The notes beneath the pieces were generated by a model. It did no database searches, was not told where the DNA came from, and worked only from the letters and a program-made list of their open reading frames with translations. A stretch of 34,485 nucleotides of DNA from an uncultured Opitutia bacterium (GTDB lineage: Bacteria; Verrucomicrobiota; Verrucomicrobiia; Opitutales; Opitutaceae), in assembly GCA_903948415.1 (NCBI GenBank), contig CAJAYO010000431.1:1-34485 (forward strand). Reading direction: 5' to 3'. Positions within the stretch are counted from its first letter, which is position 1. Every line of letters begins with the position of its first letter. Shown in pieces: positions 1-34,485 of this stretch. The translations under genes and the position numbers were made by a program.

Positions 1-133
1 GGGGTTTGGGCGCGTCGAGATCGCGTTGCGGGAGGAGTCGCGGGGATTCATCCGCGAGTGGACGGACGATGCGACGGCCGGTGAATTTGTCGTGAGTGCG
101 CTCATCACGGCGTATAAGCCTGGGGCCGCATGA
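1..133 (+). CDS. arsM: Arsenite methyltransferase ArsM, C-terminal fragment (cut by window edge)
   Basis: The reading frame starting at base 2 is open and stops at 131-133. It encodes 43 residues ending in a pattern (ESRGFIREW, then FVVSALITAYKPGAA) that I recognise as the C-terminus of arsenite S-adenosylmethyltransferases. ArsM methylates As(III) with SAM to give mono-, di- and trimethylated species in the cytoplasm. The catalytic cysteines and SAM fold lie upstream of the window, so activity cannot be judged. The stop overlaps the next start codon (ATGA), and the next gene is an arsenic-linked acetyltransferase, which supports the call. The identification rests on a short tail; another class I methyltransferase is possible. 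Confidence 0.7.
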   Translation, partial: GFGRVEIALREESRGFIREWTDDATAGEFVVSALITAYKPGAA

Positions 134-603
134 AACGCGACGCCGCCGTCACCCTCGAAGCCGCGACGGCGGCGGACGTGCCCGCCCTCGCGGCGCTGCT
201 GCGGGAGGCGGGCCTGCCGGACGGGGATTTTTCGCCGCACCTCGGGCGCTTTCTCGTGGCGCGGGATTTGGCCGGGGGCATCGCGGGAGCGGTGGGCGCG
301 GAGGTCGCGCAGGGTGGGGGCGAAGACGCGCTGCTGCGTTCGCTGGTGGTGGTGCCGGCGCGGCGGGGGGCGGGGCTCGGCGGACGGTTGGTCGACGAAC
401 TGGAGCGGCGGGCCGCGGGATGGGGCGTGCGGCGGTGGTGGCTGCTCACGACGACGGCCGAGGCGTTTTTCGCCGCGCGGGGTTTTCGGGTGGTGGAGCG
501 GTCTGCGGCCCCGGAGACGATGCGGGCGACGGGGCAGTTTTCCGGCGGCTGCGGCCGCACGGCCGTGTGCATGACGCGGGAGCGGGGCGGAGGTGCGACA
601 TGA
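130..603 (+). CDS. arsN2: GNAT acetyltransferase, ArsN2-like
   Basis: This 157-residue protein has the single-domain GNAT layout. A beta-4/acetyl-CoA loop reads LRSLVVVPARRGAGLGGRLVDELE (residues about 71-94, with the pyrophosphate-binding R-R-G-x-G-L-G), followed by a strand with LLTTTAEAFFAARGF. The short size, the TTTAEAFFAARGF pattern and the position between arsM and an ars-linked sigma factor fit the ArsN2 family found in arsenic operons. The substrate of ArsN2 is not established; the related ArsN1 acetylates phosphinothricin-type organoarsenicals such as arsinothricin, and a similar detoxifying role is an inference. Its start overlaps the arsM stop (ATGA) and its stop overlaps the sigma-factor start (ATGA), so translation is probably coupled. 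It could be a generic GNAT enzyme. Confidence 0.75.
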   Translation: MKRDAAVTLEAATAADVPALAALLREAGLPDGDFSPHLGRFLVARDLAGGIAGAVGAEVAQGGGEDALLRSLVVVPARRGAGLGGRLVDELERRAAGWGVRRWWLLTTTAEAFFAARGFRVVERSAAPETMRATGQFSGGCGRTAVCMTRERGGGAT

Positions 604-1154
604 GTGCGGGCGAGATCGAGGCGGCGGTCGTGGGATTTCGCGCCAAGCTGCGCGCGTTTATCCGGCGGCGGGTGCGGGACGACGCGACGGCGGACGATCT
701 CACGCAGGAGACGCTGCTGAAGGTGTTTCGTTCGCGGGCGGCGTTGCGGGACGGGCAGCGGGTGGAGGCGTGGTTGTATCGCATCGCGCGGAACACGCTG
801 ATCGATTTTTACCGGCGGCAACGGCCGACGGCGGAGCTGCCGGAGGGGCTCGCGGGCGAGGCGGCGGACGAGGTGGGGCCGTTGCGGGAAGCGGTGATCG
901 TTGCGATGAGGCAATTTCTGGAGGAGCTGCCGGAAGCGTATCGCGAGCCGGTGCGGCTGGCGGAGCTGGACGGACTGCCGCTGGCGAAGATCGCGCGGCG
1001 CAGCGGGCTCTCGCTGACGGCGGTGAAGTCGCGGGTGCGGCGCGGGCGGGCGATGGTGAAGCGGAAGCTGCAGGACTGCTGCCGGTTTGAATTTGACCGC
1101 GCGGGCAAGGTGATCGGCTGGGAGCGGCGACAGACGAAGCCGTGCGGGTGTTGA
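600..1154 (+). CDS. sigZ: ECF RNA polymerase sigma factor, SigZ-like, with Cys-rich C-terminal tail
   Basis: This 184-residue protein carries sigma region 2 at residues about 10-80 (DDLTQETLLKVFRSR, then WLYRIARNTLIDFYRR) and a region 4 helix-turn-helix at about 105-155 (LPEAYREPVRLAELDGLPLAKIA, then GLSLTAVKSRVRRGR). ECF sigma factors direct RNA polymerase to stress promoters. After region 4 there is a short extension with paired cysteines (C160, C161) followed by FEFDRAGKVIGW and a terminal CGC (C182, C184). This tail resembles SigZ-type factors often seen beside arsenic genes. No anti-sigma gene is adjacent, so the cysteines may sense the metalloid directly (inference). The ATG at 600 overlaps the arsN2 stop, whereas upstream codons in this frame lie inside arsN2. 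Its target promoters are unknown. Confidence 0.85.
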   Translation: MSAGEIEAAVVGFRAKLRAFIRRRVRDDATADDLTQETLLKVFRSRAALRDGQRVEAWLYRIARNTLIDFYRRQRPTAELPEGLAGEAADEVGPLREAVIVAMRQFLEELPEAYREPVRLAELDGLPLAKIARRSGLSLTAVKSRVRRGRAMVKRKLQDCCRFEFDRAGKVIGWERRQTKPCGC

Positions 1155-1232
1155 CGGTCGCGCCGGGCGATTAGCAGCCGGAGTCAGGGGCAGGAGGGGC
1201 GCTGCTTTCGCAGCCGGAGCCCGCGAGCCGGT

Positions 1233-1258
1233 TTGTCTATTTCGTCAATTGGCGAAAT
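1233..1258 (+). promoter_or_regulatory. Candidate arsR1 promoter/operator (20-nt palindrome)
   Basis: Bases 1239-1258 read ATTTCGTCAATTGGCGAAAT, an inverted repeat with one mismatched pair (T1245/G1252). It is preceded directly by TTGTCT (1233-1238), a possible -35, and ends 9 nt before the arsR ATG. ArsR-family repressors bind such dyads overlapping their own promoters. If TTG is the -35 element, transcription would begin at about the ATG, giving a leaderless mRNA. No Shine-Dalgarno is visible. Operator identity is inferred from position and symmetry. Confidence 0.6.
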
Positions 1259-1267
1259 GGTTCCGGC

Positions 1268-1591
1268 ATGAGGCAGCGGACGAACCGGCGGGTGTTGGAG
1301 CGGCGGGCGACGGTGTTCAGGGCGCTGGGCCACGCGGACCGGCTCCGCCTGCTGGAAGCGCTCGCGGGCGGCGAGCGGTGCGTGTGCGATCTGGTCGACG
1401 AAGTGGGTTCGAGTTGGTCCACGGTGTCGCGGCATTTGCTGGTGCTGAAGGAAGCGGAGCTCGTGGCGGACGAGAAACGCGGGTTGCAGGTTTTTTACCG
1501 GCTGGCGCTGCCCGGTGTGCCGTCGTTCATGGAGTGCCTGGATGCCCCGCGGAAAGGCGCGGCCGTCGAGCGGCGACGCGGTCGTGGCTGA
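1268..1591 (+). CDS. arsR: ArsR-family arsenic-responsive repressor (first copy)
   Basis: This 107-residue winged helix-turn-helix protein starts its DNA-binding domain with FRALGHADRLRLLEAL. It carries the metalloid-binding CVCDL motif in the alpha-3 helix (C38 and C40), the signature of classical As(III)/Sb(III) sensors, followed by the recognition helix STVSRHLLVLKEAELV and a wing with DEKRGLQVFYRL. It should bind its operator without As(III) and release it on arsenite binding. The ATG at 1268 is chosen because it lies 9 nt after a palindrome that is a plausible operator. It heads the arsR-arsD-arsA group and follows the sigma-factor gene by 113 bp. The Arg-rich C-terminus after residue 90 is not conserved in the family and is probably disordered. 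Confidence 0.93.
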   Translation: MRQRTNRRVLERRATVFRALGHADRLRLLEALAGGERCVCDLVDEVGSSWSTVSRHLLVLKEAELVADEKRGLQVFYRLALPGVPSFMECLDAPRKGAAVERRRGRG

Positions 1592-1685
1592 AACCGCCGC
1601 GGCTGGAATCGAGCCGAGGAAAGCGGGAGCCTCTTTTTCGCCGCGGAAATGACGCGCGAGATCACCCGTTAAACCCATGAAACCT

Positions 1686-2018
1686 ATGAAAACCATCCAA
1701 GTCTACGATCCGCCCCTGTGCTGCCCGACCGGGATATGCGGCACGGACATCAATCCCGACCTCGTCAGCTTCGCCGCCCTGCTCGCGCAGCTCGGCGCGC
1801 ACGGCGTCACCCTCGAGCGCTACAACCTTGGCCAGCAGCCGATGGCGTTCGTGCAGAATCCGGCGGTGAAAGCCCGGCTCGACCAAGACGGCGCCGAGGC
1901 GCTGCCGTTGATTTTTCTGGACGGTGAACTTTATTTGAAAGGCCGTTATCCGACCGCCGCCGAGCGTCCCGGCTTTTTTCACGCCGCGCTCGGCGAGGTC
2001 GTCAAGGCACCGTCATGA
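1686..2018 (+). CDS. arsD: Arsenite metallochaperone ArsD
   Basis: ArsD hands As(III) to the ArsA ATPase. The protein opens IQVYDPPLCCPTGICG and keeps the three cysteines needed for arsenite binding. Started at the ATG at 1686 (110 residues), these are Cys12, Cys13 and Cys18, the numbering of classical ArsD, which is why I prefer it over the in-frame ATG at 1677 (113 residues). The thioredoxin-like core follows (LVSFAALLAQLGAHGVTLERYNLGQQP, then LPLIFLDGELYLKGRYPT). The C-terminal vicinal cysteine pairs of plasmid R773 ArsD are absent, as in many chromosomal versions. Its stop overlaps the arsA start (ATGA), so the chaperone and its client ATPase are probably made together. Confidence 0.95.
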   Translation: MKTIQVYDPPLCCPTGICGTDINPDLVSFAALLAQLGAHGVTLERYNLGQQPMAFVQNPAVKARLDQDGAEALPLIFLDGELYLKGRYPTAAERPGFFHAALGEVVKAPS

Positions 2019-3832
2019 ACCTCCCGTGCTATCGGCCCGATCCGGCCCGCGCCACGCGCTTTCTGTTCTTCACGGGCAAGGGCGGCGTGGGCAAAACGTC
2101 GCTGTCGTGCGCCACGGCGCTGAGGCTGGTCGAGGCGGGCCGGCGCGTGCTCTTGGTGAGCACCGACCCGGCGTCCAATCTGGACGAGGTGCTGGAGACC
2201 GACCTCGCGAACACCGCCACGCCGATCGCCGGCGCGCCGGGCCTCCACGCGATCAATATCGATCCGGTGGCGGCGGCCGCGGCTTATCGCGAGCGGCTGA
2301 TCGGGCCGATGCGGGGTCTGTTGCCGGTCGCGGCGCTGCGGAGCATGGAAGAGCAGCTGTCCGGCTCGTGCACGGTGGAGATTGCGGCGTTCGACGAGTT
2401 TTCGGGACTCATCGGCAACCCCGCGATGACGGCCGCCTACGACCATGTGATCTTCGATACCGCGCCGACCGGCCACACGCTGCGCTTGATGAGTCTCGCG
2501 AAAGCGTGGGATCAGTTTCTCGACCAGAACACGAGCGGCACGTCCTGCCTCGGGCCGCTCGCGGGACTGCAAAAACAGCGCGCCATTTACGAGGCCACGG
2601 TCAGCACGCTGGCCGACGCGGCCGCGACGACGCTCGTGCTGGTGAGCCGGCCGCAACTCGCAGCGCTGCGCGAGGCCGAGCGCACCGCCACGGAGCTGCG
2701 CGCGCTCGGCTTGGGCAACCAGTGTCTCGTCATCAACGGCCTGTTTGAAACGAAATGCCCCGATGATCCAACCGCGCAGGCGATGCAGCGGCGCGGAGGG
2801 TCCGCCTTGGCCGCCGCCCGCGAATTCATCGGCAGCCTGCCCAGTTTCACGGTGCCGCTCCGGCCGATCAATATCCTCGGTCTCGGCGGTCTGCGGCGGT
2901 TGCTCGACGACGGCGATGCGGCGGGTTCCGCGGCGCCCGAGCCGGCGGCGACCCTCGCTGCGTGGTCGCCGCCGGCCATGGAGAGTCTGGACACGCTGGT
3001 CTCTGCCATCGAGAAACGGGGCCACGGGGTCATCATGACGATGGGCAAGGGCGGGGTGGGCAAAACCACCGTGGCTGCCGCCATCGCCGTGATGCTGGCG
3101 CACCGCGGCCACGCGGTGCATCTCAGCACGACCGATCCCGCGGCCCACGTGGCGCAGACTCTGGCCGGCCAGGTCGCCGGTCTCACGCTCAGCAAGATCG
3201 ATCCGGCGGCGGAGACGGCGACGTATCAGGCGGAGGTCATGCGTGCGCAAGGGGCCGCGCTGGATGCGGCGGGCCGCGCCCTCCTCGCGGAGGACTTGCG
3301 TTCGCCCTGCACGGAGGAGATCGCGGTGTTCCGGGCCTTTGCGCGGGAAGTGGGGCAGGGCGCCGAACGGTTCGTCGTGCTCGATACGGCGCCGACCGGC
3401 CACACGTTGCTCCTGCTCGATGCCAGCGAAGCGTATCAGCGCGAACTGGAACGGCAGGCGCGCCGTACGCAGCCGGCCGAGGTGATGCAGTTGTCGGCGC
3501 GCCTCCGCGATCCGGGGTTCACGCACATTCTGCTCGTCACGCTGCCGGAGGCCACGCCGGTGCACGAAGCGGCCGCGTTGCAGGCGGATCTGCGCCGGGC
3601 GCACATCGAGCCCTTTGCCTGGGTGATCAACCAAAGTCTGCGCGGGAGCGGTTCGTGCGATCCGCTGCTCCGGCGCCGGGAAGCCGCCGAGCAGCGCTAT
3701 CTGACGGAGGTCGTGGAAAAACACGCCCGCCGCACCGCATGGCTGCCCTGGCAGCCGGAGGAGCCCGTCGGACCCGCGGCCCTGGCCCGGCTCGCCGCTT
3801 CTCACCTCCAACCCGGCCGTTCCCTCCCATGA
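2015..3832 (+). CDS. arsA: Arsenite-stimulated ATPase ArsA, two-domain form
   Basis: ArsA powers arsenite export together with a membrane permease. The 605-residue protein is a tandem duplication, close to the usual length of two-domain ArsA. Each half has a deviant Walker A GKGGVGKT (residues 21-28 and 344-351) and a signal-transduction motif DTAPTGHTL. Cysteines equivalent to the metalloid site of E. coli ArsA are at 119 (SGSCTVE), 178 (TSCLGP) and 432 (SPCTEE). Hydrophobic membrane-insertion features of Get3 proteins are not evident. It overlaps arsD by 4 bp and is followed by a 4-bp overlap with the small FmdB-like gene. The partner permease in this locus is most likely Acr3 (8430-9509). 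Confidence 0.97.
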   Translation: MNLPCYRPDPARATRFLFFTGKGGVGKTSLSCATALRLVEAGRRVLLVSTDPASNLDEVLETDLANTATPIAGAPGLHAINIDPVAAAAAYRERLIGPMRGLLPVAALRSMEEQLSGSCTVEIAAFDEFSGLIGNPAMTAAYDHVIFDTAPTGHTLRLMSLAKAWDQFLDQNTSGTSCLGPLAGLQKQRAIYEATVSTLADAAATTLVLVSRPQLAALREAERTATELRALGLGNQCLVINGLFETKCPDDPTAQAMQRRGGSALAAAREFIGSLPSFTVPLRPINILGLGGLRRLLDDGDAAGSAAPEPAATLAAWSPPAMESLDTLVSAIEKRGHGVIMTMGKGGVGKTTVAAAIAVMLAHRGHAVHLSTTDPAAHVAQTLAGQVAGLTLSKIDPAAETATYQAEVMRAQGAALDAAGRALLAEDLRSPCTEEIAVFRAFAREVGQGAERFVVLDTAPTGHTLLLLDASEAYQRELERQARRTQPAEVMQLSARLRDPGFTHILLVTLPEATPVHEAAALQADLRRAHIEPFAWVINQSLRGSGSCDPLLRRREAAEQRYLTEVVEKHARRTAWLPWQPEEPVGPAALARLAASHLQPGRSLP

Positions 3833-4047
3833 CCACCTACGTTTACGAAACCATCCCGCAAAAGGCGGACGAGAAACCGCAGCACTTCGAGTTCGCTCAG
3901 AACATGACGGACCCGCCGCTGACCCAGCACCCCGAGACCGGCGTCCCCGTGCGCCGCGTCATCATCGGCGGCTACGGCGTGCTGAAGAAGGAGGCCGCGT
4001 CGTCCCCTCCCGGCCAATGCGGGCCGCGCTGCGGTTGCCACCCCTGA
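3829..4047 (+). CDS. Small FmdB-like protein with degenerate zinc ribbon and C-terminal Cys cluster
   Basis: This 72-residue protein follows the FmdB/CxxC zinc-ribbon template over residues 1-51: an N-terminal TYVYE strand, FEFAQNMTDPPLT, a TGVPVRR segment and IIGGYGV. However, the two CxxC knuckles of FmdB proteins are replaced by ETIPQKADEK and HPETGV, so the normal zinc site is gone. Three cysteines instead sit in a tail, QCGPRCGCHP (C64, C68, C70). Its ATG overlaps the arsA stop (ATGA), so it belongs to the arsRDA unit and is probably coupled to it. A role as a small cytosolic metalloid-binding or delivery protein is plausible from the context and tail, but no function is known to me. Confidence 0.8.
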   Translation: MTTYVYETIPQKADEKPQHFEFAQNMTDPPLTQHPETGVPVRRVIIGGYGVLKKEAASSPPGQCGPRCGCHP

Positions 4048-4093
4048 GCGGTAGCCGGCGCCGCGGGTGCTGCGGGGACGGCCTGAAACGGGG

Positions 4094-4112
4094 CGGCGGT
4101 TACCGCCGTTTT
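4094..4112 (+). terminator. Possible weak Rho-independent terminator after the FmdB-like gene
   Basis: CGGCGG (4094-4099) pairs perfectly with CCGCCG (4103-4108) around a TTA loop and is followed by TTTT (4109-4112). The stem is short and the T-run has only four bases, so it may attenuate rather than stop transcription into the nuclease gene. The rest of 4048-4191 shows nothing else I can name. Confidence 0.35.
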
Positions 4113-4191
4113 CGGATACAGGGGGGGATTCCTCGCGAAACCCAAGCTTGCTTGCGAGGGCCGCCCGCCTCTGCCTTCGGCCCACACCACT

Positions 4192-5550
4192 ATGAAAATC
4201 ATGGACCTCAACAGCCAGGGCGGCATCGGCGCGAATTCGATGCACCTGCAGATCGGCGAGCTCAACATTTTGATCGACGCCGGGCTGAACCCGAAGACGC
4301 CCGGCCTCGGCGCGTTGCCGGACTTCAAGCAGCTGCGCGGCGTCGAACTCGATCTGATCATCGTCACGCACTGCCATCTCGACCACATCGGCGGGCTGCC
4401 CGTCGTCATGCGGCAACATCCGAAGACGCCCGTCCTGCTCACGACGTCGAGCCGCATGCTCATCGAGAAAATGCTGCACAATTCGGCGAACGTGATGGAG
4501 CGGCAGAAAGAGGAGGACAACGTCCCGGGCTATCCGCTCTTCACGCATGAAGAGGTCGACCGGCTGGTGAATCGGTTCGTGGGGCTGCCGTTCAAGAAGG
4601 CCAAAGTGTTTCGGGGCAAGAAGGACGAAATCGAAATCATGTTTCACCGGGCCGGTCATGTGGCCGGGGCGACCGCGGTGGAGATCCACCACAAGGGGCG
4701 GCAGATTTTCATCACGGGCGATGTGCTCTTCGAGGACCAGCGCACGCTGAAGGGCGCGCAGTTTCCGGCCGGGCACTTCGACACGCTCATCATCGAGACC
4801 ACGCGCGGCACGACGGAGCGCGCCTTCGGCAAGGAGCGCGTGCACGAAATCGCCCGGCTCATCGCGTCGATCAACGCGACGATCGCGGGCGGCGGCTCGT
4901 TTCTGCTGCCGGTCTTCGCGCTCGGGCGCATGCAGGAAATCCTGTCGGTGTTTCACGACGCGCGGCGTTTCGGCCGGCTGATCGATTGTCCGATTTACGC
5001 GGCGGGACTCGGGATGGGGCTCGCGGACCTCTTCGACGAGGTGTCGCGCAAGACGAAGGATGTGCAGTTCGACCGCCGGATCATGAAGGACCTGCACCTC
5101 AAGGCGCTCCCGCGCAAGCTGACGCCGGGCGTCGATCCGAAGCAGAACGCGCTCTACCTGATCAGCTCCGGCATGCTCGTGGAGCGCACGCCGAGCTACA
5201 CGCTCGCGTCGGGCCTGCTCGGCGACGCCCGCAACACGATCGGGTTTGTCGGCTACTGCGATCCGGATACCCCGGGCGGCAAACTCCAGGCCACGGCGCC
5301 GGGCAAGAAATTCGTGTTTGCGGCGATCAACGTGAAGACGGAGGTCAAGGCGCGGGTCGAGCGGTTCGAACTGAGCGGCCATGCCGAGCGCGACGAGCTG
5401 CTGGAGTTCGCGGTGCAGACGCAGGCACGGAGCATCGTGCTGACGCACGGCGATCCGGGCGCACGCGCGTGGTTCATGCAGGAAATCGCCGCGAAGCTGC
5501 CCCACGCGCGCGTGGTCGATCCGGTGCCGTTGCGGAAGTACGAGGTGTGA
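4192..5550 (+). CDS. Metallo-beta-lactamase/beta-CASP family RNase-like hydrolase
   Basis: This 452-residue protein has the two-metal MBL signature HCHLDH (H60, H62, D64, H65), then a histidine in RAGHVAGATAVEI and an aspartate in ITGDVLF. A beta-CASP insertion follows with ETTRG, LLPVFALGRMQEIL and YLISSGMLVE, and near the end a histidine-bearing LSGHAERDELLEF and VLTHGD. This architecture belongs to CPSF73/Ysh1-like RNA endo/exonucleases, which cleave or trim RNA. It lies between the arsRDA group and the second arsR on the same strand, with 144 bp before it. Whether it processes ars mRNA or responds to arsenic damage is unknown. The start could instead be the in-frame ATG at 4201. Confidence 0.9.
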   Translation: MKIMDLNSQGGIGANSMHLQIGELNILIDAGLNPKTPGLGALPDFKQLRGVELDLIIVTHCHLDHIGGLPVVMRQHPKTPVLLTTSSRMLIEKMLHNSANVMERQKEEDNVPGYPLFTHEEVDRLVNRFVGLPFKKAKVFRGKKDEIEIMFHRAGHVAGATAVEIHHKGRQIFITGDVLFEDQRTLKGAQFPAGHFDTLIIETTRGTTERAFGKERVHEIARLIASINATIAGGGSFLLPVFALGRMQEILSVFHDARRFGRLIDCPIYAAGLGMGLADLFDEVSRKTKDVQFDRRIMKDLHLKALPRKLTPGVDPKQNALYLISSGMLVERTPSYTLASGLLGDARNTIGFVGYCDPDTPGGKLQATAPGKKFVFAAINVKTEVKARVERFELSGHAERDELLEFAVQTQARSIVLTHGDPGARAWFMQEIAAKLPHARVVDPVPLRKYEV

Positions 5551-5630
5551 GGAGCATGACGTGGGCGGGCCGCGCCCGAGACCGGCCGGCCCGGGCAGCG
5601 TGACGTTTCGGCGACAGGCGGAATCGGGGC

Positions 5631-5658
5631 TTGAAGCGTATTCCTTGCGGAGAATACG
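5631..5658 (+). promoter_or_regulatory. Candidate arsR2 promoter/operator (7-bp arms, 8-bp spacer)
   Basis: CGTATTC (5637-5643) and GAATACG (5652-5658) form a perfect inverted repeat ending 9 nt before the arsR2 ATG. TTGAAG (5631-5636) abuts the left arm and may be the -35. The layout TTGNNN, palindrome, 9 nt, ATG is the same as at arsR1, but the operator sequence differs, so the two repressors probably recognise different sites. The rest of 5551-5667 holds GC-rich sequence without a clear element. Confidence 0.6.
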
Positions 5659-5667
5659 GTTGCCGGC

Positions 5668-6048
5668 ATGGAGCTGGTGAAAATTTACGAGTGTCTGTGC
5701 GACCCGACGCGGTTGCGGCTCCTCCACGTGCTGGCGCAGGGGCCGGTGTGTGTGTGCCATTTCCAGGCGGTGCTCGGCGAGCCGCAGGTGAAAATCTCCA
5801 AGCACCTCGCCTATCTGCGGGCGCGCGGCTTGGTGGGGAGCGAGCGGCAGGGGAACTGGGTGATCTATGCATTGCCGGCGAAGCCGTCGCGGGAGCTGCA
5901 GGCGAATCTGGCGTGTTTGCAGGACTGCGCGCGGGGCAATCCGGTGTTCAAGCGCGACCTCGCGCGGCTGAAGCAAATCGAGCCGTCGTGCGCGTGGGTA
6001 CGGGCGGGCGAACCGCAGAAGGCCCCGGGGCAGTGCCGCGGCGGGTGA
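5668..6048 (+). CDS. arsR: ArsR-family repressor (second copy)
   Basis: This 126-residue winged-helix regulator has [23 protein letters not shown], with a CVC pair (C28, C30) in the arsenic-sensing helix, then [17 protein letters not shown] as recognition helix and [10 protein letters not shown] as the wing. Extra cysteines occur at C9, C11, C83 and C87, so the As(III) site could differ from that of the first ArsR. It is only distantly similar to the copy at 1268. It heads the GAPDH-arsJ-acr3 group, with 34 bp to the GAPDH gene. The start is fixed by the upstream palindrome and by the usual family N-terminus (a helix beginning a few residues before the DPTR motif). Confidence 0.92.
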
Positions 6049-6082
6049 GCGACGGGCGCGGCCGACACGCGGAATTATTTCC

Positions 6083-7108
6083 ATGAAGAAAACCAAAATT
6101 GGCATCAACGGATTTGGGCGGATCGGGCGGCTGACGCTGCGCGCGGCGTGGGGCTGGCCGGAGTTCGAGGTGGCGCTGATCAACGACCCCAAGGGCGGTG
6201 CGGCCTGCGCGGCGCACTTGCTCACGTTTGACTCGGTGCAGGGCCGGTGGGCGCACGAGGCCGTGGCGGAGCAGGTGGGCGGAAACGACGTAATCCGCGT
6301 GGGCGCGACGAGCCTCGCGTTTACCGAGCACGCGAAGCCGGGCGAGGTGGATTGGGCGGCGCACGGCGTGGAGATCGTGCTGGAGTGCAGCGGGAAATTT
6401 CGCACGCCGGCGGAATTGGCGGTCTATTTCGAGCGCGGGGTGAAAAAGGTGATCGTCGCCGCGCCGGTGAAGGGCGATGCGCTCAATATTGTGATGGGCG
6501 TGAACGACGGGCTCTACGAGCCGGCGAAACACCGGTTGCTGACCAACGCGTCGTGCACGACCAACTGCCTCGCGCCGGTCGTCAAGGTGATGCACGAGGG
6601 CATCGGCATCGAGCACGGGGCGATCACGACGCTGCACGACGTGACGAACACGCAGACGCTCGTCGACGCGCCGCACAAAGATCTGCGGCGGGCGCGGGCC
6701 GCGGGGATGTCGCTGATCCCGACGACGACGGGGAGCGCGACGGCGATCGGGATGATTTATCCGGAGCTGCTCGGGAAGTTGAACGGCCATGCGGTGCGCG
6801 TGCCGTTGCTGACGGGGTCGCTCACGGACTGCGTTTTCCAGATGAAGCGCGACACGACCGTGGAGGAGGTGAACGCCTTGCTGCAGGCGGCGAGCGAGCG
6901 CGGACCGTTGCAGGGAATTCTGGGTTTCGAGACGCGGCCGCTGGTGTCGGTCGACTATAAGGGCGACCCGCGCTCGGCGATCATCGATGCGCTCTCGACG
7001 ATGGTCGTGAACCGGCGGCTGGTGAAGATCTACGCGTGGTATGACAACGAGTGGGGTTACTCGAACCGGATGGCGGAGCTGACGCGGAAGGTGGCGTTGT
7101 CGCTGTGA
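6083..7108 (+). CDS. ArsJ-associated glyceraldehyde-3-phosphate dehydrogenase
   Basis: This 341-residue protein is a complete type I GAPDH: NAD-binding [14 protein letters not shown] at the N-terminus, catalytic ASCTTNC (nucleophile C158), a substrate-binding segment with HDVTNTQ, and the C-terminal [12 protein letters not shown]. Together with ArsJ this enzyme makes 1-arseno-3-phosphoglycerate from glyceraldehyde-3-phosphate, arsenate and NAD+; ArsJ then exports the unstable product, so arsenate leaves without reduction. Its place directly between an arsR and arsJ, and sequence traits such as [24 protein letters not shown], mark it as the arsenic-operon paralogue rather than the glycolytic gene. 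The ATG at 6083 gives the usual N-terminus. Confidence 0.93.
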
Positions 7109-7153
7109 GCTCGGCGGTGAATCCACCCGCGGGTGCAGGCGGGCAATGAAGTC

Positions 7154-8401
7154 GTGAATCGGCGCAATTACATCGTCGTCACGTCGGCCTACTGGGGGTT
7201 CACGCTCACGGACGGAGCGCTGCGCATGCTCGTGCTGCTGCACTTCGCGCAACTCGGCTATTCGCCGGTGCGGCTGGCGATGCTGTTTTTATTCTACGAG
7301 TTTTTCGGGATCGTCACGAATCTGTTCGGGGGGTGGCTGGCGAGCCGGCTGGGGCTGCGGGTGACGTTGCTGGCGGGGCTGGCGTTGCAGGTGGCGGCGC
7401 TGGGGATGCTGGCGCTGTTGAATCCGGCGTGGTCGGCGGGGCTCGCGGTGGGCTACGTGATGGCGGCGCAGGCGCTGTCGGGCATCGCGAAGGATCTCAC
7501 GAAAATGAGTTCGAAGAGTGCGATCAAGGTGCTCGTGCCGGCGGGCGAGGCGGGGCGGGGCGCGCTGTTCCGGTGGGTGGCGATCCTGACGGGATCCAAG
7601 AACGCGTTGAAGGGCGTGGGTTTTTTCCTGGGCGGATTCTTGCTGAGCGTGGCGGGCTTTGCGGGTGCGCTGAGCGTGATGGCGGGGGCGTTGCTGGTCG
7701 TGCTGGTGGCGGCGTGGGCGGGGTTGCCGGCGGCGATGGGCAAGGCCAAGCAGAAAGTCGGGTGGGGGGACCTGTTTGCGAAGAGCCGCGCGGTGAACGT
7801 GCTGTCGGCGGCGCGGTTTTTTCTGTTTGGGGCGCGCGACATTTGGTTCGTGGTCGGCGTGCCGGTCTTCCTGAGCGCGTCGCTCGGCTGGAGCGGGGCG
7901 CGGGTGGGGGCGTTCATGGCGTGCTGGGTGATCGGTTACGGGATTGTGCAGTCGGCGGCCCCGGCGGTGTTGCGCGGGCGGGCGCCGGCCGGCGGGGTCG
8001 CGGCGGGGCTGGCGTTCGGGCTCGCCGGAATTGCGGCCGCGGTGCCGCTGGCCCTCGCGGCGGGGGCGCCGGCGGGCGGGGTGATCGTGGGTGGGCTCGC
8101 GGTGTTCGGCGCGGTGTTTGCGCTGAACTCGGCGGTCCACTCCTACCTGATTCTTGATTACACGGACGGCGACAAGGTGGCGCTGAACGTGGGGTTTTAT
8201 TATATGGCGAACGCGGGCGGACGGCTCGTCGGTTGCCTGTTGTCGGGCGCGCTCTTCCAGGTGGGCGGGCTCGCGGGATGCCTGTGGGGGACCTTTGCGT
8301 TTGCCCTGGCGGCGGCGGTGATCGCGCTGGCGCTGCCGCGGCATGCCGCGCATCCGGAGAAACTGGCCGCGGGGGGCGTGAAACTGGACGCGGGGGACTG
8401 A
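7154..8401 (+). CDS. arsJ: Organoarsenical (1-arseno-3-phosphoglycerate) exporter ArsJ
   Basis: This MFS-type inner membrane permease has about 12 hydrophobic segments and the ArsJ N-terminus [27 protein letters not shown]. Further conserved stretches are [33 protein letters not shown] and [15 protein letters not shown]. It exports the arseno-sugar phosphate made by the neighbouring GAPDH. The GTG at 7154 is chosen since ArsJ proteins begin just before the NY motif; a GTG at 7133 would add seven residues. Neither has a clear Shine-Dalgarno. It follows the GAPDH gene by 45 bp. The coding strand is strikingly G-rich, with alanine mostly as gcg. Confidence 0.93.
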
Positions 8402-8415
8402 TGGGGGGCGGTGGT

Positions 8416-8420
8416 GGAGG
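8416..8420 (+). promoter_or_regulatory. Strong Shine-Dalgarno of acr3
   Basis: GGAGG lies 9 nt before the acr3 ATG at 8430, followed by an A-rich spacer. It stands out because most other starts in this window have no recognisable Shine-Dalgarno, so the arsenite permease may be translated independently and efficiently. Confidence 0.65.
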
Positions 8421-8429
8421 AAAAAACTT

Positions 8430-9509
8430 ATGGATCCCGTGCTGAAAAAACTCTCGTTCCTCGACCGTTATCTGACGGTCTGGATTTTTGCCGCCATGGC
8501 CGGCGGCGTGGCGCTCGGGCACTTTGTCATCACGGACCCCGCGGCGTTTTTCGCGCCGATGACGGTGGGCACGACCAATCTGCCGATCGCGATCGGTCTG
8601 ATCCTCATGATGTATCCGCCGCTCGCGAAGGTGAAGTATGCCGAGCTCCCGCGGGTGTTCGCCGACACGCGGATTCTCGGCCTTTCGCTGGTGCAAAACT
8701 GGATCGTGGGTCCGGTCCTGATGTTTCTGCTCGCGGTAATTTTTCTGCGTGACCGTCCGGACTACATGGTGGGGCTCATTCTCGTCGGGATCGCGCGGTG
8801 CATCGCGATGGTGCTCGTCTGGAACGAGCTCGCCAAGGGCAGCCGTGAATACGCCGCGGGACTGGTGGCGCTCAACAGCCTCGCGCAGATTCTGTTCTAC
8901 AGTGCCTTCGCGTGGCTCTTCCTGACGGTGTTGCCGCCTTACTTCGGGCTGGAGGGGCGGATCGTGAAGATCGCGATGGGCGACATCTTCTGGAGTGTCA
9001 TGGTCTACCTCGGCATTCCGTTTGCAGCGGGCGCGATCAGCCGGGTGGTCCTGGTCCGCGCGAAAGGCGAGGCCTGGTATGAACAGACGTTTCTGCCGCG
9101 GATTTCCCCGCTCACGCTGGTCGCGCTGCTCTTCACGATTGTGATGATGTTTACGTTCAAAGGGGAAACGATCGTCCAGTTGCCGCTGGATGTGGCGCGC
9201 ATCGCGGCGCCGCTCGTCGTCTATTTTGCCGTGATGTTTTTCGTGAGCTTCTTCATGGCGAAGAAACTCGGGGCCGACTACGAACGTTCGGCGACGCTCG
9301 CGTTCACGTCGGCCGGCAATAATTTCGAACTGGCGATCGCGGTGGCGATCGCGGTGTTTGGGCTGGATTCCGGCGTGGCCTTTGCCGCGGTCGTCGGGCC
9401 GTTGGTCGAGGTGCCGGCCCTGATTGGGCTCGTGCATGTGGCTTTGTGGCTGCGCAAAACGTTTGGTCCTCCCGGCGGTGGACCGGCCGCGCCATCGGCG
9501 GCCGGGTAG
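8430..9509 (+). CDS. acr3: Arsenite efflux permease, Acr3 family
   Basis: Acr3 is a ten-helix member of the bile/arsenite/riboflavin transporter superfamily that extrudes As(III). The 359-residue protein shows the family's order of segments: [19 protein letters not shown], a first gated region with [19 protein letters not shown], the conserved cysteine motif [18 protein letters not shown] (C124, essential in characterised members), and the second inverted-repeat signature [20 protein letters not shown]. It ends within [23 protein letters not shown]. It can act alone or with ArsA. The gene follows arsJ after 28 bp and has a good Shine-Dalgarno. Confidence 0.96.
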
Positions 9510-9583
9510 GGGCTGGGCGTAATCCTCCGCGCTTGGGCTCGCGTGAACCTGCATCCGTCGTTCAACGTCGCGCCGTGTCCGTC

Positions 9584-9700
9584 ATGACGCCCCGCCCACC
9601 CAACTGTCGCACCGGCTGCACAATCGTGCCGGATCGCCGCGCGTCGGTGCGGCCGACGGCCGCCGCGGGCGGGCTGGGGCGTGGGGAGGCGGGGGCATGA
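9584..9700 (+). CDS. Possible 38-residue ORF with CxxxC, coupled to the TSUP gene
   Basis: An ATG at 9584 opens a 38-codon frame starting MTPRPPNCRTGCTIV and stopping at 9698-9700, exactly overlapping the next ATG (ATGA), the same coupling used by the certain genes upstream. The frame continues upstream into acr3, so openness alone is weak evidence in this GC-rich DNA. The basic, Gly/Ala-rich C-terminus looks uninformative. I do not recognise it. It may be a translated leader for the permease gene or simply noise. Confidence 0.3.
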   Translation: MTPRPPNCRTGCTIVPDRRASVRPTAAAGGLGRGEAGA

Positions 9701-10410
9701 TTGCCGGGGTTTTTCTCGTCGTGGCCGCGCTCTACGCCACCGTCGGGCACGGCGGGGCCTCGGGCTATTTGGCGGTGATGGCGCTCGCGGGTTTCGATCC
9801 CGCGGCAATGAAGCCGACGGCGCTCGTGCTGAATGTCGTGGTCTCGTTGATCGGCACGGTGGTTTTTGTCCGCGCCGGACATTTCGCGTGGAGGTTGTTC
9901 TGGCCCTTTGCGCTCGTGGCGGCGCCCTTTGCCTATTGGGGCGGTGGCTGGCACCTCAGCGCGGACGTTTTCCGGGGGCTCGTGGCGGCGGCGCTGGTTT
10001 TCGCGGCGGGTCGGCTCTTTCTGCCGGCGACCCTGCGGTCGGAGGTGCGGCCGCCGCCGGTGTGGGCGATCGTCGTCGCGGGCGCTGCGATTGGATTTGT
10101 CTCCGGGCTGATCGGCGTGGGTGGCGGAATTTTTCTGACGCCGTTGATCTTGTTTTGCCGGTGGGCGGAGCCGAAGCCGGCGGCGGCGGTGTCCGCGCCG
10201 TTTATTTTGGTGAACTCGCTGGCGGGCCTGCTCGGTGCGGCCGAATCGTTGGATCAATTGCCGGCGTCGTGGCCCTGGCTGGCGGTCGCCGCGACGGCCG
10301 GCGGGTTGCTCGGCTCGCGGTGGGGCAGCCGGGTGGCGCGGCCCGCGCAGTTGCGGCCGGCGTTGGCGCTGGTGCTGCTCGTGGCGGCGGTGAAGCTCGT
10401 GGTCGCTTGA
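9697..10410 (+). CDS. TSUP-family (TauE/SafE) membrane transporter
   Basis: This 237-residue polytopic protein has about seven or eight hydrophobic segments and the duplicated signature of the TSUP family: GHGGASGYLAVMALAG near the N-terminus and SGLIGVGGGIFLTPLILF in the second half. The family exports sulfite, sulfoacetate or related anions; members occur in arsenic islands, where the substrate is unproven. Its position directly after acr3 on the same strand suggests it belongs to the island. It begins in the ATGA overlapping a small ORF. Confidence 0.87.
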   Translation: MIAGVFLVVAALYATVGHGGASGYLAVMALAGFDPAAMKPTALVLNVVVSLIGTVVFVRAGHFAWRLFWPFALVAAPFAYWGGGWHLSADVFRGLVAAALVFAAGRLFLPATLRSEVRPPPVWAIVVAGAAIGFVSGLIGVGGGIFLTPLILFCRWAEPKPAAAVSAPFILVNSLAGLLGAAESLDQLPASWPWLAVAATAGGLLGSRWGSRVARPAQLRPALALVLLVAAVKLVVA

Positions 10411-10450
10411 GCGGGCGGCGCAGTTGAGGGTTGAAAACAGAGGGGCGGGT

Positions 10451-10468
10451 GCGAACGTGCCCGTTCGC
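10451..10468 (+). promoter_or_regulatory. Perfect 7-bp hairpin abutting the HAD start codon
   Basis: GCGAACG (10451-10457) and CGTTCGC (10462-10468) form a perfect inverted repeat with a TGCC loop, ending at the base before the ATG at 10469. It would sequester the ribosome-binding region in RNA, or serve as a dyad operator in DNA. Which of these holds is unknown. Confidence 0.4.
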
Positions 10469-11062
10469 ATGAAACTGGAGATTCCGGACGGAGACTTTGC
10501 AGGCTACATTTTTGACCTCGATGGCACGCTCGTGGACACGATGCCGTTGCACTATCGCGCCTGGGACACCGCGATGCGGCAGGCGGGGCTCACCTGCCAG
10601 CTCGATGAGGAGCTGTTTTACTCGCTCGGGGGCGTGCCGACGCGGCGCGTGGCGGCGCTGATCGGGGAGCACTATGGCCTGAAACTCGATGTCGAGGCGG
10701 TGTTCGAGGCGAAGGAGCGGCTGTTTGGCGAGATTCGGGCGGATGCCCGGTTGATCGAGCCGGTCGTGGAGTTCGCCCGAAAGGTGGCGAAGTCGCACCC
10801 GGTGAGCATCGCTTCGGGCGGGACGAGCGACATCGTGCACCCGATGTTAAAGCTGACGGGGCTCGCGGAAATTTTTCCCGTCGTGGTGTCGGCGGACGAT
10901 GTGGTGCACGGGAAGCCGGCGCCGGACATGTTTTTGCTGGCCGCGAAGAAAATGGGAGTGGAGCCGAGCCGGTGCCTCGTGTTCGAGGATGCGGAGCCGG
11001 GCATGCGCGCAGCGGAGGCGGCGGGGATGAAGTGGGTGCGGGTCGCGAGCCGGAAGAAGTGA
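10469..11062 (+). CDS. HAD-superfamily phosphatase, beta-phosphoglucomutase-like
   Basis: From the ATG at 10469 the 197-residue protein has HAD motif I FDLDGTLVDT (nucleophile D16, acid/base D18), an alpha-helical cap of the beta-phosphoglucomutase/YqaB type (LHYRAWDTAMRQAGL), motif II with IASGGTSD, and motifs III/IV with GKPAPDMFLLAAKKMGV and CLVFEDAEPGMRAAEAAGM. Such enzymes dephosphorylate small sugar phosphates such as fructose-1-phosphate; the exact substrate cannot be read from the sequence. A longer frame opens with TTG at 10424, but that start adds an unconserved extension running through the hairpin. It may be unrelated to arsenic. Confidence 0.85.
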   Translation: MKLEIPDGDFAGYIFDLDGTLVDTMPLHYRAWDTAMRQAGLTCQLDEELFYSLGGVPTRRVAALIGEHYGLKLDVEAVFEAKERLFGEIRADARLIEPVVEFARKVAKSHPVSIASGGTSDIVHPMLKLTGLAEIFPVVVSADDVVHGKPAPDMFLLAAKKMGVEPSRCLVFEDAEPGMRAAEAAGMKWVRVASRKK

Positions 11063-11201
11063 GGCGAGGGCAGAGGTGAGGCAAGGCGGGCAAGTGCCGC
11101 AAGGCGCGGGCGGGTGGATCGTGCGCAGTGAGCAAGCGGGGAGGCGCTCCCGGGCGCATTTCGGGCTTTCGCGCCGGGCGCGAATCGTATTCGAATGCGG
11201 C

Positions 11202-12314
11202 ATGACTTTCGATTCTTTGGTCAAACCTTCGGTGCGTACCCAGCCCGTCTATGAGCCGGGCAAGCCGATCGAGGACGTCGCTCGTGAACTGGGCCTCGAT
11301 CCGGCGGGGATCATCAAGCTGGCGTCGAACGAGAATCCGTGGGGCCCGTCGCCCAAGGCGATCGCCGCGGCGAAGCGGGCGCTCGAGCACGGCGAACTCT
11401 ATCCGGACGGCGGATGTTTCGCGCTGCGGCAAAAACTCGCCGGCAAGTGGGGGTTGGGCGCGGACCAGTTTGTCGTGGGCAACGGCTCGAACGAGATCAT
11501 CGAATTGCTCGGCCATGCGTTTGTTGCCGAGGGCGACGAAGTGGTGATGGGTGCGCCGGCGTTCGTCGTCTACAAGCTGGTCACGTTGTTGTTCGGCGCC
11601 AAGGCGGTCGAGGTGCCGTTGGTCAACCATCGGCACGATCTGGCGAAGATCGCCGCCGCGATCACCCCGCGCACGAAATTGGTTTATGTGTGCACGCCCA
11701 ACAATCCGACGGGCACCGCGAACACCGAGGCGGAGTTGCTGGCCTTCGCGCGGGCCTTGCCGGAGCACGTCGTGGGCGTATTCGACGAGGCTTACGCGGA
11801 GTATCTCGAGCGGGCGCCGGACTTGCGTCCGCTCATCGCCGAGGGCCGCAAGGTCGTGTGCCTGCGGACCTTTTCGAAAATCTACGGCCTGGCATCGTTG
11901 CGCGTGGGCTACGGCTATGGCAGCGCGGACCTGTGCGCCCTGCTGAACCGCGTGCGGCAGCCGTTTAACGTGAATGCCATCGCGCAAGCCGCGGCGTTGG
12001 CCGCGCTGGACGACGATGCGTTCGCGGAAAAAACGGCGCGGGAGAACCGGGCCGGGCTGGCCCAGCTCGAGCGCGGGTGCGCCGAGCTCGGTCTGGAAGT
12101 GGTCGCAAGTGTGGCGAATTTCATGCTCGTGCGCGTCGGCGACGGCACCGCGGTATTCCAGGCGTTGCAGCGACGCGGGGTGATCGTCCGGCCTGTCCGG
12201 TCCTACGGAATGCCCGAGTGGGTGCGCGTGACGGTCGGCACGCCGGAGCAAAACAGCCGGTTCCTGGCCGAGCTCCGTCATTTTCTTCAGGGCCCGGCGG
12301 GCGCGACGCGGTGA
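11202..12314 (+). CDS. hisC: Histidinol-phosphate aminotransferase
   Basis: This 370-residue class I/II PLP-dependent aminotransferase has ASNENPWGPSPKAI near the N-terminus, the substrate-anchoring VGNGSNEIIELL, NNPTGT (PLP and substrate contact), VFDEAYAEY and the Schiff-base lysine in TFSKIYGLASLRVGY (K226). The C-terminal GVIVRPVRSYGMPEWVRVTVG is typical of HisC, which converts imidazole-acetol phosphate to histidinol phosphate. Some HisC proteins also act on phenylpyruvate or other aromatic substrates. No other his genes are nearby. The ATG at 11202 gives the usual N-terminus; the 139 bp before it contain a small CGAAT-CGT-ATTCG dyad and nothing else I can name. Confidence 0.93.
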   Translation: MTFDSLVKPSVRTQPVYEPGKPIEDVARELGLDPAGIIKLASNENPWGPSPKAIAAAKRALEHGELYPDGGCFALRQKLAGKWGLGADQFVVGNGSNEIIELLGHAFVAEGDEVVMGAPAFVVYKLVTLLFGAKAVEVPLVNHRHDLAKIAAAITPRTKLVYVCTPNNPTGTANTEAELLAFARALPEHVVGVFDEAYAEYLERAPDLRPLIAEGRKVVCLRTFSKIYGLASLRVGYGYGSADLCALLNRVRQPFNVNAIAQAAALAALDDDAFAEKTARENRAGLAQLERGCAELGLEVVASVANFMLVRVGDGTAVFQALQRRGVIVRPVRSYGMPEWVRVTVGTPEQNSRFLAELRHFLQGPAGATR

Positions 12315-12463
12315 ACCTCGATTCGCAGGCGAAGGGTGCCTGGCGCCGGGTGCGATTGGTCGGGCGAAAATCGGCCCGATGGGGCCGGGCGCGAGACTGC
12401 GATCACGACCAACTTTGTGTAAAATTCACTTGCACTAGTAATTCTGTTGCATTCTCCTCCCGG

Positions 12464-12523
12464 TCTTTTCCTTCAGCCAAATGAGCAAAATTCCTCACGC
12501 TCTTTTCCACCGACCAAATGAGC
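12464..12523 (+). repeat. Bipartite 23-nt direct repeat, candidate enhancer-binding site
   Basis: TCTTTTCC-N5-CCAAATGAGC occurs at 12464-12486 and again at 12501-12523, a centre-to-centre distance of 37 bp, with different N5 sequences. It lies about 70-130 bp upstream of the transcription start predicted from the sigma-54 element, where bacterial enhancer-binding proteins usually bind. The surrounding 12315-12656 gap has no gene and is markedly less GC-rich than its neighbours. Confidence 0.6.
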
Positions 12524-12569
12524 GCGTTGGGATCGTCTCCGGCACAAAATCCGTCCGTGGCGTGCACTC

Positions 12570-12585
12570 TGGCCCAAGGCTTGCA
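12570..12585 (+). promoter_or_regulatory. Sigma-54 (RpoN) -24/-12 promoter of the polysaccharide export operon
   Basis: CTGGCCCAAGGCTTGCAG (12569-12586) matches the -24/-12 consensus TGGCAC-N5-TTGCA, with one difference in the -24 hexamer. The GG at 12571-12572 and the GC at 12583-12584 are separated by the required 10 bp. Transcription would start at about 12596, leaving a leader of about 60 nt before the ATG at 12657. Activation would need an AAA+ enhancer-binding protein, probably at the upstream direct repeats. Confidence 0.65.
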
Positions 12586-12656
12586 GTTCGGATCGACGGT
12601 TTTTGAGCTTCTCAATTTAGATTTCTTTCTCCTAGCTACCAACAACTACCACGCAA

Positions 12657-13760
12657 ATGAAGAACTACGCACGAATTGCCATCATATCAGTCGCGTTTGG
12701 CACCGCGGTCAGCGCCGCTCCGTTTTTGGCGATCGGAGACGGGGCCGAGTTGTTTGTCACCGGCACCCTGGGAGTCCGGGCTGATGATAATATTTTCACG
12801 ACGGACAAGCCGATCAGTGACACGATTTTTGACATCAATCCCGGCGTGGAAATCACCTTCGGCAAGGACGCGGCGCTCAAGGGAGCGCTGACGCTGGTCG
12901 ACAGTTTCGCCAACTACTCCGACAACAGCAATCTGAACACGAACCTGTTCACGGGTGATTTCAATGCGGCTTTTGACGACGCCAAGTTGAAGCTGAAGTT
13001 CAACACGGGTTTCCATGAGCTCAACCAGAACGCCCCCGACATTCGGGGTCTGACGCGTCGCGATCAGTTTGTCATCGGTTCGGGTGCGGAAGTTGAGATC
13101 TCGCAAATCACGTCGGTCGCCGCCGGGGTCGATTTCGACCACACGAACTACAAGCGCGCCGGTTATGGCGATTCGGACACCCTGACGGTCCCGCTGAATT
13201 TCTACTACAAATGGACCGCGAAAACGTCCCTCAGCGCCGGTTACCGTTACAAGGACTATCAGACCACGGTGGGTTTGGATTCCTCGGATCACTATTTCAA
13301 CGTCGGTGCGCGCGGTGAGCTGTTCTCCGAGAAGCTGACCGGCGAGGTTTCGGCCGGTGTGACCACCCGTGAGTTCTCCCGGGGTGGGAATGAGACCCTG
13401 CCCGGTTTCGAGGCCAAGCTGACCTACGAGATCACGCCGAAGACCTCGCTCCAGCTCGGCGGTTCGAACGATTTCGGGACTTCTCCCCAAGGTGCACAGC
13501 AAAAGAACCTGTCCTTCAACGGCGGCCTGAACATCAAGCTTGACGACCAATGGACCCTGAACGGTGGTTTGAATTTCCGGGCCGTCGATTACTACACCCG
13601 CACTGAAGACTACATCGAGGGAACTCTTGGCGCCGGCTACATTGTTAATGCGTTCGTGAAGATCGCGGCGAGCTACACCTACCGCAACAACAGCTCGCCC
13701 CTCGTCGGCGGCGATTTCACGCAAAACGTGTTCAGTCTCTCCGCCAGCTTGCGCTACTAA
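12657..13760 (+). CDS. Outer membrane beta-barrel protein of polysaccharide export (BBP2-like)
   Basis: This 367-residue protein has a signal peptide (MKNYARIAIISVAFGTAVSA, cleavage near A20) and then alternating beta-strand sequence. Recurrent aromatic-girdle strands such as TSLSAGYRYKDYQ, FVKIAASYTYRNN and a final strand ending SASLRY with terminal tyrosine mark an outer membrane barrel. It resembles the putative beta-barrel porin family seen in exopolysaccharide clusters (VpsM and Myxococcus Wzp types). Being followed by a short periplasmic OPX protein and a Wzc kinase, it probably forms the outer membrane channel for the polymer. GC content is lower than in neighbouring genes. The ATG at 12657 directly precedes a good signal sequence. 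Confidence 0.82.
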   Translation: MKNYARIAIISVAFGTAVSAAPFLAIGDGAELFVTGTLGVRADDNIFTTDKPISDTIFDINPGVEITFGKDAALKGALTLVDSFANYSDNSNLNTNLFTGDFNAAFDDAKLKLKFNTGFHELNQNAPDIRGLTRRDQFVIGSGAEVEISQITSVAAGVDFDHTNYKRAGYGDSDTLTVPLNFYYKWTAKTSLSAGYRYKDYQTTVGLDSSDHYFNVGARGELFSEKLTGEVSAGVTTREFSRGGNETLPGFEAKLTYEITPKTSLQLGGSNDFGTSPQGAQQKNLSFNGGLNIKLDDQWTLNGGLNFRAVDYYTRTEDYIEGTLGAGYIVNAFVKIAASYTYRNNSSPLVGGDFTQNVFSLSASLRY

Positions 13761-13786
13761 CGTTTTAGCACTCCATTCTCACTCTG

Positions 13787-13821
13787 CGGAAGAAGATCTA
13801 TATGGTCTTCTTCCGTTTTTT
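13787..13821 (+). terminator. Strong intrinsic terminator or attenuator inside the export operon
   Basis: CGGAAGAAGA (13787-13796) pairs perfectly with TCTTCTTCCG (13806-13815), extended by a T-G and a C-G pair, with a 5-nt loop and then six Ts (13816-13821). It lies 26 bp after the barrel gene and before the OPX gene, so barrel mRNA would exceed that of the downstream export genes. Confidence 0.85.
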
Positions 13822-13840
13822 GTCGGTCCCTATTTCACCC

Positions 13841-14461
13841 ATGTCCCGGTTGGCCTTCTCCTTTGTCCTTTCGTTCTTTTGGGTGCATGCGGTGATGGCT
13901 GCGCCCGCGGATTCCGCGTCCAAAACGGCCGCCTCGACCAAATCGGATGGGGCCAAGCCGGACTACATCCTGCAACCGTCCGACCTGATCCGGATTCAGA
14001 TTTTCCAGGAAGACGACCTTAACCGCGAAGTGCGCATCTCGCAGGAATACACGGTAAAACTTCCTCTGGTCGACACGGTGGACCTGAAGGATAAGACAGC
14101 GCGGCAGGCGGAAGACTACATCCGCGAACTTTACGGCCGCGATTTCCTCGCAAAACCGCAGGTCAACCTGTTCGTTTTGGAATACGCCCCCCGGCGCGTA
14201 TTTGTGGCCGGTGCGGTCGCGACGCCCGGCGTCGTGCTGTTCCAGCAGGAGCAGGGCCTGACCCTCATCGACGCCATCTCCCGGGCCGGCAGTTTCAACC
14301 GCCTGGCGGACAAAAAACGCGTGACCTTGAAACGGACGAAACCGGACGGTTCCACCGAAACCTCCACCATCAATGTCGACGACGTCATGAAGGGCGATAC
14401 GAACCAGACGTGGCCGCTTCAGCCGAACGACGTGATCACGATTCCCGAAAAAATTCTCTGA
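13841..14461 (+). CDS. Short polysaccharide export (OPX/Wza-like) protein
   Basis: The 206-residue protein starts with a signal peptide (MSRLAFSFVLSFFWVHAVMA). It contains a polysaccharide-export domain at about residues 40-120 (DYILQPSDLIRIQIFQEDDLNREVRIS, then VDTVDLKDKTARQAEDYI) and an SLBB domain at about 123-205 (VFVAGAVATPGVVLF, then WPLQPNDVITIPEKIL). It lacks a lipobox cysteine and ends after the SLBB, so the C-terminal amphipathic helix that lets E. coli Wza span the outer membrane is missing. It is therefore probably periplasmic and works with the upstream barrel. An ATG at 13802 in the same frame lies in the loop of the terminator hairpin and is rejected as the start. Confidence 0.88.
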   Translation: MSRLAFSFVLSFFWVHAVMAAPADSASKTAASTKSDGAKPDYILQPSDLIRIQIFQEDDLNREVRISQEYTVKLPLVDTVDLKDKTARQAEDYIRELYGRDFLAKPQVNLFVLEYAPRRVFVAGAVATPGVVLFQQEQGLTLIDAISRAGSFNRLADKKRVTLKRTKPDGSTETSTINVDDVMKGDTNQTWPLQPNDVITIPEKIL

Positions 14462-14480
14462 GCTTAGGCTTCCTCCCTCG

Positions 14481-16709
14481 ATGGAAACTCCCGAAAAACA
14501 AAAACAGGAAGGCGCCGGCTACGGCTACAATTACGGTGGCAACTACGCCGGCTATTCCGCGGTGGGCTATGGCTATGGCGACGGGGGAGGCGGCGGCGCA
14601 GTCCAACGGAGTTTTCAGGATTATCTCCTGATCCTCCGCGAACGCATCTGGTACGTCGTCGTCGTGTTCCTCGTCGTCTTTTCGAGCGCCTTGGTCTACA
14701 CGCTCAGCCAGACGAAGATTTACCGTTCCAGCGCCACCGTGCAGATTTTCCGGCGCGATCCCAACGTGATCCAGATGCAGCAGGTGATGGATAACGACAT
14801 CCGGTCGGCCGAAGATCTCAACACCCAGATCAAGGTGTTGGAGAGTGCCAGCATCATTCGCCGCGTGGCGGAGCGGATCACGGGTGATGATTTGCGCGCC
14901 TTCCTCGCGCCCTACGAAAAGAGTTCGGCGGATACCGCCTTCGTCGCCAACATTCTGGCAAGCAATCGCAAAGTCGTGCAGACGCGGTTGTCGCTCATCG
15001 TCAATATCACCTACGACCACCCGGACCGGTTTGTCGCGGCCAAGGTTTCCAATTTTTTTGCCGACGAGTATCTGGCGCACAACACCCGCCTCCGGATCGA
15101 CGATTCGCGCACCGCCTACGACGCGTTGAATGTCACGGTCGACGACCAGCGCAAGAAGGTCGATCAGCTCGCCGACATGCTCCAAGCCTACAAGGAGAAG
15201 AACAACATGGTCTCCCTCGACAGTCGCAAAGACATCGTGAATGAGACGCTGAAGGCCATCAATCTCGAGGCCAACCGGGCGGCCACGGCGCTCAATGGCG
15301 CCGAGATCCGGGTCAACCAGGTGAAAGAGCATCGCGCCAAGGGCATCGACCTCACCGATCTCCCGTTTATCGCGAACCAGCCGGCCATCACCACGCTCGT
15401 CCAGCAACGCTCGTCGCAGCAAATCGCCATTGCCCAGCTCCGCGAGCGGTATTTGCCCAAGTATCCCAAGATGGTCGAAGCGGCCAACTCACTGGCCCAA
15501 ACCGAGCGGGAACTGAAGAAGGCGATCGACTCCGTGTGCGCCCAGGTGGAATCCGATTATCAATCGGCGGTGCGCAATAACGAGCAAGTCCAGGAGGACT
15601 TGCGGAAACAGAAAGCGGAGTCGCTCGATCTTGATCGGTACGCTCTGCAATACACCAAACTCGAACGGGATTTGAAGCTGGCGGAATCGATTCTGCAGAC
15701 GATCACCGGCCGCGCCCGCGAAACGTCGATGACGGGTTCGATCCAAACTCAGAATGCCCGCATCGTCGACCGCGCCGCCGCCGCACCGGAAAGCAAGCCG
15801 GTCACGCCGAACGTTCCGCTGAACCTCGGCCTGGGCGTCGTCGGCGGCCTCGGCCTCGGCCTCGCGTTCGCGTTCTTCGTGGCGTTCATCGACGACCGCG
15901 TGAAAAGCTCATTTGATATCGAAGGGGTCGTCGGGCTCCCGTTGATCGGAATTATTCCGCAGATCAAACGCATGGATCAGTCCGAAAAAGCGCAGATCGT
16001 GGTGAACAATGCCGACCGGCAGGTCGCCGAAGCATTTCTCACGCTCCATTCCAGTCTGCGCCTGAAAGACGAAAGCAAAGCCGCGAAATGTATTCTCATC
16101 ACGAGTACGATTCCCGGCGAAGGCAAATCGTTCACCACGACCAATCTCGCGCTCACGTTTGCGGCGCATGGCGAGCGGGTCTTGGTGGTCGATTGCGATC
16201 TGCGCAAACCGAACATCCACAAGTCGTTCAAGGTGGAAAACCTCAAAGGCGTGATCGACGTGTGCGCGGGCACCTCGACCTTGGACGAGGCCATCATCAA
16301 GGGTCTGCAGCCGAATTTCGACGTCCTGCCCGCCGGCGGCCGGGCGAAAAATCCGACCCAGATTCTCAACAGCAAGGGCTTTGAGCTCATGATCTCGGAT
16401 CTGCGCAAGCGTTACGACCGGGTCTTTATCGATACGCCGCCCCTCGCGGCCGTGAGCGATGCGCTCATTATTCTTCCGCTGGTCGACGGCTCGATTTTCA
16501 CGATCTTCTTCAACAAGGTGCGCCGCAAAGCCGCCCAGTTCAGCGCCAAGAAACTGCTCGATGCGAACGTCCCGAATTTTGGCGCCGTGCTCAACGGTCT
16601 GAACCTCGCGGTGTCCGGCTATTACTACGCGCAGTATTACGACAAATCCTACAAGGATTACTATGTCGTGATGTCCAAGAACGAAGAGTCGGACAAAGAC
16701 GTCCGTTAA
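14481..16709 (+). CDS. Wzc-like polysaccharide co-polymerase with BY-kinase domain
   Basis: This 742-residue inner membrane protein has a Wzz chain-length domain between TM1 (about residues 56-76) and TM2 (about 448-470), a long periplasmic coiled-coil (about 190-430), and a cytoplasmic bacterial tyrosine kinase. The kinase shows Walker A IPGEGKS (about 543-549), Walker A' VVDCDLRKP and Walker B VFIDTPPL. The C-terminus is a tyrosine cluster (SGYYYAQYYDKSYKDYY), the usual autophosphorylation tail. Unusually, the first 45 residues are Gly/Tyr-rich (GYGYNYGGNYAGY, then GYGYGDGGGGG). It controls polymer length and couples synthesis to export. It follows the OPX gene by 19 bp. No glycosyltransferases are nearby. 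Confidence 0.93.
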   Translation: METPEKQKQEGAGYGYNYGGNYAGYSAVGYGYGDGGGGGAVQRSFQDYLLILRERIWYVVVVFLVVFSSALVYTLSQTKIYRSSATVQIFRRDPNVIQMQQVMDNDIRSAEDLNTQIKVLESASIIRRVAERITGDDLRAFLAPYEKSSADTAFVANILASNRKVVQTRLSLIVNITYDHPDRFVAAKVSNFFADEYLAHNTRLRIDDSRTAYDALNVTVDDQRKKVDQLADMLQAYKEKNNMVSLDSRKDIVNETLKAINLEANRAATALNGAEIRVNQVKEHRAKGIDLTDLPFIANQPAITTLVQQRSSQQIAIAQLRERYLPKYPKMVEAANSLAQTERELKKAIDSVCAQVESDYQSAVRNNEQVQEDLRKQKAESLDLDRYALQYTKLERDLKLAESILQTITGRARETSMTGSIQTQNARIVDRAAAAPESKPVTPNVPLNLGLGVVGGLGLGLAFAFFVAFIDDRVKSSFDIEGVVGLPLIGIIPQIKRMDQSEKAQIVVNNADRQVAEAFLTLHSSLRLKDESKAAKCILITSTIPGEGKSFTTTNLALTFAAHGERVLVVDCDLRKPNIHKSFKVENLKGVIDVCAGTSTLDEAIIKGLQPNFDVLPAGGRAKNPTQILNSKGFELMISDLRKRYDRVFIDTPPLAAVSDALIILPLVDGSIFTIFFNKVRRKAAQFSAKKLLDANVPNFGAVLNGLNLAVSGYYYAQYYDKSYKDYYVVMSKNEESDKDVR

Positions 16710-16717
16710 CCGTCCTT

Positions 16718-16739
16718 CGCCCGGGCCGGTTACCGGGCG
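16718..16739. terminator. Possible convergent hairpin between wzc-like and sua5 genes
   Basis: CGCCCGG (16718-16724) pairs with CCGGGCG (16733-16739) across an 8-nt loop, between two converging genes and overlapping the sua5 stop. There is no T-run on either side, so it may be a Rho-dependent pause site or chance. Confidence 0.3.
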
Positions 16740-17722
16740 GCGGCGCGGCGGAGGCGGTCGTTGATCGCCTCCGCGAGACCGGAGCCCTTCGCGCGTTCGG
16801 CATGAAGCCGCGTGAAGCCGCCCTGATCCGCGCGACGGAGGATGGCGAACAGGCGACGGGCGACCCCCGACATTTCACCGCGCTCGTCCAGCCAGAATAC
16901 GTTGGGCCCGAGCCGGCCCGCCGGTTTGGCTTGGAAAATCCACGCTTCACCTGCGGCCCGCCGGCGAGGAATTCGTCCATGGAGAACGAGCGGAGTCCGC
17001 GGGCTGTAGTGGCGCTGCAAAAGCCCGGGCGCGATCTGGGCCATCCGCGGCCGGTCCGTCGCCGCCTTGGCCGCCGGTGCTGTGATTTTCCGACCGAGGG
17101 CGCGTTCGAGCTCCTGGCGCGTCACGGCGCCGGGCCGCAGCAAACGGGGATGCCGCGGATCGCGCAGATCGATGATCGTCGATTCGACGCCGATGTGCGA
17201 GGGGCCGCCGTCCAAAATATGGCGGATCTTCCGGCCCAGACCGGCGCGCACGTGCTCGGCCGTGGTGGGGCTGACGTACCCGAAGGGATTCGCGCTGGGC
17301 GCCGCAAGCGGCAGACGCGCGAGCCGGAGGAGCCGGCGGAACAGACGATGCGACGGCATGCGCACGGCCACGCTCGCCAGGCCCGCGGACACCACATCCG
17401 GCACGCAGTTTTTTTTCGGCAACACGATGGTCAGCGGCCCCGGCCAAAATTCCCGCGCCAGCACCAGGGCGGCCTCGTTCGGCTCGGCCACCGTCGCGAG
17501 TTCGCCCAGGCCGTGGATGTGCACAATGAGGGGGTCTTCGGCCGGCCGGCCTTTGGCGGTAAAAATTTTTCGACACGCGCGGCCGTCGAGCGCATTGGCC
17601 GCGAGCCCATAGACGGTTTCGGTCGGAACCGCCACGAGTTCACCGCGCCGCAGGAGGGCGGCGAGCCGGGCGAGGTTCCGGGGCGTGCCGCGATAGACGC
17701 GGACGGCGGGGGATTGGGTCAT
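16730..17722 (-). CDS. sua5: L-threonylcarbamoyladenylate synthase (Sua5/TsaC family)
   Basis: The 330-residue protein makes threonylcarbamoyl-AMP from threonine, bicarbonate and ATP, the first step of tRNA t6A37 synthesis. The YrdC domain occupies residues about 10-205: GELVAVPTETVYGLAANALD, KIFTAKGRPAEDPLIVHI, FWPGPLTIVLPKK, VAVRMPSHRLFRRLL, PLAAPSANPFGYVSPTTAEHV and IGVESTIIDL. A linker with APGLLQRHYSPRTPL and a C-terminal Rossmann-like Sua5 domain follow, so it is the long Sua5 form rather than TsaC. It starts 5 nt after the T-run of the rpsR terminator. Confidence 0.94.
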   Translation of the reverse strand: MTQSPAVRVYRGTPRNLARLAALLRRGELVAVPTETVYGLAANALDGRACRKIFTAKGRPAEDPLIVHIHGLGELATVAEPNEAALVLAREFWPGPLTIVLPKKNCVPDVVSAGLASVAVRMPSHRLFRRLLRLARLPLAAPSANPFGYVSPTTAEHVRAGLGRKIRHILDGGPSHIGVESTIIDLRDPRHPRLLRPGAVTRQELERALGRKITAPAAKAATDRPRMAQIAPGLLQRHYSPRTPLVLHGRIPRRRAAGEAWIFQAKPAGRLGPNVFWLDERGEMSGVARRLFAILRRADQGGFTRLHAERAKGSGLAEAINDRLRRAAAR

Positions 17723-17727
17723 GGCAC

Positions 17728-17757
17728 AAAAAAGGCCGGAGCCCGGAGGCTTCGGCC
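17728..17757 (-). terminator. Rho-independent terminator of rpsR
   Basis: Read on the - strand, a 24-nt stem-loop (17757-17734) has ten base pairs with one mismatch and a TCCG loop, followed by six Ts (17733-17728). It lies 26 bp after the rpsR stop and just before the sua5 ATG. Confidence 0.88.
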
Positions 17758-17783
17758 GAAAAGGGCTGCGGCAAGACTTCCGC

Positions 17784-17978
17784 TTACTGCGCCAGCAACA
17801 TGTTGCGCGAGTGCTTGATCGTCTTCGTGATGGCGCGCTGATGTTTGGCGGTGAGATGCGTGTATTTGCGCGGCAAAATCTTGCCGGTGTCGGTCACGTA
17901 GTGGCTCATCACCTGGGGCGTGGTGAACGGGATTTCCGCTGGCGTGGGTGTTTGCTGCTTCTGTTCGGTGGTGCTCAT
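17784..17978 (-). CDS. rpsR: Ribosomal protein bS18
   Basis: From the ATG at 17978 this 64-residue protein matches bS18 of the 30S subunit over its core: FTTPQVMSHYVTDTGKILP and RKYTHLTAKHQRAITKTIKHSRNMLL, the helix that contacts bS6 and 16S rRNA. The N-terminus before the core is short and Gln/Thr-rich and lacks the cysteine zinc motif of some bS18 proteins. A longer in-frame start at 18143 would run through the tRNA gene and is rejected. No Shine-Dalgarno is apparent upstream. It stands without rpsF or rplI, which usually flank it in other bacteria, and has its own terminator. Confidence 0.95.
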   Translation of the reverse strand: MSTTEQKQQTPTPAEIPFTTPQVMSHYVTDTGKILPRKYTHLTAKHQRAITKTIKHSRNMLLAQ

Positions 17979-18085
17979 GTCTTTAAAGGGAGTGCCGACG
18001 GTGGGGCCGGCCCGGGGCTTGTCAACCCGCGATTTTGGAGTGGAAAAGGCGGAGGTTTGCCCGGAACGTTCGTCCGTCACGTGTC

Positions 18086-18161
18086 GTCCCCGTAGCTCAA
18101 CAGGATAGAGCAGCGGTTTCCTAAACCGCGGATTCCGGTTCAAGTCCGGACGGGGGCACCA
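18086..18161 (+). tRNA. tRNA-Arg (anticodon CCT)
   Basis: A full cloverleaf can be drawn. The acceptor stem GTCCCCG/CGGGGGC is at 18086-18092 and 18151-18157, the D-arm is GCTC...GAGC, the anticodon stem GCGGT/ACCGC encloses loop TTCCTAA, and the T-arm is TCCGG-TTCAAGT-CCGGA. The discriminator A is followed by an encoded CCA. Anticodon CCT reads AGG. It is divergent from rpsR. The 226 bp between it and the next gene show no element I can name. Confidence 0.97.
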
Positions 18162-18387
18162 GCGAGAAAAGCCGACGATGGGGCTCCATCTGACCTTGGG
18201 CGGCTGAGCTGCGGGCGATCACTTGCGGTAGGGGTTGCATTCGGCTGACGTCCCGGCCTGGCTCTTTACCTTAGATTTGCATCCCGACTCTCGACTTTTT
18301 CGCCCCCTGCGTGACTGTCTGCCCGTCGAATAATCTCAGGTCTTCCCGCTTCCCCGGCGGGCTTCCCCATCCCCGCCCACTCCCCCG

Positions 18388-21300
18388 ATGAAAAAGCTCC
18401 TCCGTTGCGCCCTGCTCGTTCTGGCCGGTTCGATTTTGGCCGCGTCCACCGCGACCGCCCAACGACTCGCGAACCTCTCGACCCGCACCCAAGTGGGCTC
18501 CGCGGCCAACGTCGCCGTCGTCGGCTTTGTCGTGAGCCAGGGTTCCAATAAAAATATCCTCATCCGCGCGGTCGGGCCCACCATGGCGGCGGCCCCCTTC
18601 AGCGTCCCCGGCACCATCAGCGATCCGAAGATCGACGTGGCCGATGCCGCCGGGCGCGTCATTTTTTCCAATGACAACTGGTCGACGACGACCGTCGGCG
18701 GAGCTACCACCTTCGCCTCCGTGGGCGCCTTCAATCTCGCGACCAACAGCCGTGACGCGGCCATCCTCGCCACCAATCTCGCGCCCGGCGCCTACACCGC
18801 CACCGTCAGCGGCGTCGGGACCGCCGCCGGCGTTGCGCTCGTGGAAGTTTACGACGTCACCGGCGCGGCGCGCCTGATGAATCTCTCGACCCGCGCCCAG
18901 GTCGGCACCGGCGCCGGTATCATCATTTCCGGTTTGGTGATTTCGCCGGGCGAAGGCCGCCGTCAAATTCTCGTCCGCGCCGCCGGTCCCGCCCTCGCCG
19001 GTTTCGGCGTCGCCGGTTCGCTCGCCGATCCGGCCATCGCCGTCGTCAGCAACGCCAGCCCGAACGTCCAGCTCGCCGCCAACGACAATTGGGGCACCGG
19101 CACCAACGTCGCCTCGCTCAACGCCGCCTTCGCCCAGTCCGGGGCCTTCGCGTTCGCCGCCGGCTCCAAGGACGCCGCGGTCATCACCGAACTCGCGCCC
19201 GGCAGCTATTCGATCCAGGTCAGCGGGGTCGGCGACACGACGGGCAACGCCCTGGTCGAGGTCTACGACATCACGCCCGAGAATCTCGCCACGGTCGGCG
19301 TTGTCGCCAGTAACGCCACCACCGATACGAAGGGCGCCGCGCCCGGCCTGTATACGTTTACCCGCACCGGTCCGACGACCTCCGCCCTGACGGCTTACTA
19401 CCAGGTCGGCGGCACCGCCGCCCCCGCGGTGGATTACGTCGCATTGTCCGGCACGGTGACGTTTCCCGCCGGGGCGGGCAGCGTTACCGTCCCGCTCGCG
19501 CCCCGCACCGATGGTGCGAGTGACACGATCAGCCGGACTGCGACGCTCTCCCTGGCCCCGGGCGCCGGCTACACGATCGGCGGCGCGGCGAGCGTCGCCT
19601 CGGTCACCATTTTCTACAACCCGGGCACGAACTACATCACGTCGCTTCGCACGTCGCCGTCCGCGCCCAACTCCACCGCCTACGGCACCGCGACCATCCA
19701 GCTCAGCGGCGACAGCACGTTCGCCGTCGTGAACCTGAATTTTTCCGGGCTCAGTTCCCCCCAGACGGTCGCCTATCTCCGCCTCGGCACCCTCGGGCAG
19801 GTGGGGGTCGAAGTGCTCCGGTTGCCCAACGGCCAGGTCACGGGCCAACGCTGGGAATTTCCCGCCGAAGGCGCGCTGACGTCCGCCGCGATCGTGCAGG
19901 CGATCAAGGACGGTCGGATCTTTTTGAGCATCGAGTCCGCCAACTATCCCGCCGGCGAACTCCGGGGCTCGTTCATCCAGAACAATGCCACGCTCGCCTT
20001 TTCCACCCCCGCCGCCCCGCCGGCGCTGCCCGACGCCCCGCTCGCCGCCGCCGACGCGGCGCGCTTCCTCACCCAGGCCACCTTCGGTCCGACCAAGGCC
20101 GAGATCGATTCCCTCACCGGCAAGCGCCCCGCGGAGCTCTCCGCGTGGATCACCGCCCAGACGGCCCTGCCGGCCTCCCTGCACCGCGCCGCCATGACCG
20201 AGGATTTTGCGGCGTTCACGGCGAGCGGCGAGAGTCCGGTGCTGGACTGGCGCAACCGTCAATCCGCCTGGTGGAAGCTCGCCCTCAGTTCGCCCGACCA
20301 GCTTCGCCAACGCGTCGCCTTTGCCCTGAGCCAGATTCTCGTCGTCTCCGAGCAGAACAGCACGCTCTACAACAATTCGATCGGTCTCGCCAACTACTAC
20401 GATATTTTGGTCAACGGCGCCTTCGGCAATTTCCGACAGCTGCTCGAAAACGTCACGCTCAGCCCCATGATGGGCGTCTACCTCAGCTCGCTCCGCAACG
20501 CCAAGGCGACCGTCGATGCCCGCACCGGCGCCACGCTGACTTCGCCCGACGAAAACTACGCCCGCGAAGTCATGCAGCTCTTCACCATCGGCCTGAATCA
20601 ACTCCAGCCCGACGGCACCCTCAAACTCGATCCTTCGGGCCTCCCCATTCCGACCTACGACCAAAAGACCATCACCGAGGTCGCAAAGGTGTTCACCGGC
20701 TGGGCCTTCGCCTCCGACACGTCGAACGCGAATAATTTCCGCGGTGCCGGCGCCAACTACCTGGCGCCGATGGTCCTCTTCCCGACCTTTCACGAAACCG
20801 GGGCGAAGACGTTGTTTAACGGTATCCAGATCCCCGCCAACCAAGGCGGCGCGAAAGACCTCAGGGACACCCTCGACGCCCTCGTCAATCACGCCAACAC
20901 CGGCCCGTTCCTTTCCCGCCAGCTCATCCAACGCCTCGTCACCAGCAATCCGAGCCCCGGCTACGTTTACCGCGTCGCGCAGGCCTTCGCCAACGACGGC
21001 ACCGGCACCCGCGGCAACCTCGGCGCCGTCGTCCGCGCGATTCTCACCGACTACGAGGCGCGCTCCCCCGCGGTCGCCGCGACCGCCAGCTTCGGCAAAC
21101 TGAAGGAACCGCTGCTGCGCGCGACCGCCGTCCTGCGCGCCTTCGATGGCGCGTCCAATCTCGGCCGCTACGCCAACGCCCCCTTCCACGTTTCGATCAA
21201 CACCGAAAGCGCGCTCGCCCAGGCCCCGTTGCACGCCCCCACGGTCTTCAATTTCTTCGAACCGAATTACGTCCAGCCCGGCGCCCTCGCCGCGTCCGGT

Positions 21301-21657
21301 CTTTACGCTCCGGAATATCAGATTCTCAACGACACCACGGCCATCAGCCAGCCCAACCAGCTGTGGAATTTCATCTACGCCAACCGCTCGACGACAAACA
21401 CGATCGAGACGACGGTCGGCATCCGGCTCGACCGCCTCCTGCCGCTCGCCCGCACACCGCAGGCCCTCGTCGATCAGGCCAACCTCATCCTCGCCGCCGG
21501 CGCCCTGCCGAAGGCCGTCACGGACCGTTTCGTCGCCGCGCTCACCGCCATGCCCGTCGGCACCGGCACCGCCTTCACCACCGCGCAGGACATCGAGCGC
21601 GTCCGCTCCGCCCTTTACCTCACGATCTCCGTTCCCCAGGGCGCCATCCAGAAATAA
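18388..21657 (+). CDS. Secreted multidomain DUF1800 protein (2x unnamed domain, Calx-beta, CHRD)
   Basis: This 1089-residue protein has a signal peptide (residues 1-25). Two copies of an unnamed domain of about 135 residues follow (about 26-160 and 162-296), each beginning R-L-x-N-L-S-T-R and ending V-E-V-Y-D. A Calx-beta-like segment (about 300-405, AAPAVDYVALSGTVTFPAG), a CHRD domain (about 412-530, ending NYPAGELRGSFIQ) and a DUF1800 domain (about 555-1085, AARFLTQATFGPT, then RQRVAFALSQILVVS and YAREVMQLFTIG) complete it. The biochemical role of DUF1800 is unknown. It is followed after 9 bp by a DUF1501 gene, the usual partner in many phyla. It is probably exported and possibly a client of the type II system downstream. 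Confidence 0.9.
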   Translation: MKKLLRCALLVLAGSILAASTATAQRLANLSTRTQVGSAANVAVVGFVVSQGSNKNILIRAVGPTMAAAPFSVPGTISDPKIDVADAAGRVIFSNDNWSTTTVGGATTFASVGAFNLATNSRDAAILATNLAPGAYTATVSGVGTAAGVALVEVYDVTGAARLMNLSTRAQVGTGAGIIISGLVISPGEGRRQILVRAAGPALAGFGVAGSLADPAIAVVSNASPNVQLAANDNWGTGTNVASLNAAFAQSGAFAFAAGSKDAAVITELAPGSYSIQVSGVGDTTGNALVEVYDITPENLATVGVVASNATTDTKGAAPGLYTFTRTGPTTSALTAYYQVGGTAAPAVDYVALSGTVTFPAGAGSVTVPLAPRTDGASDTISRTATLSLAPGAGYTIGGAASVASVTIFYNPGTNYITSLRTSPSAPNSTAYGTATIQLSGDSTFAVVNLNFSGLSSPQTVAYLRLGTLGQVGVEVLRLPNGQVTGQRWEFPAEGALTSAAIVQAIKDGRIFLSIESANYPAGELRGSFIQNNATLAFSTPAAPPALPDAPLAAADAARFLTQATFGPTKAEIDSLTGKRPAELSAWITAQTALPASLHRAAMTEDFAAFTASGESPVLDWRNRQSAWWKLALSSPDQLRQRVAFALSQILVVSEQNSTLYNNSIGLANYYDILVNGAFGNFRQLLENVTLSPMMGVYLSSLRNAKATVDARTGATLTSPDENYAREVMQLFTIGLNQLQPDGTLKLDPSGLPIPTYDQKTITEVAKVFTGWAFASDTSNANNFRGAGANYLAPMVLFPTFHETGAKTLFNGIQIPANQGGAKDLRDTLDALVNHANTGPFLSRQLIQRLVTSNPSPGYVYRVAQAFANDGTGTRGNLGAVVRAILTDYEARSPAVAATASFGKLKEPLLRATAVLRAFDGASNLGRYANAPFHVSINTESALAQAPLHAPTVFNFFEPNYVQPGALAASGLYAPEYQILNDTTAISQPNQLWNFIYANRSTTNTIETTVGIRLDRLLPLARTPQALVDQANLILAAGALPKAVTDRFVAALTAMPVGTGTAFTTAQDIERVRSALYLTISVPQGAIQK

Positions 21658-21666
21658 TCCGCCGCC

Positions 21667-23112
21667 ATGAATCCCAAAACCGCTACCCCCGATCTCTCCC
21701 GCCGCAAGTTTCTCGGCGCCTGCTGTGCCTCCGTCGGTGCCACCGGCCTGCTGTCCACCCTCGGTCAACTCCGCCTGATGGGCGCCGTCGCCAGCCCGGA
21801 CAACGGCCCGGTCGCCCCCCCCCGCGCCGGCGCGCCGCAGACCGATTACAAAGCCCTCGTCTGCCTCTTCCTCGCCGGCGGCAACGACGCGAACAACCTC
21901 GTCATCCCCACCGACAACGCCACCTACGCCGCCTACGCCGCGGGCCGCGGCGCGCTCGCCCTCCCCCAAAACGCCGTCCTCCCGATCACGCCGCGCACCG
22001 ACGACGGCCGCACCTGGGGTATCCATCCGGCGATGACCGAGCTCCGCAATCTCTTCAACAGCGGCCAGTTCGCCGTCCTCGCCAACGTCGGCACGCTCGC
22101 CTACCCGATGACGAAGGCCCAATACTCGAACGGCTCCGTTCCCCGGCCGTCGCAGCTTTTCTCCCACAACGACCAGCAGGTCGAGTGGCAGAGCAGCATC
22201 GCCGACAAACCGTTCGTCACCGGCTGGGGCGGCCGGCTCGCCGATCTCACGAACGCCTTCAACACCAACAACCGGATCTCGATGTCGATCACCCTGAACG
22301 GACAAAACTCCTTTCAGGTGGGCAAGAACGTCGACCAATATGCCGTCGGCACCGGCGGCGCCATCGCCCTCACCGGCTCCGGCACGGGCACCTCCGCCAA
22401 CGGTCTGCGCACCGCCGCGCTCAACGACGCGCTCGCACTGCAGAACGGAAATCTCTTCGAGACGGCCTTCGGCGGCCTCACGACCGGCGCCATCGGCAGC
22501 AGCGCGCTCATCTCCAGCGTCATCACCGGCACCAGCCCGTTCGCCCCCGTCTTCAACGCGGTGGCCAACACCAGCCTCGCGCAACAGCTCCACATGGTCG
22601 CGCGCCTCGTCAACGCCCAGCAGACGCTCGGCCTCAAGCGGCAGATTTTCTTCGTCCGCGTCGGCGGCTTCGATCTCCACGACAACCAGGTCACGGCCGG
22701 CGCCACCACCTCGGGCGCGCACGCCAATCTCCTCCGCGACATCAGCCAGTCGCTGAATGCCTTCAACAACGCCCTCACCCGAATCGGCGCCGAAAACCAG
22801 GTCACCACCTTTACCGCCTCCGATTTCGGCCGCACCTACAACACCAACGGCGACGGCTCCGACCACGGCTGGGGCAGCCATCACTTCCTGATGGGCGGCG
22901 CCGTGCGCGGCGGCGATATTTACGGCCGCATGCCCACCTTCGCCATCGACGGTCCGGACGACACGGGCCGCGGCCGGTGGATTCCCACGACCAGCGTCGA
23001 CGAATACGCCGGCACCCTCGCGAAATGGTTCGGCGTGAGCGCCACCGATCTCCCGATCGTGCTGCCCAACATCGGCCGCTTCGCGAAGCCCGACCTCGGC
23101 TTCATGGGGTAG
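21667..23112 (+). CDS. DUF1501 protein with Tat signal
   Basis: The 481-residue protein begins with a twin-arginine signal, SRRKFLGACCASVGATG (R12, R13), so it is exported folded. The body has DUF1501 features: YKALVCLFLAGGNDANNLVIP, WGIHPAMTELRNLFNSGQFAVLANVGT, QLFSHNDQQVEWQS, IFFVRVGGFDLHDNQ, TFTASDFGRTYNTNGDGSDHGWGSHHFLMGG. These His/Asp clusters resemble the sulfatase/alkaline-phosphatase fold assigned to the family; the substrate is unknown. The partner DUF1800 gene is 9 bp upstream, and the pair likely acts together outside the cytoplasm. Coding DNA is C-rich on the sense strand. Confidence 0.93.
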   Translation: MNPKTATPDLSRRKFLGACCASVGATGLLSTLGQLRLMGAVASPDNGPVAPPRAGAPQTDYKALVCLFLAGGNDANNLVIPTDNATYAAYAAGRGALALPQNAVLPITPRTDDGRTWGIHPAMTELRNLFNSGQFAVLANVGTLAYPMTKAQYSNGSVPRPSQLFSHNDQQVEWQSSIADKPFVTGWGGRLADLTNAFNTNNRISMSITLNGQNSFQVGKNVDQYAVGTGGAIALTGSGTGTSANGLRTAALNDALALQNGNLFETAFGGLTTGAIGSSALISSVITGTSPFAPVFNAVANTSLAQQLHMVARLVNAQQTLGLKRQIFFVRVGGFDLHDNQVTAGATTSGAHANLLRDISQSLNAFNNALTRIGAENQVTTFTASDFGRTYNTNGDGSDHGWGSHHFLMGGAVRGGDIYGRMPTFAIDGPDDTGRGRWIPTTSVDEYAGTLAKWFGVSATDLPIVLPNIGRFAKPDLGFMG

Positions 23113-23146
23113 GGCAGGGGCCCTGACCCGCCCTCCTGCGCCCGCG

Positions 23147-23680
23147 ATGTCCCCGCGCCTCCGCCTTGCCCTGGTCGCCGCGGTTTTCCTCGGGCTCGCC
23201 ACGGTCGTGTTCCTGCGCCGTCCGGCCCCCGGCCCCACCGCCGCGTCACCCGTGCCGCCCTCCGGTCCCGGCGCCTCGGCCTCCGCGACCCTCGCGAATC
23301 CGCCCCCGGCCGCCGATCCGCTAGCCGCTCCCGCGCCGGCCGGCTCGGCGATTGCCGATGCCCTGAACGCCCCCGCCGGCACCCTCCGCCGCGACCTCGA
23401 AATTCTCGACGAACTCTTCGGCGCGTTCCACACCAACTTCCCCCGTCTCGGCAATCCCGTCGGCGAAAACGCCGAAATCACCGCGGCCCTCACCGGCGAA
23501 AATCCCGCGCGCTTCGTCTTCCTTTCTCCCCGCCACCGCGCCCTCAACGCCCGCGGCGAACTCTGCGACCGCTGGGGCACCCCGTTTCGCTTCCACCAGC
23601 TCAGCGGCACCCAAATGGAAATCCGCTCCGCCGGACCCGACCGGAAATTCGCCACCCCCGACGACGCGGTCTTCCCGTAG
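23147..23680 (+). CDS. Membrane-anchored protein with GspG-like C-terminal motif
   Basis: This 177-residue protein has an N-terminal hydrophobic segment (LALVAAVFLGLATVVFL, about residues 6-22) acting as an anchor or signal, then a Pro/Ala-rich linker (about 25-70) and a folded C-terminal domain. The end reads CDRWGTPFRFHQL, then GPDRKFATPDDAVF, which parallels the GspG C-terminus in this window (DPWGEPYQY, then GPDKQSGSADDI). That GspG region forms a calcium-binding loop. There is no prepilin cleavage motif. It lies between DUF1501 and gspG. I do not know its function; a pseudopilus-related accessory role is inferred. Confidence 0.7.
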   Translation: MSPRLRLALVAAVFLGLATVVFLRRPAPGPTAASPVPPSGPGASASATLANPPPAADPLAAPAPAGSAIADALNAPAGTLRRDLEILDELFGAFHTNFPRLGNPVGENAEITAALTGENPARFVFLSPRHRALNARGELCDRWGTPFRFHQLSGTQMEIRSAGPDRKFATPDDAVFP

Positions 23681-23709
23681 GGCCGCGGCGTGCCGCGTCG
23701 TCTTCCACA

Positions 23710-23736
23710 GGTGGGCCGTGCGCTCCGCGCGCGGCA
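23710..23736. repeat. Dispersed 27-nt hairpin repeat, copy 1
   Basis: A GGTGG lead is followed by the hairpin GCCGTGCGC-TCC-GCGCGCGGC (23715-23735; nine pairs including one T-G) and a final A. The same 27 nt recur exactly at 34314-34340 and with one change at 34357-34383. It sits in the 181-bp gap before gspG, like a REP element. Confidence 0.75.
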
Positions 23737-23861
23737 ATTGACCCGCACGCTTCCGCGCGGCGCACCTTGCGGCCCGCCCAAGGTCGTGGCAACTTTCCGG
23801 GCACTTCCCCGTCTCGACATCCCGTGATCGCTCGCCATCTTTCCCCGATCCTTTTTTCCCG

Positions 23862-24350
23862 ATGCATACTTCACTCCCCTCCGCCCGCCGTCGTCCTCGT
23901 GCCCTCCGGTCCGCCGTGCGCGGCTTCACGATGATGGAACTCCTCGTCGTTCTCGCCATCCTCGGGCTGCTCGCCGGCCTCGCGATTTCCAACGTCACCG
24001 GCATCTTCGGCGGCGCCCAGGCCTCCACCGCCCAGCTCTTCGTCAAGGAAAGCATGAAGACCTCGCTCTTCACCTACCGCATGACGATGGGCGACTACCC
24101 TTCGACCGCCGACGGTCTCCAGGCGCTCATCACGGCGCCGGGCAGCAAAGCCGATCGCTGGCGCGGGCCCTACATCGAGGGCGGCAAGATTCCGCTCGAT
24201 CCGTGGGGCGAGCCCTACCAATACGCCAGCCCCGGCAGCAAAAACAAAGGCGGCTACGACCTCTGGTCCAAGGGCCCCGACAAACAAAGCGGCTCCGCCG
24301 ACGATATCGGCAACTGGGACGACGCCCCCGCCGGCGGGTCGCCGAAGTGA
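23862..24350 (+). CDS. gspG: Type II secretion major pseudopilin GspG
   Basis: This 162-residue protein has a 21-residue basic leader and the prepilin peptidase site RG|FTMMELLVVLAILGLLAGLA, with Glu at +5. The globular part has the GspG pattern DYPSTADGLQALITAPGS, GPYIEGGKIPLDPWGEPYQY and a C-terminal calcium-loop region GYDLWSKGPDKQSGSADDIGNWDD. It forms the shaft of the periplasmic pseudopilus. It is the first gene of a tightly packed cassette; its stop overlaps a GTG of the next gene (GTGA). Confidence 0.96.
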   Translation: MHTSLPSARRRPRALRSAVRGFTMMELLVVLAILGLLAGLAISNVTGIFGGAQASTAQLFVKESMKTSLFTYRMTMGDYPSTADGLQALITAPGSKADRWRGPYIEGGKIPLDPWGEPYQYASPGSKNKGGYDLWSKGPDKQSGSADDIGNWDDAPAGGSPK

Positions 24351-24967
24351 GTTGGCCGCAGCGCCGGATCCCCGCTCCCTCGGCGGGCTCCCGTCCGCCC
24401 CCTCGTTCCGTGTCCGCGTCACCCGGCCCTTCCTCCTCCCCGTTCCGCCGGGCCGCGTGCCGCGGTTTCACGCTGCTCGAAGTCCTCCTCGCCCTCGCGA
24501 TCATCGCCCTCATCGCGAGCGTGCTCGTCGGCGGTTCGGCGAGCCTGCTCAGCGACCGCGCCCTCACTCCCACCGACGTCTTTTGGAAAACCGTCCAGGA
24601 ATGCCGCAAGGCCGCGCTCAAGACCGGCACGGACGTCCGCCTCGCCTTCGAGCCGAAGGATAAAAAATTTCTCGTCTCCGACGCCTCCGGCCGCGAAGCC
24701 GGGACGCAGGAATATCCCATTCCCTCGCCCGGCGACGATCTCGTGTTCACGTTTCTCACCACGCAAAAGGGCGCCAGCATGATCCTCCTCGGCGGCGTCG
24801 CGGTGGAAACCCAAACCCTCCCGTTCGTCACGTTTTACTCCGACGGCACCTGCACGCCGTTTCGCGCGCAGATCCAGCGCAACGGCGGCGTCACCGCCCT
24901 CGCCATCGATCCGTGGACCTGCGCCGCCGTCCTCACGCCCGCCGACCCCAACGCCCCGTCGCCGTGA
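24347..24967 (+). CDS. gspH: Type II secretion minor pseudopilin GspH-like
   Basis: The frame carries CRG|FTLLEVLLALAIIALIASVLVGG, a class III signal with Gly at -1 and Glu at +5, followed by a small beta-rich domain. Position after gspG and the fold pattern suggest GspH, though the sequence after residue 70 is divergent. I use the GTG at 24347, which overlaps the gspG stop (GTGA) as seen at the next junction; it gives 206 residues and a long leader of about 39. A GTG at 24410 would give a more usual leader of about 18. GspH sits near the pseudopilus tip. Confidence 0.8.
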   Translation: MSWPQRRIPAPSAGSRPPPRSVSASPGPSSSPFRRAACRGFTLLEVLLALAIIALIASVLVGGSASLLSDRALTPTDVFWKTVQECRKAALKTGTDVRLAFEPKDKKFLVSDASGREAGTQEYPIPSPGDDLVFTFLTTQKGASMILLGGVAVETQTLPFVTFYSDGTCTPFRAQIQRNGGVTALAIDPWTCAAVLTPADPNAPSP

Positions 24968-25464
24968 TCCCACGCCCGCCCCACCGCCCGTGCCCTTCCG
25001 TCCGCCGCGTCCGCCGCGGAGCCGCCTTCACCTTGGTCGAAGTCCTCCTCGCGATCACGATCTTTGCGCTCTCGGCCGTCATTCTCGCGTCCGCCTACGT
25101 CAACGTCCTCAACAGCTACCTCATGGTCGACCGCGTCGCGCAATCCAGCGCCGACCTCACCTTCGCCCGCTCGCTCGTCCTCACCGAACCCGACCGCAAG
25201 AAACTGGAGAAGGGGGGGGAGTTCGACACGGCCGACACCCGCCACGTGAAATGGGCGGTCGAGATTCTCCCCACCGCCACGGCCGATCTCTTCACCGTGA
25301 ACTTCACGTGCACGATCGGCGCCCTCGGCGAGCCCGAGCCGCAAAAGACCGTGCAAACGTTCATGCTGCTGCGCCCCACCTGGTCCATCGACGCCGGCGA
25401 ACGCAGCAAGCTCCGCGAAAACGCCAAGACCCGCATCCTCGAGCTGCAGGGCAAGAAAACGTGA
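24964..25464 (+). CDS. gspI: Type II secretion minor pseudopilin GspI-like
   Basis: The GTG at 24964 overlaps the previous stop (GTGA) and gives 166 residues. The leader ends RRGAA|FTLVEVLLAITIFALSAVILASAYVNVLNSY, with Glu at +5 but Ala instead of Gly at -1. The body includes VKWAVEILPTATADLFTVNFTC, with the arrangement of small GspI-like pseudopilins. The assignment rests on order (G-H-I-J-K) and size. It should form the tip complex with GspJ and GspK. Its stop overlaps the next ATG (TGATG). Confidence 0.8.
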   Translation: MIPRPPHRPCPSVRRVRRGAAFTLVEVLLAITIFALSAVILASAYVNVLNSYLMVDRVAQSSADLTFARSLVLTEPDRKKLEKGGEFDTADTRHVKWAVEILPTATADLFTVNFTCTIGALGEPEPQKTVQTFMLLRPTWSIDAGERSKLRENAKTRILELQGKKT

Positions 25465-26168
25465 TGCGCGCCCGCCTTTCATCGTCCCCGTTCTGCTCGG
25501 CCTCGCCCACCCGCCGCGGCCGCGGCGCCGGCGTGCGCGCCTTCACGCTCCTCGAAATCCTCCTCTCCCTCGCCCTCGTCTCGTTGATGCTCGTCGCGCT
25601 CAACACGTTTGTCTTCTCCATGGGCGAACTCTGGGGCCGCGGTGCCGACGTCCATCTGTTCGACCAACACACCCGCGCCGTCACGCGCTTCCTCGACCGC
25701 GAACTCCGCACCGCCGTCCTGCCGCCCTCGGCGCGCGCCGACGCCGCGCCCCTGTCCATCGAGGAAGTCCGCCCGCAGACCGGCCTCACCGAAAAGCTCC
25801 TCACCTTCGAACTTCCCGCCGGCTGCCGCCTCTTCGTCTGGCCCGAACGCCCGCTCCCCGAGGTCGTCTGCTCCCTCCAGGCCCGCGAACGCGAGGGCCT
25901 CTTCCTCCTCTGGCACTCGCGCCTCGAGAAAAATTTCGACACCGATCCGCCCCGCGAAACCCTCCTCACCCCCCTCGTCACCGGCCTGGCCTACGAATAC
26001 TACGATCCCGACTTCAACCGCTGGTCCACCGAGACGACCCTCAAGCTCGATAACACCGGCAACCCGCTGACGCCCCACCGGCTCCGCCTGAAGTTCGCCC
26101 ACAACAAACTCACCCGCGAAACCGTCATCTCGCTCCCCGCCACCACGGGCACGCTGCCGCTGTTCTGA
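25464..26168 (+). CDS. gspJ: Type II secretion minor pseudopilin GspJ-like
   Basis: This 234-residue protein starts at the ATG in TGATG. Its leader ends GVRA|FTLLEILLSLALVSLMLVALN, again Ala at -1 and Glu at +5. The globular part includes FDQHTRAVTRFLDRELRTAV and GLAYEYYDPDFNRWSTE, similar to GspJ, where the second stretch corresponds to the tip domain contacting GspI and GspK. The size matches GspJ and the gene order supports the call. Its stop overlaps the gspK ATG (TGATG). Confidence 0.83.
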   Translation: MRARLSSSPFCSASPTRRGRGAGVRAFTLLEILLSLALVSLMLVALNTFVFSMGELWGRGADVHLFDQHTRAVTRFLDRELRTAVLPPSARADAAPLSIEEVRPQTGLTEKLLTFELPAGCRLFVWPERPLPEVVCSLQAREREGLFLLWHSRLEKNFDTDPPRETLLTPLVTGLAYEYYDPDFNRWSTETTLKLDNTGNPLTPHRLRLKFAHNKLTRETVISLPATTGTLPLF

Positions 26169-27391
26169 TGAACGTCCGCGCCGCCACCGTCTCCCGCCCT
26201 TTCCCTCCCGCGGCCCCGGGCGCGGCCGCCCGTCTGCGCCTCCGCCCGCCCCGCCGCGAAGGCGCCTCCGTCCTCGTGATCGTCATGATCACGCTGCTCT
26301 TCGCCGCCTTCGCCCTCGTCGCCTTCATCGAGAAAGCCAGCAACGATCTCCTCGTCGAACACCGCGAGGCCCAGGCCCGCCGCCTCCGCATGGAGGCCTA
26401 CTCCGCCCTCGAAGTCACCCTCGCCGTCCTCGAGGATTTTCGCCTCGCGACCAACGGCCTGCACAGCCCCGCCGAGGGTTGGCACGACCCGCTCGCCTTC
26501 GCCGGCTATGTGCCGACCGAGGACCGCACCGTCGACATCGCCTTCGACGACGAGAGCGCCAAGCTCTCCCTGCCCACCGCCAACGCCCAGATCCTCTCGC
26601 GGCTCTTCCAAGTCTGGGAGCTCACCGTCGCCGACGCCGACGCCGCGGCCGACGCCCTCATGGGTTGGATGAAACACGGCCATACCTACACCACGTCGGT
26701 CACCCCCGACTACGACCACGGCGCGATCCCCTACGAAGCCCCCGGCCGCCCGCTGCGCTCCTATCAGGAACTCGCCGCCATCGAAAAAGTCCGCGAGTTC
26801 TTCTACGCCGCCGACGGCCGCCCCAACGAGCTCTGGCACCGCTTTGTCGACAACGTTTCCCTGCTCAACTTCCCCAAGCCCAACCTCAACGCCGCCAAAC
26901 CCGACATCCTCATGGCGCTCGGCCAGTTCGACCAGACGCAGCAGCAAAACCTCACCGACTACACTTCGGGCAAGGGCAGCTTCCAGACCCAAGGGCCCGC
27001 CTTCTTCCAGAATACCGGCGACGCCGCGCGCATCACCGGCGGCACCGGCGGCAACAGCGCCGCCTTCGCCACCACCATCAGCGCCCTCCGCGTCAACGTC
27101 ACCGTTCACGACGGCCGCTCCGAGTTCCGCCTCGCCGCGGTCGTCACCGCCGGCAACGCCGCGCAAACCGTGCAAACCACGGCCACGTCCGCGACCGCCA
27201 AGCCGTCCACCTCCGGCAGTTCCACGGGCAACCCGCCGGCCAACGCCGCCCCCAGCCGCGCCGCCCCCGCCGCGACCGCCACCGGCCAGAACGCCGCCTC
27301 GCGCAATCTGAACTATCCGTTTACGCTCTTGGAAATTCGTGAAAATGATGAGATTCCTCCGCCTCCGCCACCACCTCCGCCGCCACCTTGA
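26168..27391 (+). CDS. gspK: Type II secretion pseudopilin GspK-like with C-terminal polyproline
   Basis: This 407-residue protein has a basic Pro/Ala leader then REGASVLVIVMITLLFAAFALVAFIEKAS, the GspK-type helix without Glu at +5. The body has RRLRMEAYSALEVTLAVLEDF and DESAKLSLPTANAQILSRLF (the N-L/L-S pattern typical of GspK alpha-domains), then DALMGWMKHGH. Unusual features are an Ala/Thr/Pro-rich linker (about residues 335-385) and a terminal run of 11 prolines, encoded by mixed proline codons. Translating it would require EF-P. GspK caps the pseudopilus tip. The stop is 3 bp before gspL. Confidence 0.85.
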   Translation: MNVRAATVSRPFPPAAPGAAARLRLRPPRREGASVLVIVMITLLFAAFALVAFIEKASNDLLVEHREAQARRLRMEAYSALEVTLAVLEDFRLATNGLHSPAEGWHDPLAFAGYVPTEDRTVDIAFDDESAKLSLPTANAQILSRLFQVWELTVADADAAADALMGWMKHGHTYTTSVTPDYDHGAIPYEAPGRPLRSYQELAAIEKVREFFYAADGRPNELWHRFVDNVSLLNFPKPNLNAAKPDILMALGQFDQTQQQNLTDYTSGKGSFQTQGPAFFQNTGDAARITGGTGGNSAAFATTISALRVNVTVHDGRSEFRLAAVVTAGNAAQTVQTTATSATAKPSTSGSSTGNPPANAAPSRAAPAATATGQNAASRNLNYPFTLLEIRENDEIPPPPPPPPPPP

Positions 27392-27394
27392 TTC

Positions 27395-28579
27395 ATGAGT
27401 TTCCTCGCCACTCTCCGTGCCGGCCCGCCGCCGCCCAAGGTCGCCCTGCTGCCTGACGGCCTCTTTTTCACGCGCGCCCTCCCCGTGGCCGCCGGCGCCA
27501 CCTCCGCGGAAGCCGCCGTCCAGGTCGAACTCGCCCTCGAAGCCCTCTCGCCCTTTCCGATCGCCCAGCTCTTTTACGGCTATTTTTGGACCCCCGGAGC
27601 CGAAACCGCCTTCGCCTTCGCCGCTTACCGCCGCCGTTTCACCTCCGACCAAATCGCCGCCTGGACCGGCGCCGAAGTCGTCCTGCCCGCCTTCGCCGCG
27701 CTCCTCGGCGCCGCGGTCAAACCGGCCACCACCGTCATCCTCACCTCCGCCGAGGGGCTCACGGCCATCCATTGGGAAAACGGCTCCGTGCCCGCGTCCG
27801 TGCTGTTCCGTCCGTTCCCCGCCACCGTCGAGGGCGCCCCGGAAGCCGACCCCGCCCACATCGACGCCACCCGCGCCCAGTTGCGCGACGAACTCATCCG
27901 CGCCGCCGGCGGCAGCCACACCGTCATCGATCTCACCGCGGCGCCCGTCGCCGACCCCGCCCGCTCCGACCGCGAAGTCACTTTCCGCTCCGCCGAACTC
28001 GTCTCCCACGTCAACGCCACCGCCATCGCCGCGCTCGATGTCCGCGACAAGGGCGAACTCGCCGCGCTCCGGGCCGCCCGGCGCCGCGACGTGCTCCTCT
28101 GGCGCGTCGCGCTCGGCTGCGCCGCCGCCCTCCTGCTGCTCGCCGTCGCCGAATTCGGCCTCATCGGCGGCCGGGCCTGGCAAAAGGTCCGCGACACCCA
28201 GTTCCGCACCCAAAAGCCGCTCGTCGAAAAAATCATGACCTCCGATGCGCTCGCCCGCCGCATCGACGACCTCGCCACCAAGCGCCTCCTCCCGTGGGAG
28301 ATGATGATGGCCGTCATCGGCGAAAACAAAGCCATCCTCCCCAAGGAGATTTACTTCGGCCGCGTTTACACCACTCCCGGCGCCGGCATCTACTCGCTGT
28401 CGATCGACGCCCAGACGACCAACGTCGGCACGATCTCCGTCTACAGCACCGCCCTCAAGGCCCGCCCCGGTATCGAAAACGTCGAGACCCGCGGCCTCCA
28501 GGCCCGCGGCGACAACGCCACCTTCACCCTCGTCATCACCTTCAAGCCCGACGTCATCAAACCGGGCGCCCTGCTATGA
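27395..28579 (+). CDS. gspL: Type II secretion assembly protein GspL-like
   Basis: This 394-residue protein has a cytoplasmic actin-like N-terminal half (to about residue 230), a single transmembrane helix (about 232-255, VALGCAAALLLLAVAEFGLIGG) and a periplasmic domain of about 130 residues (IYSLSIDAQTTNVGTISVYSTALK, then NATFTLVITF) with a ferredoxin-like pattern. This bitopic layout and the position just before a GspM-like gene fit GspL, which links the GspE ATPase to the periplasmic parts. Sequence conservation with well-studied GspL is low, so the assignment is by architecture and order. A PilM/PilN fusion is the alternative. Confidence 0.78.
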   Translation: MSFLATLRAGPPPPKVALLPDGLFFTRALPVAAGATSAEAAVQVELALEALSPFPIAQLFYGYFWTPGAETAFAFAAYRRRFTSDQIAAWTGAEVVLPAFAALLGAAVKPATTVILTSAEGLTAIHWENGSVPASVLFRPFPATVEGAPEADPAHIDATRAQLRDELIRAAGGSHTVIDLTAAPVADPARSDREVTFRSAELVSHVNATAIAALDVRDKGELAALRAARRRDVLLWRVALGCAAALLLLAVAEFGLIGGRAWQKVRDTQFRTQKPLVEKIMTSDALARRIDDLATKRLLPWEMMMAVIGENKAILPKEIYFGRVYTTPGAGIYSLSIDAQTTNVGTISVYSTALKARPGIENVETRGLQARGDNATFTLVITFKPDVIKPGALL

Positions 28580-29115
28580 TCCGCACCCTCCGCGCCTTCT
28601 TCCTCGGCCGTCTCCTGCGCGAGAAACTGCTCCTCGTCGTGTTCGCCCTCCTCGGCGTCCTCATGTGGCTCTCCGGCTACAGCAATCGCTTCGGCGCCTT
28701 CTGGCGCGAACAGCACCGCACCACCGTCGCCCTCGCCGACCAGCGGCGCTGGCTCGACAACCGCCAACAGCTCGAAGACGCCGCGAAAAAAGCCGCCGGC
28801 CGCCTCGACGCCTCCCTCACCCTCGACGGCACCCGCCTCCTCGCCGCCGTCAGCGCCCTCGCGTCCGAAGCCGGCCTCCGCAACACCAGCAGCGGCACCG
28901 AGCAAAACGACCAGAGCAACGGCCAGATCGCGATCCACACGCTGCCCTACACCATCAACCGCGCCGACTACGACTCGCTCAAGAAATTCTACGTCGCCCT
29001 CTCCGCCCGCTCGCCCTACATCGGCATCGAGAAATTCACGCTCAATGCCGACCGCGCCAACCCCGCGCAGCTCAACCTCGCCGTCACGGTCTCCTCCGTC
29101 GAAATCATCCGCTGA
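28576..29115 (+). CDS. gspM: Type II secretion assembly protein GspM-like
   Basis: The ATG at 28576 overlaps the gspL stop (ATGA) and gives 179 residues. A short cytoplasmic segment and TM helix (LLREKLLLVVFALLGVLMWLSGY, about residues 13-35) are followed by a predicted coiled-coil (QRRWLDNRQQLEDAAKKAAGRLD) and a small ferredoxin-like periplasmic domain (GQIAIHTLPYTI, then LNLAVTVSSVEII). This is the GspM plan: it dimerises and binds GspL. It is the last gene of the cassette. GC-rich sequence follows in 29116-29283 with a possible GGCCGG/CCGGCC hairpin (29159-29176) and TTTT at 29183-29186, and no gene. Confidence 0.82.
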   Translation: MIRTLRAFFLGRLLREKLLLVVFALLGVLMWLSGYSNRFGAFWREQHRTTVALADQRRWLDNRQQLEDAAKKAAGRLDASLTLDGTRLLAAVSALASEAGLRNTSSGTEQNDQSNGQIAIHTLPYTINRADYDSLKKFYVALSARSPYIGIEKFTLNADRANPAQLNLAVTVSSVEIIR

Positions 29116-29283
29116 GGCGGGCGCTTTTCCGCCGCGCGGCGCGCCCGCCGGCGCCCGCGGCCGGCGCGGGCCGGCCCGGCCATTTTAAACGATTCGTTAC
29201 CTTTCCCCCGTTGCAGCCCGGCGGAACTCCGCCGAGCGTCCGGCGTCTCACGACGTCCGTTCGTCCTTCCCTTTTCCTCGCCC

Positions 29284-30453
29284 ATGAAGCTTTCCGTGCC
29301 GCTCCCGGCCACCCCCGCCCACGCCTTCGCGCTCGCCGTCCTGCTCGTCTGGCTGGCCCCGCGCGCCGCCCGCGCCGAAAACTCCCTCGCCTTCAAAAAC
29401 TCCGAGTACCGCGAGGCCGACGGCCGCATCGCCATCAGCACCCAGGGCGTCCTGCTCGAAAAAGATCTCGGCCCCGCCATGCACCTCAAGTTTGAGGGCC
29501 TGCTCGACGCCATCACCGGCGCGACCCCCTCCGGCCAGCCCGCCCCCGCCGGCAGCGACCAGGTCCCCACCGCCACGATCCAGGACCGCCGCAAGGCCTG
29601 GAACGCCGCCTTCTCCCGCCAGTTTCCCGGCCTCAATGTCACGGTCGGGGTCGGCAACAGCCGCGAAAACGACTACGTCTCCACCGGCTGGTCCCTCAAC
29701 ACCCTCACCGATTTCAACCAGAAAAACACCACGCTCCTCTTCGGCGTCGCCGGCACCGACGACGATGTGAAGGTCTTCTTCCAGCGCCCGCTCGTGAAGA
29801 AACGCACCAACGACGTCATCGTCGGCGTCACCCAGCTCCTCGACCCGCGCACCTCCGTCACCGTCAACCTCACTTGGGGCCGCATGACCGGCTTCCTCGC
29901 CGACCCCTACAAGCTCGTGCAGAAAAACACCGAGATTTTTCCCGGCGTGTCGCTCCCGCTCACGTTCCCCGAGAGCCGCCCGCACGAGCGCAACAAGGGC
30001 ATTCTCTTCGCCGGCCTCAACCGCAGCTTCCCCGCTCTCCGGGGAGCCGTCGACGCCACCTACCGTTACTACCGCGACACCAACGGCACCGCCGCCCACA
30101 CCTTCGACCTCTCCTGGTTCCAACGCGTCGGCGAAAAAGTCGTGCTCCGCCCCTCCCTCCGCCTCTACGACCAGAGCGCCGCCGAGTTCTACCATTACAA
30201 TCTCGACGCGACCAAGCTCACGCCGTTCAGCGGCCCCCCCCGCACCGGCGGCCCGTTCTACTCCTCCGACTACCGCCTCTCCGCCCTGCGCACCGTCAAT
30301 TACGGTCTCAAGGCCATCTGGAACGTCACCGACTCCGTCGCCTTCGACGCCGCCTTCGAACAGTACGACATGCACGGCCGCGACGGCGTGACCCCCGCCA
30401 GCGCCTACTGCACCGCCCGCATCGTCACCCTCGGGGTCAAATATACCTGGTAA
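29284..30453 (+). CDS. DUF3570 outer membrane beta-barrel protein
   Basis: The 389-residue protein has a signal peptide (cleavage after RAARA, about residue 32), then KNSEYREADGRIAISTQGVLLEKDLG and repeated beta-hairpin strands with alternating aromatic residues. These include NRSFPALRGAVDATYRYYRDTNG, TFDLSWFQRVGEKVVLRPSLRLYDQSAAEFYHY and a last strand ending LGVKYTW. The FEGLLDAITGATPSG stretch near the N-terminus is a DUF3570 hallmark. It is probably an outer membrane barrel of unknown function. The apbE, tlpA-like and DUF4266 genes follow at once, a gene set that recurs in other bacteria, so it likely acts with them. Confidence 0.88.
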   Translation: MKLSVPLPATPAHAFALAVLLVWLAPRAARAENSLAFKNSEYREADGRIAISTQGVLLEKDLGPAMHLKFEGLLDAITGATPSGQPAPAGSDQVPTATIQDRRKAWNAAFSRQFPGLNVTVGVGNSRENDYVSTGWSLNTLTDFNQKNTTLLFGVAGTDDDVKVFFQRPLVKKRTNDVIVGVTQLLDPRTSVTVNLTWGRMTGFLADPYKLVQKNTEIFPGVSLPLTFPESRPHERNKGILFAGLNRSFPALRGAVDATYRYYRDTNGTAAHTFDLSWFQRVGEKVVLRPSLRLYDQSAAEFYHYNLDATKLTPFSGPPRTGGPFYSSDYRLSALRTVNYGLKAIWNVTDSVAFDAAFEQYDMHGRDGVTPASAYCTARIVTLGVKYTW

Positions 30454-30471
30454 CTCGCCCGGCTTTCCCCC

Positions 30472-31464
30472 GTGTCCCTCGTCGCCCGCCAGCACCGCGC
30501 CCCTCCGCCCGCCCCGTCCGCCGCGGCCGCCGCGCTGCCCCTGCGCAAACTCGCCTTCCCCGCCCTCGGCACCCACTGCGCCGTCCAATACGCCGCGCCC
30601 GGCGGCGACGACCAGGCCGTCACCTTCGAGCGCGTCGCCGTCGCCTGGGTCGCCGCCTTCGAGGCCAAGTATTCCCGCTTCCGCCCCGACAGCCTCATCA
30701 GCCGCATCAACGCCGCCGCCGGCCGCGAGTGGGTCGCCGTCGACGCCGAGATGGAGGGCCTCCTCAAACTCTGCGACACCCTGCACTTCATGACGCAGGG
30801 CGTGCTCGATCCGACCACCCTCCCGCTTCTCCGGCTCTGGAATTACCAAGCCGAGTCGCCCCGGATTCCCTCCGCCACCGAGCTCGCCGCCGCCCGCGCC
30901 CTCGTCGGTTGGAAAAAAGTCCAGCACGCCCCCGGCAAGGTCTTTCTCCCCGTCGCCGGCATGGCCCTCGACTTCGGCGGCTTCGGCAAGGAGTACGCCG
31001 TCGACCTCGTCGCCCAGCTCGCCCTCGACCACGGCATCACGAGTGCGCTCGTCGACTTCGGTCACGATCTCCGCGCCCTCGGCGCGCCGCCCGGCCGCCC
31101 CGCCTGGCACATCGGCCTCGAAGATCCCCGCAAACCCGGCGTGGCCGACGGCAGCATCGGCGTCACCGGCAAAGGCGTCGCCTCGTCCGGCGATTACCTC
31201 CGCAGCTTCACCATCGCCGGCAAACGCTACGGGCACATCATCGACCCCCGCACCGGCTGGCCCGTGGCCAACGGGTGCACCCAGGCCACCGTCATCGCCG
31301 GGTCCTGCCTCCAGGCCGGCGTCCTCTCCACCACCGCCTTCGTCCTCGGCGTGCCGCCCGGGATCGCATTCATCCAGGCCTGCCCCGGCGCCGAGGGCCT
31401 CGTCCTCACCGCCACCACTCGCGCCCAAACCCGCGGTTTCTTCCACTATGTCGCCTCGCCTTAA
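30472..31464 (+). CDS. apbE: FAD:protein FMN transferase (ApbE family)
   Basis: ApbE covalently attaches FMN from FAD to threonine or serine of exported proteins. The 330-residue protein has ALGTHCAVQYA, the YSRFRPDSLISRIN region, a central DFGGFGKEYAVD and LVDFGHDLRALG, and the C-terminal GHIIDPRTGWPVANG, which contributes to the metal and nucleotide site. The central motifs differ from the usual GG-x-A-K-G-Y-A and GGD forms (GFGKEYA and FGHDLRA), so it represents a divergent subfamily. No clear Sec signal follows the GTG at 30472; the start may be wrong, or it may act in the cytoplasm. It overlaps the next gene by 17 bp. Confidence 0.88.
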   Translation: MSLVARQHRAPPPAPSAAAAALPLRKLAFPALGTHCAVQYAAPGGDDQAVTFERVAVAWVAAFEAKYSRFRPDSLISRINAAAGREWVAVDAEMEGLLKLCDTLHFMTQGVLDPTTLPLLRLWNYQAESPRIPSATELAAARALVGWKKVQHAPGKVFLPVAGMALDFGGFGKEYAVDLVAQLALDHGITSALVDFGHDLRALGAPPGRPAWHIGLEDPRKPGVADGSIGVTGKGVASSGDYLRSFTIAGKRYGHIIDPRTGWPVANGCTQATVIAGSCLQAGVLSTTAFVLGVPPGIAFIQACPGAEGLVLTATTRAQTRGFFHYVASP

Positions 31465-31960
31465 ATCGCTCCTCGCGCTTCCCCTCGCTCTCGCGTGCGC
31501 CGCCTTCGCCCGCGCCGAGATCAAGGTCGGCGACCCCTTTCCCGCCCTCGCTCCCGCCGGGGTCGTCGCCTTGTCCGGCCGCGACCTCCCGTCGACCGCC
31601 GGCCAGGTCGTCCTCGTCGATTTCTGGGCCTCGTGGTGCGCGCCCTGCAAAGCCTCCTTTCCCACCCTCGCGAAAATCCACACCGACCTCGCCCCCCGCG
31701 GCCTCGTGATCGTCGCCGTCAGCATCGACGAAAAACCCGCCGCCGCCGCCGCCTTCGTCAAGAAACTCGCGCCGCCCTTCGCCGCCGTCCACGACCGCGA
31801 ACAGAAACTTGTGCAACAGGTCGTCGTCCCAACCATGCCCACCAGCTACCTCGTCGACCGCACCGGCAAGGTCCGCTTCGTCCACGAGGGCTTCCACGGC
31901 GACGCCACCGACCGCCAGCTCCGCCGCGAAATCGCCCTCCTCCTCGCCGAAAAAATTTAA
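31448..31960 (+). CDS. TlpA/ResA-like secreted thioredoxin
   Basis: This 170-residue protein has a signal peptide (MSPRLKSLLALPLALACAAFARA), then VGDPFPALAPAGV and the thioredoxin active site FWASWCAPCKASFPTLAKIH (C64 and C67). A cis-proline segment VPTMPTSYLVDRTGKVRFVHEGF follows. TlpA-like proteins reduce disulfides in the periplasm. Its start lies inside the apbE end (17-bp overlap), and it precedes a Cys-tailed DUF4266 lipoprotein by 5 bp, so DUF4266 cysteines are a plausible substrate (inference). Confidence 0.93.
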   Translation: MSPRLKSLLALPLALACAAFARAEIKVGDPFPALAPAGVVALSGRDLPSTAGQVVLVDFWASWCAPCKASFPTLAKIHTDLAPRGLVIVAVSIDEKPAAAAAFVKKLAPPFAAVHDREQKLVQQVVVPTMPTSYLVDRTGKVRFVHEGFHGDATDRQLRREIALLLAEKI

Positions 31961-31965
31961 TCCCC

Positions 31966-32208
31966 ATGCGCCCGTCCCTCCGTCTCTCGCTCATTTTGGT
32001 CGCCGCCCTCGTCGCGACGTTCTCCTCCGGTTGCACGAACGCCCAGCTCGTGCGCGTCAAGCCGTGGGAGCGCGCCACGCTCACCGATTACGCGATGAAT
32101 CCCGGCCGCGATCCGCTCGCGACCGCGATGTCCGAGCACGTTTATTTCTCCCGCGAGACCGCCACCGGCGGCCGCGGCGTCGGCGGCAGCGGTTGCGGGT
32201 GCAATTGA
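31966..32208 (+). CDS. DUF4266 lipoprotein with C-terminal CGCN
   Basis: This 80-residue protein has a lipoprotein signal ending FSSGC (lipidated C23) followed by the DUF4266 core VKPWERATLTDYAMNPGRDPL and HVYFSRETATGGRGVGGSGCGCN. The family's C-terminal Gly-rich stretch and CGC are intact. The function is unknown. It forms a set with DUF3570, ApbE and TlpA. The Ser/Thr/Gly-rich tail and two cysteines make it a candidate for modification by the adjacent enzymes, but no standard flavinylation motif is present. Confidence 0.9.
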   Translation: MRPSLRLSLILVAALVATFSSGCTNAQLVRVKPWERATLTDYAMNPGRDPLATAMSEHVYFSRETATGGRGVGGSGCGCN

Positions 32209-32360
32209 TCGGCCGCACGACCGCCCCCGCTCCGCGCCCGGCGGCCTTTGACCGTCTTTTCACCCCGCCGGCCGGGCACTTCGCCCTGCGCGCCTTGTCT
32301 CCCGGGGCGCCACTCCTGATTTTTACCCACACCCACGTTTCCTTCGTCCTTCGTTTCACC

Positions 32361-34250
32361 GTGAAATTCCTCACCCGTTTCCACTGCCACCTCCCTTGGT
32401 TCAATCTCCCGGCCGTCGCCCTCGTCGCGCTCCTCCAGCGCACGCCCGTCCTGCGCGTCGCCGCCGTGGCCGAATCCGTCATCGGGGCCTCGTCCGCGGG
32501 CCAGGTCCTGCGCTCCGTCTTCACCGCCGCCGCCTCGCTCGGGGCGATGCACTCTCTCGCGGGCGCGACTGTCCTCGTCACCAATTCCCCCAGTCCCTTG
32601 GCCGCGCGGGCGGGTGAGGCCGTTGTCCGGGTGGCCTTCGGCATTAACGGCCCCGGCGTGGGGCAGCCCGAATCCTGGGTCGTGGGCGGATCAATTCCTC
32701 CGGGGCTCAATTTCTCCGGACTCACCGCGCCCGGGACCGTCAATATCTCCAGTCTCGTCCTCACCGGCACGCCCACCGCCAGCGGAACCTACTCCGTCAC
32801 CTTGCAGGGTTGGCAAAATCGCAACCGATCGGGGAGCGGTTCGCCGATCTATAGCTACGTCATCACCGTCGCCGCCGCCGCCAACGTCCTCCCGTCCTTC
32901 TCCCTCCAGCCCGTCAGCCGGACCGCCGTCGTCGGCAACAACGTCACCTTCAACGCCAACGCCGCCGGCACGCCGTTGCCCACCTTCCAATGGCGCAAAG
33001 ACGGCGTCGCGATCTCCGGCGCCACCGCCCTGACCCTCACGCTGACCAGCGTCCGGCTCGCCGAGGCCGGCACCTACACCGTCGTCGCCACCAACGCCGC
33101 GGGCACCGCCACGAGCAACGCCGCCACGCTCACCGTCACCCCGCCCGCCGCCGCCGCGCCCACCTTCACCACGCAACCCGCCCCGCAGACCGTCAGCCCG
33201 GGTGATACCGTCGTCTTCAACGCCGCCGCCCCCACGGCCACCGCGTATCGCTGGCAACGCAACGGCGTCGACCTCGCCGCCGCCACCTCCGCCAACTTGG
33301 TCCTCAAGAGCGTCGCCGCCGCCGACGTCGGCTCCTACCGCGTGCTCGCCACCAATTCCGCCGGCACCGTCACCAGTTCCGCCGCGCTGCTCACCGTGAA
33401 CGCCGCCGCGCCCACCGAGCTCGGCCGCCTCATCAACCTCTCCATTCTCACCACCGCCGGCCCCGGCACCAAAGTCCTCACCGTCGGCGCCGTCGTCGGC
33501 CCCTTGAATTTCACCGGCGCCCTCCCGCTCGTGATCCGCGCCGTCGGCCCCACCCTCAACACCGCGTTCGGCCTCGGCGGCGTCCTCGCCGACCCCGTCC
33601 TCACGATCAACCGGTCCGGCGTCGCCGCCCCCATCGCGGCCAACGACAACTGGGGGGGCGACGCCCCCCTGCGGACCGCCTTCGCCGCCGTCGGCGCCTT
33701 CGATCTGCCGGCCGCCAGCCTCGACAGCGCCGCGCTCTCCAGCGCCCCGCCCGGCGGTTACACCGTGCAGGTCACCGGCCGGGCCAACGCCAGCGGTCTG
33801 GTCATCGCCGAAATCTACGACGCCAGCACGGTGCGCACCGCCGCCAGCCCGCGCCTGATTAACCTCTCCACCCTCACCGAAATCGACGCGGGCGCCACCC
33901 TTGCCGTCGGCTTCGTCCTCCGCGGCGCCACTTCGCGCACCGTCCTCGTCCGCGGTATCGGCCCGTCCCTCGGCACCATTTTCGGCCTCGGCGGCGTGAT
34001 GGCCGATCCCAAGCTCGAACTCTTCAACAACGATACCGGCGCCAAAATCACGGAGAACGACAACTGGGGCGGCGATGCCCAGCTCATGGACGCCGCCGCG
34101 TCCGTCGGCGCCTTTGCCCTCGACGACAAAACGTCGACGAAAGACGCCGTCCTCCTCGTCACGCTCGCCCCCGGCGCCTACAGCGCCCGCGTGAGTGGCG
34201 TCGGCGCCAGTGCCGGCACGGCGATCATCGAGGTCTACGAACTGCCCTAG
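32361..34250 (+). CDS. Secreted Ig-domain protein with two copies of the unnamed C-terminal domain
   Basis: From the GTG at 32361 the protein has 629 residues. Its N-terminus (MKFLTRFHCHLPWFN, then VLRSVFTAAASLGAMHSLAGA) is of an Opitutaceae-like type ahead of a putative-Ig domain (about 75-175, WVVGGSIPPGLNF, then LTGTPTASGTYSVTLQ). Two Ig-like domains follow (about 177-262, FQWRKDGVAISGATALTL, and 265-350, YRWQRNGVDL), then two copies of the domain that also opens the DUF1800 protein (about 355-490 and 498-629: RLINLS, IRAVGP or VRGIGP, NDNWGGDA, VGAF, EIYD or EVYE). It is probably a surface or matrix adhesin. Frame-open sequence upstream of 32361 overlaps DUF4266 and is excluded. Confidence 0.82.
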   Translation: MKFLTRFHCHLPWFNLPAVALVALLQRTPVLRVAAVAESVIGASSAGQVLRSVFTAAASLGAMHSLAGATVLVTNSPSPLAARAGEAVVRVAFGINGPGVGQPESWVVGGSIPPGLNFSGLTAPGTVNISSLVLTGTPTASGTYSVTLQGWQNRNRSGSGSPIYSYVITVAAAANVLPSFSLQPVSRTAVVGNNVTFNANAAGTPLPTFQWRKDGVAISGATALTLTLTSVRLAEAGTYTVVATNAAGTATSNAATLTVTPPAAAAPTFTTQPAPQTVSPGDTVVFNAAAPTATAYRWQRNGVDLAAATSANLVLKSVAAADVGSYRVLATNSAGTVTSSAALLTVNAAAPTELGRLINLSILTTAGPGTKVLTVGAVVGPLNFTGALPLVIRAVGPTLNTAFGLGGVLADPVLTINRSGVAAPIAANDNWGGDAPLRTAFAAVGAFDLPAASLDSAALSSAPPGGYTVQVTGRANASGLVIAEIYDASTVRTAASPRLINLSTLTEIDAGATLAVGFVLRGATSRTVLVRGIGPSLGTIFGLGGVMADPKLELFNNDTGAKITENDNWGGDAQLMDAAASVGAFALDDKTSTKDAVLLVTLAPGAYSARVSGVGASAGTAIIEVYELP

Positions 34251-34308
34251 CGCAACGAGCCCGCCGAAACGAAGCCTGCGATGACCAGGCGAGCCGAGCG
34301 CGCCGCCG

Positions 34309-34383
34309 CCTAAGGTGGGCCGTGCGCTCCGCGCGCGGCATTGCGCCCAAGCCTAAGATGGGCCGTGCGCTCCGCGCGCGGCA
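34309..34383. repeat. Tandem copies 2 and 3 of the dispersed hairpin repeat
   Basis: CCTAAG(G/A)TGGGCC followed by the GCCGTGCGC-TCC-GCGCGCGGC hairpin occurs at 34309-34340 and 34352-34383, a period of 43 nt. Hairpins span 34319-34339 and 34362-34382. The first is identical to copy 1 (23710-23736) over 27 nt and the second differs at one base. No gene lies in 34251-34485. Confidence 0.8.
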
Positions 34384-34414
34384 GGCAAGATGAGCCGAAC
34401 GCGGGGCGATCGGA

Positions 34415-34459
34415 GCGCCAACGGCGCGGGCCAGTCACAGCCTGGGGCAACGCCCCAGG
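34415..34459. repeat. Pair of AAC-loop hairpins, REP-like
   Basis: GCGCC-AAC-GGCGC (34415-34427) and CCTGGGGC-AAC-GCCCCAGG (34441-34459) are perfect stems with the same loop, 13 nt apart. Such paired GC-rich hairpins are typical of interspersed intergenic elements in Verrucomicrobiota and Planctomycetota (from memory). They could also end transcription of the Ig-domain gene. Confidence 0.65.
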
Positions 34460-34485
34460 AAATCGCCGGCCGCGAGGCGGAGGAC

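Follow-up and report, generated by a model that had tools for sequence, protein, structure and literature searches.

Sigma-54 has been linked to surface and polysaccharide genes in several systems. The PEP-CTERM/exosortase genes are associated with a sigma-54 cis-regulatory site together with PrsK/PrsR (Haft, 2006; PMC1569441), and pepA in Aquincola is RpoN-dependent (PMC9850573). Sigma-54 promoters have also been described for exterior and EPS genes of Desulfovibrio vulgaris, where activator sites are commonly found no more than about 100 nt upstream, some of these promoters lacking a recognisable one, and where activator genes often stand beside their targets and activator sites are conserved across genomes (PMC4641369). 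The locus described here would resemble that of D. vulgaris in placing polysaccharide and surface functions under sigma-54 (PMC4641369). The window, by which we mean the whole 34,485-nt stretch analysed, is a contig (G000:C431) of the 6.7-Mb genome of a lake bacterium of the Opitutaceae (Verrucomicrobiota); its closest named relatives are MAGs of freshwater Opitutaceae. The region of interest is a 342-bp intergenic region (12315-12656) between a hisC-like aminotransferase gene and a three-gene export operon (Table 1). The barrel protein showed weak similarity to the XrtB/PEP-CTERM-associated EpsL; the best NCBIfam match of the Wza-type protein was TIGR03027, below the cut-off of that model, and the Wzz/Wzc-type protein matched TIGR01007 above its cut-off. 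The set and order of the barrel, Wza and Wzc genes were kept in most of the orthologous loci inspected.

Comparison with the PEP-CTERM/PrsR system revealed both likenesses and differences. In both, a -24/-12 element stands before genes related to the cell surface or to polysaccharide, the start codon follows the sigma-54 motif at a similar distance (about 71 nt on average, compared with 72 here), and an upstream motif is repeated, sometimes in the PEP-CTERM/PrsR system and also here. However, that system has been reported only in Proteobacteria and before genes for PEP-CTERM proteins, whereas the element here precedes an export operon. Its motif 1, which lies before the sigma-54 motif, ends in TTTACA, and no forward TTTACA was found in 12315-12656. 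Exosortase (PF09721) was present in 9/9 genomes of the genus, with three matches in the window's own genome. A PrsR-type regulon was rejected, as the best of eight activator-like proteins reached 397 bits against a TIGR02915 cut-off of 502.6 and TTTACA was missing. The bases just before the ATG in the window (12640-12657) and in its orthologs (ACCACGCAAATG, CATACGAAAATG, CGCACGCCAATG) are conserved without resembling a Shine-Dalgarno sequence. Further upstream (2015-9509), translations judged by eye suggested a possible arsenic-handling cluster, with an ArsA-like double ATPase (2015-3832), an ArsJ-like pair made up of a GAPDH-like protein (6083-7108) and the MFS transporter after it (7133-8401), and, last, an ACR3-like arsenite exporter (8430-9509).

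Table 1. Sequence elements and genes of the export locus (window coordinates).
Feature	Sequence	Position	Strand	Basis
A-tract/CTTGC box	AAAATTCACTTGC	12421..12433	+	Gibbs motif search, orthologs
P1, distal -24/-12-like element	TAGTAATTCTGTTGCA	12436..12451	+	Fixed offset to box
Repeat copy 1 (core 12464-12486)		12455..12486	+	81% identity to copy 2 over 32 nt
Repeat copy 2 (core 12501-12523)		12492..12523	+	Well kept in L087
P2, sigma-54-type -24/-12 promoter (predicted)	TGGCCCAAGGCTTGCA	12570..12585	+	Consensus match and orthologs
Outer-membrane beta-barrel protein (BBP2_2), operon gene 1		12657..13760	+	PF10082, E=1.4e-17
Wza-type polysaccharide export protein		13802..14461	+	PF02563 and SLBB
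Wzz/Wzc-type chain-length determinant with tyrosine autokinase		14481..16709	+	PF02706 and AAA_31

The original prediction had placed a correctly spaced GG-N10-GC element 72 bp before the barrel gene, and the sequence confirmed this: in P2 the GG occupies 12571-12572 and the GC 12583-12584, with 72 nt (12585-12656) in front of the barrel-gene ATG, and transcription from it would be predicted to start near 12596. Among the 95 loose matches in the window, P2 alone came within one mismatch of TGGCACN5TTGCW. Scored with a sigma-54 PSSM that follows the published consensus, it reached 15.8 (p=0.002 against shuffled sequence), and scores of at least 15.8 are expected 0.0005 times in the 342-nt intergenic region and about 0.1 times in both strands of the whole window. 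It was also the top score in the 122 kb of own-genome sequence scanned, and of the six exact TGGCMCN5TTGCW sites in the 6.7-Mb genome it alone lies clearly in intergenic DNA ahead of a gene. The second-best PSSM match in the 122 kb is found just 3' of an enhancer-binding-protein gene and before a gene for a small exported protein, a position that would be expected of a genuine sigma-54 site.

Orthologous upstream regions were gathered from the genus and the family. Within the genus, sites were detected in L087 at -75 (p=0.012), L091 at -71 (p=0.002) and L092 at -53 (p=0.035); in the alignment of L091 with the window, TGGCCC and TGCA were kept and most of the intervening bases differ. Orthologs from three other genera, not used in forming the hypothesis, also carried sites (L198 at -57, p=0.013; L201 at -51, p=0.013; L207 at -94, p=0.037; L208 at -80, p=0.023). 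Over the set of 21 loci to which these orthologs belong, a few of which duplicate loci already examined, sigma-54 sites gave a combined Fisher value of 1e-4; duplicates were dropped for the test of score against position, in which scores of 11 or more fell at -45 to -100 in 6/41 orthologs compared with 2/123 other intervals of these sequences (p=0.003, or 0.010 with the analysed contig itself left out). Upstream regions of other genes in the same loci served as controls and gave sites at the chance rate (3/88 at p<=0.05). On the protein tree the eight P2-positive rows formed two groups, and presence of P2 required 3 changes as against 7.6 in shuffles, only 1 of 500 shuffles being as low; the ortholog rows are related, so none of these p-values is fully independent. 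Overall, a P2-type site was found in four of the genus's eight non-redundant rows and in three genera besides, with loss in the genus subgroup L088-L090. It was absent from the sister group (17 rows), most of which had the distal box described below and no detectable P2. As RpoN was present in 25 of the 26 genomes tested, including most of the sister-group genomes, either sigma-54 control of the operon would be clade-specific or the box serves another promoter. Separately, a complete genome of another genus (L195, G011) has a strong sigma-54-like site, TGGCCCGGCATTCGCA, before its orthologous gene at about -179 rather than in a proximal position.

The machinery for such a promoter is encoded. 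The own genome has an intact, full-length rpoN ORF with the RpoN box ARRTVAKYR, PF04552 (RpoN) was present in 9/9 genus genomes, and nine proteins of the own genome matched Sigma54_activat. Judged by eye, L014 among these looks like ClpC, and in about three the GAFTGA loop is degenerate or missing, leaving five canonical activators. Together with the independent orthologs, the intact rpoN and the encoded enhancer-binding proteins support the call of a sigma-54 promoter. The linked activator gene that was looked for fared differently, since none was found beside the operon in the neighbourhoods listed. Elsewhere in the genome, a second polysaccharide-export locus (L174; G000:C935, 3007-15323) encodes a BBP2 barrel and a Wzz/Wzc-type kinase; an NtrC-type activator gene (9180-10634) adjoins its export genes, and an ECF-sigma-like gene and a PAS histidine kinase lie nearby. 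That activator would be the first candidate for the operon in the window. Another locus (L177; G000:C335) has a strong -24/-12 site, TGGCACAACCGATGCA, on the minus strand at 8937-8952. It is flanked by an activator gene whose loop is degenerate (GAFTDA) and by a gene for a small exported protein, and would serve well as a positive control when sigma-54 is studied in this genome.

The best-conserved element 5' of the operon is an A-tract/CTTGC box that the original prediction had missed (region 12421-12453). It lies about 230 bases 5' of the barrel gene and about 150 bp 5' of P2, and corresponds to the dominant motif of the orthologs, g.AAAAaAc.CTTGC at -140 to -260, for which a Gibbs search of 23 orthologs gave an information of 373, compared with about 250 for shuffles. 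The box was recovered in 9/21 further orthologs at p<=0.05 (Fisher 9e-10), and the exact pattern AAAAWNCRCTTGC occurred once in the whole 6.7-Mb genome. As this exact form was found once in the own genome and at close to control levels across the family, a role as a general promoter was rejected. It may be an activator site or part of a promoter. Next to it lies P1: in 5/28 orthologs, from five genera or lineages, the offset from the first T of the box TTGC to the start of a GG-N10-GC was exactly 7 bases, whereas other offsets averaged 0.1. P1 is intact in L091, L088, L109, L198, L201, L215 and L107, three of which (L091, L198 and L201) have P2 as well; in the window and L087, AG replaces GG. 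The same element, GGTAATTCTKTTGCA, is kept without the box in the subgroup members L088 and L109. This pattern suggests two alternative sigma-54 promoters, although their reciprocity is not clean, as neither is intact in L089 and L090.

Three other readings of the region have to be weighed against that of a sigma-54 promoter at P2 with an activator anchored at the box. The original prediction had P2 driven by an activator bound to two TCTTTTCC-N5-CCAAATGAGC repeats acting as a tandem enhancer, and had offered the repeat as a motif for finding the regulon. The two copies, 37 bp apart, are indeed exact, with 0.01 expected, and lie at a plausible enhancer distance, some 60-120 bp 5' of the -12; the activator motif of PEP-CTERM sigma-54 sites is also sometimes repeated (PMC1569441). 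However, in the alignment with L087, the nearest relative (90% protein identity), only copy 2 was well kept and copy 1 poorly so, and no counterpart was found in L091, which is gapped there, or in L092, whose one 16-nt direct repeat overlaps its own sigma-54-like sites; nor did L091, L087, L088 or L109 have other lineage-specific tandem elements. The genome scan returned this one locus, all other matches having three mismatches (3, compared with 5 in the reversed-pattern control). Neither as a conserved activator site nor as a regulon motif does the repeat find support, and in conservation and in linkage to an activator gene it differs from the sites of D. vulgaris (PMC4641369). With a period of 37 bp, or 3.5 helical turns, the copies would lie on opposite sides of the helix; the unit does not form a clear inverted repeat, and the neighbourhoods listed have no linked activator gene. 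The tandem enhancer is therefore improbable as the driver of P2. Since the copies are alike well beyond the core and the repeat is confined to this species and L087 among the loci compared, its simplest reading is a partly decayed 37-bp tandem duplication from the ancestor of the two species; a role in activation is possible for copy 2. One arm of a 15-nt inverted repeat (12356-12370/12503-12517, 87% complementary) also lies within copy 2, and its upstream arm is apparently not kept in L087.

We regard it as about equally improbable that P2 is a chance match while the conserved features belong to some other regulation, independent of sigma-54. In G+C-rich DNA, GG-N10-GC motifs occur often, and loose -24/-12 matches were enriched neither in the window (95 found, 111 expected) nor genome-wide (246, compared with 393 for the reversed-pattern control), but the low p-values of the ortholog sites, their concentration at -45 to -100, their clustering on the tree and the behaviour of the controls speak against chance. 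Somewhat less improbable, though still unlikely, is that the distal block is the real promoter, with the A-tract as an UP element, CTTGCRC as a -35-like sequence and a start near 12460. Transcription would then use a housekeeping or ECF-type sigma factor and produce a leader of about 170-200 nt, and P2 would be fortuitous or minor. In conservation the block far exceeds every other element; it is nearly identical between the window and L087, it is kept in genera without P2, and T-rich positions recur about 17-25 nt downstream of it. Yet no -10 emerges at standard spacing, the intergenic region yielded no sigma-70-type promoter and no terminator, the box, unlike a general promoter element, is found only once in the genome, and the recurrence of P2 at a fixed distance would have to be coincidence. 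A leader RNA or riboswitch was rejected, as there was no Rfam match and folding was no better than that of shuffles (z +1.5).

Thus, the 342-bp region is likely to be a composite sigma-54-type control region with a putative upstream activator. RNA polymerase with sigma-54 would bind P2, and an NtrC-type enhancer-binding protein bound upstream would hydrolyse ATP to allow transcription to start. The upstream anchor would most likely be the A-tract/CTTGC box rather than the tandem repeat. Because P1, intact next to the box in several relatives, has decayed in this species, P2 would be left as its working sigma-54 promoter. We put forward more tentatively that export control in the Opitutaceae combines a novel box for an activator (A4-6-NCRCTTGC), P1 set at a constant offset to it and P2 100-160 bp downstream, with lineages keeping P1 or P2, and, with the same reserve, that a composite region of this kind is undescribed in the literature searched.

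The comparison sets a promoter that it backs apart from a repeat that it does not. A sigma-54 promoter, found again in relatives belonging to several genera, probably switches on the polysaccharide-export genes. If this is right, it makes a case from sequence that sigma-54 controls the export of exopolysaccharide in the Verrucomicrobiota, a phylum with almost no promoter work in the literature searched. Of the elements, the distal box most deserves to be pursued; its family-wide occurrence would offer a handle for finding the protein that binds it.
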